From: Lysinibacillus sp. 2017
Lineage (GTDB): Bacteria; Bacillota; Bacilli; Bacillales_A; Planococcaceae
Direction of reading: 5' to 3'
Length of the DNA: 64,000 nt
Assembly: GCF_003073375.1 (NCBI RefSeq)
Contig: NZ_CP029002.1
Coordinates: 2,280,001-2,344,000 of the forward strand
Positions 1 to 64,000 of the stretch are shown in pieces. Below the pieces are notes generated by a model. It saw nothing but the letters and a program-made list of their open reading frames with translations. It had not been told where the DNA came from and searched no databases. Position 1 is the stretch's first letter, and each line of letters opens with the position of its first letter. Both the position numbers and the translations under genes were made by a program.

Positions 1-59
1 TCGATTGTTCCGGTGTCAGATGCGCACGTCTCGGATATGGCGCTTGGGGAAAACGCAAA

Positions 60-95
60 AAAAGAACGGCAAGCATCGTTGCTCAACCGTTCGTG
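60..95 (-). terminator. Intrinsic terminator at the resolvase 3' end
   Basis: On the minus strand, arms GAACGG and CCGTTC enclose a partly self-complementary loop and are followed directly by a run of seven T. The stem overlaps the last codons of the resolvase gene, so it would end the leftward resolvase transcript. Confidence 0.6.
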
Positions 96-658
96 ATTGC
101 TTTGTCTTTACGTTTTCTTTTCTCTCGCGCTAAAGTTGCAACTGAAATTCCTGTCATCGCTTCAACCGCTTTATAACTGTTGTCGTCGAGTAATTGCATC
201 GCAGTATCAAGTCGTTTCTTATCGTACTTTTTCGGACGACCTTCTCGGAAATCATCACGTTGCTTTGCGATTGCTTTACCTTCTTGCGTTCTTTCGATGA
301 TTAAATTACGTTCCATTTCTGCGACTGCAAGCAACGTCGTAAGGAAGAATCGTCCCATAGTCGTATTCTCTAGTAGACCAACATTTAATACATGTACCTT
401 AACGCCTCTATCGAATAGTACCTCGATAACCTCGATACCTTCCTTCGTATTACGGGCCAGTCGGTCTAACTTCGTCACCACCAACGTATCACCTTCCAAT
501 AGTTGCGTCATAACCTCATTAAATATCGGGCGATCCGTCTTGGTTCCTGTGAACTTCTCACGATAGATAACCGAACAACCTTCCGCCTCTAACGCTTGAA
601 TCTGCGCCTCTAAATCCTGTGCAATCGTTGATACTCGAGCATATCCGTACTTAGTCAT
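83..658 (-). CDS. Serine recombinase, resolvase/invertase family
   Basis: A 191-aa small serine recombinase. The N-terminal catalytic domain starts with YARVST, whose serine is the expected nucleophile. It continues through the family blocks KLDRLARN (about residue 65) and LAVAEMERNLIIERTQEG (about 110-127). A short C-terminal helix-turn-helix follows GRPKKYD. Enzymes of this family resolve DNA multimers or invert segments. It is the last gene of the leftward set in view and has its own promoter and terminator. A resolvase next to a separate tyrosine integrase suggests a plasmid-like stage or a DNA switch in the element; that role is inference. Confidence 0.9.
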   Translation of the reverse strand: MTKYGYARVSTIAQDLEAQIQALEAEGCSVIYREKFTGTKTDRPIFNEVMTQLLEGDTLVVTKLDRLARNTKEGIEVIEVLFDRGVKVHVLNVGLLENTTMGRFFLTTLLAVAEMERNLIIERTQEGKAIAKQRDDFREGRPKKYDKKRLDTAMQLLDDNSYKAVEAMTGISVATLAREKRKRKDKAITNG

Positions 659-684
659 AAATCCACCTCCACTTTTGATAATAA

Positions 685-739
685 GTTTTGATAACGTTTA
701 TATCGCTATCTTATCACGTCGAGCAATCGTTGTCAAAAC
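685..739 (-). promoter_or_regulatory. Resolvase promoter with flanking inverted repeat (possible res/operator)
   Basis: On the minus strand TTGACA (731-736) and TAAGAT (708-713) are 17 bases apart, a near-consensus sigma-A promoter facing the resolvase. GTTTTGATAACG (685-696) and CGTTGTCAAAAC (728-739) form an 11-of-12 inverted repeat, with one arm over the -35 box and the other downstream of the -10 box. The layout fits autoregulation or a recombination subsite bound by the resolvase. Confidence 0.6.
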
Positions 740-883
740 TGTTAAGTTATGATAAAGGTAATTGTCAGAATACGATTTATTTTCGGAGGTAAGCACGCGC
801 CAGGACGTTCCAGCCGATGTTTTACGTTGAAAATGCGTCAGTTCTCGGAATCAATCGGAATCCATATCGCTAGAAATCGGCAT

Positions 884-922
884 AAAAAAAAGAGCGAAGC
901 CAGCACGTAGCCAACTCCGCTA
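884..922 (-). terminator. Possible terminator after the HTH gene
   Basis: On the minus strand AGCGGAG and CTTCGCT form an imperfect stem ending in a run of eight T, just downstream of the gene that stops at 943. The stem has several mismatches, so this is only a reasonable candidate. The rest of 740-942 holds no gene that I can support. Confidence 0.4.
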
Positions 923-942
923 AATCGTTGATATATCGCTAT

Positions 943-1347
943 TTACCACTTACTTTTGAAACGCTCTAACTGTGCCATAACTTCGCCTTCATCGACTCTC
1001 TCCGACTTTACTTCGATTTCCGAACGGTCTACTAACATGCTCTGATTCTGCATGAATAACTTCGCCATTGAAGCGTTACCTAACTCTGCCTCACGCATTA
1101 CTGCACGCATAATCCGAGCACGATGTTCTTTCGTGTACATATCTGTCATAACGACTTTGTACTCGAGCATCGTATCAAGTTTACGCCAGTTATAAAGCGT
1201 GCGCTCTGTAACGCCTAATTCCGTTGAAAGTTCACCGTATGAACGTCTAGCCTTCGGTTCTGCGATGTCATTCTCGAATAGGAGATGCGCCGCCTTAATT
1301 TGATCCGGTGTTAATTCCCCTAAAACATCGTCTAGTTTTCTCGCCAT
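943..1347 (-). CDS. Phage HTH protein, terminase-small-subunit-like
   Basis: A 134-aa protein with an N-terminal helix-turn-helix (YGELSTELGVTERTLYNWRK, about residues 37-56) and an acidic helical C-terminus. It resembles the phBC6A51-type HTH proteins that often serve as small terminase subunits, which recognise phage DNA before packaging. It overlaps the previous gene by 16 bases, so the two are probably co-translated. No large terminase is seen on either side, and one may lie left of the window. Assignment rests on HTH style and context. Confidence 0.55.
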   Translation of the reverse strand: MARKLDDVLGELTPDQIKAAHLLFENDIAEPKARRSYGELSTELGVTERTLYNWRKLDTMLEYKVVMTDMYTKEHRARIMRAVMREAELGNASMAKLFMQNQSMLVDRSEIEVKSERVDEGEVMAQLERFKSKW

Positions 1348-1856
1348 ATTTGTAATTCCTCCTGTTTTTGTGAGTAGTATTTATCGAAGCCACCGTCGTA
1401 ATTGTCCGCAAAAGCATCTTTCTCATAAATGCTATACGGATAATCATTCAGCGTTTTCGCAATCATTTGCGCTAATTCCGCATATTTATTTACCTTACTA
1501 AATGCTCCACCCTCAACCGCTTCTTTAAGATATACATGTGAGATAAAAGCACATTTACCTTTTAAAACATCGTCGTCGCAGTAACTCGCAACGTCAAATA
1601 GTTCTCGCCATTGCTTAAGCTTTTCTGATTCACCAATGACTACGACTTGTTTACTCGTTAGCAATACCTTTGCATAATCCGCTAGAAACTCTTTGATTTC
1701 CGGTAGATGCGTTTTATAAGCTTCATACGCCCACACGTCGCTTACTTTTGGCGGTGGTAGCTTACAATAACCTCGCTTAATGTCCGCTTGTTCCTTCTCT
1801 TCTTTTAGGCGTTTAATGCCTGCTCTTAACTCCTCAATCGTTAGTGTTCGTCTCAT
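1332..1856 (-). CDS. Hypothetical phage protein
   Basis: A 174-aa soluble protein that I do not recognise. The N-terminus is a charged helix (EELRAGIKRLKEEKEQADIK) and the rest looks globular, without signal peptide or membrane segment. It follows the DUF2577-like gene after a 69-base gap holding a weak hairpin (about 1891-1911), and it overlaps the HTH gene downstream. Function is unknown. Confidence 0.7.
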   Translation of the reverse strand: MRRTLTIEELRAGIKRLKEEKEQADIKRGYCKLPPPKVSDVWAYEAYKTHLPEIKEFLADYAKVLLTSKQVVVIGESEKLKQWRELFDVASYCDDDVLKGKCAFISHVYLKEAVEGGAFSKVNKYAELAQMIAKTLNDYPYSIYEKDAFADNYDGGFDKYYSQKQEELQIWREN

Positions 1857-1925
1857 TCAATCGCCTTCCTTCCGTTAATATAAAAAGGCAAGTAGCGTCA
1901 AAAAGACGTCACTCACCCCATTGTT

Positions 1926-2273
1926 TTACTCTGCCATCGTTAATACGTACACTAGCTGATTATGCTCGGGATCAAAGACGTACACTCTCGCTCCTGGCAC
2001 TAGCCTATTCGGATATTCAATCGTAGCCTCTACTCCGTTAATTTTGACGGTTTCTGTACGCTGAAATAAGTCCGGGTTGCATATGATACCTTCGGCTGGA
2101 GTTTCGACTGTTTCACCGTCTATCCTAATTTTAAAATCCGGATATTCGCTTGTGACTACTGCTCGCTTAATATCGCCGCCTTCGTTATAACCGATTGCTT
2201 GCATCGTTCCGATTAAGCGAGACACTCCGTCACCTTCTCTCGGAAGTTGTGGTCTAAATGAGGAATTACGCAT
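1926..2273 (-). CDS. Short phage structural protein, DUF2577-like
   Basis: A 115-aa protein. Its middle and end (KIRIDGETVETPAEGI, then VPGARVYVFDPEHNQLVYVL) follow the beta-rich pattern of DUF2577 proteins such as those in the PBSX/skin baseplate gene cluster. Those proteins sit downstream of the tape measure in contractile tails. Here the gene also directly follows the tape measure, with an 8-base overlap. The match is by pattern only. It could be a tail or baseplate accessory of another family. Confidence 0.5.
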   Translation of the reverse strand: MRNSSFRPQLPREGDGVSRLIGTMQAIGYNEGGDIKRAVVTSEYPDFKIRIDGETVETPAEGIICNPDLFQRTETVKINGVEATIEYPNRLVPGARVYVFDPEHNQLVYVLTMAE

Positions 2274-4113
2274 ATTGCATCGCCTCTTTCTCGATTAATC
2301 TAGCTAATTCGTACGCAACTTCCTTAATATCGGAATCTTTGCGTACTTCCATTTTCGCAATGTTAATAATCGGAGCAGAAGTACCACCGCTAGACTTACC
2401 TTCACGCCATTGTTGTGCTTCTTGGGCCGGAAGAATTGCCTCGCCACGGTGAACTTTAACGACCTTGTTGTCATATTCCACGTTATCTAATCCGTGGTAA
2501 TACCCCATTATCATTGCTCCACCAGTACCTTTGGCTACGACCGATTCCGTATTAAACGAAGTATCTTTGCCCCAGTCGACTTTCGCCATAATCGGAATAT
2601 TAACGCCTGGAATCAGATTGATCGTTTTAATTAATCCGTTGATTAATCCGATAACACCGTTTACTGCGACTGCTGCCCCTTTTTGAATATCACGCCATAC
2701 TTCGCTCCATGAGCCTGCGGTTTGTCGCCATTTTAAAGCTAACGCAACGCCTGCTCCGACTAATAAAGCGATACCCGCAACAATCCACGTAATCGGACTT
2801 AATAACATCGCTGTATTTAATCCCATTTGAGCCGCTGTCGCAACGAGTGTTCCTGTACGATACGCAGCCATTAAAGCGTTAATTGTACCGATAATCGTCA
2901 TACCTGCCATAATGCCTTTAAACGTAGCAAATGCAACGCCTGCACCAATTACAATCGTAGTAGTCGTTTTAATCGTTTCTACAATTTGCGGCCAGTTATT
3001 TACCACCGCTTCGAATACATTTACTAACTTCTCCGCTAGTTCCGTTGCACCCGTTACAATTGGCGCGAAGTCAATACCCTTAACCATTTCTAATACTCGC
3101 GTTGAAACTGGCTCTAACGCTTGTCCAACCTGGAACGCGAACGCCTCGAATTGCGACTTGATGCCTTTTATCATTGCGCCTACACCTTGATTCATATCGT
3201 TAGCCGTCTGCTCGGCTAATCCATCGGAATCTCGGAGCGCATCAGTCATCTTAGCTAGTTCTGCCGGTCCGGCTTTGACGAGTGCTAAGAAACCACTTAC
3301 CGCCTCGGTTCCTACAAGTTTGCCTAACGTGGCTACCTTATCAGCCTCAGTCATTCCTTCCGTAGCTTTCTGTATATCGCCAATCATTCCGGATAACGAT
3401 TTAAAATTGCCTTCTGCGTCAGTAACGCTAAAACCGAGTTGATCCATAATCTTCGCCTGTGCCTTCGCTGGGTTGTTAAGAGCCAGTAAAGATGCACGTA
3501 GCGCAGTTCCAGCTGTACTCCCGTCGATACCATTATTTGTAATCGCAGCAATTGCGGCTGCTGTTTCTTCGAGTGATACTCCTAATGCGGCTGCAGGCGC
3601 CCCGGCGTACTTAAATGCATAACCCATATCGTCAATACCTGCCGCTGATACGTTTGCTGCCATTGCTAGTACGTCGGCAACGTGAGCAGATTCCTCTGCT
3701 TCCATCGACCATATGTTAAGTGCGCTCGATACGGTCTCTGCCGCAACTGCTAACGATTCGCCAGACGCCTCGGATGCTGCGATAATACCTGGCATAGCGG
3801 ACATTACTTCATTCGCGTTCATGCCGTTTGCTGCTATCTCACTCATGCTTTGTGAAATTTCTAACATTGACTTAGTTGAATTGCTGCCCATCTCGGTAGC
3901 TGCTTGCGTCAGTAATTTAAACTCCTCGCTCGTAGCACCGGATAATGAAGCGGTACGACGTAGTTCCCCGTCAATTGAGGCGAATTTAGCTGTTGCTGCG
4001 ACTGCTGCTCCGCCAATTGCTGCGAATCCTACGGTTGCTGCTCCGGCTAGTTTCTTTAGACTGCCGGACATTTCATCTTTGAGACGGAGCGTAGCTACTA
4101 AATCTATTGCCAT
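2266..4113 (-). CDS. Phage tail tape measure protein
   Basis: A 615-aa protein with the TP901-type tape-measure core: MAIDLVATLRLKDEMSGSL at the start, then alanine-rich helices with the family pattern around ESLAVAAETVSSALNIW and LVGTEAVSGFLALVKAGP. Hydrophobic segments near residues 385-450 match the membrane-interacting region common in these proteins. Tape measures set tail length and are ejected with the DNA. For a long-tailed phage 615 aa is short. It lies two genes after the capsid gene without the usual portal, connector and tail-tube genes between, which is odd. Confidence 0.88.
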   Translation of the reverse strand: MAIDLVATLRLKDEMSGSLKKLAGAATVGFAAIGGAAVAATAKFASIDGELRRTASLSGATSEEFKLLTQAATEMGSNSTKSMLEISQSMSEIAANGMNANEVMSAMPGIIAASEASGESLAVAAETVSSALNIWSMEAEESAHVADVLAMAANVSAAGIDDMGYAFKYAGAPAAALGVSLEETAAAIAAITNNGIDGSTAGTALRASLLALNNPAKAQAKIMDQLGFSVTDAEGNFKSLSGMIGDIQKATEGMTEADKVATLGKLVGTEAVSGFLALVKAGPAELAKMTDALRDSDGLAEQTANDMNQGVGAMIKGIKSQFEAFAFQVGQALEPVSTRVLEMVKGIDFAPIVTGATELAEKLVNVFEAVVNNWPQIVETIKTTTTIVIGAGVAFATFKGIMAGMTIIGTINALMAAYRTGTLVATAAQMGLNTAMLLSPITWIVAGIALLVGAGVALALKWRQTAGSWSEVWRDIQKGAAVAVNGVIGLINGLIKTINLIPGVNIPIMAKVDWGKDTSFNTESVVAKGTGGAMIMGYYHGLDNVEYDNKVVKVHRGEAILPAQEAQQWREGKSSGGTSAPIINIAKMEVRKDSDIKEVAYELARLIEKEAMQYA

Positions 4114-4116
4114 ACG

Positions 4117-4422
4117 TTATATTCCTCCCATTTCTGCGAGGGCGTCCGTCATCATTTGAGCGAGGGAATCGCGTTGCTTACGTGCCTCAATTAGATTCTT
4201 CTCCGTGCGATAACGAATGTATTTCAACGTCGCATTGACGAATACAATCGCCTGTTTAGCAAACGGTTCTAAATCGTTTCCTTTTATTAGCGTCAAACTC
4301 GCTTGATAGCCTTTTAAATCACGCTTCGTACACGTCATATCAACCGTTGATGGCATTTCAATTGCGTAAGATGCCATTGTTGCGGATTGACGGATTAAAG
4401 CGCTTTGAGTGTTTCTATCCAT
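4117..4422 (-). CDS. Hypothetical protein between capsid and tape measure genes
   Basis: A 101-aa protein starting MDRNTQSALIRQ, ending three bases before the tape-measure start. I chose this start because GGAAGGA lies about nine bases upstream and an intrinsic terminator (4461-4506) sits inside the longer open frame, which makes upstream starts unlikely. The protein is soluble, with a central basic part and a C-terminal helix. By position it could be a tail assembly chaperone or tail component; no family was recognised. Confidence 0.6.
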   Translation of the reverse strand: MDRNTQSALIRQSATMASYAIEMPSTVDMTCTKRDLKGYQASLTLIKGNDLEPFAKQAIVFVNATLKYIRYRTEKNLIEARKQRDSLAQMMTDALAEMGGI

Positions 4423-4460
4423 TCGAACCATTCCTTCCGATTCACTTAGTTTTAAATACA

Positions 4461-4506
4461 AAAAAAGAGGGAGTGTCGCAGCTTTTGACGGCATACAACA
4501 CTCCCT
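4461..4506 (-). terminator. Intrinsic terminator upstream of the 4117-4422 gene
   Basis: On the minus strand GGGAGTGT (from 4505) pairs with ACACTCCC (to 4469) across a 21-base loop and is followed by CTTTTTTTG. It would stop transcripts coming from the capsid side, so the tape-measure group needs its own promoter or read-through. Confidence 0.65.
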
Positions 4507-4563
4507 AATTGCGAAAATCTCGCCAAACTTAAAACAACCCCTAAACGTATCTGCGGTACGCAA

Positions 4564-4713
4564 GGGATTTAAGAGGATTGACGCAAAGGTGACAAGCCCT
4601 CACGCCATATAAAACAATCACACGCCTAATCGTAGGTAAGGCGGTGTCCGTGTTTCCACGAACAAAAAGCGCACGCTCGCGCTCAAAGGTTTGGTGGAGT
4701 GTTTCCGCACTCC
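4564..4713. other. Noncoding gap with a row of short stem-loops
   Basis: The space between the capsid terminator and the next terminator has no supported gene. It holds three closely spaced hairpins: CGTG-TTTC-CACG (4649-4660), AGCGC/GCGCT (4668-4683) and GGAGTG/CACTCC (4696-4713). They could be part of a structured phage RNA or a processing region. Confidence 0.4.
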
Positions 4714-4715
4714 GT

Positions 4716-4754
4716 AATAAAAAGAGAAGCTACGTAATTAAACGGTAGCCTCTC
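4716..4754 (-). terminator. Terminator after the capsid gene
   Basis: On the minus strand, arms near GAGAGGCTACC and GTAGCTTCTC (9 of 11 pairs) are followed by TTTTTATT. The hairpin starts about eight bases after the capsid stop codon. Confidence 0.65.
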
Positions 4755-4761
4755 GGTAAAA

Positions 4762-5862
4762 TTATCCTAAGTTCTTAATGCGTGCGTGAGCTTTCTCTTG
4801 CAAGAACTCAAGCGTGTATTCACCGACTACGAATCCGCCTTTCGTATCGCCAGTAATCGCAGTCTCAACGTGACCAAACTCACGACCTTTTAGCGGACGA
4901 ATCGCAATTCGCGCTGGATCAATGAAGAAAATCTCGTTGTCTTTTACGTTATCATCCATAACGATAGAGAACGTCCCGAAGTCCGTTACAACTTTATCAA
5001 CGACTTGACCACGTGCCGTTTCTGATTGAACTAAACGCAGCTTGTCGCCTTGTAAGTCGGAAATTGCGACCTTCTGATTCGCCGATACGATGAATACGTA
5101 TTGACCACCCGAAGATAGCCCGCCATTTTTAAACACTGACTGCGCCATATCGCGTAGCATATCTAACCCGACTTTAGCGCCTGCTGCATCCGTCACGTTC
5201 GTTTTGATAAACTGACGCATACCCGCCATTTGTCGTACAGAACCATCGTCGTACTTGATACCGTTGATTAATGCTTTCTCAAGCTGTAACGCCAGCTCTA
5301 ATTGTTTCTTCACACGCTCATGGTCGTATAAGTCTTGAATACCGTATTGGTCGACCGCTTGTGCCGTTCCTGTTACCGATACCGATTCCATGAAAATCTG
5401 CGTATTGTTATCCTGGCGTGTACGAGGTTTAACGCGTGCCTTACGAGCCTCCATGCCTTCTGCACCTTTTGTGAATAAGAACTCAATATCTACGCCTTTT
5501 GTGATTGCTGCGGCTGTTGTGCCTGTGTAGCCACGTACAACTGTTAGTGTTTTCGTACCTGCGTTAATTGCGGTAACTAACACTAGCTCCTCGTCAATCT
5601 GCGCTACTGAATCCACCGTGAATGGCTCAACGTCGTCAACTTTTAAATCCGTCGTTGCTGCATCTGCAACCGCCGTTGTTTTCGCTTTCGTAGGAAACAT
5701 CTCATCCTCGTACCATGCGTGAATTGTATTAGTCGTTGGCTTGCTAAAACCTAACAAATTGATTAATGGCGTTTGATTTGGGTTAAGTAATAAAATTTCA
5801 TCTACTACCGATTCCTTTTTCCCTACTAAATCCGCTGAATACATTGTCTGTGTGTTTGTCAT
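4762..5862 (-). CDS. Phage major capsid protein, SU10/DUF5309 type
   Basis: A 366-aa protein matching the SU10-type major capsid family: ILLLNPNQTPLINLLG near residue 23, an Ig-like beta insert around 65-110 (VDSVAQIDEELVLVTAI), then the HK97-like core with RKARVKPRTRQDNNTQIF, ELALQLEKALINGI, and a C-terminal EIFFIDPARIAIRPLKGREF. It builds the head shell. The start is MTNTQTMYSADLVG after an AGGAGGTC ribosome site. It lies just downstream of two scaffold-like genes, as usual for a head module, and a terminator follows. Confidence 0.88.
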   Translation of the reverse strand: MTNTQTMYSADLVGKKESVVDEILLLNPNQTPLINLLGFSKPTTNTIHAWYEDEMFPTKAKTTAVADAATTDLKVDDVEPFTVDSVAQIDEELVLVTAINAGTKTLTVVRGYTGTTAAAITKGVDIEFLFTKGAEGMEARKARVKPRTRQDNNTQIFMESVSVTGTAQAVDQYGIQDLYDHERVKKQLELALQLEKALINGIKYDDGSVRQMAGMRQFIKTNVTDAAGAKVGLDMLRDMAQSVFKNGGLSSGGQYVFIVSANQKVAISDLQGDKLRLVQSETARGQVVDKVVTDFGTFSIVMDDNVKDNEIFFIDPARIAIRPLKGREFGHVETAITGDTKGGFVVGEYTLEFLQEKAHARIKNLG

Positions 5863-5888
5863 TTAAATGACCTCCTGGTTTTTGTTTG

Positions 5889-6365
5889 TTATTTTTTTAA
5901 AGTGCGTCTTAATTTACTGTAAGCTGTTAAATCTTCAATGCGTCCCGAAGTGCGCGCCTTTTCTGCTGCCTCTGCCAGTAAGAAGGTAGTTGACCTCTCT
6001 TGCGGCTGTCCACTGCCTCTGTTCATTGTTATTCCGATAGGTAGCTGTCGTGGGTGAAGATGCGCGTTTACTGCTGCAAAAATTTCGGGTAACTTCTCGT
6101 CCGTAAGGAATGATGGATCTAAGAAATCGTAAATCTTGTCCATACCTTTAATTTCTTCCGCCGCTGCTCGCTGTAAGATTTCCTCTTTACGCTTTTCCGC
6201 AGCTAACTGTGCCTGTATCTCCTTTAATTCTTCGGCTTGCTCGCGTAATGTTGTCAACTCGTCCGCTGAAATTTCTGTCTCAATCGGTTGTTCCGACGGC
6301 TCAATAACCTCCGCCGATTCTTCCGTTGAAACTGCGTCAGTTGGTGCTAGTGTTTCATCTGTCAT
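5889..6365 (-). CDS. Putative capsid scaffolding protein
   Basis: A 158-aa acidic protein. It has an N-terminal low-complexity part rich in E, S and T, a coiled-coil helix at about 36-70 (ADELTTLREQAEELKEIQAQ), and a C-terminal part ending in a basic tail (LRRTLKK). This acidic coiled coil plus basic C-terminus, placed directly before the capsid gene, is typical of phage scaffolds, which guide shell assembly and then leave. Its ATG overlaps the stop of the upstream 57-aa gene (ATGA), suggesting coupled translation. Confidence 0.65.
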   Translation of the reverse strand: MTDETLAPTDAVSTEESAEVIEPSEQPIETEISADELTTLREQAEELKEIQAQLAAEKRKEEILQRAAAEEIKGMDKIYDFLDPSFLTDEKLPEIFAAVNAHLHPRQLPIGITMNRGSGQPQERSTTFLLAEAAEKARTSGRIEDLTAYSKLRRTLKK

Positions 6366-6535
6366 TCTTTCACCTCCCTAGCGAGTTGAATCGCTAATTC
6401 CGCCACTTCCATCAACGCTTGATGCGCTACTTTCTTCGTGGGCGGGCGATCATACTGCATGTGTACTCGGGCAAGTCGCCGTTGGACGATTTCCGTTACT
6501 TCTTCCTGCGTGAACAACTTTGGTTCATCTGTCAT
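6362..6535 (-). CDS. 57-aa protein with scaffold-type N-terminal motif
   Basis: A small gene encoding MTDEPKLFTQEEVTEIVQRR and then 37 more residues. The FTQEEVTEIVQRRLAR stretch is like the signature helix found inside many phage scaffolding proteins. The next gene, which also begins MTDE, lacks it. The stop codon overlaps the next start (ATGA). The start is supported by GGGGGC about nine bases upstream, although AT-rich spacing weakens it. The pair may be a scaffold split into two chains. Confidence 0.6.
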   Translation of the reverse strand: MTDEPKLFTQEEVTEIVQRRLARVHMQYDRPPTKKVAHQALMEVAELAIQLAREVKE

Positions 6536-6633
6536 TTAAATTGCCCCCTCTATTTTTCTATACATATATGAACATAAACTCGCCATTCCGCTCGATTCTA
6601 GCGTCGATAGTGAAGTGGGTAAGGTGTTTGTTC

Positions 6634-6897
6634 CTACCCGACACTCTCGGCGCTTAAATGCGGTGATTCTTCGATTTCATGTACATTAGCGTTGACTCGT
6701 TTTTCAATGCGCTTAGCAGCACGATAGTCCGACTCGGGTACTCGCCATTGTAAACCGACTACCTGTCCGCCTTTTTGATACGTTGCGGTAACGTCCCAAT
6801 CGCGAGAACGTTTAATGTTGCTGACTTCTCGCACGTGCTTGGTATCGAGGTAAAGCGTGAAACTGTTTTCGGACTGTCGCCATAATTCTGCTGCCAT
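6634..6897 (-). CDS. Hypothetical phage protein
   Basis: An 87-aa basic, beta-rich protein (SFTLYLDTKHVREVSNIKRS, then DWDVTATYQKGGQVVGLQW). It carries no membrane segment or motif that I recognise. It follows the small HTH gene by three bases and is probably in the same transcript. Confidence 0.6.
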   Translation of the reverse strand: MAAELWRQSENSFTLYLDTKHVREVSNIKRSRDWDVTATYQKGGQVVGLQWRVPESDYRAAKRIEKRVNANVHEIEESPHLSAESVG

Positions 6898-6900
6898 AAA

Positions 6901-7122
6901 TTACACGCTCCCTTTCGCTTCAATTAAAAAACGGTCAAACGCGTCATTCCGAGGAAATTCACGTCTAACCGTTGCTTTAAATTTTTCTGTTGCTATCTTA
7001 CGTTTATTTTCAATATCATTAATGTGTCCGATTGAATAACCAATACGTCGTCCTAATTCTTCTAATGTTAATCCGTAAAAATACCTTGTTTGTCGTAGGT
7101 AATCGCTGAAATCCATATCCAT
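6901..7122 (-). CDS. Small XRE-type helix-turn-helix regulator
   Basis: A 73-aa protein. DYLRQTRYFYGLTLEELGRR and IGYSIGHINDIENKRK form a classical Cro/CI-type helix-turn-helix (about residues 6-42). It lies in the middle of the leftward genes, between the replication-type genes and the head genes, where phages often keep a middle or late gene regulator. Target sites were not identified. Confidence 0.75.
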   Translation of the reverse strand: MDMDFSDYLRQTRYFYGLTLEELGRRIGYSIGHINDIENKRKIATEKFKATVRREFPRNDAFDRFLIEAKGSV

Positions 7123-7220
7123 TCTCCTTTCGTTTTTTAGTGAAATTTACGCTATTTAATCAAAAATAAATGTCGATGCTTAGAACACCCGTTCCTCACT
7201 ATTAGCCGGCATGTCCGCAC

Positions 7221-7946
7221 CTAAATTCGATTAATTATTTTTGTATGATCTAATGCTCTTTTACGCATTTTTAAAAGGTGCTTTTCACCATAACGCCCTA
7301 ATAAATCTGCTTCAATTTCTTCGCGAGAACGTTTAATAATTGTCACACTACCGCCCGTTGCTTTAGTGTCTCCATAAAATTCCATCGATGGTTTATATTT
7401 AGCGGTGCTCCAATCGTCCTCGTATAAATTGAAATCGGTTGTAATACGTTTTTTGCCACCCATGTTTAATCGTCTTTGAGCCGCAGCGACTACTTCTTCG
7501 AAATCATTCCCGTGAGTATAAACACTGCGCTTACGGTCATATTCAAACATCGCTTGCTCATTACACCAAAACGAATATTCTCCGCCGTAATAACGACCAT
7601 CTTTGTACGATTTGCGGGTTGTTCCTTTCTCCTCTGCTCTGACGCGACGAGCGTACGTCTTTAACACCGAATCTTTTATCGCTTTACACTCGCGCGAGCA
7701 TGTTGTACCACTATTATTCTTTGTTTTGTCACGATAATAGAAACCGCAACATTGACAACGTTTGACCTTCTTATCATGTATCTCGGCAAAATGTCCGTCG
7801 ATTACCGCCGACATAATTTCAAGCATTTCCTCATAATCGTGTCCTGGTCCGATGTAACGACGAGCGAATTCGATAGCACCGGAGCCTGGATTCTTAAACG
7901 CTGTTACTTTTAATACTTCGCCTTGCTTAATTTTTGGAATAGTCAT
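7221..7946 (-). CDS. Hypothetical protein with a zinc-binding CXXC pair
   Basis: A 241-aa protein with a treble-clef-like zinc site, CQCCGFYYRDKTKNN followed by CSRECK (about residues 61-90), then a basic region (KTYARRVRAEEK). The C-terminus is charged. Starting at MTIPKIKQGE places AAGGGG at a normal distance. Being next to the helicase-like gene suggests nucleic acid binding in replication or gene control, but no family is recognised. Confidence 0.65.
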   Translation of the reverse strand: MTIPKIKQGEVLKVTAFKNPGSGAIEFARRYIGPGHDYEEMLEIMSAVIDGHFAEIHDKKVKRCQCCGFYYRDKTKNNSGTTCSRECKAIKDSVLKTYARRVRAEEKGTTRKSYKDGRYYGGEYSFWCNEQAMFEYDRKRSVYTHGNDFEEVVAAAQRRLNMGGKKRITTDFNLYEDDWSTAKYKPSMEFYGDTKATGGSVTIIKRSREEIEADLLGRYGEKHLLKMRKRALDHTKIINRI

Positions 7947-7992
7947 TACCATTTCCCCTTCCGAATTGTTTTCGAGGCTGAATAGTTAAAAC

Positions 7993-9192
7993 TTAAATCT
8001 CGTACTTTGACCATGCATCTAATAGATAGCGCATACGGGACGAAGGCATATACAAATTGATTGCCTTACCATTGCGAATGCGTGAGCGCCATATCCACTG
8101 TAATAAATCAGATACCGCTAACTTTTCTTGACTTACGCCGATTCCGTGACATTCAAAGAACGCGCGCTCATTCGGATGCATGAAACGGTTATATGCGTAA
8201 ATTAGTGTTGATCGGTCTGCGTATTCGTTTGTGGCGCGAGCATTACACGCTAAAAATCCTTTTGCATATCCTTTTCCTTTTAAATCCGATTGGTGCTTTT
8301 TAACTGTCGTCCATAAGACATCACCAGCCTTCGCCTTTGCTACGCCTCGAACATACGCATAAATACTCGCTTGAATTCCTTCAATTTCCTCGTCGCTGCG
8401 TTTGCCTAGCCAACGAACGCTGAATGCTGTTGGTACGTCACCATGACGATTGTGAGGACCGTCGTAAAGATTAATTAATGAGCGGAGAGCCTCGCGGTTT
8501 TCTTTGTGCTTATCATATTCGACCAATTGACCGTCACGTACCGCCTTTATTTCATACGGAATTTCGTATAAGTCGAAGTAATATTTCATAAGTTGAGCGT
8601 CAAATAGATACGTGAGGACATAGACGTCTGTGAACGTTTCAAAGATTGACGGTGGGAATGCATAGATTAGAAACTTGTCGCGCATATAATAAAGCGTTCC
8701 TGCTTGTGCCTGTAATTTAATATGATCGTGTACACCGTGGTCATACTCCGCCTCACTAGCCTTCCATACTACGCGATGATTAACGATTTTAATAAATCCG
8801 CGGTCAAGTAGCAGACGCATATCTGCGTGAGATACTTTCGCATTATCAATAACACTGATTACTTCATCGAGTATTAACGTGTAGTTATTTTCACGAAGTA
8901 AATCGCGAAGCTCATCGTCTGCCATTTCAAAGAGCGCGTGTGTCGCTGCAATATCGCGTCCTTCCGATATAAGCTGCTTTAGCGATGTCAATTTACTCCC
9001 GCCAGTTACATTAGTAGATGGCTGTACAAATACGCGACTATCTACCGCATCAATAACACGCTCGATTTCCGATAAAAATGGCGTAATATAGATGAAACGT
9101 TCTAACGGACTCGCCAAATTAATTTTATCAATCGCATATGTCGTCTTGCCTGCGCCCATAATGCTATCGATTACCATTACTTCTTTCGTCAT
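7993..9192 (-). CDS. P-loop helicase-like protein, probable phage replication factor
   Basis: A 399-aa protein with Walker A SIMGAGKTTYA (about residues 10-20), an SF2-like ITPFLSEIERV block, and Walker B TLILDEVISV (about 105-114). The pattern resembles viral and phage origin-binding or DEAD-like helicases that open DNA at a replication origin. The C-terminal half is not recognised. The gene is next to an AT-rich, repeat-filled stretch (9193-9620) that could be its origin. It may instead be a non-replicative ATPase. Confidence 0.65.
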   Translation of the reverse strand: MTKEVMVIDSIMGAGKTTYAIDKINLASPLERFIYITPFLSEIERVIDAVDSRVFVQPSTNVTGGSKLTSLKQLISEGRDIAATHALFEMADDELRDLLRENNYTLILDEVISVIDNAKVSHADMRLLLDRGFIKIVNHRVVWKASEAEYDHGVHDHIKLQAQAGTLYYMRDKFLIYAFPPSIFETFTDVYVLTYLFDAQLMKYYFDLYEIPYEIKAVRDGQLVEYDKHKENREALRSLINLYDGPHNRHGDVPTAFSVRWLGKRSDEEIEGIQASIYAYVRGVAKAKAGDVLWTTVKKHQSDLKGKGYAKGFLACNARATNEYADRSTLIYAYNRFMHPNERAFFECHGIGVSQEKLAVSDLLQWIWRSRIRNGKAINLYMPSSRMRYLLDAWSKYEI

Positions 9193-9336
9193 AATTGAGT
9201 ACCTCCGATTTTTTAGAATATACGATGATTACCACCTCACCGATTATTGCGATATTTATTAGCGAATGTGATATATTATCGATGTCATTTTGCGCTAGCA
9301 AAATAGGAATGTGAGCTTGCGAACGTTCCTTAGTCT

Positions 9337-9625
9337 TTGCACTTTTATATATACTCCCTTTAAGAGTACAAACAGAATATTGTTATATATTAGAACATAA
9401 TTGCATTAACGAGAATATAAGGTACATAGAATTAAACTCTTGCACTTTTATATTGCGCAAAGTGTATAAGAGATAAAATCAAAAGATACGGCTCATAAAT
9501 TCGCCTATTGTCGACAAAAAGAATGTCGCCAATTACTTGCACTTTTATATATACTCCCTTTAAGGACGACACCTTACAAACGCTGATATAACGCGGTTTC
9601 TAAGTACCGTTTTGCACTTTTTATT
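9337..9625. repeat. Iteron-like repeats in an AT-rich intergenic region (possible origin)
   Basis: A 28-bp sequence beginning TTGCACTTTTATATATAC is present exactly at 9337-9364 and 9537-9564, 200 bases apart. Shortened versions (TTGCACTTTTATAT at 9440-9453 and TTGCACTTTTTATT at 9612-9625) lie between and after them. The two short copies run into AAGTGT, making imperfect palindromes. The gap (9193-9620) has no strong gene. One minus-strand frame from a GTG inside the second copy (9432-9542, 36 codons) has an AAAGGGAG in front but is weak. A small palindrome, ATTTTGC/GCAAAAT, lies at about 9281-9298. Confidence 0.65.
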
Positions 9626-9830
9626 TTGCGGAAGTGTAAAGCGGTTGAGGCCGTCCGCAGCGCCTAACCTCGTTCAATACTTCCGACACTAAATCGGATT
9701 GCTCGAATATAAAGACGAGACGGTCGGGACGGTTGCGATTAGGCTCCGTCTTTAATTCCGTTTGACCTCGCTTGACAATTAACCCTGCGGCCTTTGGCGA
9801 ATGGATAGCGACTGTGTTTACGTTGTTCAT
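9621..9830 (-). CDS. Small hypothetical phage protein
   Basis: A 69-aa protein. I chose the ATG preceded by TAGGAGGGAATCGT (start MNNVNTVAIHS). A longer in-frame version from a GTG at 9962 lacks a clear ribosome site. The RPDRLVFIFEQSDLVSEVLN segment recalls small phage proteins with a fold that pairs a polar loop with FxFE, as in DUF5659-like proteins. That similarity is tentative. Confidence 0.55.
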   Translation of the reverse strand: MNNVNTVAIHSPKAAGLIVKRGQTELKTEPNRNRPDRLVFIFEQSDLVSEVLNEVRRCGRPQPLYTSAK

Positions 9831-9968
9831 ACGATTCCCTCCTAAGTTTAACTGAACGCCGATTGCTCGATGGAAATGCCATATGAACATCGACGCGTAC
9901 TCGGTATAGTGCTTCAACTGTTGGCGCAGTCTTAGCAATTCGATGACCGTTGGCGCGATCACCTTCGT

Positions 9969-10328
9969 CTAATTCTCGGAAATTACTTCTTCTAATGTCA
10001 TCGTCATTTTAAAATCGTGCTGCCAACGTTTACTGTGGCGTTTACGACTCTTAACTGCTTCCTCTACATTCTCCGTTATGTCCATTACTGGACGTAATAC
10101 GGCATCTAAGCGAGCAATCTCGTCTTTGATTACTCGACGCTTTTTAAGTGTGCCATGTAACTGCTTAACAAAACTAAGCGCAAATTCTTCCGCAGGCTCA
10201 ATGCCTTCTAAGTCGTGATATAAGTTACTAATTTTTTTATCTAATAGTGATTGTTGTTTATTTAATGCCGAGCGTTGTTCTCGTAAACCATCAACAAACT
10301 CTGTAAATTTCGAATGATACTGACACAT
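9969..10328 (-). CDS. Coiled-coil hypothetical protein
   Basis: A 119-aa protein that is mostly helical. GLREQRSALNKQQSLLDKKI (about residues 14-33) and LKKRRVIKDEIARLDAVL form likely coiled coils, with a basic patch (KSRKRHSKRWQHD) near the end. Start MCQYHSKF follows GGGAGGAAT. It belongs to the early leftward group; no function is recognised. Confidence 0.6.
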   Translation of the reverse strand: MCQYHSKFTEFVDGLREQRSALNKQQSLLDKKISNLYHDLEGIEPAEEFALSFVKQLHGTLKKRRVIKDEIARLDAVLRPVMDITENVEEAVKSRKRHSKRWQHDFKMTMTLEEVISEN

Positions 10329-10380
10329 ATTACATTCCTCCCGTTATTGTGATAAAGCCGTAAGCAACTCGATAGCCTTC

Positions 10381-10605
10381 TTATTCTGCTTTCTGCGCTA
10401 GTACATTCAATAATTCAAGTGCGCTCATGTTTGTAATGTCGCTAAAAATTTGGCGTGTAGATTCTGTGAAATCAAATTCAATCTCGTAGTCGTTGTTAGC
10501 AAAACGTAAGATTCCCGAATCTCTCATACCTTGATCGTGGTTGATAACCAACGTAACATCGTCTGTAATTTTAATAATTTTGCGTGAACATTCTAATGTA
10601 TTCAT
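10381..10605 (-). CDS. Small hypothetical early protein
   Basis: A 74-aa acidic protein beginning MNTLECSRKIIKITDD, chosen over a longer frame because AGAAAGGGAGAGG precedes this ATG. Beta-rich first half (DVTLVINHD, ILRFANNDYEIEFDF), helical end (SALELLNVLAQKAE). The longer frame would overlap the upstream gene by 50 bases. No family is recognised. Confidence 0.55.
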   Translation of the reverse strand: MNTLECSRKIIKITDDVTLVINHDQGMRDSGILRFANNDYEIEFDFTESTRQIFSDITNMSALELLNVLAQKAE

Positions 10606-10621
10606 AATTTCCTCTCCCTTT

Positions 10622-11026
10622 CTATTTCCATAGATAACCTGCCATTTCGACCGCCTTTTTAATGAGGACAAGCATTAGCTGGCGTTGATTTAGATTCGCC
10701 TTTAATTGGAGTAAACGAAACTGCTCGTATAATTCCGCGTTGAGTCGGCCGTTTACTTGAATTCCTTCAATATCACGTAAATATCGTTTAGCTGCGATCA
10801 TGTCGTCCTTTGTAATCGCCAGGTGTAACCCATTTGCGATTGCATCTGTAACGAATTCAACGACTTTATCGTAGCCCTGTTGATACATAACGACGTTCAA
10901 TAACTGCTTTTCTCGCTCCGACAATAATGCCTTAACCGTATGTTTTTTATCAGCACGTTGCTTCTTCGCTGGACGCTTCACGTTCACTTCGTACCCTCGA
11001 TAATTTACTATTTTAAGATAATCCAA
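10622..11026 (-). CDS. Hypothetical early protein, basic, helical
   Basis: A 134-aa protein with a TTG start supported by AAAGGGG upstream (MDYLKIVNYRGYEVNVKR). The N-terminus is very basic, followed by helices (LLSEREKQLLNVVMYQQGYD, KVVEFVTDAIANG) and a last helix KAVEMAGYLWK. The overall look suggests DNA binding, possibly a ribbon-helix-helix-like early regulator. This is inference from composition. Confidence 0.55.
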   Translation of the reverse strand: MDYLKIVNYRGYEVNVKRPAKKQRADKKHTVKALLSEREKQLLNVVMYQQGYDKVVEFVTDAIANGLHLAITKDDMIAAKRYLRDIEGIQVNGRLNAELYEQFRLLQLKANLNQRQLMLVLIKKAVEMAGYLWK

Positions 11027-11108
11027 CGCTATCCCCTTTCGATGTAAACTTCTCCCCCGACGACATTAGCGCATAACTGCGTAACCGTGTAACTGTGTAA
11101 CGGCGCTC

Positions 11109-11324
11109 TCACCCACTTACCGTTAAATAGCAAAATAATAAAACCACTAATCCGAAACTGATTGAGCCGTAAAAATACGGTCTAATGTCTGCTGAACCTT
11201 CATCGAAAAAATAACCGTCTCCCTCTTTGATAATGCGCCTGGGTACTTGAGCTACTTCTGTAAGTAACTTTAACCACGCCTTTACATACTGCTTTTCCGT
11301 TGCTTTTGATACTAACTGCTTCAC
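11109..11324 (-). CDS. Small membrane-anchored protein, first gene of the early transcript
   Basis: A 71-aa protein with a GTG start after GAGGTGAG. The N-terminal 45 residues are soluble (KQYVKAWLKLLTEVAQVPRR) and one membrane helix lies at the C-terminus (ISFGLVVLLFCYLTVSG). It is the first gene after the leftward early promoter near 11407-11435. Small tail-anchored proteins at this place can act in host takeover or exclusion, but nothing specific is recognised. Confidence 0.5.
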   Translation of the reverse strand: MKQLVSKATEKQYVKAWLKLLTEVAQVPRRIIKEGDGYFFDEGSADIRPYFYGSISFGLVVLLFCYLTVSG

Positions 11325-11347
11325 TTACTCACCTCTCAATATACTTT

Positions 11348-11458
11348 TATACGTTTACGAGTATAATTGGGGTAAAAAAATACGCGTTACTTATACGCCT
11401 AAGAGTATAATAACCTTAATTAAATTCGAAGTCAACATTTTATTCGCATAAACGTATA
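11348..11458. promoter_or_regulatory. Divergent control region with three repressor operators and early promoter
   Basis: Three 18-bp sites share one pattern: TATACGTTTACGAGTATA (11348-11365), TATACGCCTAAGAGTATA (11392-11409) and, on the minus strand, TATACGTTTATGCGAATA (11441-11458). The leftward promoter TTGACT (11430-11435) with a 17-base spacer to TATTAT (11407-11412) is overlapped by the middle site. A TATGAT (11463-11468) may serve the rightward repressor gene. Two 17-bp blocks, 11341-11357 and 11449-11465, are perfect inverted copies. This is the layout of a CI/Cro genetic switch. Confidence 0.8.
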
Positions 11459-11491
11459 AAAGTATGATATTATTTTTTCGAGGTGAAAGAC

Positions 11492-11836
11492 ATGAGTAAT
11501 TACATTAACGGAGAAGATGCTTTAAAAGCTTTATTTAATAACAACGAAGTCGATCCACATGATCCAATTCATATAATTTTTCATTTAAAGGCTCGAATGA
11601 AAGAACGAGGGTTAACGCAGCAACAATTAGCAGAAATGAGCGGTGTTCGACAAGCAACGATTAGCCAACTTTGTCGAGGTAATGTTGAAAGACTGCATAT
11701 TCCTACGTTAGAAAAGATAGCAGCAGCAATGAATATTACTGATATAACTCAACTGTTATCGTTCTTACCGGAAAGTGAAATTATGTCCGGTGGAAATCCG
11801 TACGATATTGTATTTAATAACGACAAGAACGCATAG
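11492..11836 (+). CDS. CI-like XRE-family repressor
   Basis: A 114-aa protein with an XRE helix-turn-helix at about residues 33-68 (RMKERGLTQQQLAEMSGV, RQATISQLCRG). It is the only classical repressor facing the leftward early genes. I set the start at ATG 11492 (MSNYINGED) because CGAGGTG is correctly placed for it, and a GTG at 11483 overlaps that site. It lacks a protease-like cleavage domain, so induction would not be by RecA-stimulated self-cleavage. It probably binds the three operators just upstream and controls itself. Confidence 0.85.
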   Translation: MSNYINGEDALKALFNNNEVDPHDPIHIIFHLKARMKERGLTQQQLAEMSGVRQATISQLCRGNVERLHIPTLEKIAAAMNITDITQLLSFLPESEIMSGGNPYDIVFNNDKNA

Positions 11837-11858
11837 CCTAACGGTTGTGCGTTCTTTT
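11824..11858 (+). terminator. Terminator of the repressor gene
   Basis: AAGAACGCA pairs with TGCGTTCTT across the stop codon region and is followed by TTA-rich sequence. It would end the rightward repressor transcript. Confidence 0.6.
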
Positions 11859-11926
11859 ATATTGTTATTTATATTAATTTTAGATAGTATTAATGTAAAA
11901 TAATTACATAAAAGGAGGTCATACGC

Positions 11927-12502
11927 ATGAAAAAGATCGTAAAATTGGCGCTATTAACGTGCCTAGTAGTCGGAGTATTAGCGGTATCAATCGCAATAAT
12001 GACGGACTCACCCGAAAAACAAGCGGAGCGTGAGGCGGTAAAAGCTGCGGAGGAAATGGAGCGCGATGTTATCCGCTACCAAGAACGCGAAAAAGAGGAC
12101 GCAGCCAAGCGCGCTAAAGTAAAGGCGGAGCAAGTCGCAGTAGAATCGCTGACTGACGAACAGAAAATAGCGAAGGCTGCTCGCAAGGCTTTCGGAGACG
12201 CTGCGGTAAAATCGGTAACGTATGTAGACGGAATTAATGTCGCAATGATCGCAGTAGACGAGCCTATTCCCGTGTCCGCTAATTCCTCGCGTAAGCAGTT
12301 CTTATTGGCGGTGCGTGAGACGGTAAAAGAAATTGCGAACATGCCAGGAATAAAAGGCGTAGATGTGCGGTGGAAAGACGGAGATATGCGCTTGATGGAA
12401 TTACGCTTTGAAGGCGATGCTATTGCGCGTGCTGCGAAGGCTACGCATGTGGACGATTTAACTGCGATAGCTGGTACGTATTGGGCGCATAGCGGATTTT
12501 AA
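11927..12502 (+). CDS. Membrane-anchored protein with coiled coil, unknown function
   Basis: A 191-aa protein with a strong ribosome site (AAAGGAGGTCAT). One N-terminal membrane helix (LALLTCLVVGVLAVSIAIM, residues 7-25) is followed by a long charged coiled coil (about 30-75, EAVKAAEEMERDVIRYQERE) and a compact alpha/beta domain (DGINVAMIAVDEPI to the end). It should sit with the C-terminal domain outside the cell. It lies beside the repressor in the lysogeny region, so a role in exclusion of other phages is possible, but no family is recognised. Confidence 0.65.
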   Translation: MKKIVKLALLTCLVVGVLAVSIAIMTDSPEKQAEREAVKAAEEMERDVIRYQEREKEDAAKRAKVKAEQVAVESLTDEQKIAKAARKAFGDAAVKSVTYVDGINVAMIAVDEPIPVSANSSRKQFLLAVRETVKEIANMPGIKGVDVRWKDGDMRLMELRFEGDAIARAAKATHVDDLTAIAGTYWAHSGF

Positions 12503-12512
12503 CGCAAAGAAA

Positions 12513-12541
12513 AAGCGGAGGGTCAATCGTAGCCTCCGCTT
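12513..12541. terminator. Bidirectional terminator
   Basis: AAGCGGAGG and CCTCCGCTT form a perfect 9-bp stem. On the minus strand it is followed by TTTTTCTTT, so it also serves the leftward membrane-protein gene ending at 12581. On the plus strand it follows the 11927 gene. Confidence 0.75.
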
Positions 12542-12580
12542 ATCTTTGTGCGCTTGCCTCTCCGCAGTTATATGTATAAT

Positions 12581-12988
12581 TTACTCTTTTTCATTTTCCT
12601 GTAATGCAGCTACCCAAAATGTTAATACTCCTCCAAATAACATAGGTCCAATATTGCTTCCCGATGTAGTTATGAGTGCTATTATGTATATAATAATAAG
12701 TATAGTAGATATTTTACCAACATATTTATAATTTTTATAATTTCTTTCTTTATAATATTCTTCAAGTTTTTCTACTAGTAAACAAGCTAAAATAGCCCCT
12801 GATGCAATCACTCCAACCAAACTATATAAAAGGTATTTATGATTTGCGATAAATACTTGTATAAAGCTAGCAAAAGTTTTCTCAATATTACCTGAAAAGT
12901 CAACGTCCCTAACCATTATAAACAAACAGCACATAAAAATTAAAGTAAGTATAAAGATTAATTTTTTTCTAATTTTAATCGCCTCCAA
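12581..12988 (-). CDS. Small multi-pass membrane protein
   Basis: A 135-aa protein with three likely membrane helices (LIFILTLIFMCCLFIMV, YLLYSLVGVIASGAILACLL, ISTILIIIYIIALI). Base composition is much more AT-rich than the neighbouring phage genes, which suggests a separate cargo gene. The start is uncertain: the TTG used here overlaps GGAGGCG, and the codon best spaced from that site is ATT. It could be an immunity or exclusion protein; no family is recognised. Confidence 0.55.
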   Translation of the reverse strand: MEAIKIRKKLIFILTLIFMCCLFIMVRDVDFSGNIEKTFASFIQVFIANHKYLLYSLVGVIASGAILACLLVEKLEEYYKERNYKNYKYVGKISTILIIIYIIALITTSGSNIGPMLFGGVLTFWVAALQENEKE

Positions 12989-13355
12989 AGATTTCTATTT
13001 AATTATAGCAATTCTTATAATATTATCATTGAATCTGAAAAATTCTTTTCATTTTAAAAAAGGCGCTATTATAACTTTTTGTGCCTTTTATTTCATTTTT
13101 ATTTAATCAATAATTTTGATAATTTTAAAACTATGCCGTATAATCCCTCTTAGGAATTAACCCATATATTTAACTAACTCCTATTACATTTCACCTCGTA
13201 TACAATAACACCATTAATGAACAATCGAACACAATATATTGTGTTATAAATTTCAAATTTATGGGTATATAAGTATTATATATGTTTAAAAAAGATTTAA
13301 GAGATTCTTGAAATAGTAAATTATAATCATTTTTCAACTTTCATAATATTGTAAC

Positions 13356-13384
13356 TTGACAAACAATATAAAGTAGTTTACATT
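13356..13384 (+). promoter_or_regulatory. Sigma-A-like promoter reading right into an antisense pair
   Basis: TTGACA (13356-13361), 17-base spacer, TACATT (13379-13384). It is the only clear signal in the AT-rich part of the 12989-13644 gap. Downstream are the short frames MTYERNEFNSHLR (13418-13459) and MSSIATYDNQKIKK (from 13433), both ending near the convergent terminator. No full-length toxin or protein gene follows. Confidence 0.5.
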
Positions 13385-13472
13385 ATTAATAAGCTTACAT
13401 ACTCTCAAAATAATACATGACGTATGAAAGGAATGAGTTCAATAGCCACTTACGATAATCAAAAAATAAAAA

Positions 13473-13580
13473 AAGCTAATCGCCTCTCTTGTAGAGGTCA
13501 ACCAGCTTAATAAGATTTTTAGCGTTTCTTACCCATTCGCTCTGCAAAGCGAGGATCCGCTAATAAAATTAATTTATACG
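13473..13580 (-). ncRNA. Candidate small antisense RNA (about 110 nt)
   Basis: On the minus strand TTGTAG (13611-13616) and TATAAT (13587-13592), 18 bases apart, form a promoter with an extended GA before the -10 box. About 110 bases later a strong terminator stem (AAGCT...AGCTT with inner CCTCT/AGAGG, 13473-13508) runs into TTTTTTTATTTTTT. No protein frame longer than about 20 codons lies inside. The opposite strand has its own promoter (13356) reading toward it. This convergent layout is like type I toxin-antitoxin loci of the TxpA/BsrG kind. Confidence 0.5.
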
Positions 13581-13644
13581 TTAATTATTATATCAAAGTT
13601 GGTACACCCTCTACAAGGAAAAATTCCTGAAAAGAGGCGTTATT

Positions 13645-13782
13645 ATGAAAAATGAAAATAAGAATAATAAAGTAAAAATTTGTAGACCATACATCACAGT
13701 CAAAGGTAAGCGCATTTATGCTAAAGATTGTGGAAAAAAGGCATTTTGTTTTTATGTCGATTCAGATAAAGTAAAAAAATAA
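13645..13782 (+). CDS. 45-aa cysteine-containing basic protein
   Basis: A small gene with AAGAGGCG upstream of the ATG and its own terminator. It encodes a lysine-rich start (MKNENKNNKVKICRPYITVK) and a core GKRIYAKDCGKKAFCFYV with three cysteines in all. Short proteins with this GKRIYA...GKKAFCF pattern look familiar from Bacillus phages and plasmids, where the function is not known to me. It may bind metal or nucleic acid. Confidence 0.65.
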   Translation: MKNENKNNKVKICRPYITVKGKRIYAKDCGKKAFCFYVDSDKVKK

Positions 13783-13787
13783 TTCAC

Positions 13788-13818
13788 AAGTCACTCTAGT
13801 GGGTAGAGTGGCTTTTAT
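13788..13818 (+). terminator. Terminator of the 45-aa gene
   Basis: AGTCACTCTA pairs with TAGAGTGGCT around a short loop and is followed by TTTTATTT, six bases after the stop codon. Confidence 0.75.
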
Positions 13819-13857
13819 TTATATATTCACTAAAACATTAATTTATAAACTATTTCC

Positions 13858-14058
13858 ATTGACAATTGCACCCTCAAACTAGCAGAATGGCGCACGCTCC
13901 AGGAACATCGGCTGAACGTAGTTACCTTATATCGCGTAACAAAAATAAATTCGTTAAGCGACATAAAGCAAATACGCAATTTCCTAGCGTCATGTGACGT
14001 CCGAGGTTTCTCGTTGTCCCGTTCGTATCGGAATTTCTTCCGCTGCAATCTCACATAA
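13858..14058 (+). other. Open frame without start codon, possible gene remnant
   Basis: Plus-strand frame of 66 codons with protein-like composition (LKLAEWRTLQEHRLNVVTLY, then SDIKQIRNFLASCDVRG) but no ATG, GTG or TTG start and no ribosome site. It could be the tail of a disrupted phage regulator or chance. The rest of the gap (14059-14300) shows no gene. Confidence 0.25.
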
Positions 14059-14300
14059 TTATCGTCCTATGTGTGCGCATAAAAGCGCGCGATCGTAGTT
14101 ACCCTCACCGTAATGAGCCGATAAACCTACCGCACCATAAAGCTGTGCTCGCTATTCATCGCTAGCCAACGGGAAGGCTATTTGTGCGATATATTCCGTA
14201 GGTTGCATTGCGACGGACTGCGCTGACCAGTTTTATTTTACGTCGAGTTATTGGGCAACCTGGCGACGCTACTGCTAAAAAAGTGTGCGTTTAATAGGAG

Positions 14301-14329
14301 TTGCATCATCGAATTTTTTTCGATATAAT
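14301..14329 (+). promoter_or_regulatory. Strong sigma-A promoter for a small RNA
   Basis: TTGCAT (14301-14306), 17-base spacer, TATAAT (14324-14329). The -10 box is consensus. It reads right, opposite to the integrase gene, and a terminator follows about 90 bases later with no protein frame between. Confidence 0.65.
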
Positions 14330-14335
14330 GAACCC

Positions 14336-14426
14336 TAATAACGCTATATGCTGTCAGGCAATCTTTAGCGTAGATATTAAGTTTTAAGATGTCGTTAGTT
14401 GCGTCAACAACTAGCGGCTTTTTTCT
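14336..14426 (+). ncRNA. Candidate phage small RNA, about 90 nt, ending at the integrase 3' end
   Basis: From the promoter at 14301 the transcript would contain a first hairpin, ACGCTA/TAGCGT with inner TGC/GCA (14341-14371), and end in an 11-bp stem, GTCGTTAGTTG/CAACTAGCGGC (14391-14418), plus TTTTTT. It ends five bases before the convergent integrase stop codon, so it could affect integrase mRNA by overlap of read-through or act on other targets. No open frame of useful size lies inside. Confidence 0.6.
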
Positions 14427-14430
14427 ATGA

Positions 14431-15402
14431 TTAAATATCTAAATTTTCAAGTGGACTATGCTGTCGATACTTCTGCATAACCTCTTTATCCGCAAAATCT
14501 AAGTAAATTTGTGCGGTTATTTCTACACTCGCATGCCCTAATAATCGTGATAATGTCGCAAGGTCCCCACCATTAATTAAATATCTTTTTGCAAAGTTAT
14601 TTCGAAGTAAATGAGGAGTAACTTGCAATCCAACGTCTCGACTACGAAGTCTGAATGAACGCTCTACGCCTTCCAAACGATGCTTTGTACCTCGATTTGT
14701 CGGGAACACGTACGGACTATCCATATAACGATCCTTGTACGTAACCCACGATTTAAGGTGATTGCGCGTCTTTTGAGAATAGTAAACAAAGCGCTGTTTA
14801 CCCGATTTTGTTTTGCGTAATAGAATCGCATTACTACGTAAATCTATATCCGCAGGCACAACCTCCAATAATTCGCCTATTCTTGCGCCAGTATCAAAGA
14901 TAATACGAGCGATAATCCAATCACGGTATTGATCGAATTTAGTTACGTCAAAAGAACGGAAAAACTGTTTTAATTCGTTATCCTCAAGCATGATTTTAAT
15001 TTTGCGCTCCGGCTTTACGTTCTTTAAATCTTTCAACGGATTTTTACGAATCGTATGCTCCGTATACAGATGCGAGAAAAACGCTTTAATATTTCGGACA
15101 TAGTTTGCGATAGTCGTCTTACTCACTGGCTTACCATAATCGCCTCGTCGTTCTGGGTAGTTAACGGGAGTCTCAGCAGCGCTTACTTGGAACTTGCCCC
15201 TTTCTTCAATCGAACGAATATAAGCGCGTACATGCTCTCCTGTGACGTTATTAACGTCGATTATACTGAAATTATCTTCTAGGTATCTTGCAAATAGTTT
15301 CAACGTCTGTTCATACGAACTCATCGTCTTTTTCGATAATCCCTTTGCGCTACAATCAAGCATGTAGCGGTCAATTTCGATTAAAAACGGACTTAACGCC
15401 AT
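14431..15402 (-). CDS. Tyrosine recombinase (phage integrase, XerC/D-like)
   Basis: A 323-aa integrase. The N-terminal core-binding domain (about 5-130, LSKKTMSSYEQTLKLFARYL) is followed by the catalytic domain. It contains the first arginine in DTGARIGELLEV, HLLRNNF (H-x-x-R), LGHASVEITAQIY and the nucleophilic tyrosine in that last block. It would insert and excise the element. The ATG at 15402 was chosen because GGGAGGCG sits upstream. Its first codons lie about 140 bases from the spo0A stop, which marks the element boundary. Confidence 0.93.
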   Translation of the reverse strand: MALSPFLIEIDRYMLDCSAKGLSKKTMSSYEQTLKLFARYLEDNFSIIDVNNVTGEHVRAYIRSIEERGKFQVSAAETPVNYPERRGDYGKPVSKTTIANYVRNIKAFFSHLYTEHTIRKNPLKDLKNVKPERKIKIMLEDNELKQFFRSFDVTKFDQYRDWIIARIIFDTGARIGELLEVVPADIDLRSNAILLRKTKSGKQRFVYYSQKTRNHLKSWVTYKDRYMDSPYVFPTNRGTKHRLEGVERSFRLRSRDVGLQVTPHLLRNNFAKRYLINGGDLATLSRLLGHASVEITAQIYLDFADKEVMQKYRQHSPLENLDI

Positions 15403-15410
15403 AAAAAATA

Positions 15411-15450
15411 CGCCTCCCAAAACAGTCGTAATAAACTGTCTTAGAAGGCG
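15411..15450 (-). promoter_or_regulatory. Leader hairpin covering the integrase ribosome site
   Basis: CGCCT (15411-15415) pairs with AGGCG (15446-15450) and ACAGT (15422-15426) with ACTGT (15435-15439). On the minus strand the ribosome site GGGAGGCG is in the descending arm, so the fold would hide it and limit integrase translation. No poly-T follows, so it does not look like a terminator. Confidence 0.5.
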
Positions 15451-15541
15451 CTATTAATTTCGTTATATAATCGTTATTTATAATAAGTTTACCGGGCATT
15501 CTCCGCCAGCCTGTCCGCTACAAACTCAGTCATACCAATAT

Positions 15542-16333
15542 TTAACTCGCGACCATCTCAATGCGAATCTTGTCGGCAATCATGGCAATGAATTCAGAAT
15601 TCGTTGGTTTTGACTTCATGTGGTGCACTGTGTAACCGAAAATCTCTGAAATATTTTCATAGCTACCACGATTCCATGCGACTTCGATGGCATGGCGGAT
15701 GGCACGTTCGACACGAGAAGAGGTTGTGTTGAATTTTTTGGCGATTTCAGGATATAAAATCTTCGTTACAGAACCTAATAATTCGATGTCATAATAGACC
15801 ATTTGAATCGCTTCTCTTAAGTATGAATAGCCTTTAATATGTGCAGGCACACCAATTTCTTTAATAATGGATGTAATCGTCGAATCTAATTGTCGTTGAT
15901 CAAGTTTAGCAGCACCTTTTGGTTCCAAAATCGAGTGTCGCTTGTCCGATTCAACTCTTTGTCCAGCGCAGTGGAGGATTTTTTGAACTAGTTGCTCAAA
16001 TTCAAAGGGCTTTAACATAAAATAAGATGCACCAAAATTGACAGCTTGCTTCATGACATCTTCTTGTCCAAAAGCAGTAAGCATGATGACCTGCGTATTT
16101 AGTTGACGATCTTCTTTATGCATCGCTTCTAATACAGCTAGTCCATCTAAATGAGGCATTATAATGTCTAGCAATAGGACGTCTACCGTATGCTCTTCTA
16201 ACATTTTAATACACATTTTTCCGTTTGATGCAGTTGCTACAACTTCGATTTGTTGATGGTTTTGAAAAAATGCTTCCATTGTTTTCACAAGTTCACGATT
16301 ATCGTCAACAATCGCAATTTTCACTTTCGTCAA
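15542..16333 (-). CDS. spo0A: Sporulation master regulator Spo0A
   Basis: A 263-aa response regulator. The receiver domain has the acidic pair in [10 protein letters not shown], the phosphorylated aspartate in [20 protein letters not shown] (about residue 57) and the KPF switch lysine. The C-terminal DNA-binding domain contains the highly conserved [20 protein letters not shown] and [18 protein letters not shown] place the start at TTG 16333 ([11 protein letters not shown]), five bases after AAAGGGGGA; longer frames add an unrelated leader. It is the last chromosomal gene before the phage element, and no terminator is visible after it. Confidence 0.97.
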
Positions 16334-16466
16334 ACAAAATCCCCCTTTAATTTTTGTAATTAGATGTACTGGTGATTTATTGTTACTCATTTCAACATTT
16401 TGCTACGGATTGTGCAATATTGAATTTGTCCAGTATCTCATTTAATTGCTCTAACCTTTATGAAAT

Positions 16467-16573
16467 TTCGACAGCATTTCAAAAATTCCTCTTAAACAAC
16501 CAAAAATGAGCATCTAGTATTATATTTTCTATTCAAATCGACATAGAAATTTATGGGTCTACAATTTGTCGAA
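16467..16573 (-). promoter_or_regulatory. spo0A promoter region with two 0A-box-like sites
   Basis: TTCGACA at 16467-16473 (TGTCGAA on the minus strand) and TTTGTCGAA at 16565-16573 match the Spo0A-P binding core TGTCGAA. A sigma-H-like pair (AGGAATT near 16486-16492, GAAAT near 16464-16468) overlaps the first box. In B. subtilis spo0A is autoregulated through such boxes and sigma-H. Here the same is inferred. Confidence 0.55.
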
Positions 16574-16648
16574 TTATCGTTATGTACTATTTTAATAAAA
16601 AAAGTAGGAAATGACTATACTTTTATTCAAAGTATAGTCAAAAAGTTC

Positions 16649-17575
16649 TTAATTTGGGGTTTTTTTTAGCATTTCGATTATAAGGATTCCCGCACCTTTT
16701 GTCGGTTCTTCAACAAACATGTGAGTTACCGCTCCTACGAATTGATTATTTTGTATAATTGGGCTGCCACTCATCCCTTGAATGATGCCTCCTGTTTTTT
16801 CGATTAATCGTTTATCGGTTACATGAAACGTAAATTGATTTCCATCTGTTTCGCCAATATCAATTGTAAAGGATTCCACATCCCCACCATCAATACTTGT
16901 TAACATCTCCGCTTTCCCCTTTTTTAATTGACCTGCATGTATAATTTCAAGCGGTTGATGCAAACTTTGATGTAACGATTGTTGCCAATTACCAAAAATA
17001 CCGTATACATCGTTTGACATCACAGATCCAAGAGGAATTAACGAATGATCAACAATTGAAATTTTGTATCCTGGTTGTCCAGGAACGCTTTTTTTCACTT
17101 GTGAAATGGATGCCTCGTATATCGCACCATCTGTGAAATTTGGCGGCTGTTTTAGTACCATATCAACAATTTGATGACCGAGCGCTCCGTATTCCATTGT
17201 CTCAGGATCGATAAATGTTAAAGTCCCAATACCATCCGTTTCGCTTTTTAAAAACGGCTTTAAATGGACTAGCTGCTCATTTGTAATCGTCAAATTTCTT
17301 GTTTTCCCTGCATTATCAATAGTTAACTTTACTGCTGAATCTTGATTTAGCAGCATTTCTACATTGGTCACCTTTTTATCGTTTACTTTCGTAACGCGTT
17401 CGCCTTGTTTCAACCATTCACCTGACTGTAAAAGAACATCATGCGACACAAAAACATACGGCATTTGTAATTGTACACCGATGGAATTTCCCATTGGAAT
17501 TAATTCCTTTGCAAAGCTTTGTAACGGTAACAAAACAAGCAAAAACAGCAAAACAACCGAAATTTTCCGTTTCAT
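16649..17575 (-). CDS. spoIVB: SpoIVB peptidase (S55)
   Basis: A 308-aa secreted serine protease. It has an N-terminal signal or membrane helix (VVLLFLLVLLPLQSFA), a PDZ domain at about 30-105 (IGVQLQMPYVFVSHDVLL) and an S55 peptidase domain with histidine in GALGHQIVD and serine in QGMSGSPI; a conserved aspartate is in HVTDKRLIE. In Bacillus it signals across the intermembrane space to activate sigma-K processing. The B. subtilis protein is about 120 residues longer, so the region between signal helix and PDZ is reduced here. It lies next to spo0A as in other Bacillales. Confidence 0.93.
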   Translation of the reverse strand: MKRKISVVLLFLLVLLPLQSFAKELIPMGNSIGVQLQMPYVFVSHDVLLQSGEWLKQGERVTKVNDKKVTNVEMLLNQDSAVKLTIDNAGKTRNLTITNEQLVHLKPFLKSETDGIGTLTFIDPETMEYGALGHQIVDMVLKQPPNFTDGAIYEASISQVKKSVPGQPGYKISIVDHSLIPLGSVMSNDVYGIFGNWQQSLHQSLHQPLEIIHAGQLKKGKAEMLTSIDGGDVESFTIDIGETDGNQFTFHVTDKRLIEKTGGIIQGMSGSPIIQNNQFVGAVTHMFVEEPTKGAGILIIEMLKKTPN

Positions 17576-17664
17576 ATTTCACCTCCTTCTTGCTTACTAT
17601 GTGAAAAAAAAGGCGAGTTATGAACGGAAATATTTGAGCATTTAAACACTTTCTTTATTAGGAT

Positions 17665-17704
17665 AAAAAAGGCTGTTCCTAATTTGAGTACATCAGGAAC
17701 AGCC
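17665..17704 (-). terminator. recN terminator
   Basis: GGCTGTTCCT and AGGAACAGCC form a perfect 10-bp stem, followed on the minus strand by TTTTTTATCC, directly after the recN stop codon. Confidence 0.85.
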
Positions 17705-17712
17705 AAAATTAA

Positions 17713-19407
17713 TTATTTAATTAATGCTGTCTTACGTTCACTCGCCATCTGAATGAGTTCAGATGCATGTTGTAATGTCAGCTCTGTTATTTCCGCACCA
17801 CTCATCATACGACTAATTTCTTCGATACGTTCCTGTTCTTGCATTTCAGTAATTGTCGTAAAGGTACGATCATGCTCGACTTGCTTTTTAATGTAATATT
17901 GGTGATCGGCCATCGCTGCCACTTGAGGTAAATGCGAAATACATAATACTTGAGAATTAATGGAAATGGCTGCAATTTTTTCCGCAATCGCTTGTGCGAC
18001 ACGTCCGCTAACGCCCGTATCCACTTCATCAAAAATAATGGATGTAATCCCATTGGAAGTAGAAAAAATGGTTTTAAGCGCTAACATCATACGAGATAGT
18101 TCCCCACCAGATGCCACTTTTGGTAACGATTTTGGTGGCTCGCCGACATTTGTTGAAATATAAAACGCCACTCCGTCTTTCCCGTTTGCATCAAAATGAT
18201 TAAGTTTATCAAAGTTGACGATGAACTGCGCTTTTTCCATATGTAAAAAACGTAATTCATTCATAATCGCTTCACTTAATTTTAATGCATTTTCTTTACG
18301 AATTACTGTTAGTTGAGCGGAAAGCTTATCTAAATTTGCTTCCATTTTTGCTAACATTTGCTCATTATTATGCATTGTTTCATCGCGATTAAGGAGTTGA
18401 GATAATTCTTCTTCAATCTTGTCAAAATACGCTAAAATTTCTTCAACCGTTGTACCGTACTTGCGCTTCATTGTTTGATAAAGGGCTAGACGTTGTTCAA
18501 CTTCATTTAAACGTTCTTCATCATATTCTAAATCATCTAAGGTATTTTTAATTTGATAAGCGGCATCTTGTAGTGCATAAAAGCTTGACGTGACCGCTTC
18601 TGATGGTTCTTTGAAAATTGGGTCGAGCTCGATGATGTCCTCTAAAGCACGCATCGCATTCCCAATTTTATCAAGCCCGTTGGAATCCCCAGATATCGAA
18701 TCATAGGCCATATTGGCACGTTCAAAAATTTTATGGAAATTCATTAAACGCGTACGTTCCTCGGTTAATGCCTCTTCCTCATCCACACGTAAAGCAGCTT
18801 GTTCAAGCTCTTGAATTTGGAATTGATACAAATCGATTCGTTGAGCCATACGCTGTTCATCAATACTTAACTCAGCTACTTCTCGTTTTAACTGACGATA
18901 TGCTTCAAATGCATCATCATAATCCGCTTTCACTGTTAGTAGCTCACGATGAGCAAAATGATCGAGTAAATGAATATGGAATTTTTCATCCATTAATTCT
19001 TGGTTCTCATGCTGACCATGAATATCGATTAAGCTACCCCCAATTTCACGAAGTACAGATAAAGGAACAAGTTTGCCATTCACACGACAAATACTTTTAC
19101 CAGAATCATGTAAATCACGACGTAAAATAATCGTACCTTCCTCAACTTCAATCCCGTGCTCTTCTAGCTTCAAGTAAATAGGATGTTGTTCATTATTTAC
19201 TTGGAATAAGCCACCTAGCTCAGCTTTCTTCTCACCATGTCGAATAAATTCCGTTGAGCCACGGCCACCTGCCAAAATATTAACCGCATCAATGATAATC
19301 GACTTACCAGCACCTGTCTCACCTGTTAGTACTGTTAAGCCATCAACAAAGCCCACTGTTAAATCATCAATAATTGCAAAGTTTCGAATGCTTAATTCTC
19401 TTAACAA
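17713..19407 (-). CDS. recN: DNA repair protein RecN
   Basis: A 564-aa SMC-like ATPase for double-strand break repair. Walker A TGETGAGKS lies near residue 30, the ABC signature region around GGELSRMMLALK, and Walker B IIFDEVDTGVSG near 470. A long coiled-coil middle (about 160-370) links the two ATPase halves. Length is normal for the family. It starts with TTG and follows argR by 16 bases, so argR-recN form one transcript as in B. subtilis. Confidence 0.96.
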   Translation of the reverse strand: MLRELSIRNFAIIDDLTVGFVDGLTVLTGETGAGKSIIIDAVNILAGGRGSTEFIRHGEKKAELGGLFQVNNEQHPIYLKLEEHGIEVEEGTIILRRDLHDSGKSICRVNGKLVPLSVLREIGGSLIDIHGQHENQELMDEKFHIHLLDHFAHRELLTVKADYDDAFEAYRQLKREVAELSIDEQRMAQRIDLYQFQIQELEQAALRVDEEEALTEERTRLMNFHKIFERANMAYDSISGDSNGLDKIGNAMRALEDIIELDPIFKEPSEAVTSSFYALQDAAYQIKNTLDDLEYDEERLNEVEQRLALYQTMKRKYGTTVEEILAYFDKIEEELSQLLNRDETMHNNEQMLAKMEANLDKLSAQLTVIRKENALKLSEAIMNELRFLHMEKAQFIVNFDKLNHFDANGKDGVAFYISTNVGEPPKSLPKVASGGELSRMMLALKTIFSTSNGITSIIFDEVDTGVSGRVAQAIAEKIAAISINSQVLCISHLPQVAAMADHQYYIKKQVEHDRTFTTITEMQEQERIEEISRMMSGAEITELTLQHASELIQMASERKTALIK

Positions 19408-19423
19408 ACCTTTCCACCTCGGT

Positions 19424-19873
19424 TTATAGCATATCTAGTAAACGATTTTTAATCTCTTCACGGTCATCTTCTGTGCGGCACATAATTAAAATTGTGTCAT
19501 CTCCGCAAATTGTCCCTAATACTTCCGTCCAATCTAAATGATCCAAAAGTGAACCAATCGCATTGGCGTTACCTGGTAGTGTTTTCATTACTAAAAAGTG
19601 TGATGCCCCGTCAATTGAAACAAACGCATCTGATAATGAACGGTGAAGCTTTTGAATCGGATTAAAACGTTGGTCTGCTGGTAAACTATACTTATAGCGA
19701 CCATCCTGTAGTGGTACTTTTACTAAATGTAATTCTTTTATGTCACGAGACACGGTTGCTTGTGTGACGTTATAGCCTGCATTTTTTAATTGATCAACTA
19801 AATCATCTTGTGTTTCAATTTCATTATTTGTAATAATATCGCGAATGCGAATATGGCGTTGTCCTTTATTCAT
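19424..19873 (-). CDS. argR: Arginine repressor ArgR/AhrC
   Basis: A 149-aa regulator. The N-terminal winged helix (about 1-65) includes the recognition helix [16 protein letters not shown], and the C-terminal hexamerisation and arginine-binding domain includes [15 protein letters not shown] and [11 protein letters not shown]. It represses arginine synthesis and activates breakdown when arginine is bound. Full length, first gene of the argR-recN unit; a terminator separates it from the upstream yqxC gene. Confidence 0.95.
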
Positions 19874-20008
19874 TCAGGTCACCTCATTAATTTTTGTAAC
19901 AATGTATGTATATTTACACTACCATTTGCATAAAGGAAATACAAGAAAAAAACCGTACATATGTTCAAAATGCCAATTTATCAACAACTGAAAGATTATT
20001 AATAAAAT

Positions 20009-20041
20009 AAAAAAGGCAAACTCTACGTATAGAATTTGCCT
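20009..20041 (-). terminator. Terminator after yqxC
   Basis: AGGCAAA/TTTGCC with TCTA/TAGA closes a CGTA loop. On the minus strand it is followed by TTTTTTATTTT. It ends the folD-side cluster before argR. Confidence 0.75.
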
Positions 20042-20047
20042 CCTTTA

Positions 20048-20869
20048 CTATTTTAATTGCGCATGCGCTTCTTTTACAATTGAATCAAAATCAGTGAATG
20101 CCGTAACTTCTTCCCCGTCACGTGGATTATATAAATGGAATAAAAACTCGATATTCCCTTCGCCACCTGTGATTGGAGAGAACGAAGCATCTTTGACGAT
20201 GAATCCAACTTCTGTCGCCATTTTTGCCGTTTCTTCTAAAACTGCTAAATGGATTTTCGGTTCACGGACAATCCCTTTTTTGCCGACATTTTCACGTCCA
20301 GCTTCGAATTGCGGCTTCACAAGTGCCATCACGTCACCACCAGGAATTAATACCGTTTTTAATACCGGTAAAATCAATGCTAATGAAATGAACGACACAT
20401 CGATTGTCGCAAACTCTGGTAAGCCTTCCCCTAAATCTTCTGGCTTCGTATAACGGAAATTGGTTTTTTCCATTACCGTTACACGCTCGTCTGAACGGAT
20501 TTTCCATGCTAATTGATTTGAGCCAACATCCAGCGCATAACAGTGACGTGCGCCATTTTGTAGCGCACAGTCTGTAAATCCACCAGTTGAAGAACCGATA
20601 TCCAGCATTAATTTTCCATCTACGGACATATCGAAAATAGCTAAAGCTTTCTCAAGTTTTAATCCGCCACGAGATACATATTTTATATCTGAGCCTTTTA
20701 CTTGTAGCGGCGCATCAATCGAAATCTTCTCGCCCGGTTTGTCAATGCGAATTTCATTAGAAAATACAAGACCCGCCATAATGGAGCGTTTTGCTCTTTC
20801 TCGTGTTTCACAAAGTCCACGTTCTACTAATAAAATGTCAACTCGTTCTTTTGGTTGCTTTGTTGTCAT
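20048..20869 (-). CDS. yqxC: TlyA/YqxC family rRNA methyltransferase
   Basis: A 273-aa protein with an N-terminal S4 RNA-binding domain (VDILLVERGLCETRERAKRS, about 9-28) and an FtsJ-like methyltransferase domain with SAM motif LDIGSSTGGFTDCALQNGA (about 88-106) and the catalytic lysine region MALVKPQFE. TlyA enzymes methylate ribosomal RNA 2'-O positions in some bacteria; the exact target in Bacillales is not settled to my knowledge. It sits between dxs and argR exactly as yqxC does in B. subtilis. Confidence 0.9.
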   Translation of the reverse strand: MTTKQPKERVDILLVERGLCETRERAKRSIMAGLVFSNEIRIDKPGEKISIDAPLQVKGSDIKYVSRGGLKLEKALAIFDMSVDGKLMLDIGSSTGGFTDCALQNGARHCYALDVGSNQLAWKIRSDERVTVMEKTNFRYTKPEDLGEGLPEFATIDVSFISLALILPVLKTVLIPGGDVMALVKPQFEAGRENVGKKGIVREPKIHLAVLEETAKMATEVGFIVKDASFSPITGGEGNIEFLFHLYNPRDGEEVTAFTDFDSIVKEAHAQLK

Positions 20870-20875
20870 ACTGTA

Positions 20876-22771
20876 TTAAACCCTACCTGACTGTTTTTTC
20901 GGCACTAGCAGTTCAAGACGCTTCACTGCTTCTTCTGCCGTTACATGGATTTCTTCCAGTAGACGATCCACATCACCATGTTCAATAAATTCATCTGGAA
21001 TACCCATTCTATCTAATTGAACATTGCGGTACTTGTTATCAAAGGCGAATTCAAGTACAGCACTACCAAATCCACCTTGAAGCATTGTTTCTTCAATAGT
21101 TAAAATTGGTAAGTTGGCTTTCATAATGTCATGAAGCATATTTTCGTCCATTGGTTTGATGAAGCGAGCATTGACAACGCGTACTTGAACATCTTGCTCT
21201 GCTAGCTTGTCCGCTGCTTTTAACGCTAACGGAATCATTGTACCAAATGTTAAAATAACTGCGTCACTGCCTTCGCGTAACACTTCCCATGAACCGATTG
21301 GAAGAACCTTCATTTCGGCATCCATTTCAACACCTAAACCATTACCACGTGGGTAACGTAATGCGATTGGACCATCGTTGTACTCTAGCGCCGTTTTGAC
21401 CATATGTTGGCCTTCGTTTTCATCTTTTGGCATCATTAATACGATATTTGGAATATGACGTAAGAACGAAACATCAAATACGCCTTGATGCGTTTCGCCA
21501 TCCGCGCCAACTAATCCTGCACGGTCGATACCGATGAATACATTTAAATTTGGACGTGCAATATCATGTAACACTTGATCATAAGCACGTTGTAGGAATG
21601 TTGAATAAATTGCTAAAAACGGCTTCATTTTTTGTGTGGCAAGACCTGCAGACATCGTTGTTGCATGTTGCTCAGCAATTCCCACATCAAAGAAACGATT
21701 TGGGAAATCCTTTTGAATGCCTTCTAATTTCGAACCAACAGGCATTGCTGGTGTAATTGTCACAATGCGTTCGTCTTCTTTCATGCATTTACGAACAGAC
21801 TCCGCTACTAAGCTACTCCAAGCTGGACCTTTTGTTGCTGACTTAACGAAAGCACCAGTTTCCATTTTGTAAGGGCCTGTACCATGCCAAGTACCAATTG
21901 TATCTTCCTCAGCTGGTTTGTAGCCTTTCCCTTTTTTCGTAATTACATGAACGATCACGGGACCTTTTACTTTTTTCGCGTATTCTAATGTTCTTTCTAA
22001 TGCTTCAAAATCATGACCATCAATTGGACCTAAGTATTTGAAGCCCAGTTCTTCGAAAAAGACACCCGATACGACTAAATATTTCAAACTATCTTTTACA
22101 CGTTCTGCTGTTGCTGCTAATTTATCACCAACAACTGGAATTCTAAGCATTAATGCCTCTAAATCTTCTTTTGCACGTGAATATTCCTTCGCTGTACGTA
22201 AACGACCTAACACATCATGAAGTGCGCCTACATTTGGTGCGATTGACATTTCGTTGTCATTTAAAATAACAATCATATTCGTCTTTTCGTGACCAATATG
22301 ATTGAGCGCTTCTAATGCCATACCGCCAGTTAATGCACCATCACCAATAACTGGTACAACAAAGTTTTTGTCGCCCTTAATATCACGAGCAGCTGCCATA
22401 CCCATAGCAGCCGATAAAGAAGTTGAGCTGTGCCCTGTTTCCCACATATCGTGTTCACTTTCCACTAATTTCGGAAAACCGCACAGCCCTTTAAATTGAC
22501 GTAACGTATCAAATTGATCCGCACGACCTGTTAAAATTTTATGAACATATGCTTGATGTCCAACATCCCATAAAAATTTATCCTTTGGACTATTAAAAGC
22601 TTTATGCAATGCAATCGTCAATTCGACAACGCCAAGATTCGGTCCAATATGACCACCTGTCGCGGAACATTTTTCGATTAAAAAGGCACGAATATCTACA
22701 GCTAGTGCCTCTAGTTGCTTTTTATTTAAGTCTTTTAAAAAGGATGGACTAGAAATTTTAGTTAAATCCAT
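20876..22771 (-). CDS. dxs: 1-deoxy-D-xylulose-5-phosphate synthase
   Basis: A 631-aa thiamine-diphosphate enzyme that joins pyruvate and glyceraldehyde 3-phosphate, the first step of the MEP isoprenoid pathway. The TPP motif [18 protein letters not shown] is near residue 150, and the transketolase core has DVGIAEQHA and [13 protein letters not shown] start at [11 protein letters not shown] because AAGGTG is correctly placed; the longer frame adds seven residues. It follows ispA, giving an isoprenoid pair. Confidence 0.96.
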
Positions 22772-22854
22772 CTCATCCACACACCTTTTCATCAGTTTTA
22801 TTCACCATTGTGATTTTATTATTATAACAATACAAGACAAAAGTTTAACACATT

Positions 22855-23739
22855 TTAGTTTGTACGTCTCACAATATATTGTGCAAATTGTTGCAGAAGT
22901 GAAGTATCCACTTCTACTTTTTGTAATGCTTCGATGGCAAAATGGTAATGTTCATCGAGCTTTTGCTTTGCACCGTCTAAAGTAAGTAATGCTGGGTATG
23001 TACTTTTTTCACTTGCTACATCTTTCCCCGCTGTTTTACCTAGTTGCTCTGAAGTACCCTCAATATCTAAAATGTCATCTTGAATTTGGAATGCTAATCC
23101 AATATGGTGTGCATACTCTACTAATGCTTGACGATCCGCAACAGACGCACCAGCTAAAACCGCACCTGATTCAATACTGTAACGTAATAGGGCACCTGTC
23201 TTGTTTACATGAACCGTTTCAAGCTCTTGTAAATTTAGCAAACGCTTTTCGCCATCCATATCTAAAATTTGACCACCAACCATACCTTCAGCACCTGCAG
23301 CCACACTTAATAAATCTACTAATTCAATACGTTTTTCTGCAGCCACGTTTTGTAGGCGTGCTAATACACCAAATGCTAATGTATTAAGTGCATCGCCTGC
23401 AAGTGTTGCCACATCTTCACCGTAGACAACATGGTTCGTTGGTTTACCACGACGTAATTCATCATCATCCATGCAAGGTAAATCATCATGAATTAATGAA
23501 TACGTGTGAATCATTTCAATTGCTGATCCTACTGTATAACTCGCCTCTAGCGGTTGCTTGTACATTTCACATACTGCTGAAACGAATAATGGACGAATTC
23601 GTTTACCACCAGCTTTTAAGGAATACAGCATCGATTCTTTTAATTGCGCTGGCGCTGTGATTTTTTCTACCAGTTCAAATAAAACGTTTTCGATTTCTGG
23701 AATTTTACTATCGATAAAGTGCTTTAACGTGTTTTCCAT
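22855..23739 (-). CDS. ispA: Farnesyl diphosphate synthase (IspA/YqiD)
   Basis: A 294-aa prenyl transferase. First aspartate-rich motif HDDLPCMDDDELRRGKPTNH (about 84-103) and second motif QIQDDILDIEG (about 221-231) bind the magnesium-pyrophosphate. The chain-length region before the first motif fits a C15 product. It is separated from xseB by three bases and belongs to the xseA-xseB-ispA-dxs set. Confidence 0.95.
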   Translation of the reverse strand: MENTLKHFIDSKIPEIENVLFELVEKITAPAQLKESMLYSLKAGGKRIRPLFVSAVCEMYKQPLEASYTVGSAIEMIHTYSLIHDDLPCMDDDELRRGKPTNHVVYGEDVATLAGDALNTLAFGVLARLQNVAAEKRIELVDLLSVAAGAEGMVGGQILDMDGEKRLLNLQELETVHVNKTGALLRYSIESGAVLAGASVADRQALVEYAHHIGLAFQIQDDILDIEGTSEQLGKTAGKDVASEKSTYPALLTLDGAKQKLDEHYHFAIEALQKVEVDTSLLQQFAQYIVRRTN

Positions 23740-23742
23740 TCG

Positions 23743-23970
23743 CTACTCTTCTCCATTTCCTTGTTGGAACGGCTCTTTTTCACCGTTTTCTCCAACGATT
23801 GAAATTAATTGTTGCTCGGCATTTTGAAGTGTATCGTGACAAAGCTTCGACAGCTCCATCCCTTTTTTATATAAGTCAATCGCTTCTTCTAATGGCGCAT
23901 CGCCTTGTTCTAGCTTACGAACAACTTCTTCTAACTCTGCCATTGCTGTTGCAAATGTTGGTTTTGTCAT
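23743..23970 (-). CDS. xseB: Exonuclease VII small subunit
   Basis: A 75-aa helical protein of typical XseB length with the conserved core FATAMAELEEVVRKLEQGD followed by LEEAIDLYKKGMELSKLC. It makes two long helices that bind the large subunit. It starts at the base after the xseA stop, so translation is probably coupled. Confidence 0.94.
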   Translation of the reverse strand: MTKPTFATAMAELEEVVRKLEQGDAPLEEAIDLYKKGMELSKLCHDTLQNAEQQLISIVGENGEKEPFQQGNGEE

Positions 23971-25326
23971 TTAGAATTCCCCTTCCTTTTGCACATGCGT
24001 CTTCACAATTTTTGCTTCTGCATATCCGTCTTGGAATGTCACGTTTACGATATCATTTTGTTGAAGCTCATGAACTGATTTTACTACGTTTTTATCTTTA
24101 TATGCTACGCTAAACCCTTTACTCATTAAAGAAAGTGGATTTAACGCTTCTAACATACGTAACTGATTGGTAAATGTGACTTTACTTTGCGCAAGTTGCT
24201 GCTGCATTAACCGGTTTATTTTCTCTTGTTGATGGACTAGCTGCTGTTTAGCACTTGCTAGCTTATGTTGCGGCGAATAAAGCTTCATTTGACCATCAAT
24301 CGTTTGTAATTTCGACTTCTGGTTTAATACATATAATTTTGTTGCATTTTGAAGAGCCGTATCCATTTGTGCAAGCTTCTCTATAAAAGGACGATATAAA
24401 CGTTCAGGTGTTGCAAGTGGATAGGAATTTTGTAATTTTGTTAGTCGCGTGCGCTCAAAATTTAAGCGTGACGTCATCATTTGATGCATCATGGACTGTT
24501 TATGCAGCAGTTGCTGATACAGTTCTTGCTGATTTGGAACTGCTAATTCCGCGGCAGCTGTTGGTGTTGGCGCACGCAGATCCGCTACAAAATCGGCAAT
24601 CGTTGTATCCGTTTCATGTCCGACCGCACTAATAATAGGAATACGACTTTCAAAAATCGCACGCGCAACCATTTCTTCATTGAACGCCCATAAGTCTTCA
24701 ATCGAACCACCACCACGTCCAACGATTAATACGTCACAGAGCGCTTGATGATTGGCTAAATAAATATTCTCTGTAATCTTTGGTGCAGCCCCCGCCCCTT
24801 GTACAAGCGTCGGATAAATTAAGATTTCAGCCTGTGGGTATCGTCGATTGATCGTTGTGCAAATATCTCGAATCGCCGCACCCGTTGTCGCTGTTAATAC
24901 GCCGATTGTTTGCGGATACTGTGGAATTGGTTGTTTGAAATCAGGATTAAAGAGCCCTTCTTTTTGTAAGCGCTCTTTTAGTTGATTAAACGCAACAAAT
25001 AAGCCACCGATTCCATCTGGCTCCATCGTTTGGGCATATAATTGATACGCACCGCTCGCTTCATACACATTCACATCTCCGCGAATAAACACTTTCATGC
25101 CTTCTTCGGGTTTGAATGTTAGTTTAGAAGCTTGACCTCTAAACATTGTCGCGGCAATGCGAGAGCTGTCATCTTTTAACGTAAAGTAAATATGCCCCGA
25201 ACTATGGATTTTCACGTTCGAAAGCTCTCCCGTCACATAGACATCACGTAAATGCGGATCGGCATCAAATTTTCGTTTAATATATTTCGTTAACGCTTTT
25301 ACACTTAAATAAGAAGACGATGACAT
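23971..25326 (-). CDS. xseA: Exonuclease VII large subunit
   Basis: A 451-aa protein with an N-terminal OB-fold (LSVKALTKYIKRKFDADP, then GELSNVKIHSSGHIYFTLKD), the catalytic block GRGGGSIEDLWAFNEE (about 185-200) and EIFISAVGHETDTTIADFVAD-like region at ISAVGHETDTTIADFVADLR, and a long coiled-coil tail (about 270-400). With XseB it degrades single-stranded DNA. It is the first gene after the folD terminator. Confidence 0.96.
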   Translation of the reverse strand: MSSSSYLSVKALTKYIKRKFDADPHLRDVYVTGELSNVKIHSSGHIYFTLKDDSSRIAATMFRGQASKLTFKPEEGMKVFIRGDVNVYEASGAYQLYAQTMEPDGIGGLFVAFNQLKERLQKEGLFNPDFKQPIPQYPQTIGVLTATTGAAIRDICTTINRRYPQAEILIYPTLVQGAGAAPKITENIYLANHQALCDVLIVGRGGGSIEDLWAFNEEMVARAIFESRIPIISAVGHETDTTIADFVADLRAPTPTAAAELAVPNQQELYQQLLHKQSMMHQMMTSRLNFERTRLTKLQNSYPLATPERLYRPFIEKLAQMDTALQNATKLYVLNQKSKLQTIDGQMKLYSPQHKLASAKQQLVHQQEKINRLMQQQLAQSKVTFTNQLRMLEALNPLSLMSKGFSVAYKDKNVVKSVHELQQNDIVNVTFQDGYAEAKIVKTHVQKEGEF

Positions 25327-25367
25327 CGACGTTTGCTCCTTTTTAATAGATTTTTGTATATAAAGTG

Positions 25368-25406
25368 AAAATCACTATTTTGATCAACATCAAAATAGTG
25401 ATTTTT
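25368..25406 (-). terminator. folD terminator
   Basis: Perfect 17-bp inverted repeat (25368-25384 and 25389-25405) with loop CAAC. The arm ends in a run of T or A on both strands, so it may work both ways. It sits directly after folD. Confidence 0.85.
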
Positions 25407-25415
25407 GAAGTTAGA

Positions 25416-26279
25416 TTATTTCGATTGACGTTCTAACTTTTTTTCAGCAGCTTGAACCGTGTTTTCTAATAACATTGTAATCGTCATTGGGCCCACGCCA
25501 CCTGGTACTGGTGTAATGTGTGAGGCAATACCGTCTACGTCTTTGAAATTCACGTCACCGCATAACTTGTTATTTTCATCACGGTTAATCCCGACGTCTA
25601 TTACTACCGCGCCTTGTTTTACATGCTCTTTCGTAATGAAATTCGCACGTCCAACAGCGGCAATTAAAATGTCAGCTTGCTTCGTGAATGAAGGTAAATC
25701 TGGTGTTTTTGAGTGTGTATATGTTACGGTAGCATCCTTTTGTAGTAATAGTTGTCCCATTGGTTTTCCAACGATATGGCTACGTCCTACAATAACGGCA
25801 TGTTTTCCAGCAATTTCAATACCTGAGTGTTCCAATAATTTCATGACCCCATAAGGTGTACATGGCAAGTATGTATCTTGTCCTAACATCATTTTACCTA
25901 CACTAATAGGAGTGAAACCATCGACATCTTTTTCCGGAGAAATCGTAGCGATCACTTCATCTTCATTAATATGTTTAGGTAATGGGAGTTGAACGAGTAT
26001 ACCGTGAATATCAGTGCGTTCGTTACATTCACGAATTTGTTCTAGTAAAGCTTGTTCTGAAATATCTTCTGGTAATTTTATTAGTTCTGAAAACATACCG
26101 ATTTGCGCACAAGACTTTTGCTTGTTGGCTACATATGTTTTTGAAGCAGGATTTTCTCCCACTAAAATTACCGCTAAACCAGGTGTTACCCCGTTTTGTT
26201 TTAAAGATTCTACACGAGTTGCTACTGCACCGCGGATTTCTTGACCGATTTCTTTACCATTAATAATTGCACTTGACAT
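25416..26279 (-). CDS. folD: Methylenetetrahydrofolate dehydrogenase/cyclohydrolase FolD
   Basis: A 287-aa bifunctional enzyme interconverting 5,10-methylene- and 10-formyl-tetrahydrofolate. It has the catalytic lysine in SKTYVANKQKSCAQIG, the DGF motif in KDVDGFTPISVG, and the cofactor site HAVIVGRSHIVGKPMGQLL, with the end motif VTPVPGGVGPMTI-like TPVPGGVGPMTITML. The ATG at 26279 (MSSAIINGKEIG) follows GGGAGGAG; the longer frame is not needed. Confidence 0.96.
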   Translation of the reverse strand: MSSAIINGKEIGQEIRGAVATRVESLKQNGVTPGLAVILVGENPASKTYVANKQKSCAQIGMFSELIKLPEDISEQALLEQIRECNERTDIHGILVQLPLPKHINEDEVIATISPEKDVDGFTPISVGKMMLGQDTYLPCTPYGVMKLLEHSGIEIAGKHAVIVGRSHIVGKPMGQLLLQKDATVTYTHSKTPDLPSFTKQADILIAAVGRANFITKEHVKQGAVVIDVGINRDENNKLCGDVNFKDVDGIASHITPVPGGVGPMTITMLLENTVQAAEKKLERQSK

Positions 26280-26432
26280 GTTGTTACTCCTCCCAGTGAT
26301 CACGACAATTTGGAAGGTTGTCTAAATTTGAGTAGACGTCCACATATATTGATGTGCATTTTTCAAAATGACAACCTGTCCAATTTAAATCTTCATATAT
26401 TAATCTTATCGAATTATATACATTGATTGATT

Positions 26433-26819
26433 TTATTGCTCAGTAAATTTCGAAAGTACACCATTAACGAATTTGCTTGATTTTTCATCACCATAAATTT
26501 TGCAAAGCTCGATTGCCTCGTTCATTACAACTTTATTTGGTGTTTCTTTTTCAAACATTAATTCGTACACTGCTAAACGTAAAACCGTTCTCTCAATTTT
26601 TGGTAGACGGCTAAGCGTCCAATTTTCTAATTTTTGTTCTAGCGCTGCATCGATTGCTTCTAAGTTTTCAGTTGTCCCACGAACTAATTGTTCTAAAAAG
26701 GCGTTTGACTTTTGCTCTTCTTCAAGCGAATGTCCAATTGCCTCTTCTACCGAAAGTTCTGTGCTGTCTAACTGAAACAAAGCTTGTAACGCTTTTTGGC
26801 GCGCTTCTGTTCGTTTCAT
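26433..26819 (-). CDS. nusB: Transcription antitermination factor NusB
   Basis: A 128-aa all-helical protein of normal NusB size: RTEARQKALQALFQLD at the start, then WTLSRLPKIERTVLRLAVYE and VVMNEAIELCKIYGDEKSSK. With NusE it binds boxA in rRNA leaders. In B. subtilis yqhY lies just upstream; here a repeat array, a small gene and glpK-glpD have come between. Confidence 0.95.
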   Translation of the reverse strand: MKRTEARQKALQALFQLDSTELSVEEAIGHSLEEEQKSNAFLEQLVRGTTENLEAIDAALEQKLENWTLSRLPKIERTVLRLAVYELMFEKETPNKVVMNEAIELCKIYGDEKSSKFVNGVLSKFTEQ

Positions 26820-27057
26820 AAGTTAAAGCTCTCCTTCATAAGTAGCATTAGTTCCTATAATAGCATATTTTTATTGTCATAGCACAGATTGAAAGAAAAA
26901 TTTTGAACGTTAAATTACAAGTGCATTTTCTTCTCTAAAATGCGCTATTTTGCAATAAAAATGTGACATGCTCGAAATTATCAAACATGTCGCACATTCA
27001 CTATATTAACTTGTTGCCTTGCATTTTATGTTTTATTCCTGTTTAAAAATAAAAAAG

Positions 27058-27112
27058 ACTGTGGGTCAACGTCATTAGTTGTTACTCTTCACGTTGCCAA
27101 CAGACCTTTTTA
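27058..27112. terminator. Long hairpin, probable bidirectional terminator
   Basis: GGTCAACGT (27064-27072) pairs with ACGTTG.CC (27091-27098); the outer arms are partly complementary, with T-rich tails on both strands. The rest of the nusB upstream gap (26820-27057) holds another imperfect hairpin around ATGTGACATG/CATGTCGCACAT (26962-26998) and no gene. Confidence 0.5.
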
Positions 27113-27118
27113 TAGCAT

Positions 27119-27540
27119 TATTTTGCATCTGCCGCTTTGCTTTCGATGCAGAAACAATTAAATTTGATTTCTCTTTATTTTGCATCTGTCGCTTCGCTTT
27201 CGATGCAGAAACAATTAAATTTGATTTTCTTTATTTTGCATCTGTCGCTTTGCTTTCGATGCAGAAACAATTAAATTTGATTTCCTTATTTTGCATCTGT
27301 CGCTTTGCTTTCGATGCAGAAACAATTAAATTTGATTTCTCTTTATTTTGCATCTGTCGCTTCGCTTTCGATGCAGAAACAATTAAATTTGATTTTCTTT
27401 ATTTTGCATCTGTCGCTTCGCTTTCGATGCAGATTTTTGCATCTGTCGCTTTGCTTTCGATGCAGAAACAATTAAATTTGATTTCCTTATTTTGCATCTG
27501 TCGCTTTGCTTTCGATGCAGAAACAATTAAATTTGATTTC
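27119..27540. repeat. Eight-copy tandem repeat array, units of about 55-58 bp
   Basis: Eight units, each with TTTTGCATCTGTCGCTTTGC then TTCGATGCAG, and seven with AAACAATTAAATTTGAT. The sixth copy (about 27402-27433) lacks the second half. In each unit TGCATC and GATGCA can pair to form a hairpin. Unit ends cycle in the order TGATTTCTCTTTA, TGATTTTCTTTA, TGATTTCCTTA, showing a higher-order three-unit pattern that was itself copied. T/C differences in CGCTTTG/CGCTTCG follow the same order. It lies between nusB and a small gene. No cas genes or spacers are present. Confidence 0.9.
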
Positions 27541-27556
27541 TCAAATTTAATTGTTT
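27521..27556 (-). terminator. Perfect hairpin at the array end and gene 3' end
   Basis: AAACAATTAAATTTGA (27521-27536) and its exact reverse complement (27541-27556) enclose TTTC. It spans the stop codon of the 27547 gene. One arm is the same sequence that is repeated inside each array unit, so the array may have grown from this terminator. Confidence 0.65.
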
Positions 27557-27813
27557 TGCAGCGGGATAACAACCGTGCCAGTTTCACGTTTGCCATCAGC
27601 TGTTTCTGGGAATTCAAATAAATACGTTATTTGCGCTGTTGTTTCCTTTAATATAACAAATTGGAACTCATGTAAATTTTGTAGGAAATATTTAATGTCT
27701 TGCATGGCCAATATTTCCCCTACCTCTTCATAATGCGCCAATGCTTGCTCAAAATAAGCCGTTATTAAATGGATATCTGCCTCATTGGCTATACGGATAA
27801 AATCTTTACTCAT
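27547..27813 (-). CDS. Hypothetical small protein
   Basis: An 88-aa soluble protein: helical first part (ADIHLITAYFEQALAHYEEV) and beta-rich end (FQFVILKETTAQITYLFEF). No membrane segment or known motif. It has a plausible ribosome site (GAGGAG) before MSKDFIRIA. Its stop lies in the hairpin joining it to the repeat array. Function unknown. Confidence 0.65.
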   Translation of the reverse strand: MSKDFIRIANEADIHLITAYFEQALAHYEEVGEILAMQDIKYFLQNLHEFQFVILKETTAQITYLFEFPETADGKRETGTVVIPLQNN

Positions 27814-27907
27814 ATACTTTTAACTCCTCAAATAGATTCCATTAATTATAGCACAAACATATCGGTTAATTCCTGCCCTACCAATCTGATTTGGCTTTCA
27901 AAAACAT

Positions 27908-29488
<1,581 letters not shown>

Positions 29489-29525
29489 TCATCTCAACTC
29501 CACTAGTAAGTACAATCATAAACGA

Positions 29526-31163
29526 TTACGAAAAAGAAACTTCCTCCAAAGCTCGCTGCAATTGTGTAAAGTTATTTCTTTTTTCTTCCATAGTCCAGCC
29601 TAAATAGTGCGCCATTTCATCGACAACTAACTCTTTAAATTGGTTTACAAAATGAATATCAAATAATAAGGCACCTGTTCGACGCATGAAAAAGTCACAG
29701 GCTGTACTTGTTGATTCCTCATTCATGGCATAATAGAGTTGTCCATAAACAATCGGGGGCAAGTTGCCTTTTGCCTCGGATACATAGAGAAATACTTTAT
29801 CTACATTTGTGCCATAAAAGCGCGCTAAGTAACTACTTTGCTCTTCTGTTAAGCCAAGCTGTTGTCCTTTAGTTGTACGTTTTTTTACATAGCTATCAAA
29901 AAATTTGGATCCACTAATATCCCCACCAGAAATCGGAAAGTGTTTTGTGATGGATTTTCCATAGTTCTTTTTAAACTCTTCATTGAGTTGCTTAACAACC
30001 AAGTCAACAATTTTCTCCGCCATTTTCCGGTAACCGGTTAGCTTTCCACCCGCAATCGTAATAACACCACTCTCAGACTGCCAAATCTCGTCTTTTCTCG
30101 AAATTTCAGATGGACCCTTGCCCTCCTCGTGGATAAGAGGACGCACACCTGCCCATGCCGATTCAATTTTTTGGTCGGTCATTTCTAGCTGAGGAAACAT
30201 ATAATGAATTGCTTCCAGTAAGTAGTTTTTGTCATCTGCCGTGACTTTCATATCGAGTGGGTCTCCGTCATAAAATGTATCCGTGGTCCCTACATATGTC
30301 TTACCTGCTCGTGGAATGGCAAACACCATTCGACCATCTTCAGTGTCAAAATAAATCGCCTGTTTCAATGGGAAATCTGCGCCATCAAAAACGAGGTGAA
30401 CACCTTTTGATAAAATCAAATGCTTGTTCCCCTGTGAGTTGTCCAATTTTCGTACATCATCTACCCAAGGACCTGCTGCATTAACTACTTTCTTTGTTCT
30501 AACGCTATATTGTTCACCCGTTAGCTGGTCTTCTACTATCACTTTTGTAAATGCTAAATTATCTGATTGAATTGCGACTACTTTTAAATAGTTCATAGCA
30601 ATTGCACCATTTGTAGCGGCTGCTTTTAACACTTCAATCGTTAACCGCGCATCATCCGTACGGTATTCGACATAAATACCGCCACCTAATAATCCGTCTT
30701 TTTTGACTAAAGGTTCTCTTGCCATCGTTTCTGCAGCAGAGAGCATATAACGACGTTCACCCTTTTTAACTCCTGCTAAAATGTCATAAACCTTTAAGCC
30801 AAGTGAAGTTGTAAACGGACCAAAAGTACCTCCTTTGTAGAACGGCAGCAACATCCAAACAGGTGTTGTCACATGTGGGCCATTTTCAAAGACGATCGCT
30901 CGTTCACGCCCTAACTCCGAGACTTCTTTTAATTCCAATTGTTTTAAATAACGTAATCCGCCATGTACAAGCTTTGTCGAGCGACTACTCGTTCCTTCTG
31001 CAAAGTCCTGCATATCAGCTAACGCCACCTTTAAACCGCGCGTCACCGCATCTAAAGCAATCCCAGCACCTGTAATGCCACCGCCAATTACAAACAAATC
31101 AAACGTTTCTTCCTTAAGTTGTGTTTCTCTTAGTTGTCGATGCCCTGCAGAAAAAATTGTCAC
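29526..31163 (-). CDS. glpD: Aerobic glycerol-3-phosphate dehydrogenase
   Basis: A 545-aa FAD enzyme of the membrane surface that oxidises glycerol 3-phosphate to dihydroxyacetone phosphate and feeds electrons to quinone. The FAD-binding fold is DLFVIGGGITGAGIALDAVT (about 24-43), with RSTKLVHGGLRYLKQ and TIAGGKLTGYRKMAEK also conserved. I start at GTG 31163 (MTIFSAGHRQL) because GGGAGG is correctly spaced. The leader carries a hairpin that may control it. Confidence 0.95.
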   Translation of the reverse strand: MTIFSAGHRQLRETQLKEETFDLFVIGGGITGAGIALDAVTRGLKVALADMQDFAEGTSSRSTKLVHGGLRYLKQLELKEVSELGRERAIVFENGPHVTTPVWMLLPFYKGGTFGPFTTSLGLKVYDILAGVKKGERRYMLSAAETMAREPLVKKDGLLGGGIYVEYRTDDARLTIEVLKAAATNGAIAMNYLKVVAIQSDNLAFTKVIVEDQLTGEQYSVRTKKVVNAAGPWVDDVRKLDNSQGNKHLILSKGVHLVFDGADFPLKQAIYFDTEDGRMVFAIPRAGKTYVGTTDTFYDGDPLDMKVTADDKNYLLEAIHYMFPQLEMTDQKIESAWAGVRPLIHEEGKGPSEISRKDEIWQSESGVITIAGGKLTGYRKMAEKIVDLVVKQLNEEFKKNYGKSITKHFPISGGDISGSKFFDSYVKKRTTKGQQLGLTEEQSSYLARFYGTNVDKVFLYVSEAKGNLPPIVYGQLYYAMNEESTSTACDFFMRRTGALLFDIHFVNQFKELVVDEMAHYLGWTMEEKRNNFTQLQRALEEVSFS

Positions 31164-31244
31164 ATTTTCGTCCTCCCTCATACTTAACTTAGTTACCTAT
31201 ACCCTAATAGTACATGACAATAAAACGCCATTCATTAAAAACAA

Positions 31245-31287
31245 AAAAGGTAATAGGACGAGACGAGACGTCCAGTCATATTACCTT
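31245..31287 (-). terminator. Terminator after yqhY, in the glpD leader
   Basis: AAGGTAATA/TATTACCTT with inner GGACG/CGTCC-type pairing, followed on the minus strand by TTTTTTG. It lies between yqhY and glpD. In B. subtilis the glpD leader holds a terminator opened by GlpP when glycerol phosphate is present, and this hairpin could play that part. It may simply end yqhY. Confidence 0.7.
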
Positions 31288-31303
31288 AAAAAATTACATT
31301 AAA

Positions 31304-31708
31304 TTATTCAGCGTCTTTCGCTGTTTCGAATTGAATACCTGTAATGTGAACATTCACTTCACTAGTTTCAATTGCTGTCATATTTTGAATTGCTTGGCGA
31401 ATAGAAGATTGTACATCTTTCGCTACTTTTGGAATCGACATCCCGTATTTTACTGTGCAGAACACATCAATTAAAATATTGCCTTCTTCAGACATAGCTG
31501 ATTTAATGCCTTTTGAATGTACTTTTTTACCGAAGCGCTCTACAACGCCAGATGCAAAATTACCGCGTGTTGAAGCGATTCCTTCTACTTCCGTTGCTGC
31601 AATACCAGCGATAACCTCGATTACTTCTGGTGCTACTTCAATTTTACCTAACTCTTCTTTGCCAACTGGTGTCGGTTGCACAAATGCTACTGGTTGTTTT
31701 TCAGCCAT
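31304..31708 (-). CDS. yqhY: Asp23/Gls24 family protein YqhY
   Basis: A 134-aa Asp23 protein with the family pattern IEVAPEVIEVIAGIAATEVEGI (about 23-44) and VFCTVKYGMSIPKVAKDVQ (about 78-96). YqhY of B. subtilis is linked to the acetyl-CoA carboxylase genes accB-accC and to lipid balance. Here it keeps its identity but is 13 kb away from accC. Confidence 0.85.
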   Translation of the reverse strand: MAEKQPVAFVQPTPVGKEELGKIEVAPEVIEVIAGIAATEVEGIASTRGNFASGVVERFGKKVHSKGIKSAMSEEGNILIDVFCTVKYGMSIPKVAKDVQSSIRQAIQNMTAIETSEVNVHITGIQFETAKDAE

Positions 31709-31823
31709 CTAAAACATCCTTTCTTATGTAAAAAGGTTTTCTACTACTATACCTACGCTTATTATACTACATATATCCGCACGAGTAATCATGAAAACAT
31801 CTTTTGAGTAAATATTTACGAAT

Positions 31824-32903
31824 TTAATGATTCGAGTCATGCCATACAAATTGCGGTTGATTTGGTTCAACTAACTGTAATTCATGTTCCTCACAATAGT
31901 GCTTCGCAACAAACAATATATCTTGCTTTATTTGAAGCATCATTGCCGTATCATTCGTTGCCACAAAATAACGAATGACAATGCGACAAGCAGATGGTCT
32001 AAGCTCATCCATCGCTACATGAATAATTGATTTTAACGTTTTTGGATGCAAGGCAATTTGCTCACGGAGCGTTTCTATAAATTCTACAATGGCTTCTTCA
32101 CTATTTTCACTCGATACAAATATGTAATGCTCAATTTTCCGTTGTTCTCGTTTTGATAAATTATAAATCGGGCGGTTCACCAAATACGAATTTGGTACAT
32201 ACACAAGCCCTTTATCAGATGTTTGTATAAGTGTACTTCGTAGATTAATATCCTCAACCGTCCCATCGATATTTTCATCGCTACTCATAACCCAATCACC
32301 AATTTGAAACGGTTTATCGAGTGCAACACTCATTCCCCCGAAAAAATGCGACAATGTATCACGTATGCCAAACGCTAATGCCACACCAGTCAGTCCAATG
32401 GCCGTCAAAAAGCCATTTAAATTAAAATTCCAAAGTGACGCAATCGTAAACAGCGCAATCCCCATAACCCCTACTTTACTTATGCGTAGGAAAAATGGCG
32501 TTAAAATATCTTGATCTTTACCCGTTTCAAAGCGTTCTGGGTTTTTTAAATAGAAACCTAACACATCATTTAGCGCTTTAAACGCAAAAAATACATAAAC
32601 TGATTCAATATACACGCTTAATTTTGGACTGTTAAATAGCCAAACTTCCACTAATAACGACATTGCGATAACGACTAAACTAAAAATTAACGCACTTCGT
32701 AATGAGGGGTAAATATTCTTCGTTATATCACTTAAAACCGGATGATGTCCTTTTTCGAACATACTCGAAAATTTCATCATGAATGGTCTTACAATGAATC
32801 GGATAATTATCAACCCAACAATTAATATTCCAATGGCGACAAATCCATCCGTTAAAGTTGGAACTTTGACAGTCGGAATAAGCCACTTAATGGATTCCCA
32901 CAT
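31824..32903 (-). CDS. MscS-family mechanosensitive ion channel
   Basis: A 359-aa membrane protein. Hydrophobic helices lie at about 20-40, 70-90, 140-160 and 165-180. The pore-lining helix and following MscS core are IGLTGVALAFGIRDTLSHFF and GGMSVALDKPFQIGDWVM. The cytosolic beta domain (DGTVEDINLRSTLIQTSDKG, VYVPNSYLVNRPIYN) is typical. Such channels open under membrane tension and release solutes on osmotic down-shock. Alone in its transcript. Confidence 0.92.
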   Translation of the reverse strand: MWESIKWLIPTVKVPTLTDGFVAIGILIVGLIIIRFIVRPFMMKFSSMFEKGHHPVLSDITKNIYPSLRSALIFSLVVIAMSLLVEVWLFNSPKLSVYIESVYVFFAFKALNDVLGFYLKNPERFETGKDQDILTPFFLRISKVGVMGIALFTIASLWNFNLNGFLTAIGLTGVALAFGIRDTLSHFFGGMSVALDKPFQIGDWVMSSDENIDGTVEDINLRSTLIQTSDKGLVYVPNSYLVNRPIYNLSKREQRKIEHYIFVSSENSEEAIVEFIETLREQIALHPKTLKSIIHVAMDELRPSACRIVIRYFVATNDTAMMLQIKQDILFVAKHYCEEHELQLVEPNQPQFVWHDSNH

Positions 32904-33067
32904 TTCTTCACCTTCTTCAAACCTATTGCGCTAGCATCATACCACGAGAAATTGCCAGTTGACCATAAAAAAATAAGCCATTTCGATTTCACAAAAAATT
33001 TACGTACAAAACTATCTACTCATTAATATGATAATGAGAAGTACCTCGGTTATAAAGGAGCATGACG

Positions 33068-34519
33068 ATGGGAATTACAAATGGACAGGATTTCATCACT
33101 CGATTAAACAATTTAAATAATGAAATATGGTTAGACGGGCAACGAGTTGAAGGCTTACTATCCGAGCATCCAGCATTTAAAGGTATTATTAAGTCGAAGG
33201 CAGCTCTTTATGATTTACAATATGATGAAAGCCTGAAAGATATTATGACGTTTATTTCACCTACTTCAGGAGCACGAGTTGGCGTTTCGTATTTGCAGCC
33301 AAAAACAAAAGAAGACCTTATCAAAAGGCGTAAGATGATTGAACAGTGGGCAAAGCATTCAAATGGAATCATGGGAAGAAGTCCAGACTATTTAAATACC
33401 GTTTTAATGAGCTTTGCTTCTTCAGCAAGCTTGTTAGAAGGCGAAGAAAACTGTTTTGCTAATCATTTACGTGCACTTTATGAACGCGCAACAGATTATG
33501 ATTTATCATTTACCCATACATTTATCAGCCCTCAAGTTAACCGCTCTCAAGTTCATTTGCCGAATTCAAAAGAACCCATTGCAGCAAAGGTTGTCAAAAC
33601 AACGGATGACGGGATAGTTATTAAAGGGGCTAGGTTATTAGCCACACAAGGTGGATTAACCGATGAAGTTTTAGTATTTAGTGTTCCTAAAATGTTAATT
33701 GATGACGATGAAGCGTTTGCTTTTTCGATTCCATCCAATACCGATGGGCTCAAATTTATTTGTCGTGATTCCTATGTTGGTGGGGACTCCTTTTTTAATC
33801 ACCCACTAAGCTCGCAATTTGAAGAAATGGATTCCATTGTTGTATTTGACGATGTGTTTGTCCCTTGGGAACGCGTCTTTTATTACAATAACGTTAAAAT
33901 AGCAGAATCATTTGTCCCCCAAAGCAGCTTCCATAATTTTGCGAATCACCAAGTACTAACTAGACAAATTGTCAAAACTGAATTTATTTTAGGACTCGCA
34001 GAGCTTCTTATCCAGACGATTAACATTCGTGAATATCCACATATCCAAGAAAAAATGTCCGAAATCATTGTCGGCCTGGAAACGATGAAGGCTCTCATCG
34101 AAAAAGCAGAAAATGATGCCAAACTAGATTCATTCGGGATAATGCGTCCTAATCTAATGCCACTTCAAGTAGCAAGTATTATTTTCCCAAAAATGTATCC
34201 TCGTTTTATCGAAATCATTCAATTAATCGGGGCAAGTGGGATGATTTCTTTACCAACAGAAAACGCATTTCATTCCACTATCCGCCCACAATTAGATCAA
34301 TACCTTCAAGGTGCCTTTATACCAGCTGACGAACGCGTCAAAATTTTCCGCTTAGCCTGGGATTTAACAATGAGCGCATTTGGCACAAGACAAACACAAT
34401 ACGAGCGATTTTTTTATGGCGATCCGGTGCGAATAGCTAGTAGTTTATATAAATTTTATCCTAAAAAGGACTATGTTAATTCGGTTAGAAGTTTTTTGAG
34501 TTTGAACGAAGAAGACTAA
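33068..34519 (+). CDS. 4-hydroxyphenylacetate 3-monooxygenase, HpaB/YoaI-type oxygenase
   Basis: A 483-aa flavin monooxygenase (acyl-CoA dehydrogenase fold). It shows TNGQDFITRLNNLNNEIWLDGQ at the start, RSPDYLNTVLMSF, THTFISPQVNR, FDDVFVPWERVF and the C-terminal RMFRLAWDL-like IFRLAWDLTMSAFGTRQ. The family uses reduced FAD to hydroxylate phenols. The start ATG 33068 was chosen from the AAAGGAG spacing. No flavin reductase partner (HpaC) lies nearby, so reduced flavin must come from elsewhere. Substrate is not certain. Confidence 0.88.
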   Translation: MGITNGQDFITRLNNLNNEIWLDGQRVEGLLSEHPAFKGIIKSKAALYDLQYDESLKDIMTFISPTSGARVGVSYLQPKTKEDLIKRRKMIEQWAKHSNGIMGRSPDYLNTVLMSFASSASLLEGEENCFANHLRALYERATDYDLSFTHTFISPQVNRSQVHLPNSKEPIAAKVVKTTDDGIVIKGARLLATQGGLTDEVLVFSVPKMLIDDDEAFAFSIPSNTDGLKFICRDSYVGGDSFFNHPLSSQFEEMDSIVVFDDVFVPWERVFYYNNVKIAESFVPQSSFHNFANHQVLTRQIVKTEFILGLAELLIQTINIREYPHIQEKMSEIIVGLETMKALIEKAENDAKLDSFGIMRPNLMPLQVASIIFPKMYPRFIEIIQLIGASGMISLPTENAFHSTIRPQLDQYLQGAFIPADERVKIFRLAWDLTMSAFGTRQTQYERFFYGDPVRIASSLYKFYPKKDYVNSVRSFLSLNEED

Positions 34520-34630
34520 CTATGTTTTTCTTATGTAGGTATTTGTAAATTTATATTTTATTTAGGCTCATCACCATATAGTTGGGGATTGAGCCATTTT
34601 AAGATTCAAGTGATTACTTTTAATCAAGTT

Positions 34631-34775
34631 CGTTCTGCTACGCTACGGGGGACGCTTTCCTGGGGGCGTGGCTCCATCTAACTTATTTGTGCCTATACGG
34701 CGGCACAAATAAGTGGATATTTCGCGCACGCTTAATCCCCAAGGAGTCGCCCCCTGCGCTCCGCGTCACTCAGTT
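34631..34775. repeat. Large imperfect palindrome with a perfect inner hairpin
   Basis: GC-rich arms, CGCTTTCCTGGGGGCGTGGC (34653-34672) and the pattern GGAGTCGCCCCCTGCGC (34743-34759), enclose a perfect hairpin ACTTATTTGTGCC/GGCACAAATAAGT (34681-34714). Similar intergenic palindromic units are familiar from genomes of this Bacillales group. It occupies the gap between a rightward and a leftward gene (34520-34825) and may end both transcripts. Confidence 0.65.
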
Positions 34776-34825
34776 TTTGGAATGAAAAGTCATGCCGTAG
34801 CCTGCCAATAGCTAGAAAATCAGTC

Positions 34826-35827
34826 CTAGCGTTTTTTAGCACTCCTTGCCTCTTTTTCCCATTGTAAAAGCGACGGATATGGATCAAACGCCCATTCTGT
34901 ACGACCGTTGAATTTGTAGATTCCGTAATGCAGATGTGGTGGAAACTTACCTGCCGTACCTTCCTTGCCATAACCCGAACTTCCAACGTAGCCAATGACT
35001 TGACCCGTTTCAACGATATCCCCTTCTTGCAAACCTTCTTCAAAATACCCAAGATGTGCATAATAATGATATGAATTATGGTTATCACGAACCCCGATAC
35101 GCCACCCACCAAATTGATTCCAGCCCATTACTTCAATGACACCATAGGAGGCCGAAAGAATTGGTGTACCATATCCGGCAAAAATATCGGTTCCTTCATG
35201 AATCCGGTTACCACCCCATCCTCTATTCGCACCCCATGTACCTCTATAGCTATACTCATAACCTATTGCGACGGGGAATGTATGAGCATTCAAGTCAATT
35301 GTTCCAAATTTTTCATATACATTAGCGATTACCATAATTTGCTTGACGGTCAGTTCATTTTTGTAATATTCCCATAAGGCTAATTTAAATTGATCTTCCC
35401 CATATCCATATGCACTTAAATATTTTGCCATTGAAAACAACACATCTTCGTCATCTGTTTTATCTGCAACCCCATCGTCATTACCATCTAGTCCCATCCC
35501 ACCAAAATAATCAATGGCGTGCGGAGATGTGTCATTTTCCATCGGATTCAATATCCCTGACCAATACTCATCGGAAAATTGGATTGCTATAATGCTTTCT
35601 CTTTTAGGAATATCAATTCGAACGTCTTGAATATTCCGCTCATATTGGTCAACAGCCGCTAAATAATACCAAGGCGTCAAAACTCCCTGAAATTGAAAAT
35701 AATACTGCATACGTAGCTGTTGCACTTCTTCTTTAGTGGGAGTTCCACCTTCTGCAGCAGCCTTTGCGACTGGCATCACACTCCAAATCAAGACAAATGA
35801 TAGCGCATAAACGATAGAACGATACAA
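34826..35827 (-). CDS. lytH: LytH-type M23 endopeptidase
   Basis: A 333-aa exported peptidase: N-terminal signal segment (IVYALSFVLIWSVMPVAKAA), an N-terminal domain with GGMGLDGNDDGVADKTDDED, and an M23 zinc domain with RIHEGTDIFAGYGTP, YHYYAHLG and KFPPHLHYGIY carrying the metal and catalytic histidines. The layout agrees with B. subtilis LytH, the L-Ala-D-Glu endopeptidase that trims spore cortex peptidoglycan. It neighbours a polysaccharide deacetylase that may act on the same wall. Confidence 0.8.
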   Translation of the reverse strand: MYRSIVYALSFVLIWSVMPVAKAAAEGGTPTKEEVQQLRMQYYFQFQGVLTPWYYLAAVDQYERNIQDVRIDIPKRESIIAIQFSDEYWSGILNPMENDTSPHAIDYFGGMGLDGNDDGVADKTDDEDVLFSMAKYLSAYGYGEDQFKLALWEYYKNELTVKQIMVIANVYEKFGTIDLNAHTFPVAIGYEYSYRGTWGANRGWGGNRIHEGTDIFAGYGTPILSASYGVIEVMGWNQFGGWRIGVRDNHNSYHYYAHLGYFEEGLQEGDIVETGQVIGYVGSSGYGKEGTAGKFPPHLHYGIYKFNGRTEWAFDPYPSLLQWEKEARSAKKR

Positions 35828-35839
35828 TAAACATCACCT

Positions 35840-36586
35840 TCAATCATTTGAGATTTTATTTACCTTCTCTTGTAGCTTAATCATTTCTGTAATCGTAATA
35901 AATTTATATCCTTCTTTTTGAAGCTCGGGTAAAATTTTTTCTAATGCCTTCACCGTTTGTTCGCGATTTCCTCCGCCATCATGAAACAACACATTGTCCC
36001 CTTCTCCCACTCCATCTAACACTTTCTTAACAATCACATTAACGCCAGGGTCTTTCCAATCTTCTGTATCTTGATGCCAAGACCACATCACAATTTTATA
36101 GCCAGCTTTTACAACTTCCTTTACAATTTCTTCTGTATAATACCCCTCTACAGGTCGAAATAATTTCGGCGAATAACCAGTGATGCTATAAATGGTATCA
36201 TTCGTTTGTTTAATTTCCTGTATGATTTTAGAAACTGATTTCGTGTAAGGATGTGTATACGTATGATTGGCAATCTCATGTCCCTCCTCAAACGTACGTA
36301 GCACAACTTGCGGGTTTTTTTCAGCATGTTGACCGACGATAAAAAAAGTACCTTTTGCTCCGTATTGCTTCAATAGATCTAATACTTGTTCGGTGTACTT
36401 TGGATGAGGGCCATCATCAAATGTAAGCGCGACGACCTTTTCTGTTGTTTGGATATCCCAAATAATATAGCCTGCTTCTTCATAATACTTTCTTTCCTTT
36501 TCAGCAGAAGTCTCATCGAATACATATAACATGGAAACACCGGAAATGATTAAAATTAAGAAAGAAAAAATAAGTGTTTTTTTCAA
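35840..36586 (-). CDS. Polysaccharide deacetylase (NodB domain), membrane-anchored
   Basis: A 248-aa protein with one N-terminal membrane helix (LIFSFLILIISGVSMLYVF) and a NodB domain: LTFDDGPHPKYTEQVL (motif 1), HEIANHTYTHP (zinc histidines), FRPVEGYY (motif 3, with the usual P) and NVLFHDGGGNR (motif 5). It should remove acetyl groups from cell-wall or spore-wall sugars outside the membrane. It lies upstream of and in line with lytH, 12 bases apart, so the two are probably one unit. Confidence 0.88.
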   Translation of the reverse strand: MKKTLIFSFLILIISGVSMLYVFDETSAEKERKYYEEAGYIIWDIQTTEKVVALTFDDGPHPKYTEQVLDLLKQYGAKGTFFIVGQHAEKNPQVVLRTFEEGHEIANHTYTHPYTKSVSKIIQEIKQTNDTIYSITGYSPKLFRPVEGYYTEEIVKEVVKAGYKIVMWSWHQDTEDWKDPGVNVIVKKVLDGVGEGDNVLFHDGGGNREQTVKALEKILPELQKEGYKFITITEMIKLQEKVNKISND

Positions 36587-36736
36587 ATCTCCACATCCTT
36601 AAAACGATTTACACTTTCTTATTATTGATAAAAGCGCAAAAAAAATGTACTCGATTTTATTTCATTGAAATGTATGAAGAATAGAAATGGACAAATAATT
36701 ATATGGGGATTGGGTAATAGGGGAAAATGAATAGAA

Positions 36737-36778
36737 TTAAAAAATGTGCTGTCCGCTTTTATAGCGAAACAGCACATC
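36737..36778 (-). terminator. pbuO terminator
   Basis: ATGTGCTGT/ACAGCACAT with inner CGC/GCG, followed on the minus strand by TTTTTAATT. Directly after the pbuO stop codon. Confidence 0.8.
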
Positions 36779-36782
36779 CTAA

Positions 36783-38084
36783 TTAGTGTGGCATAAAGAC
36801 TAATTGAATAATAAATAGTACCGCGAAAATATATACAAGTGGATGTACATCTTTTGCACGACCTTTGAAAAGCATCACTAGTGGATAACTAATAAATCCT
36901 AATGCGATCCCTGTTGAAATACTTGAAGTAAGTGGCATGATTAAAATAACTAAAAATGCGGGGAATGCATCTTCAATGTTATCCCATTTCATGTTTTTTA
37001 CAACGCCAATCATTAAACTACCTACGATAATTAATGCTGGCGATGTAATGGCTGCTACACCTGATAACGAACCAACAAGTGGCCCGAAGAATGAAGCAAC
37101 AATGAATAAGACAGCTACAGTTAATGATGTTAATCCTGTACGTCCGCCAACTGCTACACCAGAACCTGATTCTAAGAAAGCAGTTGATGGGCTTGTCCCA
37201 AACATCGCACCGAATGTTGTCGCAAATGAGTCAGATAATAATGCTTTACGCGCACGTGGGAGCTTATCATCTTTCATTAATCCTGCTTGTTTTGCTACCC
37301 CGATCATCGTACCTGTCGTATCAAATAATGTAACTAAAATGAATGAGAACACAACGCCGTAAAGGCCGTACTCAACAACTTCACCAATCGCATCTATTGG
37401 ATTGTACAATAAAATACCTTCTGGTAAATGCGGCATCGCAACAACTTTATCAACCGTAAGCTGACCTGTAAAAATTGCAATAATCGCGGTAATAATCATC
37501 CCGATGAAGATTGCACCGTTAATTTTACGAGCCATTAAGCCAACTGTAATGAATAAGCCGACAAATGTTAATAATGTCCCTGGACTCGCAATATCCCCAA
37601 AACCAACTAAGTTTGAATCATTCGCCACAACGATCCCTGACATACGCAGACCGATAAAGGCGATGAATAAACCAATTCCCGCGGTAATTGCTAATTTTAA
37701 GTTTTCTGGAATTGCTGTAATTAGCTTTTCACGGAATGGCGTTAAGCTAATAATAACGAATAATAAGCCTGCTACAAATACAGCTGAAAATGCAGTTAAA
37801 TAATTTATTTCACCATTAGAAGCTAATACGACTGTATACGTGAAATACGCATTTAAACCCATACCAGGAGCTACTGCGATTGGATAATTCGCACAAAGCG
37901 CCATCCAACCTGTACCAATAACAGCTGCAATAATTGTTGCCATGAACACTTGATCAATTGGCACACCTGCATCGGCTAAAATGATTGGATTGACAATAAT
38001 AACATAAGCCATCGTTAAAAACGTTGTAAGACCAGCAAAAAGCTCCGTCTTCACCGTTGTTTGATTTTCCTTTAAACGAAACAC
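36783..38084 (-). CDS. pbuO: Purine permease PbuO-like (NCS2 family)
   Basis: A 433-aa transporter with about 12-14 membrane helices. ELFAGLTTFLTMAYVIIVNP, NYPIAVAPGMGLNAYFTYTV, FDTTGTMIGVAKQAGL and SSISTGIALGFISYPLVM are the hypoxanthine/guanine permease signatures. The N-terminus MFRLKENQTTVKTE is closer to B. subtilis PbuO than PbuG. No guanine riboswitch pattern is seen in the leader. A terminator follows. Confidence 0.88.
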   Translation of the reverse strand: MFRLKENQTTVKTELFAGLTTFLTMAYVIIVNPIILADAGVPIDQVFMATIIAAVIGTGWMALCANYPIAVAPGMGLNAYFTYTVVLASNGEINYLTAFSAVFVAGLLFVIISLTPFREKLITAIPENLKLAITAGIGLFIAFIGLRMSGIVVANDSNLVGFGDIASPGTLLTFVGLFITVGLMARKINGAIFIGMIITAIIAIFTGQLTVDKVVAMPHLPEGILLYNPIDAIGEVVEYGLYGVVFSFILVTLFDTTGTMIGVAKQAGLMKDDKLPRARKALLSDSFATTFGAMFGTSPSTAFLESGSGVAVGGRTGLTSLTVAVLFIVASFFGPLVGSLSGVAAITSPALIIVGSLMIGVVKNMKWDNIEDAFPAFLVILIMPLTSSISTGIALGFISYPLVMLFKGRAKDVHPLVYIFAVLFIIQLVFMPH

Positions 38085-38330
38085 AAAATCCCTCTTTTCA
38101 AAACACGAACATTTTTTAAGAACTTTATTATAATATTCGCTTGTCGTGTAAAATGCAATATTTTTATGATGGATAGAAAAAAGTTTTAATTGTTGCCATT
38201 TTCTGAATTTGTATAGACTTTATTAGCTGCAAGAAAACTAGATATTCTATTACAATTTCCTTTTTAAATAGTCCTATATGTCATTTACTTCGAATAAAAT
38301 GAATGACGTTATATTAGTGGAGGGCTATTC

Positions 38331-38957
38331 ATGAATACTGTATTCACCTATATCTTTTTAGGCATATCAATGGCTGCAACAATTGGACCCGTCAAGACTG
38401 TCCTAATAAATACTGGATTTAAAAATGGTTTTTTTCATGCCTGGTTTTTTAGTCTTGGTGCATTGGTAACCGACATTATCTATATGTTCATTGTTTATTT
38501 TGGAATTGGACAATTTATTGATTCGTTATATTTGAAAATATTCCTCTGGTCGTTCGGCTGTTTTGTTCTTTTATATACCGGTATAGAAAATTTACTATCC
38601 CTACATAAAATTGATATGAATTTAAAAACCGGTAAAATGACGAGACTTAGAAATTCTATATTAGCTGGTTTATTCATGTCAATGTTGAATCCATTGACCA
38701 TTCTTTTTTGGCTAGGGATATATGGCTCCATGCTCGCAAAAACGGCCGGAATCTCTTCAGATTATCAAATCATTATAAATAGTATCGCCATTTTGCTTGG
38801 CATTATCTTAGTGGATTTTATTATGGCCTTTTTATCCAGTGCTGCTCGTAAATTATTATCTACCAATATTTTGAAAACCGTCTCCCTTATCTCATCCATA
38901 ATAATGATTGGTTTTGGAATTTACTTTGGCATGCAAGCTTTTCAAGTGATATTTTAA
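38331..38957 (+). CDS. LysE-family transporter
   Basis: A 208-aa protein with six likely membrane helices and the LysE start pattern (FLGISMAATIGPVKTVLINTGFKNG), followed by WSFGCFVLLYTGIENLL and FMSMLNPLTILFWLGIYGSM. The family exports amino acids or related compounds; the substrate cannot be told. A GGAGGG site precedes the ATG. Single gene. Confidence 0.88.
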   Translation: MNTVFTYIFLGISMAATIGPVKTVLINTGFKNGFFHAWFFSLGALVTDIIYMFIVYFGIGQFIDSLYLKIFLWSFGCFVLLYTGIENLLSLHKIDMNLKTGKMTRLRNSILAGLFMSMLNPLTILFWLGIYGSMLAKTAGISSDYQIIINSIAILLGIILVDFIMAFLSSAARKLLSTNILKTVSLISSIIMIGFGIYFGMQAFQVIF

Positions 38958-39094
38958 TACGCACTCAACGGTTTTATAAGTATGTTTCCTTATAATACTG
39001 TTTAGTAAAAGTTTTTCAAAAAACATATAGCGCATAAAATGAACACGAATGGAAACCATAACCTTAATAAAAACGGATTAGTTGAGGTGTGGTA

Positions 39095-40324
39095 ATGAAA
39101 GCGAGTAAGGATCAAGTAAGTATCTGGTGTATTGTAAGTATAACGTCAATCCCTCTCATCATGACGCTTGGAAATTCCATGCTTATTCCCGTGCTCCCGA
39201 TACTGGAAGAAAAGGTCGGAATCACATCATTTCAATCGAGCATGATTATTACAAGCTATTCTGTCGCAGCTATTTTTCTTATACCAGTAGCCGGTTATTT
39301 ATCAGACCGTTTCGGTAGGAAAATGGTAATATTACCAAGTTTAATCTTCGCTTTAATTGGCGGTCTAATTGCTGGGTTTGCTTCATGGAAAATGGAGGAT
39401 CCTTACGCCATGATTATCGTTGGTAGGATCATCCAGGGAATAGGAGCAGCTGGTGCCATGCCAATCGTTTTGCCACTTGTGGGTGATCTATATAAAGATG
39501 ATGAAAAAGTAAGTTCTACTTTAGGAATTATTGAAACGTCGAACACATTTGGAAAAGTGTTAAGTCCCATTTTAGGTTCAATATTTGCCGCTATTTTATG
39601 GTTTCTACCCTTCTTTTCAATTTCAGCGCTCAGTTTAATTTCTATCGTACTTATTTTTTTCTTTGTTAAAGTCCCCAAAGAAAAGGAAGAACCAGTGAAA
39701 TTTAAGGAGTTTTTACGCAACACTAAAAAAGTATTCAAAGCGGAAGGAAAGTGGTTGTATACCGTATTCCTAAATGGGGTCCTTGTTATGCTGATATTAT
39801 TTAGTATGTTATTTTTCTTATCAGAAAACCTTGAAAAAGTTCATGATATAAAAGGCATTAAAAAAGGTTTCGTTTTGGCCATCCCACTTTTATTACTTTG
39901 TATTGCTTCTTTTATTTCAGGTCGAAAGATTAAAGGCCATCTAGCAACGATGAAAAAAATAATCATTTTCTCCTTAATTGCCATGTCTGTCAGCATCGTC
40001 TTCGTAGGGTATACAAGCAAAAAGCTAATCCTGCTGTTAGTCGTAACGAGCATCGTGGGAATCGCTATTGGCGCACTACTGCCTGCACTGGACGCGATTA
40101 TTACAGAAAACATTGAAAAAGAGTTACGAGGCACAGTATCCTCTTTTTATAGCTCGGCAAGATTTATCGGTGTTGCAGCTGGTCCCCCTATTATGTCACT
40201 TGTCATGAAAGACTATCTCAATGTCAGCTATATTACGGCAGGCGTATTGGGATTCATCTTATTATTCATCGTCTTTAAGTTCATCAAAGTCGATGAAATC
40301 GAAAAAACAAATAAAACAGCATGA
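39095..40324 (+). CDS. MFS drug-type efflux transporter
   Basis: A 409-aa 12-helix major facilitator. Motif A GYLSDRFGRKMVILPSLIFA (about 64-83) and the GRIIQGIGAAGAMPIVLPL block match the proton-driven drug efflux group; a second half starts near residue 205. The ATG 39095 follows GAGGTG. Substrate is not predictable. It has its own terminator. Confidence 0.88.
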   Translation: MKASKDQVSIWCIVSITSIPLIMTLGNSMLIPVLPILEEKVGITSFQSSMIITSYSVAAIFLIPVAGYLSDRFGRKMVILPSLIFALIGGLIAGFASWKMEDPYAMIIVGRIIQGIGAAGAMPIVLPLVGDLYKDDEKVSSTLGIIETSNTFGKVLSPILGSIFAAILWFLPFFSISALSLISIVLIFFFVKVPKEKEEPVKFKEFLRNTKKVFKAEGKWLYTVFLNGVLVMLILFSMLFFLSENLEKVHDIKGIKKGFVLAIPLLLLCIASFISGRKIKGHLATMKKIIIFSLIAMSVSIVFVGYTSKKLILLLVVTSIVGIAIGALLPALDAIITENIEKELRGTVSSFYSSARFIGVAAGPPIMSLVMKDYLNVSYITAGVLGFILLFIVFKFIKVDEIEKTNKTA

Positions 40325-40328
40325 AAAT

Positions 40329-40365
40329 AAGGACCTAACAGCTATTGTTGCTGTATGGGTCCTTT
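40329..40365 (+). terminator. Terminator after the MFS gene
   Basis: AAGGACC/GGGTCCTT with inner ACAGC/GCTGT, followed by TTAAG; T run is short. Confidence 0.65.
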
Positions 40366-40394
40366 AAGTATGTAATGTCTGAAAGTTAGCCTTT

Positions 40395-40670
40395 TTATTT
40401 TGAATTTAAACTATAAAGAATTAAAAATATTCCGCCGAAAAGACATACGATTCTTATCATCGAAATTTTTTCAGCCAGTCCAAGTAATGCGATTGCTGTC
40501 GTAACAATTAAAATAACTGGCCCTACTAAAGCAAGTAGTGTATTAATATAAAATGCCTTTTCTAAATCATTGAATTTATACATTAACGCAGCAGCTGTTA
40601 TCTCAATACTTCCTGAAATAAGTCTTAATGTAATGATAAAAATAAGCGCCTTTTCAATAAATGTAACCAC
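40395..40670 (-). CDS. yqhV: YqhV-like membrane protein (DUF2619)
   Basis: A 91-aa protein with three membrane helices: KALIFIITLRLISGSIEITA, YINTLLALVGPVILIVTTAI and ISMIRIVCLFGGIFLIL. The LRLISGSIEITAAALMYKFND segment matches YqhV-type proteins. In B. subtilis yqhV lies next to spoIIIAA upstream of the SpoIIIA operon; here it is alone, 9 kb from spoIIIAC. Function unknown, sporulation link inferred from the usual location. Confidence 0.72.
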   Translation of the reverse strand: MVTFIEKALIFIITLRLISGSIEITAAALMYKFNDLEKAFYINTLLALVGPVILIVTTAIALLGLAEKISMIRIVCLFGGIFLILYSLNSK

Positions 40671-41107
40671 TTCCCCTGCTGTTAGTAATACCTAACATAT
40701 GCAATCAATCCAGGAATTATTTGAATTTCCGGAATGAATTTTAAGGTATCTTCTTTTATAATTGGCAAAGGGTAAAACCGTTTTTTTTCAGTGAAATTTC
40801 TCCTTCACAATATTTTCTAAGTTATTCTAAAGCGTTGAATCCTTTTTGAATTAACACAATTTGTTAGTTTAATTAACTCAACAAAAAAGGCATTAATTCC
40901 TTTTGATCAACGCACTCCATTACTTTTAGTACTACGTCACAATTTTTTTGAGTCTCGTCGAAGTTTTAAGTATTTACAAAGATAAAAAATATACCCATTT
41001 TTATGCAATAACTGAGATCACTTTGCGTTGCTCAAATTGTGCTTAATCCGTTGATGTAACTGAGCTTTTAAAGAAGTGCATAAAAAACCGTATAAACAAT
41101 GTTCCAA

Positions 41108-41152
41108 CAAAAAATCGGTAAACGCTGTTCCATCAACGTTCACCGATTTTTC
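41108..41152. terminator. Orphan bidirectional terminator in a 790-base gap
   Basis: AAAAATCGGT/ACCGATTTTT with AACG/CGTT closes around CTGTTCCATCAA. It could act on both strands. The surrounding gap (40671-41240) shows no gene I can support; it is AT-rich with no clear promoter-gene pair. Confidence 0.7.
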
Positions 41153-41239
41153 TTATGCCCCCAAACTTGGATTTGGGAACGTTATTTGTATATATTTATG
41201 TTTGTATATTAAAGTTGTTGATATAAGATGAAAAATCAT

Positions 41240-41431
41240 TAGAGCATCCAGATATTAGTGATACTAATTTCGATAATGACTTATTCAACTAAATCACCCA
41301 ATTTCACTCAGAATTAGGGCATGGAAAGAACTGTTGGGCGTTGGCCATATGGTAGTACATGGGTAATTGAAACCTATGTACCTCATAGTACACCGGAATG
41401 GTGGGAGGATAAGAATCGAAATGGCCTTTAG
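41240..41431 (+). pseudogene. Remnant of an unknown gene with frame shifts
   Basis: Protein-like pieces follow one another in different plus-strand frames: HPDISDTNFDNDLFN, then QFHSELGHGKNCW, then ERTVGRWPYGSTWVIETYVP and STPEWWEDKNRNGL before a stop at 41431. The last piece has the aromatic-rich composition of a real protein but no ribosome site. This is best read as a decayed gene. Family not recognised. Confidence 0.35.
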
Positions 41432-41458
41432 TTCTATAAATTCATCTTTTTTAAGAGC

Positions 41459-41719
41459 TTAGACTTCCTTTAATATAAAATATAATATAAAGATTAATAA
41501 AGATACTATGCCAATTTCATATACTATTCTCATAATATCAAGTTCATAAGTTGGATAATAATCATCAACTTGGAATTCTTTCGTGTGTAATTGCCATATA
41601 GGAGCATACCTTTTATCATAAAATTCAAGATGAGGCCCCCACTTTAATGACACAGGTACGAACAATATACCGATGCAAAAAATTATTATGAAATAGCCAG
41701 AGAGTAAAATTTTCTTCAA
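41459..41719 (-). CDS. Small membrane protein
   Basis: An 86-aa protein, TTG start placed eight bases after GGAGGT. Two membrane helices (LLSGYFIIIFCIGILFVPV and IVSLLIFILYFILK) flank an outside loop with WGPHLEFYDKRYAPIW. It could be an immunity-type or sensing protein; no family is recognised. Confidence 0.55.
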   Translation of the reverse strand: MKKILLSGYFIIIFCIGILFVPVSLKWGPHLEFYDKRYAPIWQLHTKEFQVDDYYPTYELDIMRIVYEIGIVSLLIFILYFILKEV

Positions 41720-41819
41720 TAACACAACCTCCAATAAATGTAATTTTTTATATAATTTACAATAAAAGTATTAATATGTATATTATAATATGAGTAGAAT
41801 ATAAAAAGGAGGTAATAAA

Positions 41820-42533
41820 ATGTTTAAAAAAGCTTTTGGTTCATTATTTTTAGCATCTATTCTTTGTTTTTCAATAGTCCCAACATCTTTTGCAAGTACC
41901 TCTTCATCCCATTGTAAGTTAGATGGGATAAAGATTGAAAGTAAAGATACTATGACTTCTAAAGTACCTACTAGCCTAGAGATGCAAACGCAGTTACAAT
42001 TCTCTGAAGGTGCATCTGTAAATATTACAGATAAGTCAGAATTGGAAAAAATTGCAGTAGAACAAGGTTTAGAAAAAGTTCCTATTAGAATTGAATATGA
42101 ATATATACCTTCAGAAACAGACTTTAGTAAACCAGACCAAGTAGTTACTCCGTATGCGAAGGGCGACATATGTTATGTGAATGACTTAGGGTCTGGCTGG
42201 TATAACGAAAACTACCCATATAAAACCTTCTTTATAGATGGTCCTGATAAGTTTGAATACTCGGAAACTAAAAAATTTAAATCAAGTTATGACGGATCTT
42301 TTGGTGCCTCTAAAGCCGGTCTCGAAGCTAAAATCGGATTTAAGTTGGAAGAGGATTACTCTGTTCAGTTCAAAAGTAACACACCAATCGCAGCAAATGA
42401 AAGCATCAACTTCGAACTTTTCACAACTCACCACAAAGTTAGGTATGCTGTAGATACTGGTCCTACATGTAATTTCGGACATGCTTATAAACCAAATGGT
42501 ACTTACATTAAAAAAACTGTTTATGCCAAATAA
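41820..42533 (+). CDS. Secreted hypothetical protein
   Basis: A 237-aa protein with a clear signal peptide (FGSLFLASILCFSIVPTSFA, cleavage near residue 25) and a strong AAAGGAGG site. The mature part is beta-rich, with a helix at ELEKIAVEQGLEKV and conserved-looking blocks KGDICYVNDLGSGWYNENY and HHKVRYAVDTGPTC. Three cysteines could form disulfides. Two terminators follow. Not recognised; possibly a bacteriocin-like or surface protein. Confidence 0.75.
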   Translation: MFKKAFGSLFLASILCFSIVPTSFASTSSSHCKLDGIKIESKDTMTSKVPTSLEMQTQLQFSEGASVNITDKSELEKIAVEQGLEKVPIRIEYEYIPSETDFSKPDQVVTPYAKGDICYVNDLGSGWYNENYPYKTFFIDGPDKFEYSETKKFKSSYDGSFGASKAGLEAKIGFKLEEDYSVQFKSNTPIAANESINFELFTTHHKVRYAVDTGPTCNFGHAYKPNGTYIKKTVYAK

Positions 42534-42581
42534 GATTATCCACCATACAATACAAAATTCCACAGAAAAGCAGATTAAGAG

Positions 42582-42607
42582 ACATCATAGCGTATTCGCT
42601 ATGATGT
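42582..42607 (+). terminator. First terminator after the secreted protein gene
   Basis: Perfect 11-bp stem ACATCATAGCG/CGCTATGATGT with loop TATT, followed by TTTATTTTGTCTTTTTTT. Confidence 0.88.
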
Positions 42608-42631
42608 TTTATTTTGTCTTTTTTTATGCCC

Positions 42632-42665
42632 TAAACCTTCCCAAAGCGACGTTTGGGAAGGTTTA
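42632..42665. terminator. Second terminator, between convergent genes
   Basis: TAAACCTTCCCAAA pairs perfectly with TTTGGGAAGGTTTA. It lies between the rightward secreted-protein gene and the leftward 42699 gene and can serve both. Confidence 0.7.
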
Positions 42666-42698
42666 TAGTTTTAAAACCAAGTTCACTTAAAAGAATTA

Positions 42699-42929
42699 TT
42701 ACATTTTCCCTTCTCTTATCCATGTCCAGATTCGAAAACTATTAAAAATGGATACTAAGAAAAGAATAATCATTGCAAATACCCATATACCTAGTCGGTT
42801 TATTTCTTGTAAACCTTCTGCATTTAAAGCTACAAAAATCGAAAAAATAATAACCATTAGGTAACAAAAAACATTAGGAATAATCCATACAATTCTTAAT
42901 TTGGTATTCTTCAATATTTTCACCGCCAA
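42699..42929 (-). CDS. Small two-helix membrane protein
   Basis: A 76-aa protein with helices IVWIIPNVFCYLMVIIFSIF and LGIWVFAMIILFLVSIF. A start at an inner TTG (MKNTKLR...) after GGCGGTG is also possible. No family recognised. Confidence 0.5.
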   Translation of the reverse strand: MAVKILKNTKLRIVWIIPNVFCYLMVIIFSIFVALNAEGLQEINRLGIWVFAMIILFLVSIFNSFRIWTWIREGKM

Positions 42930-43158
42930 TTAAAAATACTTTCATCATTAATTTTAATACAAATATCCAATTTTTGGTTTTATTAATTAAGGTTATCTTA
43001 AATCTTATAGTTGGTCTGAATAAAAATACGCACCCAAACCGTCGTTTGGTAACATTTCATTGAGATTCCTATTTATATGTTACAGCCATTCAGAACAAGT
43101 GGATCGAACAGTCTTCTTTAAAATTATTTTTCGCAGCGTCTCAGAGCATTATCTAGTG

Positions 43159-43201
43159 AAAACAGCGACAAATACTGTTAGAACAGTGTTTGTCGCTGTT
43201 T
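43159..43201. terminator. Long orphan hairpin
   Basis: AAACAGCGACAAA/TTTGTCGCTGTTT with inner ACTGTT/AACAGT makes an almost perfect stem with a tiny loop. The 370-base gap around it (42930-43300) has no gene. It may terminate transcripts from either side. Confidence 0.6.
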
Positions 43202-43300
43202 GAAATGTTCCCAAGCTGCCTAAGCGAAATAACCGTGTCTAACTTTTAGGGGTCACTTCATGTTGGTAACTTTTATCCTTAATTTCGCATTTCAATAAAG

Positions 43301-43684
43301 CTACTTATTATTTTTAGGAAAAAATTTAATACAGCTATTTTTATGTTCATTTAAGAATCGTAAATCTTCAATCGTTACTTGCTGTGGATTTATTCGATGT
43401 ATGTTTTTAAAAGGCACTTTTTCACTGTGCCATATTGACCAAAATTCCACTCGGTTTTGTTCTTCAACATTCCCCTTAATATAGTCAACAAGTTGGTTTA
43501 AAAACGTTTCATTCGTATTCCCTCTCACCTTGTAGATATTAGGCTTTTGAATTTGCCCCCCTGCTGCGATAGGAGGACTTTTTCTACAAGGAAGAACTTC
43601 AAACTGTTCCCCAAAATGGTATTTTTCTAAAGTTGTAACAGTCGGTAAGGGTTTTTTTGAAGCAAAATAACGATAAAGGCTCAC
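43301..43684 (-). CDS. Hypothetical protein
   Basis: A 127-aa soluble protein beginning MSLYRYFASKKPLPTVTTLE with GTG start and AGAGGAAT before it. The end is basic (NEHKNSCIKFFPKNNK). Two cysteines only. No motif recognised and no partner in the next genes. Confidence 0.55.
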   Translation of the reverse strand: MSLYRYFASKKPLPTVTTLEKYHFGEQFEVLPCRKSPPIAAGGQIQKPNIYKVRGNTNETFLNQLVDYIKGNVEEQNRVEFWSIWHSEKVPFKNIHRINPQQVTIEDLRFLNEHKNSCIKFFPKNNK

Positions 43685-43800
43685 TATATTCCTCTTTCTA
43701 AATAGTTTTATTTAAACGTAATATACCAAATAATGTAACTAAATAGAACTGTATAAAATAAATTGCCAACCAAAATAACATTAATAAATTTCATTAAAAA

Positions 43801-44277
43801 CTACTTAACCTGCACCTCAATTTTATAGGGCATTCCTAAATAACGGTATTGTATTGTTACTTTAGAAATCGGTTGTTCATTCAAAATAGTTAGACCATAA
43901 ATTCTGTCATCTTCATGTACTTGTTTTTTATCTTGTCGTTCATAAATCTCGCCAATTATCGTTCCTTTTTTTATCTTTGTGTCCATTAAACTAAAAAAAT
44001 TATGTGTAGCTGCTTCTGAAGATGAAAAGTCGTCTGTTACAATGAACCCCTTATCTGGATGCTCAATTTGCATTTTTACTTGTGAGGGTGTCTCTCCATT
44101 ATTAACATATACTTCAGTAACTTGAATATCATTAAAACCTGTATTTCCTAATCCTATTACAACGGACGTATATTCACCATTACCTGCAATAGTACCGTAT
44201 TCTAAAGGTGGGGTTATCTTGATCCAAAAGACAATGCCTATCAAGATAACAATCATTAAAACTATAATTTTTTTCAC
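43801..44277 (-). CDS. Membrane-anchored extracellular protein
   Basis: A 158-aa protein. GTG start chosen because GGAGGTG lies correctly before it. One N-terminal helix (IIVLMIVILIGIVFWI) anchors a beta-rich outer domain (TIAGNGEYTSVVIGLGNTGF, then PISKVTIQYRYLGMPYKIEV). This is probably a small surface protein; the family is unknown. The gap to accC (44278-44601) carries only the accC terminator. Confidence 0.6.
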   Translation of the reverse strand: MKKIIVLMIVILIGIVFWIKITPPLEYGTIAGNGEYTSVVIGLGNTGFNDIQVTEVYVNNGETPSQVKMQIEHPDKGFIVTDDFSSSEAATHNFFSLMDTKIKKGTIIGEIYERQDKKQVHEDDRIYGLTILNEQPISKVTIQYRYLGMPYKIEVQVK

Positions 44278-44502
44278 TTCCCTAGTCACCTCCAACTAAA
44301 TACTATTTCGCTATATATATTCGAAATTCCTTTTAAAACTTAAATCATACCTGTTTCCATTAGTTGAACAGTAGTAATGTTTAGCATTAAAGATAGTTTA
44401 GATTTTCTTTATATATGTTTATCTAAAAAAGGCACCTCTCTTGAGCAATTAATAACAACAGATGTACCATCACAATAAAACGTATCACTTCATCAAGACA
44501 CG

Positions 44503-44538
44503 AAAAAACCTCCTAATAAAATGAATTATTAGAAGGTA
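44503..44538 (-). terminator. accC terminator
   Basis: Minus-strand stem ACCTTCTAATAA/TTATTAGGAGGT (11 of 12 pairs) followed by TTTTTTCG, about 65 bases after the accC stop. Confidence 0.75.
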
Positions 44539-44601
44539 AAAAATTAAGAATCTTAATTTATTGTTTTATTCCCTGTGCTATCCAGAAACCAAAGATTTAG
44601 A

Positions 44602-45960
44602 TTACTTGTTAACACCTAAAATATCATTCTCTTCAAGGAATTTCGTGTTGAACTTCGCTGATTTGAATACATCGTTGTTCATAAGTGCTTGGTGGAATGG
44701 AATTGTTGTGTTAATCCCAGGACCTGCTACTTCGAACTCAGATAACGCGCGATTCATTTTAGCGATAGCTTCTTCACGAGTGTCCGCGTGAACGATTAAT
44801 TTTGCGACCATTGAATCGTAATATGGTGGGATTGTGTAACCTGCGTAAACAGCAGAATCTACACGTACGCCGTAGCCACCAGGAACCACGTAAGTTTCTA
44901 CTGTACCCGCTGAAGGCATAAAGTTTTTGTATGCATTTTCAGCGTTGATACGGCATTCCATTGCCCAACCATTGATCTTAATATCTTCTTGTTTGAATGG
45001 TAATTCAGCACCAGAAGCGATTTTTAATTGTTGTTGAACAATATCTACACCTGTAATCATTTCAGTTACTGGGTGTTCTACTTGTACACGTGTGTTCATT
45101 TCCATGAAGTAGAATTTATCTTGTTGGTAATCATAGATGAACTCGATTGTCCCTGCACCCTCGTAATTACAAGCTTTTGCTGCTTTCACTGCTGCTTCGC
45201 CCATTTCAGCACGACGCTCTTCAGATAAAGCTGGAGATGGTGCTTCTTCGACAAGCTTTTGCATACGGCGTTGTACCGTACAGTCACGCTCACCTAAGTG
45301 AACGACATTGCCGTGGCCATCTGCTAACACTTGAATTTCACAGTGACGGAAGTACTCGATAAATTTCTCTAAATATACACCAGGGTTACCGAATGCCGCT
45401 GCTGCTTCTTTTTGCGTAATTTCAATGCCTTTTACAAGCTCTTCTTCTGTACGTGCAACACGGATCCCTTTACCACCACCACCTGCTGTTGCTTTGATGA
45501 TGACTGGGTAACCGATTTTTGCTGCCCACTGTTTACCTGTTTCGATATCAGGCACAATACCTGTACCAGGAACTAAAGGTACGTTTGCTGCTTCCATTGT
45601 GTCGCGAGCAACGTCTTTAATACCCATTATTTTAATCGCATCCGATGAAGGACCGATAAATTTAATCCCTGCATTTTCACAGCTTTCCGCAAATGCTGCG
45701 TTTTCCGCTAAGAAACCGTAACCTGGGTGAATGCCGTCAACACCTGTTTTTTGCGCTACGCCTAAAATGGCCGGGAAACTTAAATACGAATCTTTTGATA
45801 ATTTAGGACCGATGCAATAGGCTTCGTCAGCTAATTTAACATGTAACGCTTCTGCGTCAGCTTCAGAGTATACTGCAACAGTTTGAATACCTAGCTCTTT
45901 ACATGCACGGATAATACGTACAGCAATTTCGCCTCGGTTTGCAATTAATACTTTTTTCAT
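44602..45960 (-). CDS. accC: Biotin carboxylase subunit of acetyl-CoA carboxylase
   Basis: A 452-aa ATP-grasp enzyme that carboxylates the biotin on AccB. It shows KVLIANRGEIAVRIIRACKE, glycine loop KATAGGGGKGIRVA (about 159-172), RDCTVQRRMQKLVEEAP and the catalytic FYFMEMNTRVQVEHPVTE. Start at ATG 45960 (MKKVLIANRG) after GGAGTG. It follows accB by 15 bases, the usual accBC unit. Confidence 0.97.
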   Translation of the reverse strand: MKKVLIANRGEIAVRIIRACKELGIQTVAVYSEADAEALHVKLADEAYCIGPKLSKDSYLSFPAILGVAQKTGVDGIHPGYGFLAENAAFAESCENAGIKFIGPSSDAIKIMGIKDVARDTMEAANVPLVPGTGIVPDIETGKQWAAKIGYPVIIKATAGGGGKGIRVARTEEELVKGIEITQKEAAAAFGNPGVYLEKFIEYFRHCEIQVLADGHGNVVHLGERDCTVQRRMQKLVEEAPSPALSEERRAEMGEAAVKAAKACNYEGAGTIEFIYDYQQDKFYFMEMNTRVQVEHPVTEMITGVDIVQQQLKIASGAELPFKQEDIKINGWAMECRINAENAYKNFMPSAGTVETYVVPGGYGVRVDSAVYAGYTIPPYYDSMVAKLIVHADTREEAIAKMNRALSEFEVAGPGINTTIPFHQALMNNDVFKSAKFNTKFLEENDILGVNK

Positions 45961-45975
45961 AGTTAGTAGCACTCC

Positions 45976-46473
45976 TTATTCAGCTTTTACTAGGAATAGA
46001 GGTTGACCGTATTCTACTAATTGGCCATCTTTCACTAATACTTCAACGATTTCACCTTTAATTTCAGCTTCAATTTCGTTGAATAATTTCATTGCTTCAA
46101 CGATACATACGATTGATTCGTCGCCTACTTTATCGCCCACTTTTACGAAAGCTGGTGATTCTGGATTTGGAGATTGATAGAATGTACCGACCATTGGCGA
46201 AGTGATTTTATGTAGTTCAGCTGTATCTGCTACTGGTGCTACCGGTGCAGGAGCTTCTACTTTTGGAGTTGGTGCTGGTGCTGCTGGAGCTACTGGTGCT
46301 GCCACTACTGGAGCTGGTGTTGCTTCTACGAAATTTTTAGGAGCTACTACTTGCGTAACCCCGCCATTTTTCTTTAATTTTACTTTTGCCCCATCTGCTT
46401 CATATACGAACTCATCAATTGAAGAAGCATCTACTAATTTGATAATTTCACGGATTTCTTGAACTTTGAACAT
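45976..46473 (-). CDS. accB: Biotin carboxyl carrier protein
   Basis: A 165-aa protein with an N-terminal domain, a long Ala-Pro-Val linker (about 48-90) and a C-terminal biotinyl domain with the biotin lysine in [13 protein letters not shown]. It carries carboxybiotin between AccC and the carboxyltransferase. Strong ribosome site. First gene of accBC, with spoIIIAH in the same direction 190 bases upstream. Confidence 0.96.
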
Positions 46474-46665
46474 TCTTAACTCTCCCTTGTAAAAAAAGTT
46501 TAATACTACAAATCCTATTTTATAATTTTTCCGACTATTATGAAATACTTTATTTCATTTTAAATAAAAATGAGCACAAATCAGAACAAAACTATATTAA
46601 AACAAAGAATTTTAGGGGATTCTGCTATATAACACAATTGGAGTTTTACATATTCAAGCCATTTT

Positions 46666-47202
46666 TTAATTAAAAGGTTGTACATCCACGCTTACAACCA
46701 CATTTTCATCCATTTCTGAGCGGATTATATACACAATTTCATTAACCTGTTGTTTCGACACTTCGTCTGACATAATTGACACCGCTACTTTTTCATCCTC
46801 AATTCGAACTAGGGCATCTGAGTAATTCATTGACTTTATTAACATTTCTAACATCGCTTCAGACGATTCGCGTTTGATGAGCTTATCCATTTCATCAAAT
46901 GCCGCATTTTTTTCTTCTGCCGATAACTGTGCGGATGCAATCTTTTGAGTTAATTGCTCGCGTAATTGACTCCGTTTATTATCCAATTCCAAACGAATTT
47001 CTTGAAATAAGTCACTCTCTGAATTGACTGGTTGCGTTGTACTTTGATTCACTCCGACAATTTCCGTATTGTCTAGTGCATCATCTGTAAAAATTGCCAT
47101 AAAATTAGGTCCTTGCTTATCATTAAAAACATAATATACGGAAATTACCGCAATTAAGCTGACGAATGTTAACAACCATACTGTTCTTTTTTTCACCTTC
47201 AC
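46666..47202 (-). CDS. spoIIIAH: Stage III sporulation protein AH
   Basis: A 178-aa protein with an N-terminal membrane helix (TVWLLTFVSLIAVISVYYVF) and a mother-cell-side domain with the YscJ/FliF-like core. QLSAEEKNAAFDEMDKLIKR and KSMNYSDALVRIEDEKVAVS are typical AH blocks. It binds SpoIIQ across the engulfment membranes to form the channel feeding the forespore. It starts within the stop of spoIIIAG (GTGA overlap). About 40 residues shorter than the B. subtilis form. Confidence 0.9.
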   Translation of the reverse strand: MKVKKRTVWLLTFVSLIAVISVYYVFNDKQGPNFMAIFTDDALDNTEIVGVNQSTTQPVNSESDLFQEIRLELDNKRSQLREQLTQKIASAQLSAEEKNAAFDEMDKLIKRESSEAMLEMLIKSMNYSDALVRIEDEKVAVSIMSDEVSKQQVNEIVYIIRSEMDENVVVSVDVQPFN

Positions 47203-47579
47203 TTGCCTTCCTCCTTTAATTGCATCGGGACGATTTGAATACGATGTGATGGAATTTGCAGAACGTTACCAACCGCCTCTTTTAGTAAGCTTTTTACATG
47301 CGCGTTATGTGCACCTTCTGCCACAATGATAACACCAGATAATTGTTGCTGTTGTGAGACTGCTAAAAAACCATTGTTTGTAGCCGATTTTTCATAATGA
47401 AAATATACTTGTACTTGTCCGACTGAATGAATTTCACTTAGGAGATTTGCTAACTGCTGTTCATCTGTCAGTTTGCTCGGCTGATTGAAATTTCCCGCGA
47501 AAACAAATAGCATGCTTAATGCTATGAAAATGATGCCCCCTATGAGAAGGAGCGGTCGGTTTGCATTCCTCTTTTCCAC
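47199..47579 (-). CDS. spoIIIAG: Stage III sporulation protein AG, shortened
   Basis: A 126-aa protein with a membrane helix (PLLLIGGIIFIALSMLFVFA) and a single ring-building domain (LLSEIHSVGQVQVYFHYE, GVIIVAEGAHNAHVKSLLKE, VLQIPSHRIQIVPM). The B. subtilis AG is about 229 residues and has an inserted beta-triangle that shapes the large ring; that insert appears absent here. It follows AF and overlaps AH. Confidence 0.85.
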   Translation of the reverse strand: MEKRNANRPLLLIGGIIFIALSMLFVFAGNFNQPSKLTDEQQLANLLSEIHSVGQVQVYFHYEKSATNNGFLAVSQQQQLSGVIIVAEGAHNAHVKSLLKEAVGNVLQIPSHRIQIVPMQLKEEGK

Positions 47580-47643
47580 ATAGTTACGTTATACGCCACC
47601 TTTACTTCGTTTTTTTACACAATGTATGTGCCACTCAACTTTT

Positions 47644-47778
47644 TTATGCAAATAATGAAACAATGTAGCTCGATACCGTCAAATACAGTGCAAGTTTCAC
47701 GTAGGATTGCCATTCCTTTTCCTCTGTGAACATCAATAAGCTACTACCCAGCATCACAATTAAAAAAATTTCAATCAT
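47644..47778 (-). CDS. Very short SpoIIIAF-like protein
   Basis: A 44-aa frame in the exact place of spoIIIAF. ATG follows TAGGAGG and overlaps the spoIIIAE stop (ATGA). It consists of two short hydrophobic helices joined by TEEKEWQSYVKLALY, like the membrane part of SpoIIIAF, whose B. subtilis form is about 200 aa with a soluble ring domain. Here the soluble part is missing and the next 64 bases are noncoding. It may be a real mini form or a remnant. Confidence 0.6.
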   Translation of the reverse strand: MIEIFLIVMLGSSLLMFTEEKEWQSYVKLALYLTVSSYIVSLFA

Positions 47779-48686
47779 GAAGATCCTCCTAATGATAATT
47801 GTGTAAACACGATGCATAGTAAAACGATAAATACGATGGAAAAGCCAAGTAACAAGGCAACCGCGCAAAGTACTAGCAATGTTTTGCCGACATCATCAAA
47901 CAAACTGCTCATTCGCGTATTAGAAAATGGTTCAACAAACGCACCAATCACTTTAAATAGAAGTGCATGTAACAATAAAACAATCGCTGGATAAAATGCC
48001 GCCGTCCAAACGACCGTTAAAAAACCAAGTCCTACAACACTAGAAACCGTTGATTGTGTTTTTTGGAAAAAGGAGAGTCCTTCAACGATTAAGTTCCCAA
48101 TAAGCGGAATATTCGATTCGATCAGTTTTTTTATAGGCGATTTAACTGCTTCATTTAATTGAAAAAATGCGACTCCTGAAAATGTTAAGATTGAGGTTAA
48201 CGCGATTACGGCTGCTAAAATAATACTTAACACCGACGTACGTAATAATTCTGCAGCTTTCGAAAATGAAATGGCTGGATAAATTTTTGTACAAACGTCT
48301 AAAAATAATGCGCACAGTAACGTTGGTATTAATAACTTTGTAGAAATGAATAGGATGGCTTGTATGAGAAAAATAATAATCGGATTCCATGCAAGGATTG
48401 TAAATATATTCTGTATGGCGATTAGTAGCAGGGTAATAACGGGTATCACCGCAATATAAAAATGTTGTAACACTTGGATTAATTCATAGAGTACGACAAA
48501 TGCATCGATAACTTTTTGGGCAAAAATTACGATAAATATATAAATAAATAGTTGTTCGATGATCATCGATTGCTGTGGAATGAGCGCAATAAGAAGTAAA
48601 TAAAAAAGGATATAAAGTGCGGCATACAGAAATGATGTAACAAGCGAATTTATGGGTTCGGAAAACATTGACAAGAAAACATCCAT
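47775..48686 (-). CDS. spoIIIAE: Stage III sporulation protein AE
   Basis: A 303-aa polytopic protein (about seven helices) with the AE pattern: SISFSKAAELL-like AISFSKAAELLRTSVLSIIL, LTFSGVAFFQLNEAVKSPIKK and LIGNLIVEGLSFFQKTQSTV. I start at ATG 48686 (MDVFLSMFSEP) after AGAAAGG, which overlaps the AD stop. The B. subtilis protein is about 100 residues longer at the N-terminus, so the exported first part is missing here. Confidence 0.9.
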   Translation of the reverse strand: MDVFLSMFSEPINSLVTSFLYAALYILFYLLLIALIPQQSMIIEQLFIYIFIVIFAQKVIDAFVVLYELIQVLQHFYIAVIPVITLLLIAIQNIFTILAWNPIIIFLIQAILFISTKLLIPTLLCALFLDVCTKIYPAISFSKAAELLRTSVLSIILAAVIALTSILTFSGVAFFQLNEAVKSPIKKLIESNIPLIGNLIVEGLSFFQKTQSTVSSVVGLGFLTVVWTAAFYPAIVLLLHALLFKVIGAFVEPFSNTRMSSLFDDVGKTLLVLCAVALLLGFSIVFIVLLCIVFTQLSLGGSS

Positions 48687-49063
48687 TACATAAACCTTTC
48701 TAGCAAGTTTACGAGCGTTTGAAATGCTGGTTGTAAAATTTTTAGCCAATATGAAACGACTGTAATACGAATGGAAAGCTTCACCACAGTGGCAATCGCT
48801 TCATACTCAAATTGGTCAAGCAATGCACAAATCATTTCTCCTATGACGAATAGAAAGGCAGTAAATAATAGGCTTTTGCTGTACGGCACAGCTTGAAATA
48901 CATTGCTTAACTGTTGCCATAAAGGAATAAGCTGCCCCATCATGACAAACTGCATCAAAATAAAGAAGAGAATCACTAGAATAATTGGATGCAGCTTGTC
49001 CATTGATTGTTTCAATAGCAATAACAAAAGCAAAAAGATTATGCTCGCAAATGCTATTGTCAT
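48686..49063 (-). CDS. spoIIIAD: Stage III sporulation protein AD
   Basis: A 125-aa membrane protein with four helices of normal AD length: FASIIFLLLLLLLKQSMDKL, HPIILVILFFILMQFVM, SLLFTAFLFVIGEMICALLDQF and ISVVSYWLKILQPAF-like VSYWLKILQPAFQTLVNLL. Starts directly after spoIIIAC. Part of the membrane base of the feeding-tube complex. Confidence 0.88.
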   Translation of the reverse strand: MTIAFASIIFLLLLLLLKQSMDKLHPIILVILFFILMQFVMMGQLIPLWQQLSNVFQAVPYSKSLLFTAFLFVIGEMICALLDQFEYEAIATVVKLSIRITVVSYWLKILQPAFQTLVNLLERFM

Positions 49064-49273
49064 TTAACTAATGGCCGTTAACCATTGGAAAAATACAACA
49101 ATTTCCTGGAAAAACAGCCTTAAAAACCTTATAAGCTCCACCGTCATGTAAAGATACGCAACAAAAAATAAAAAAAATGAAAACTCTTTTTTTCCGATTT
49201 GCTCAAAAAAGATATGAAGAAGTGCTATTACTAAGCCAACACCCGCCACTCGAAGCACATCTTGCAACTCCAA
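49064..49273 (-). CDS. spoIIIAC: Stage III sporulation protein AC
   Basis: A 69-aa two-helix membrane protein (VLRVAGVGLVIALLHIFFEQ, EFSFFLFFVAYLYMTVELIR) of normal AC length. TTG start with GGGAGGAGGG upstream. It is the first gene of the operon in this genome: spoIIIAA and spoIIIAB, which normally precede it, are not between it and efp. Confidence 0.88.
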   Translation of the reverse strand: MELQDVLRVAGVGLVIALLHIFFEQIGKKEFSFFLFFVAYLYMTVELIRFLRLFFQEIVVFFQWLTAIS

Positions 49274-49295
49274 TAAAGCCCTCCTCCCTTACCAA

Positions 49296-49303
49296 ACTGT
49301 ATG
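49296..49303 (-). promoter_or_regulatory. Candidate sigma-E -10 box before spoIIIAC
   Basis: CATACAGT on the minus strand, about 23 bases before the spoIIIAC start, fits the sigma-E -10 consensus CATACAHT. No convincing -35 box is seen at the normal distance (GTGTGAT lies slightly far). SpoIIIA operons are sigma-E controlled in B. subtilis. Confidence 0.4.
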
Positions 49304-49333
49304 CACACGCATGGTCATTCATCACACGAAACA

Positions 49334-49376
49334 TAAAAAAACGCATAAATGATTGAATTCATTCATGCGTTTTGTT
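49334..49376 (-). terminator. Terminator after the nitronate monooxygenase gene
   Basis: AACGCATGAATGA/TCATTTATGCGTT on the minus strand followed by TTTTTTTATG. It separates the metabolic gene from spoIIIAC. Confidence 0.8.
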
Positions 49377-49384
49377 TAAACAAA

Positions 49385-50389
49385 TTATTTTAATAAGTTA
49401 TCTACAATTTCTTGCACGGAAGCAGCTTTTGCTAAATAGCTATTTTCGCCCATCCATAGTGATAAATATTCAGGTTTATTTTGCTTAGCACTTTCTTGAC
49501 GAATTTGAAGTGTTAAATAATGCTGTAACGGATATGGGGCTACTACTGCTTCTTGTAATTTTTCAGTAAATTTATTTTTTAATCCGCGCGCATATTTACC
49601 TGTGAACGCACGTGTTAATGTTGTTGCTTTTTCTTCGGATTGTAAAATCGCATTTTTATGTACATTACTCGCTCCACATTCATGAGCCGTTAATAGTACG
49701 GTCCCAATTTGAACCATACTTGCACCTAGGTTAAACATTTCCTGAACGTGTTCAGAAGTCATAATTCCCCCTGTTGCAATTACAGGAATCTTCACAGTTT
49801 CCGCAACTTGCTTCACCAATTCGTGTGTTGGAATTAACTCCATTGGCTCTGTAAATGACCCACGGTGCCCACCTGCTTCATTCCCTTGTACAACGACTGC
49901 ATCAAAGCCAGCTTCTTCAACTGCAAGCGCTTCCGCAACTGTCGTTGAAGTACCGATTAATAAAATGTTATGTGCTTTTAATCGTGCGATCGTTTCTTTT
50001 TCAGGAATACCAAATGTAAACGAAACTATTTTCACTTGTTCATCAATTACAGCTTGAACTTGCCCTTCAAATACTTCGCCTGAAATGACACGCTGCGTAT
50101 TCGGAATCCCTAATTCTTCATAAATCGGTTGCAGCGCTACACGCGCATTTTGCAATACATTTATATCAATTCGAGGTTCCTCTTGAATGAATAAGTTCAC
50201 GCTAAATGGTTTATTCGTTAATTTTTTTACATCTTGAATAAATTTTCTTGTTTGTTCACCATTTAAATAACCTGCGCCAATTGAACCTAATACCCCCGCA
50301 TCACTACATGCAGCAACAAATTCTGGGGTTGTAATGCCTGCCATTGGTGCTTGAATTATTGGCTTTTCAACTGCTAATTTTTTAATCAC
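49385..50389 (-). CDS. Nitronate monooxygenase family protein
   Basis: A 334-aa FMN TIM-barrel enzyme: KPIIQAPMAGITTPEFVAAC at the start, GYLNGEQTRKFI, VVVQGNEAGGHRGSF (the family histidine region), and IPVIATGGIMTSEHVQEMF binding FMN phosphate. It oxidises alkyl nitronates or acts as a related flavin enzyme. GTG 50389 chosen after AAAGGGAG; longer frames cross the efp terminator. It occupies the place where spoIIIAA-AB stand in B. subtilis. Confidence 0.87.
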   Translation of the reverse strand: MIKKLAVEKPIIQAPMAGITTPEFVAACSDAGVLGSIGAGYLNGEQTRKFIQDVKKLTNKPFSVNLFIQEEPRIDINVLQNARVALQPIYEELGIPNTQRVISGEVFEGQVQAVIDEQVKIVSFTFGIPEKETIARLKAHNILLIGTSTTVAEALAVEEAGFDAVVVQGNEAGGHRGSFTEPMELIPTHELVKQVAETVKIPVIATGGIMTSEHVQEMFNLGASMVQIGTVLLTAHECGASNVHKNAILQSEEKATTLTRAFTGKYARGLKNKFTEKLQEAVVAPYPLQHYLTLQIRQESAKQNKPEYLSLWMGENSYLAKAASVQEIVDNLLK

Positions 50390-50463
50390 AACGTTCACTC
50401 CCTTTCTTTGATTATACTGAATCTTTTCCTTGTATGGATATAATTTGTAAATAATTTTTATTA

Positions 50464-50504
50464 AAAAAGGCAAGAATGCTGTAAAACAACATTCCTGCCT
50501 TTTC
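50464..50504 (-). terminator. efp terminator
   Basis: AAAGGCAGGAATG/CATTCTTGCCTTT (12 of 13 pairs), followed on the minus strand by TTTTAATAAAAA; starts about 15 bases after the efp stop. Confidence 0.8.
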
Positions 50505-50518
50505 AATAGAACTAAAGA

Positions 50519-51076
50519 TTACGCACGTGAAACGTATGATCCTTCAGTTGTGTTAATGATTAATTTGTCGCCTTCATTTACGAAGAATGGAACGTTAACC
50601 ATTAAGCCAGTTTCCATTTTCGCTGGTTTTGTACCGCCTGAAGCTGTATCACCTTTGATACCTGGTTCAGTATCAGCAACTGTTAATACTACTGTGTTTG
50701 GTAATTCGATACCGATTAATTCACCTTGGAATGATTGGATGTGAAGTTCCATGTTTTCTAAAAGGTATAATAATTCGTCTTTGATTTGAGCTTCTGCTAA
50801 AGTTGTTTGATCATAAGACTCCATATCCATGAATACATGTTCGTCACCTTGTGCATATAAATATTGCATTTTGCGGTTTTCGATCATTGCTTTTTCTACT
50901 TTTTCACCAGCGCGGAACGTTTTTTCTGTTACGTTACCGTTACGTAGGTTACGTAATTTCGAACGTACGAATGCAGCACCTTTACCTGGTTTAACGTGTT
51001 GGAATTCTAATACGCGGAATAAGTTACCTTCAACGATAATTGTTAAACCCGTACGGAAATCATTTACTGAGATCAT
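50519..51076 (-). CDS. efp: Elongation factor P
   Basis: A 185-aa three-domain factor of exact family length, relieving ribosomes stalled at polyproline. The N-terminal KOW-like domain has [20 protein letters not shown] with the loop lysine that is modified in other Bacillales; the C-terminal OB domains include [12 protein letters not shown] and [20 protein letters not shown]. Follows pepP by 17 bases, same order as B. subtilis. Confidence 0.97.
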
Positions 51077-51093
51077 TTGTTATTTCCTCCAAA

Positions 51094-52152
51094 TTATAAA
51101 ATAATTAATTGTTTTGCCGAATGTGTTAATACTTCATTACCCGTTTCAGTGATTAAAATATCGTCCTCAATTCGAACGCCACCAATTCCAGGAATGTAGA
51201 CACCTGGTTCAATTGTTACAACCATATTTGGTTCTAACACCGTTTCAGAACGGAATGATAATCCAGGGCCTTCATGCACTTCTAAACCGATACCATGACC
51301 TGTTGAGTGGCCAAATGCTTCGCCTAAGCCTTTTGATTTTAAATAATCACGAGCTACGGCATCTGCTTGGATACCCGTCATGCCAGGTCCTACTTTTTCT
51401 AGTGCTAAAGCCTGCGACTCTTGCACAGCATTGTACATTTCTACTAACTTATCTGAAGGTTGTCCTACCGCGATTGTGCGTGTCATATCCGAAATGTATC
51501 CATTATAATAAGCACCAAAATCAAGCGTTACAAAATCACCTGTTTCAATGACCTTCTCCGTAGCAACTCCATGTGGGAACGCAGAACGTAATCCACTTGC
51601 GACGATTGTGTCAAAAGATGAGCTTGTAGCACCTTGTTTACGCATGAAAAATTCTAATTCATTCGAAACTTCAAGTTCTGTTTTACCAGGCTTGATAAAG
51701 TCTAAAATATGTGTAAATGCATTGTCTGCAATTTCACATGCAACCTTAATAATATTAATCTCTTCTGGTGTCTTAATCAAGCGAATTTTTTCAATTAGAC
51801 CCGAAACAGGTACAAAATCAGCATTTACTGCCGCTTTATACACTTCATATGTGCCATAATGCATCGCATCTTTTTCAAATCCGATTGTTTTAACACCCAT
51901 TGATGCCGCTTGTTTTGCCACTTCTTCAAAAATCGTTCCTTTATGTTCTACAATACGGAAATCTTTAACTTGTTCAGCAGCTTGCTCTGTATAACGGAAG
52001 TCTGTAATAAACACCGCATCATTTTGAGAAACGATTGCTACACCTGAAGTACCAGTGAAGCCTGTCATGTAACGACGATTGTATTCATTTGTAATTAATA
52101 ATGCATCGATTTTATTATCAATTAATGCTTGACGTAATTTAGCTAATTTCAT
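51094..52152 (-). CDS. pepP: Xaa-Pro peptidase, M24B family
   Basis: A 352-aa metallopeptidase cutting before or after proline (YqhT in B. subtilis). It has a creatinase N-domain (about 1-125) and a pita-bread domain with metal ligands in VTLDFGAYYNGYISDMTRTI, GHSTGHGIGLEVHEGP, MVVTIEPGVYIPG and GVRIEDDILI. Start at ATG 52152 (MKLAKLRQAL) after AAGGTGG. Sits between aroQ and efp as in B. subtilis. Confidence 0.94.
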   Translation of the reverse strand: MKLAKLRQALIDNKIDALLITNEYNRRYMTGFTGTSGVAIVSQNDAVFITDFRYTEQAAEQVKDFRIVEHKGTIFEEVAKQAASMGVKTIGFEKDAMHYGTYEVYKAAVNADFVPVSGLIEKIRLIKTPEEINIIKVACEIADNAFTHILDFIKPGKTELEVSNELEFFMRKQGATSSSFDTIVASGLRSAFPHGVATEKVIETGDFVTLDFGAYYNGYISDMTRTIAVGQPSDKLVEMYNAVQESQALALEKVGPGMTGIQADAVARDYLKSKGLGEAFGHSTGHGIGLEVHEGPGLSFRSETVLEPNMVVTIEPGVYIPGIGGVRIEDDILITETGNEVLTHSAKQLIIL

Positions 52153-52165
52153 GTTATTTACCACC

Positions 52166-52606
52166 TTATCGTTTTTCTAAAAATTTCATTAACGCTAATT
52201 CGTAGCCCATAGTACCTAACCCAGTAATTTGACCAATACAGTTTTGTACAATATAGGAATGATGGCGAAATTCTTCACGATTATGAATATTTGTTATATG
52301 TACTTCAATAAACGGTACTTTTACAGAAGCAGCAGCTACAGCATCTCTTAATGCAATACTCGTATGAGAAAATGCACCTGGATTAAATACAATGCCAGCC
52401 ACTCCTGAATCCTCTGCTTCAAATATCCAATCTATTAATTCACCTTCATGATTGGATTGAAGTGATACTACTTCCACTCCGTATGGCTCTGCTACTTTTC
52501 TACATTTCGTCAAAATATCATCTAAGCTTTCATAGCCATATTTTTCAGGCTCACGAATTCCTAAACGGTTCAAGTTCGGTCCATTCAATAGTATATATTT
52601 TTCCAT
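52166..52606 (-). CDS. aroQ: 3-dehydroquinate dehydratase, type II
   Basis: A 146-aa enzyme removing water from 3-dehydroquinate in the shikimate pathway. ILLNGPNLNRLGIREPEKYG holds the catalytic tyrosine loop, QSNHEGELIDWIFEA and NPGAFSHTSIALRDAV follow, and HITNIHNREEFRHHSY has the catalytic histidine. MEKYILLNGPNL matches the family start; an upstream ATG at 52615 is possible. Overlaps or touches pepP expression (14 bases apart). Confidence 0.95.
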   Translation of the reverse strand: MEKYILLNGPNLNRLGIREPEKYGYESLDDILTKCRKVAEPYGVEVVSLQSNHEGELIDWIFEAEDSGVAGIVFNPGAFSHTSIALRDAVAAASVKVPFIEVHITNIHNREEFRHHSYIVQNCIGQITGLGTMGYELALMKFLEKR

Positions 52607-52778
52607 AATAACCATCTACTCTCTAAAATTTTATTAATATTATTTTAACACATACGCCAGAGTGAGTGATTAATTATTTATTTAGTCGAAAAATTTCAGA
52701 AACATTTGTCGCAGTTTATTTTTCGTTCAAAAATTAAGGTCAATCACTCGTTTTGCATTCAATTATTATTTTAACACA

Positions 52779-53240
52779 TTAGTTTTTAACCGCTTTATTT
52801 TCTTTAACAGTTTGAGTGTTGTATTGAGCAGTTTCCGCCACGAAACGTAATGCAATTAGAACAATGACAACAAACGGAATCGAAATTTCTTTCACTGACG
52901 ACCATTTTAATGACAGATTTAAAACTTCCCACTCGATTGCAACGGAAATTATTATTCCAAGAATGAGTGAAAAGACAAGTGGCGATTTTCCAAGAATCGT
53001 TACAGAGATAAAATATAAAATGACCGCTGCAACAGATAAAATTAAAAATAGGACAAACCATTTTTCAAACGTACTCCATTCCATGTAAGTAACATTCTTT
53101 AAAAAACTTATTGGATTCCATGTAATTAAATGAAATACATGCAGAAACTTCAGACTAACTGTTAAAAACAAGGCAACCGCAATTGCTGTAACAAAAACAT
53201 ACATGCTCAAAATCTCCCCTTTTTTCCTCATTGTTGCCAA
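52779..53240 (-). CDS. yqhR: YqhR-like membrane protein
   Basis: A 153-aa protein with four membrane helices (MYVFVTAIAVALFLTVSL, WFVLFLILSVAAVILYFIS, LVFSLILGIIISVAIEW, IPFVVIVLIALRFVAET). It lies between aroQ and yqhQ where B. subtilis has yqhR, with similar size and topology. Sequence similarity cannot be proven by eye, so the name rests mainly on position. Confidence 0.55.
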   Translation of the reverse strand: MATMRKKGEILSMYVFVTAIAVALFLTVSLKFLHVFHLITWNPISFLKNVTYMEWSTFEKWFVLFLILSVAAVILYFISVTILGKSPLVFSLILGIIISVAIEWEVLNLSLKWSSVKEISIPFVVIVLIALRFVAETAQYNTQTVKENKAVKN

Positions 53241-53342
53241 TATTAAAAAAAGGTATGCGAATCCATAGTTCTTTTTCCAAAAAAATAGTACAATAGCATA
53301 GTTAATATTTAGAAACTATTTACAGAGAGTGGTGTACAACAA

Positions 53343-54287
53343 GTGAGTAACAATACGCCGGTTTACGGAGGGCAAGCACTTATAGAGGGTGTTATGTTCG
53401 CAGGAAAAGATCATATGGTAACGGCCGTTCGACGTAACGACGATTCCATTGAATATTTCCACGTAGAAAAAGAGAAAAAACCAATTTATCAAAAACTGAA
53501 GAAAATTCCGTTCGTTCGCGGTGTAGTTGCATTACTTGAATCTGCGGGTGTTGGTTCGCGCCATTTACAATTTGCTTCAGAGCGTTATCAGGTCGACCCT
53601 GGTGATGAGCTTATTGAAGATGAGGAAGAAGAAGAGCCATCGAAACTGAAGATAGTTTTAGGTGTTGCAGCACTCGGCGTACTCTCGTTCTTATTTGGGA
53701 AATTCGTCTTTACTTTAGTTCCAATGTTTTTAGCAGAATTTTTAAAACCTTGGTTCCCAGGTAGGATCGTTCAAGTATTGATTGAAACAGGCTTCAAGCT
53801 TATTTTGCTCTTAACATATTTACAAATCATCACAATGACACCACTTATTAAACGTGTGTTCCAATATCACGGAGCCGAGCATAAAGTGATTAACTGTTAT
53901 GAAAACGGCTTAGAGTTAACGGTTGAAAACGTGCAAAAACAATCACGTCTACATTACCGCTGCGGTTCAAGCTTTATTTTATTCACAGTAATCGTTAGTT
54001 GCTGTACTTATTTCTTCATTCCAGTAGATCCACTTTGGTTACGTTTAGTGAGTCGTATTTGCTTAATCCCTGTTGTTATTGGCATTTCTTTTGAAGTATT
54101 ACAAGCTACAAACTCTGTACGCGGGATTCCGGTACTACGTTTCTTAGGCTATCCAGGTCTTTGGCTACAATTGTTAACTACAAAAGATCCAAAAGATGAT
54201 ATGGTCGAAGTCGCAATCGCTTCATTCAAAAAATTACATGAAGTCGAGAAAAACCCAGAAATCGCTTCAACAATGGTACATGACTAA
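53343..54287 (+). CDS. yqhQ: YqhQ-like DUF1385 membrane protein
   Basis: A 314-aa protein of the DUF1385 family: VYGGQALIEGVMFAGKDHMV near the start, FVRGVVALLESAGVG, then YHGAEHKVINCYENG and RCGSSFILFTVI in the core. About four membrane helices. GTG start. Function unknown; divergent from yqhR-aroQ as in B. subtilis. A terminator follows. Confidence 0.88.
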   Translation: MSNNTPVYGGQALIEGVMFAGKDHMVTAVRRNDDSIEYFHVEKEKKPIYQKLKKIPFVRGVVALLESAGVGSRHLQFASERYQVDPGDELIEDEEEEEPSKLKIVLGVAALGVLSFLFGKFVFTLVPMFLAEFLKPWFPGRIVQVLIETGFKLILLLTYLQIITMTPLIKRVFQYHGAEHKVINCYENGLELTVENVQKQSRLHYRCGSSFILFTVIVSCCTYFFIPVDPLWLRLVSRICLIPVVIGISFEVLQATNSVRGIPVLRFLGYPGLWLQLLTTKDPKDDMVEVAIASFKKLHEVEKNPEIASTMVHD

Positions 54288-54300
54288 ACTTTAAATCTAT

Positions 54301-54339
54301 AAAGCTATGTATACGAATTATCGTATGCATAGCTTTTTT
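54301..54339 (+). terminator. yqhQ terminator
   Basis: AAAGCTATG/CATAGCTTT with inner ATACGA/TCGTAT and ATTA loop, followed by TTTTCTTTT. The gap to 54543 has no other feature. Confidence 0.9.
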
Positions 54340-54542
54340 CTTTTGAATGAGATTTTTAGTCTACTAAATTTAAGAAATTAAAGAACTTCACTAATATGAA
54401 CCCATTATATTTAGTCTCTCGAAGTATTTTTATTGAGTTCTCAATGTCGAAATGGCATAATAAAGAGAATCTTCAAATAAATCAAAAGTAGCTCGTTTAT
54501 TCAAATTAACGCTACAAAACAAAACTTCTTAGGAGAAAACGC

Positions 54543-56261
54543 ATGAAAACAGTATTTCAATTTGTAAAACGCTATAAAGTGACGGCTATTCTTGCTCTTT
54601 TATTCATGTTATTAGAGCTCGCCTTTGAACTCATTCAACCAATTTTTATGGCCAATATGATTAACAAAGGCTTACTTACTGAAAACTTACATAATGTGGC
54701 GTTTTGGGGTGGATGCCTATTTGTACTTACCCTTTTTTCATTTATCAGTGGTATATTTAACTCCTTTTTCTCATCACATGTTGCACAAAGCTTTGCATTT
54801 GATTTGCGAAAAGCCTTGTATGCAAAAATCCAATCCTTAACGATGGCGACGTATTTGACGTTTCCCACTTCAGCTCTTATTACGCGCTTAACAAGTGACG
54901 TCAGCCAAGTGTCATCCATTGTCTTCATGTTACTGCGCATTGCGATGAAAGCTCCGTTATTGGCAGTTGGATCCCTTGCGATGGCATTTTTCGTAAATGC
55001 TAAAATGGCACTCATTTTATGTGTCAGTTTGCCGTTTTCAATCGTATTCCTTGTATGGATGGTTTCCATTGGCATTAAGCTTTTCGCACGCGTTCAAACA
55101 CGACTAGATGCCGTAAATAGACAACTTCAAGAAGGTTTACAGGCAGTCCGCTTAATAAAAGCATATATGCGCGGGCAGTACGAAGAAAGTCGTTTCCAAA
55201 CGGTTGCTGAAAATTTAAAGCTTGATACGACCAAAGCAACGCGCATTATGGAAATTGCACTACCTGTTTTACAATTTGTCATGAATGTTAGCTTACTCGT
55301 TGTCATTTGGGTTGGTGCACAGCTGATTGACACAAATGGTATCCTTGTCGGGGATTTAGCAGCTATTGTTAACTATGCGTTCCGAATTACCGCTGCATTT
55401 TCAATGTTCTCATTCATCATTATTGCTTACGCTCGTGCAAAAGCATCCGCCGAACGTATAGAATCAATCTTATTAATCGATGAAGGAACAGAGGAAGTAG
55501 CGCAGAACACATCCCCTATTTTAGAAAAGTTCGCTATTCGTTTTGAGGATGTTTCATTCCAATATCCTGGGACGGCTAGTAACACATTAAATGGTCTATC
55601 CTTTTCCATTGCATCCAATGAAAAAATTGCGATTATGGGGGCAACAGGCTCTGGAAAGTCCACCATTTTACAGCTTGTCGAGCATTTTTATGATGCGACG
55701 TATGGTGAAATTTATATTAATGAAACGAATATTAAAGAGATTCCACTTCAACAATTACGGAACTCGATTGCCTATGTCCCGCAGCAATCCTTACTTTTCT
55801 CTGGAACGATTTTAGACAATTTACGTTGGGGGCAAAAAGACGCTACATTTGAAATGATGATTGAAGCGACGAAAAAAGCACAAATTCACCATGCCATCGA
55901 AGCGTTTGATCTAGGATATGCAACGATGATTGGACAAAAAGGTGTCAATTTATCGGGTGGTCAAAAGCAACGTTTAGCGATTGCACGTGCCCTGTTAAAA
56001 AAATCATCGCTGCTTATTTTAGATGACAGCACATCCGCACTTGATGTAGCGACAGAAAAACGTCTTTGGGAATCGTTAGACGCGGAACAAATGACGATGC
56101 TTGTTGTTACACAAAAAATTCACACAGCCAAAACAGCAGACCGTATTTTATTAATTGATGAAGGAAAAATTCATGGATTCGGTACACATGATGAATTAGT
56201 ACAAACAAATGAGCTGTACCAACAAATTGTCACTTCACAACAGGAGGTGCAGACGTCGTGA
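54543..56261 (+). CDS. ABC exporter subunit A (half-transporter, degenerate site)
   Basis: A 572-aa protein with six membrane helices (about 1-300) and an ATPase domain. Walker A is GATGSGKSTI (about 368-377), the signature is NLSGGQKQRLAIARALL, and Walker B is LLILDDSTSALD. The residue after the Walker B aspartate is D instead of the usual E, so this half carries a weakened ATP site, as known for heterodimeric exporters. Overlaps the next gene by four bases. Confidence 0.92.
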   Translation: MKTVFQFVKRYKVTAILALLFMLLELAFELIQPIFMANMINKGLLTENLHNVAFWGGCLFVLTLFSFISGIFNSFFSSHVAQSFAFDLRKALYAKIQSLTMATYLTFPTSALITRLTSDVSQVSSIVFMLLRIAMKAPLLAVGSLAMAFFVNAKMALILCVSLPFSIVFLVWMVSIGIKLFARVQTRLDAVNRQLQEGLQAVRLIKAYMRGQYEESRFQTVAENLKLDTTKATRIMEIALPVLQFVMNVSLLVVIWVGAQLIDTNGILVGDLAAIVNYAFRITAAFSMFSFIIIAYARAKASAERIESILLIDEGTEEVAQNTSPILEKFAIRFEDVSFQYPGTASNTLNGLSFSIASNEKIAIMGATGSGKSTILQLVEHFYDATYGEIYINETNIKEIPLQQLRNSIAYVPQQSLLFSGTILDNLRWGQKDATFEMMIEATKKAQIHHAIEAFDLGYATMIGQKGVNLSGGQKQRLAIARALLKKSSLLILDDSTSALDVATEKRLWESLDAEQMTMLVVTQKIHTAKTADRILLIDEGKIHGFGTHDELVQTNELYQQIVTSQQEVQTS

Positions 56262-58054
56262 AAATTTTTGACTACGAACCCCTCATTACGAAAGAACAAA
56301 TAAAAAAAGCGAGTGGGAAAAAGAAAAAAGGAGCACGTGCTGAAAACTGGAAATTTACGTTAAAGCGCATCTTAGATTTTGTTGCCGAACAAAAAACGCT
56401 ATTAATTGTTGTACTCTTACTCGTTGTTGCAAGTTCTGCACTAGCATTAATCGGACCATTTATGATTGGTCGTCTGCTTGATAAATTTATTGAAGGTGGT
56501 ACATTTACTGAACTGGATACATGGCTATATATACTAGTAGGCGTCTATTTCTTATACGGAATAGCAAGTTACTTCCAAAACTTCTGGATGGTTAGCATCG
56601 CGCAGCAAACTGTTTTACGCATCCGTACAAGCCTGTATGCGCATTTCTTTAAATTACCGCTACGCTTTTTTGATAAACGAAAACACGGCGAACTAATGAG
56701 CCGCGCGACAAATGATATGGAAACTATTAGTTCTACATTGAATAGTGCATTCATTCAGGTCGTTTCCAGTATTTTAACGTTAACGGGAACAATTGGTGTC
56801 ATGTTGTTTTTAAGCCCTACCCTAACGCTTATTACGCTGATTATTGTACCCCTTATGTTTTACGGAATGCGCTGGATTACGAAGCGTACAAGCTTGTTAT
56901 TCAAAGAACAGCAAGCTGCCATTGGCGAAATGAATGGTTTAATTGAAGAATCGATTACTGGTCAGCATGTTGTGAAAGCATTCTCTCAAGAAAGCGAAAT
57001 GCTACGCCAATTTGAAGAAAAAAATAAACGTATTCGAACAGCGGGATTTTGGTCGTTAACGTATTCAGGGTTTATCCCAAAAGTGATGAATACCTTAAAC
57101 AGTTTAAGTTTTGCCATCGTAGCGTTTGTTGGTGGTTTACTTGCCTATTACGGCCATATTTCAATTGGTACGATTGTCATTTTCACAGAATATGCCCGTC
57201 AATTTACACGTCCGCTGAATGATTTAGCAAACCAGTTTAATACCGTGTTATCAGCACTCGCTGGGGCGGAACGTGTCTTTTTAATTTTAGATGAAAAAGA
57301 AGACACCATTACCGGTGAAAATGCGGCGTTAAAGGGCAATGTTGCATTTGATAATGTTTCGTTCCAATACGATACAGATGCATTAAGCCCTACCTTATCC
57401 AATGTTTCGTTTAATGTCGAAGCTGGTCAATCCGTAGCACTCATCGGGCAAACCGGAGCTGGAAAAACAACGATTATGCAGCTATTAACGGGACTTTATG
57501 AAAAAACAGATGGTGCTATTTTATTTGATGGTAAGCCGATTGAACAAATTTCAAAAGCTACGTTACGGGAACAAATGGCATTCGTATTGCAAGATCCATT
57601 CCTATTTGAAATGTCGATTAAAGATAATATTCGCTACGGTCGTTTAAATGCGACAGATGAAGAAATTGTGGAAGCGTCGAAAAAGGCTAATGCACATACA
57701 TTCATCGAAAAGCTTCCTGACAAATACGATACCATTTTATCTTCAGATGGTACTCAAATTTCACAAGGTCAAAAGCAGCTTATCTCCATCGCACGTGCTT
57801 TTGTGGCCAATCCGAAAATTTTACTACTAGATGAAGCAACAAGTAGCATTGATACGGTGACCGAATTACACATCCAAGCCGCGCTCGAAAAGCTATTGGA
57901 AAACCGCACGAGCTTTATCATCGCCCACCGTTTAAATACGATCCGTAAAGTCGATTACGTCATTGTTTTAAATCAGGGGAAAATTGTTGAACAAGGACCA
58001 AGACAGCAGCTTGTAGAACAGCAAGGTGTGTTTGGACAAATGCTCAGCGTATAA
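56258..58054 (+). CDS. ABC exporter subunit B (half-transporter, catalytic)
   Basis: A 598-aa partner with a basic N-terminal extension (KASGKKKKGARAENW), six helices, Walker A GQTGAGKTTIMQLLTG (about 408-423), signature ISQGQKQLISIARAF (SQGQ instead of SGGQ) and Walker B LLLLDEATSSID with the catalytic glutamate. The complementary changes in the two subunits show a heterodimer such as BmrC/BmrD or YfiB/YfiC. GTG start in the end of subunit A. Likely exports a drug, peptide or lipid; substrate unknown. Confidence 0.92.
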   Translation: MKIFDYEPLITKEQIKKASGKKKKGARAENWKFTLKRILDFVAEQKTLLIVVLLLVVASSALALIGPFMIGRLLDKFIEGGTFTELDTWLYILVGVYFLYGIASYFQNFWMVSIAQQTVLRIRTSLYAHFFKLPLRFFDKRKHGELMSRATNDMETISSTLNSAFIQVVSSILTLTGTIGVMLFLSPTLTLITLIIVPLMFYGMRWITKRTSLLFKEQQAAIGEMNGLIEESITGQHVVKAFSQESEMLRQFEEKNKRIRTAGFWSLTYSGFIPKVMNTLNSLSFAIVAFVGGLLAYYGHISIGTIVIFTEYARQFTRPLNDLANQFNTVLSALAGAERVFLILDEKEDTITGENAALKGNVAFDNVSFQYDTDALSPTLSNVSFNVEAGQSVALIGQTGAGKTTIMQLLTGLYEKTDGAILFDGKPIEQISKATLREQMAFVLQDPFLFEMSIKDNIRYGRLNATDEEIVEASKKANAHTFIEKLPDKYDTILSSDGTQISQGQKQLISIARAFVANPKILLLDEATSSIDTVTELHIQAALEKLLENRTSFIIAHRLNTIRKVDYVIVLNQGKIVEQGPRQQLVEQQGVFGQMLSV

Positions 58055-58055
58055 G

Positions 58056-58101
58056 AAAAACGTCGAACTACCATTATTCAACTGGCAGTTCGACGTTTTT
58101 T
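58056..58101. terminator. Bidirectional terminator between convergent genes
   Basis: AAAACGTCGAACT/AGTTCGACGTTTT with inner pairs, T runs on both sides. It serves the ABC pair and the leftward CPBP gene, whose stop codon lies in the stem. Confidence 0.88.
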
Positions 58102-58937
58102 GTTTGCACTGAAAGCGCGCGGAAATGTTTATAATTCTTGATAAGTAGGATGAGGGCTGAAAGGAAAAAGACCAGAAAAATGATTCCACTAATATAAAGC
58201 TCCGTTTGAACGGCTTGCTTTTCAGGTAAGTTAAGTGAACCAGTACTTTGATTGGCTATGCAATATTGGATAAAGGCCAAGAAGTTACTAAAACTATGTA
58301 AAAGCATAGGAACAATAATTGATTTTGTTTTTAAGTAGGCGTAGCCCAACACGCAACCTAAGCCAAACGCGAATAGCATATTGAGTGGATTGATATGAAT
58401 GATTCCAAATAGTAACGACGAAATGATAATACTTTTTTGCGGACTCCATTTCAGTGTAAAGCGTCTAAGGAGCACACCACGGAAAAATAATTCTTCCCAT
58501 ATAGGGGCTAAAATACAAATATTAATAAAAAACAAAACATAAACAATAAGCGGCATGTTTGGCACGACTTCGGATATTGGGAATAAAAATAATAGATTGC
58601 GAATTTGTTCTTCAAACAGCAGAAATAACAAAGATATGCTCATAGTACCTAACGAAACAGCAGAAATTTGAATAAATGCCGTTAATGATAAAAACCTACC
58701 CCATCGTCCTTTCGTCATCGCCTCCTTCACCGACTGCTCATTGTATGTGATTTTCCATTTTTTCGTTTGATACAGCACGTAAAATAGGCAGCAAAGTGAA
58801 AGTCCGAGTGTTATCCAATCGCCTATTCCAGTTACTTCAAATAAAGACATAGAAAAAAAGATGGATACAAAAAAGCATAGAACAAAGAAGAGTAAAAAAT
58901 AACGCGCTTTAAAGTTTTTTAATACCGTATAATCCAT
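58074..58937 (-). CDS. CPBP-family intramembrane protease
   Basis: A 287-aa protein with about seven membrane helices. The CPBP motifs are PIWEELFFRGVLLRRF (EExxxR, about 185-200), SSLLFGIIHINPLNMLF (FxxxH) and LLHSFSNF. The family includes Rce1-like proteases and bacteriocin-immunity proteins. ATG 58937 (MDYTVLKNFKAR) after AGAGGTG. It is convergent with the ABC exporter genes, so any link in immunity or export is only inferred from closeness. Confidence 0.88.
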   Translation of the reverse strand: MDYTVLKNFKARYFLLFFVLCFFVSIFFSMSLFEVTGIGDWITLGLSLCCLFYVLYQTKKWKITYNEQSVKEAMTKGRWGRFLSLTAFIQISAVSLGTMSISLLFLLFEEQIRNLLFLFPISEVVPNMPLIVYVLFFINICILAPIWEELFFRGVLLRRFTLKWSPQKSIIISSLLFGIIHINPLNMLFAFGLGCVLGYAYLKTKSIIVPMLLHSFSNFLAFIQYCIANQSTGSLNLPEKQAVQTELYISGIIFLVFFLSALILLIKNYKHFRALSVQTKNVELPVE

Positions 58938-59003
58938 TTTTTCACCTCTGTTTATAGCGTAACATGAAACACGCCAATAAATAAATGAAATATTCAATAA
59001 ATA

Positions 59004-59038
59004 AAGAAAGCAATCACAAATTTGTGACTGCTTTCTTT
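59004..59038 (-). terminator. Terminator of the sigma/anti-sigma unit
   Basis: AAGAAAGCA/TGCTTTCTT with inner TCACAAA/TTTGTGA, near perfect; followed on the minus strand by TATTTATTG. Confidence 0.75.
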
Positions 59039-59039
59039 G

Positions 59040-60599
59040 TTAATTTCGGTTATCTGAAACGGTTGTGTACCGTACTTTCCAAACGCCATCTTCTTGAATC
59101 ATTGGGAGCTTAAACAGCAGATTCCTTGCTTCATCATTATACAGTTCGAGCTGATTTTCCTTTTCGTTCAATGTCGAATGTTGTGTATAATACAGTTTCA
59201 CAAGATTATGCTGCAACATGGTTTGTGTTTGTGTTTTTTGAAGCTGGTGCCACTGTTCATACATTGGTGTTTCCTCGTCTTGCTGTGCATACATCGCATA
59301 CATCGTTTCGTAATCTTGTAGATACGCTGCATAATAGTAGATAATCGCAATATCCTGTGCTGATGCCCCTTTTAAAAATCTCTTCAATTCATGTTCTGCG
59401 TATTCAGATGTTTTCATCTCTTGCACATCTTTCTGTACCACGCGGAACATATTCAATTCATCTTGTTTCATCGTATTTGTCACACCGTTTAAATCATAGC
59501 CTAGTACATAGCCTTTAATCGCCGTTTTTGCAATTGGCCCTTTAAAACCATCACTGCCCCAGTTATCAGGATGGACAAATACTTCATCACGCTTTGTCAC
59601 TGGGAATTCCGTTATTTCCTTACTATAAACTGACGAATCCCCATCATAATTTGCAGTTAAGTAAAACTCATTGGAGATAAAGTCATCTCTTGAAATGATC
59701 GTACTTTCATCAATTGCCAATTTATTTTCATCGGTGTCGATAATGCGCGTTACTTCAAGTCCATTATCAGTTGCTATGACGACAACATCGCCTGCGGTAT
59801 AGGGATTTTCTGCATAGTAATACGGATCATATAATACCGAAAATTCACTATAATCATTGTTACCACGATGCATCGTGTCACGTGTATTATAGAATGATTT
59901 TTCATTTGTAATGCCTTCGATAAACGGAATCCCAATTTGATTATTCATCATGCCCAGCTGACCTTGACGTATCAGTTTGCCCTTTATTTCATAATAAACG
60001 GGTGTTTGATTTGATTTTGCTTTCGCAAACCACAGTTTTTTTCCGTTGTCCAAGTCATATAAGCTTACTTCCTTATCTCCTACAAAAACCGTATCTACAT
60101 TGGAGTCATTTAAAATACCATATAAATACTTTTGCCCGGCTAAATCAAGTTGAGCCGATTGATTTTCATAAAAATAATAAGCAAATCGTTCTTCTTTTTT
60201 CCAGTTTCCATTTGTTTTTTCTGCATATAGAAATTCATACAGCCATTCATTATTTGATTCAGATTCCCATAATACTTTATTTACAACAAGTGCCGTGTTA
60301 TCTTTCGTAAATGGCTCAATGATTTTTAGTGTTTCATATGAATAATCTCTAAACTCCTGTTCAATTAATGGCTCGAGTGTGGAAGCGCTATACAATTCCT
60401 CTTGTACTTTGTGCTCATCACTCGGTGCGAATAATAAAAACGAACCAATCCCAAGCGCACACATCACAACAATAGCAGGAAGCCACGCACTTTTACGGTT
60501 AGTCTTCGAATGAACAGTTTCAATGACACGCTGTTTTCTTTCATCGCTTAACGTTGCGTTTTTAAAAATTTCTTGTCCTTCTTTTTGAAACCTATTCAT
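59040..60599 (-). CDS. Putative anti-sigma factor with large extracellular part
   Basis: A 519-aa protein: a short cytosolic N-terminus (NRFQKEGQEIFKNATLSDER, about 1-38), one membrane helix (LPAIVVMCALGIGSFLLFA), then a large outside domain with no motif I recognise. Its ATG overlaps the sigma-factor stop by eight bases, the usual sign of a sigma/anti-sigma pair. There is no classic zinc-binding HxxxCxxC, so it may be another type of anti-sigma or a target protein. Confidence 0.65.
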   Translation of the reverse strand: MNRFQKEGQEIFKNATLSDERKQRVIETVHSKTNRKSAWLPAIVVMCALGIGSFLLFAPSDEHKVQEELYSASTLEPLIEQEFRDYSYETLKIIEPFTKDNTALVVNKVLWESESNNEWLYEFLYAEKTNGNWKKEERFAYYFYENQSAQLDLAGQKYLYGILNDSNVDTVFVGDKEVSLYDLDNGKKLWFAKAKSNQTPVYYEIKGKLIRQGQLGMMNNQIGIPFIEGITNEKSFYNTRDTMHRGNNDYSEFSVLYDPYYYAENPYTAGDVVVIATDNGLEVTRIIDTDENKLAIDESTIISRDDFISNEFYLTANYDGDSSVYSKEITEFPVTKRDEVFVHPDNWGSDGFKGPIAKTAIKGYVLGYDLNGVTNTMKQDELNMFRVVQKDVQEMKTSEYAEHELKRFLKGASAQDIAIIYYYAAYLQDYETMYAMYAQQDEETPMYEQWHQLQKTQTQTMLQHNLVKLYYTQHSTLNEKENQLELYNDEARNLLFKLPMIQEDGVWKVRYTTVSDNRN

Positions 60600-61104
60600 C
60601 CGCGAGCTCCTCCCAACTTTGCAAAGTCGTACGTTTCTTTAACTGTTCGCGTGCCCTTTTCAGACGCGTTTTTACTGTATTTTCCGATACACTTAGTAAT
60701 GCTGCTATTTCAAGTGTCGTCATGTCTTCATAATAAAAAAGTAAAATACTTTCCCTGTATTTCAATGGTAGCTGCAGCACCTGCTTCATCAATTCACTCT
60801 GTTCAACATGCGCTTCAAATTCATACGTTGTCGTTTGTTTTTGTCCGAACAGTTTCGCTACTATTCGTTTTCTTGATGTCCAGCTACGTAAATAGTCGAT
60901 GCTTTTATGGATCGTCATTTTCGTTAAATATGTTTTAATACTTGCACGTCCATCAAACTGTGTATACGTTTTAAAATAGTGAATAAATACTTCCTGAACA
61001 ACGTCCTCTGCTGCTGCCCAATCCTTGACGTACATAAAACTCATTTGCAGCATATACGGACTGTATGTATCCATTAAATCGTGCATTTCTTCATTTGTTA
61101 ACAA
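60592..61104 (-). CDS. ECF-type RNA polymerase sigma factor
   Basis: A 170-aa sigma-70 protein with region 2 (YVKDWAAAEDVVQEVFIHYF, then TYLTKMTIHKSIDYLRSW) and region 4 (LPLKYRESILLFYYEDMTTL, EIAALLSVSENTVKTRLKRA). I start at TTG 61104 because AAGGAGGTG lies just before it; longer frames are weaker. ECF factors answer envelope or chemical stress, held by a partner at the membrane, here probably the overlapping 59040 product. Confidence 0.88.
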   Translation of the reverse strand: MLTNEEMHDLMDTYSPYMLQMSFMYVKDWAAAEDVVQEVFIHYFKTYTQFDGRASIKTYLTKMTIHKSIDYLRSWTSRKRIVAKLFGQKQTTTYEFEAHVEQSELMKQVLQLPLKYRESILLFYYEDMTTLEIAALLSVSENTVKTRLKRAREQLKKRTTLQSWEELADE

Positions 61105-61230
61105 TAGCGCACCTCCTTCATTCATTACTTTGACGGAATCTACGTAACAAATAGTTTCAAAAAAATGACACACATGATTTCTGTGTGCCACTTTGGATTA
61201 ATTTTTCGACTTTGCCTTTTTTCGTTGTCA

Positions 61231-62301
61231 TTACAACACCTCATCCAATTTCAACTGCTCTTTTTCTTTTAGATAGCCTTTAAAGGATTTTACCCAAATG
61301 AATAGCCACAGGAATAATAGGAACAAATTTAAAGTGAATATAATCGTATGAAACGTAATCTGTTCAAATATGGACAAACCGCTTATAGAAAAGGTTATTA
61401 TGACATTACATCCAAGCGAAAATAAAAGTAAGCATGTAAAAAATGTTGTGAATTTTAACGACCGCTTTAAAGCTTGTAATTGTTCCGTGACCTCATATGT
61501 GAGGCGCGGCTTCTCTTCCCCTTCCTCATAACGCATTGCCCAAATCGTTGGCGAATAAAACGGATTCTTCGAAGTAAACTTTAACAACCAACCCATTTCC
61601 TTATGTAACTCAAAATAGTTGGCAGTAATGGTTCTTTCGTAAGCAATTTCATAAGTAATAAATGCGCTTTTTTTCGGAATAAAATAGAAAAAGACATTTG
61701 TAGCATGGTCTAATTCATAGCCTTCTTCAAACATTTTCATCAACCATTTTTTCGTTGCGTATGGATGATAAAACCAAGCAGTACGTATCTTTTTTATCGC
61801 TTTCTTATTATGGGACAATTCATGTACGCCAAGAAATTGTCGCTCTTTTTTTTGAAACTTTAGTGTTACGAATAAAATAATTGCTAGTAATCCACCATAG
61901 CCGATCAAAAACGCAAACAGATTATTATTCAAACTAAGCATAAAAAATAAGGGCAAAAATATCATGGGAGCGAAAAATAAAGCTAGCATAATAAATACAT
62001 AAAAATGGACGCGTAATCGCTTATACACCTTTTCCTTCGATGGTTTAAGCTTTGCAGATTGTGAATGATAAATCGTCCACTTACCAGTACTTGATGCTTC
62101 CTGCCACCCTGCTTGTGCTACTTGTTCTTTATTCGAACGGTAGTCAATAACATAATTTTTTTCACAGCGTTCCCCTTGTTCAAACACAAACTGACGCTTC
62201 ATTTTGATTCGCTTCAAATGATAGCCCCGCGCCGACATTTCATGTAGCCATTGCTCTGTTTCTTCTACTCGATAACTCCAAAGCGGTCGCCATTTTTTCA
62301 T
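61231..62301 (-). CDS. DUF2812 membrane protein
   Basis: A 356-aa protein with the DUF2812 start (WLHEMSARGYHLKRIKMKRQ, YVIDYRSNKEQVAQAGW) repeated in a weaker second copy (WLMKMFEEGYELDHATNVFF), and four membrane helices (two near 95-145, two near 285-345). These proteins are usually coupled to PadR regulators; function unknown. The ATG overlaps the PadR stop (ATGA). Confidence 0.82.
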   Translation of the reverse strand: MKKWRPLWSYRVEETEQWLHEMSARGYHLKRIKMKRQFVFEQGERCEKNYVIDYRSNKEQVAQAGWQEASSTGKWTIYHSQSAKLKPSKEKVYKRLRVHFYVFIMLALFFAPMIFLPLFFMLSLNNNLFAFLIGYGGLLAIILFVTLKFQKKERQFLGVHELSHNKKAIKKIRTAWFYHPYATKKWLMKMFEEGYELDHATNVFFYFIPKKSAFITYEIAYERTITANYFELHKEMGWLLKFTSKNPFYSPTIWAMRYEEGEEKPRLTYEVTEQLQALKRSLKFTTFFTCLLLFSLGCNVIITFSISGLSIFEQITFHTIIFTLNLFLLFLWLFIWVKSFKGYLKEKEQLKLDEVL

Positions 62302-62621
62302 ACTTCCCCCTCCTCAAAGCGTAAAATATTGGCATGTAATTCATTGATACGTTGCATTTCTTGCTGTAATACTTGCTTACCAAGTGTCGTTATTTCATAT
62401 ATAGTTTTTCGTTCTTCATCAGAAAATAATTGAATCAATCCGTCTTGCTGCATTTTTGTTAATGTACCGTAGATTGTACCGGATCCGAGTTTTAACCGAC
62501 TATTTGTTAATGCCTCAATATTTTTAATAATGCCATAGCCATGCCGAGGCACTCTTAATGAAAACAAAATATAAAACGCTGTCTCTGTCATCGGATGATA
62601 TTTTTTTAGAATTTTATCCAT
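62298..62621 (-). CDS. PadR-family transcription regulator
   Basis: A 107-aa winged-helix regulator: TETAFYILFSLRVPRHGYGI, IEALTNSRLKLGSGTIYGTLTKM (wing and recognition helix), then QDGLIQLFSDEERKTIYEIT. ATG 62621 (MDKILKKYHPM) after GGAGGG. PadR proteins respond to stress compounds and repress their own operon; a symmetric site lies upstream. Co-translated with DUF2812. Confidence 0.93.
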   Translation of the reverse strand: MDKILKKYHPMTETAFYILFSLRVPRHGYGIIKNIEALTNSRLKLGSGTIYGTLTKMQQDGLIQLFSDEERKTIYEITTLGKQVLQQEMQRINELHANILRFEEGEV

Positions 62622-62633
62622 AAGTCCCTCCAC

Positions 62634-62677
62634 TATGTCGTAGCTCGACTATATCACGACGCGACATATAATTTCAA
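62634..62677 (-). promoter_or_regulatory. padR promoter with inverted-repeat operator
   Basis: TATGTCG (62634-62640) and CGACATA (62662-62668) form a symmetric pair around the -10 box (TATAGT, 62648-62653) of a promoter whose -35 is TTGAAA (62672-62677) with an 18-base spacer. PadR operators have the ATGT...ACAT pattern, so this is probably the regulator's own site. Confidence 0.6.
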
Positions 62678-62773
62678 TTATATTCCAATAAATTATTTCC
62701 ACAACTTCTCCTTTGCATTCTGAATCACTCGCGTTCTCCAGTTAGAGCTTGGCTACGAGGTAAAATAATCGGA

Positions 62774-62813
62774 AACGCCCCTTCTGAACTATGATCAGAA
62801 GGGGCGTTTTTTG
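62774..62813 (+). terminator. Orphan rightward terminator
   Basis: Perfect stem ACGCCCCTTCTGA/TCAGAAGGGGCGT followed by TTTTTTG, with no rightward gene before it in the window. May end a lost gene or a small RNA. Confidence 0.85.
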
Positions 62814-62888
62814 TAATCTTCACAAAAAGTAACCTTTTATTTCCATTAGCGTCTAATAAAAACAAATTCATTGAAGGGAGCTTTTATC

Positions 62889-63224
62889 ATGACCTTGACC
62901 TTACTCCTTGCTCTAATCGCCATGATCTTACTTTTAATCATTCCAGTTACATTGATGTTCGGTACGATTCACAAGCCACCTATGCGAATTTCTTATGTAT
63001 TTATTGGTTTTTATATACTGCATTTTATTCTTTTGGTGAGTAACCTTTATGCAAAGTTTCCTGTAATCATTTGGCAAGTTTCTACTGTTTTGTTACTACT
63101 TTTTGGCCTCATACTATTCACTTTAGAATTCAAGCGTAACAAAGCAATTGCGTTAACATTACTTTTATTAATTTACATTCTCGGTGCACTTGCCCTACTT
63201 TTGGCATTCATTAGTTCCATGTAA
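62889..63224 (+). CDS. Small four-helix membrane protein
   Basis: A 111-aa protein with helices LTLLLALIAMILLLIIPVTL, ISYVFIGFYILHFILLV, VIIWQVSTVLLLLFGLILF and IALTLLLLIYILGALALLL. ATG 62889 after GAAGGGAG; an upstream start adds six residues. Unrecognised; alone. Confidence 0.65.
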   Translation: MTLTLLLALIAMILLLIIPVTLMFGTIHKPPMRISYVFIGFYILHFILLVSNLYAKFPVIIWQVSTVLLLLFGLILFTLEFKRNKAIALTLLLLIYILGALALLLAFISSM

Positions 63225-63230
63225 GTTCTG

Positions 63231-63410
63231 TATAGTTCCCGTTTGGCTTTCAACGCCTCTTATGAACGTTCTATGCCCCACTGCCTCATCGTAGATCAAT
63301 CAGGTGAACATTATATGAATGAATCCGAATCCTATGTAGATGCGGGTCACGCCATTTTAGAACGTCAAGACTCACATGGAAAGGAAATCGTCCAGCTATT
63401 ATTTAATTAG
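63231..63410 (+). pseudogene. Fragment of an FAD-binding dehydrogenase
   Basis: The plus-strand frame ends SMPHCLIVDQSGEHYMNESE followed by SYVDAGHAILERQDSHGKEI and a stop. This motif (LIVDxxGxxxMNExxSYVDAGHA) belongs to the 3-ketosteroid dehydrogenase/fumarate reductase-like FAD family. No start codon or FAD domain is present nearby, so only about 60 codons remain of a roughly 550-aa gene. Confidence 0.7.
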
Positions 63411-63469
63411 CTAAACGATTTTATGAATCCTAAATAGCGTCTTACATTTCTACTTCCCTATACATATTC

Positions 63470-64000
63470 TTAATCATTCCACGTAAACGTATAATGATCA
63501 AACGTGTTCTTTATTATTTCAAAATACTCGTCAACTTCTTGTACCGCCTTCATTTTTTCTGGGTCATCATTCGAGTAGTTGGCAATGGCCTCGATGTACG
63601 CGTCAATAGACACACGTGCAATCTCCATTCCTACCGTACGCTCTAACTCATTAAAAATTGTCCAATAGCGCTCTTCCAATCGAAGTCCATATGGATATGC
63701 TCCTGTTGTAAAAATATAGTCTCCCTCAGCATCCATAGTCACAGTTAAATAGTCTACTTGTTGGCTAAATGACAGGGTTGGCTGGGGATCCATTGGTTGC
63801 AGGTCTTTTGGTATTTTGCTTGCTAAATTGTCTAGTTGTTCTTCCGTAATCCCCGTATATGGTAGATAATTTAATGCCACTTCAGTTTCAGCGAATGCAC
63901 CATCTTCATCTAATCCTATTCTTTTTTCAAACAAGCTAGCATATTTTGCATCATATTCTTTTCCCAATATTAAATAATTTAAATAATCTTCCTCTGTAAT
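63470..64000 (-). CDS. Hypothetical protein, cut by the window edge
   Basis: The frame is open to the last base of the window, so the start is outside. The visible 176 residues are acidic and helical, with ITEEDYLNYLILGKEYDAKY at the edge and a later ITEEQLDNLASKI echo, and SQQVDYLTVTMDAEGDYIFT in a beta-rich middle. No membrane segment in this part. Not recognised; the N-terminal part could be a lipoprotein or membrane domain. Confidence 0.6.
   Translation of the reverse strand: MTEEDYLNYLILGKEYDAKYASLFEKRIGLDEDGAFAETEVALNYLPYTGITEEQLDNLASKIPKDLQPMDPQPTLSFSQQVDYLTVTMDAEGDYIFTTGAYPYGLRLEERYWTIFNELERTVGMEIARVSIDAYIEAIANYSNDDPEKMKAVQEVDEYFEIIKNTFDHYTFTWND

Follow-up and report, generated by a model that had tools for sequence, protein, structure and literature searches.

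In Planococcaceae, the spoIIIA operon, which encodes the A components of the A–Q complex, exists in a shortened form that we regard as probably functional and ancestrally reduced rather than decayed. The complex that it specifies would lack an ATPase motor of its own and would serve as a passive conduit or tether. The window in which we recognized this form is a stretch of 64,000 nucleotides (positions 2,280,001 to 2,344,000 of contig NZ_CP029002.1) from Lysinibacillus sp. 2017, whose genome is a single contig of 3,737,915 bases and 99.99% complete. The loss of AA, AB and AF in this family is already published. The accessible portions of a 2012 survey count AA, AB, AD and AF among the genes missing in Lysinibacillus sphaericus, a genome that the survey set aside as insufficiently reliable (PMC3533761), and those of a 2021 survey extend the loss of AA, AB and AF to the Planococcaceae along with that of SpoIIM, SpoIIB and GerM, leaving the mechanism open (PMC7924749). 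The discussion in the latter also scores AG as absent, and across these texts AD is scored absent in some members (PMC7924749; PMC3533761). The literature searched, which takes in part of the papers on SpoIIIAF, contained no report of a conserved AF hairpin or of a trimmed AG or AE.

In the window, reading of the ORFs yields a reduced operon consisting only of AC-AD-AE-AF-AG-AH, running from 49273 to 46666 entirely on the minus strand, with the following features in and beside it:

49385–50389, minus strand: nitronate monooxygenase gene (PF03060, E 1.1e-89), lying between efp and spoIIIAC, outside the operon
49338–49373, minus strand: terminator-like stem of 15 pairs with a T tail, following the nitronate monooxygenase gene
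49296–49303, minus strand: sigma-E-like -10 element, CATACAGT, 23 nt upstream of the spoIIIAC start
49064–49273, minus strand: spoIIIAC, the first gene of the operon, 69 aa with a TTG start (PF06686, 19.2 bits against a cut-off of 24; TIGR02848, E 1.4e-6, 28.7 bits against a cut-off of 56.65)
48686–49063, minus strand: spoIIIAD, 125 aa, assigned by an HMM of its own family and by position (PF06686 over residues 73–119, E 0.0014, below the cut-off)
47775–48686, minus strand: spoIIIAE, 303 aa from the conserved ATG at 48686 (PF09546, E 5.4e-26, model positions 74–317)
47644–47778, minus strand: mini-spoIIIAF, 44 aa with two helices, overlapping the AE stop
47199–47579, minus strand: spoIIIAG, 126 aa with a GTG start, a TM helix and a single ring-building motif without the beta-triangle
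46666–47202, minus strand: spoIIIAH, 178 aa with an intact ring-building motif (PF12685, E 8.5e-25)

An alternative start of spoIIIAE, a TTG at 48749, would give 324 aa. While AE and AH are well recognized by the Pfam and NCBIfam profiles, AC, AD and AG fall below the cut-offs. The gene order and coordinates given by a first-pass annotation, its placement of the operon start at spoIIIAC and the absence of AA and AB from the operon all hold. The flanks are the nitronate monooxygenase gene and efp upstream and accB and accC downstream; the order conserved in the family is pepQ-efp-AC..AH-accB-accC. The motif CATA(C/T)ANT fits what we take to be the sigma-E -10 consensus. In a -10-only scan, a loosened version that is not blind because it was written after the window sequence had been seen, this motif occurs within about 120 nt 5′ of AC in 62 of 84 Planococcaceae loci (background 118/4200 mononucleotide shuffles), and in 61 of these it lies at roughly -40 to -21 of the assumed AC start. 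A stricter two-box sigma-E pattern was found upstream of AC in none of the 84 loci.

The same annotation had the nitronate monooxygenase gene, with its own terminator, filling the space up to efp. This is correct for the window, which has nine comparable terminator-like sites as against 2.4 in shuffles, and does not extend to a general filler of the AA–AB gap. Across the 84 long Planococcaceae loci, the region 5′ of spoIIIAC holds the nitronate monooxygenase gene in 38, efp without it in 44 and neither in two. In the 44 loci that have efp and no such gene, the efp–AC gap is at most 400 nt in 33 and up to 2533 nt in the others, and 42 of them present the full flanking order. We therefore reject the insertion of this gene as the cause of the loss of AA and AB.

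We found AE in 114 of 151 genomes assigned to Planococcaceae by GTDB, at 115 places and in 13 genera; 37 genomes are without it. At the Planococcaceae AE loci examined, AC, AD and AG frames and the mini-AF are present. A class-wide sample has AE in 113 of 151 genomes, eight of them Planococcaceae; the remaining 105 AE-bearing genomes all carry a PF09581 AF over the cut-off by comparison of the genome lists by eye, the match covering only part of the profile in 13. The 27 outgroup loci studied have AA-, AB-, AE-, AF-, AG- and AH-sized genes in canonical order, with the exception of the AF ORF of L150; their AA and AB were checked by Pfam in three loci and recovered by tblastn in all 27. As the Planococcaceae loci are reduced and those of the outgroup canonical, the reduction marks a single family, and no intermediate was seen among the Planococcaceae and the 27 outgroup loci. 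The comparison across relatives suggested in the first-pass annotation thus establishes that the reduced AE, AF and AG are common to the Planococcaceae.

An alignment of 18 Planococcaceae and 13 outgroup AE proteins indicates that the former are without the signal peptide and the N-terminal ectodomain. Counted from the first start codon, AE is exactly 303 aa long in 55 of 114 Planococcaceae ORFs as against 384–483 aa at the 27 outgroup loci. In tblastn searches, the 27 outgroup AE N-termini find nothing at any of the 114 Planococcaceae loci and are recovered at 27/27 outgroup loci, while the C-terminal parts of AE, and likewise AH, are found at all 114 and all 27. These results bear out the earlier proposal that about 100 residues are missing from the AE N-terminus. 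AG combines a TM helix with one ring-building motif, the fold of which is predicted, and is related in sequence to B. subtilis SpoIIIAG; it scores 52 bits against TIGR02830 and does not reach the curated equivalog cut-off of 147.7. The beta-triangle insertion between strands 1 and 2 is absent. In a chosen subset of aligned proteins, the spacing between these strands is 20–38 residues in all 24 from Planococcaceae (of 114) versus 65–67 in all 20 from the outgroup (of 27), in agreement with the earlier description of an AG with one ring domain and no room for the beta-triangle. AH, which measures 172–222 aa at the 114 Planococcaceae and 178–305 aa at the 27 outgroup loci, is the least reduced of AE–AH.

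A separate observation concerns spoIIIAG starts in one genus (g5), in which an Ile codon (ATT, ATC or ATA) follows the conserved AAGAAGGGTGA, at the point where the relative L006 has ATG. An in-frame stop lies just upstream of this codon in 12 of 16 loci (L005, L009, L010, L011, L015, L016, L017, L019, L020, L022, L024 and L030), pointing to apparent AUU, AUC or AUA initiation; L026, L027 and L044 of the same genus have an in-frame upstream ATG instead.

Elsewhere in the source genome, a gene with a PF08486 (SpoIID) domain is followed by a 218-aa M23 protein (L151, 4681–5337), which we read as SpoIIQ-like by virtue of this position and its M23 domain; an ORF in this region is presumably SpoIIID. 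B. subtilis SpoIIQ has about 283 aa, so that the SpoIIQ-like protein is the shorter of the two. The GerMN profile PF10646 has one match each in 32 of the 151 Planococcaceae genomes, 20 of them over the cut-off. The match in the source genome lies in a 430-aa ORF (L157, 403–2138) that is probably not GerM because the adjoining ORF looks like what we take to be an ECF sigma factor; the ORF may encode an anti-sigma factor that carries a GerMN-like domain. With AH the least reduced component, a SpoIIQ-like protein present and the losses striking secretion-like parts, the remaining proteins might be only an engulfment zipper or tether formed by AH and SpoIIQ, with no channel in Planococcaceae at all. 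We consider this somewhat unlikely: AC, AD, the AE core, the AF hairpin and AG are conserved as well, and a pure AH–Q zipper would have no need of them.

The second set of results concerns AA and AB. A search with the AA profile PF19568, which was positive on the B. subtilis control, gives no match in the source genome, in any of the 151 Planococcaceae genomes or in the 120 genomes of a second, overlapping order-level sample, the 20 listed rows of which are all Planococcaceae. TIGR02858, run on the source genome at E<=10, returns four weak matches, the best in an ORF that we take to be Rho, the second in ComGA, and two more at E 0.08 and 0.25. The sole PF00437 protein found in this genome is again ComGA. 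For AB, PF09548 has no match in the source genome and one among the 151 Planococcaceae genomes, at 21.8 bits and thus below the cut-off of 32.5. When 27 AA and 24 AB proteins from the outgroup loci were used as tblastn queries, each set drew a blank at all 114 Planococcaceae loci and was recovered at 27/27 outgroup loci; in 30 of the 114 loci the sequence reaches no farther than about 1.5 kb to either side of the AE match, so that for these the upstream absence of AA and AB rests on the genome searches. It had been suggested that AA and AB might lie elsewhere; the whole-genome search found neither in the one-contig genome, and we reject this location as far as PF19568, TIGR02858, PF09548 and PF00437 reach. 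The 2021 survey, in the text available, states that one Jeotgalibacillus retains AA (PMC7924749), a genus not identified among the genomes sampled here.

Alternatively, unrelated or distant proteins from other loci could take over the functions of AA and AB and leave the complex ATP-driven. In favor of this, the Walker motifs of AA are required in B. subtilis, where sigma-G activity depends on them according to the accessible part of that study (PMC2703783); in the corresponding part of a study on C. difficile, altering the Walker B motif of AA carries a cost of just about threefold (PMC4605598). Further, the divergence of AG, AF and AE is so great that a diverged AA could escape detection, and ComGA could in principle moonlight in this role. 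Against it, the four profiles give nothing other than the Rho-like ORF, ComGA and the two marginal matches; the AC–AH genes are tightly packed, with no additional gene among them in the window; and the partner expected for AA, AB, is likewise missing. We hence hold an ATP-driven complex to be unlikely.

AF, which is listed as lost, is by sequence comparison reduced and not lost. A hydrophobic frame of 43–59 aa, the mini-AF, lies between AE and AG at 115/115 AE places in the 114 Planococcaceae genomes (30 and 84 loci giving 114 places, with the 115th added later). In 104 of the 114, the frame was picked up automatically through a standard start codon close to the stop of AE. Four of these frames were lengthened and the other ten were read by hand, the conserved start being none of ATG, GTG or TTG. 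Aligned by hhalign, a profile of the mini-AF family fits the hairpin at the N-terminus of canonical AF with a probability of 95.2% (E 2.9e-8), versus at most 0.8% for the controls AA, AB, AD, AE, AG and AH; the Solibacillus-type set alone gives 89.5%, with the best control at 6%. The hairpin profile was built from 23 of the 27 outgroup loci (a pattern missed L134 and L140, L150 had the wrong ORF and L147 was badly cut), and the full-length canonical AF profile from 22. For the mini-AF of the window, first annotated as a 44-aa two-helix peptide, AlphaFold2 likewise predicts helices at residues 2–17 and 21–42 with a mean pLDDT of 84, the chain terminating shortly past helix 2. The ring domain was not found at any of the 114 Planococcaceae loci by tblastn with 22 outgroup AF ring domains, queries that recover 21 of the 27 outgroup loci. 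PF09581 matches in five of the 151 Planococcaceae genomes, none of these matches being at an AE place, and in G118 and G148, both among the five, no AE is listed.

Comparison of coding sequences shows purifying selection on the mini-AF: pN is below pS in 360/360 pairs from three genera, and dN/dS is about 0.11 over 202 unsaturated, non-independent pairs from these genera. In genus g5, no ATG stands at the conserved start of the mini-AF frame; 11 loci have an ATA overlapping the stop of AE (L005, L009, L010, L011, L017, L019, L020, L022, L024, L030 and L044), which may reflect coupled non-AUG initiation.

These data bear directly on the idea of an operon in decay, in which the loss of sporulation by the lineage would leave the mini-AF and the short AG as remnants. 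The lack of AE in 37 of the 151 genomes and the several missing parts would fit such decay. However, the identical reduced set recurs at all 115 AE places in 13 genera, the mini-AF has the low dN/dS given above, and members of the Planococcaceae/Lysinibacillus group sporulate although the genes are missing, as stated in the available text of the 2021 survey (PMC7924749); we accordingly judge decay quite improbable. An assembly error or a frameshift near 47580–47650 concealing AA, AB and a longer AF, the case that the first-pass annotation had named as refuting it, has a negligible chance of being right and is rejected, since the genome is one nearly complete contig, the same structure recurs in 114 genomes, so that neither frameshift nor misassembly explains the reduced AF, AG and AE, and the mere 64 nt separating the AF stop codon from the AG start leave no room for a longer frame with a ring domain.

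We thus return to a functional, reduced complex as the probable reading. The motor pair AA and AB is gone, and with it the AE ectodomain, the AF ring domain and the AG beta-triangle, parts that in Bacillus project into the intermembrane space; the AG beta-triangle forms a beta-barrel collar in the ring. The retained membrane base would comprise AC, AD and the AE core, to which the AF hairpin might bind, and the retained AG and AH would form rings facing SpoIIQ. Such a complex could span both membranes and serve as a passive conduit or tether instead of secreting at the expense of ATP. The earlier expectation of a channel with a different ring make-up thereby gains support from the AA and AB that were not found and from the family-wide reduction of AF, AG and AE. 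More tentatively, and with somewhat less than even confidence, we propose a motor-less mother cell–forespore conduit with only two ring proteins, in which AA–AB, the AE ectodomain, the AF ring domain and the AG beta-triangle constitute one dispensable functional unit, because the Planococcaceae loci lack all of these parts and the 27 outgroup loci have all of them, with no intermediate seen.

If a motor-less conduit exists, any exchange would have to draw its energy from outside the complex, and parts essential in the standard laboratory bacterium would not be needed everywhere. The cargo and driving force of the A–Q complex are unsettled, and the Planococcaceae version offers a natural minimal complex that has neither its own ATPase gene nor its own beta-barrel ring. 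The pattern of reduction predicts that the AE ectodomain, the AF ring and the AG beta-triangle are cooperating parts, and it singles out the membrane hairpin as the portion of AF kept under selection. With the reduced family, the feeding-tube, secretion and zipper models can be told apart experimentally, and the record that AF is lost in Planococcaceae is corrected.

In its order AC-AD-AE-AF-AG-AH before accB-accC, its AE core, the ring motifs of AG and AH and a SpoIIQ-like gene elsewhere in the genome, the operon resembles spoIIIA of B. subtilis. Unlike the B. subtilis A–Q complex, it begins at AC, has no AA or AB, and encodes an AE without signal peptide and ectodomain, an AF without ring domain and an AG without beta-triangle. 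It agrees with the Planococcaceae spoIIIA in the available texts of the two surveys in that AA, AB and a canonical AF are not found, and differs from the absences of AF, AD and AG scored there in that AC, AD and AG frames and a mini-AF are present at the AE loci examined (PMC7924749; PMC3533761). As regards the rings formed by PrgK domain 2 of type III secretion and FliF RBM2 of the flagellum, the sequence relationship of AG is instead to SpoIIIAG.
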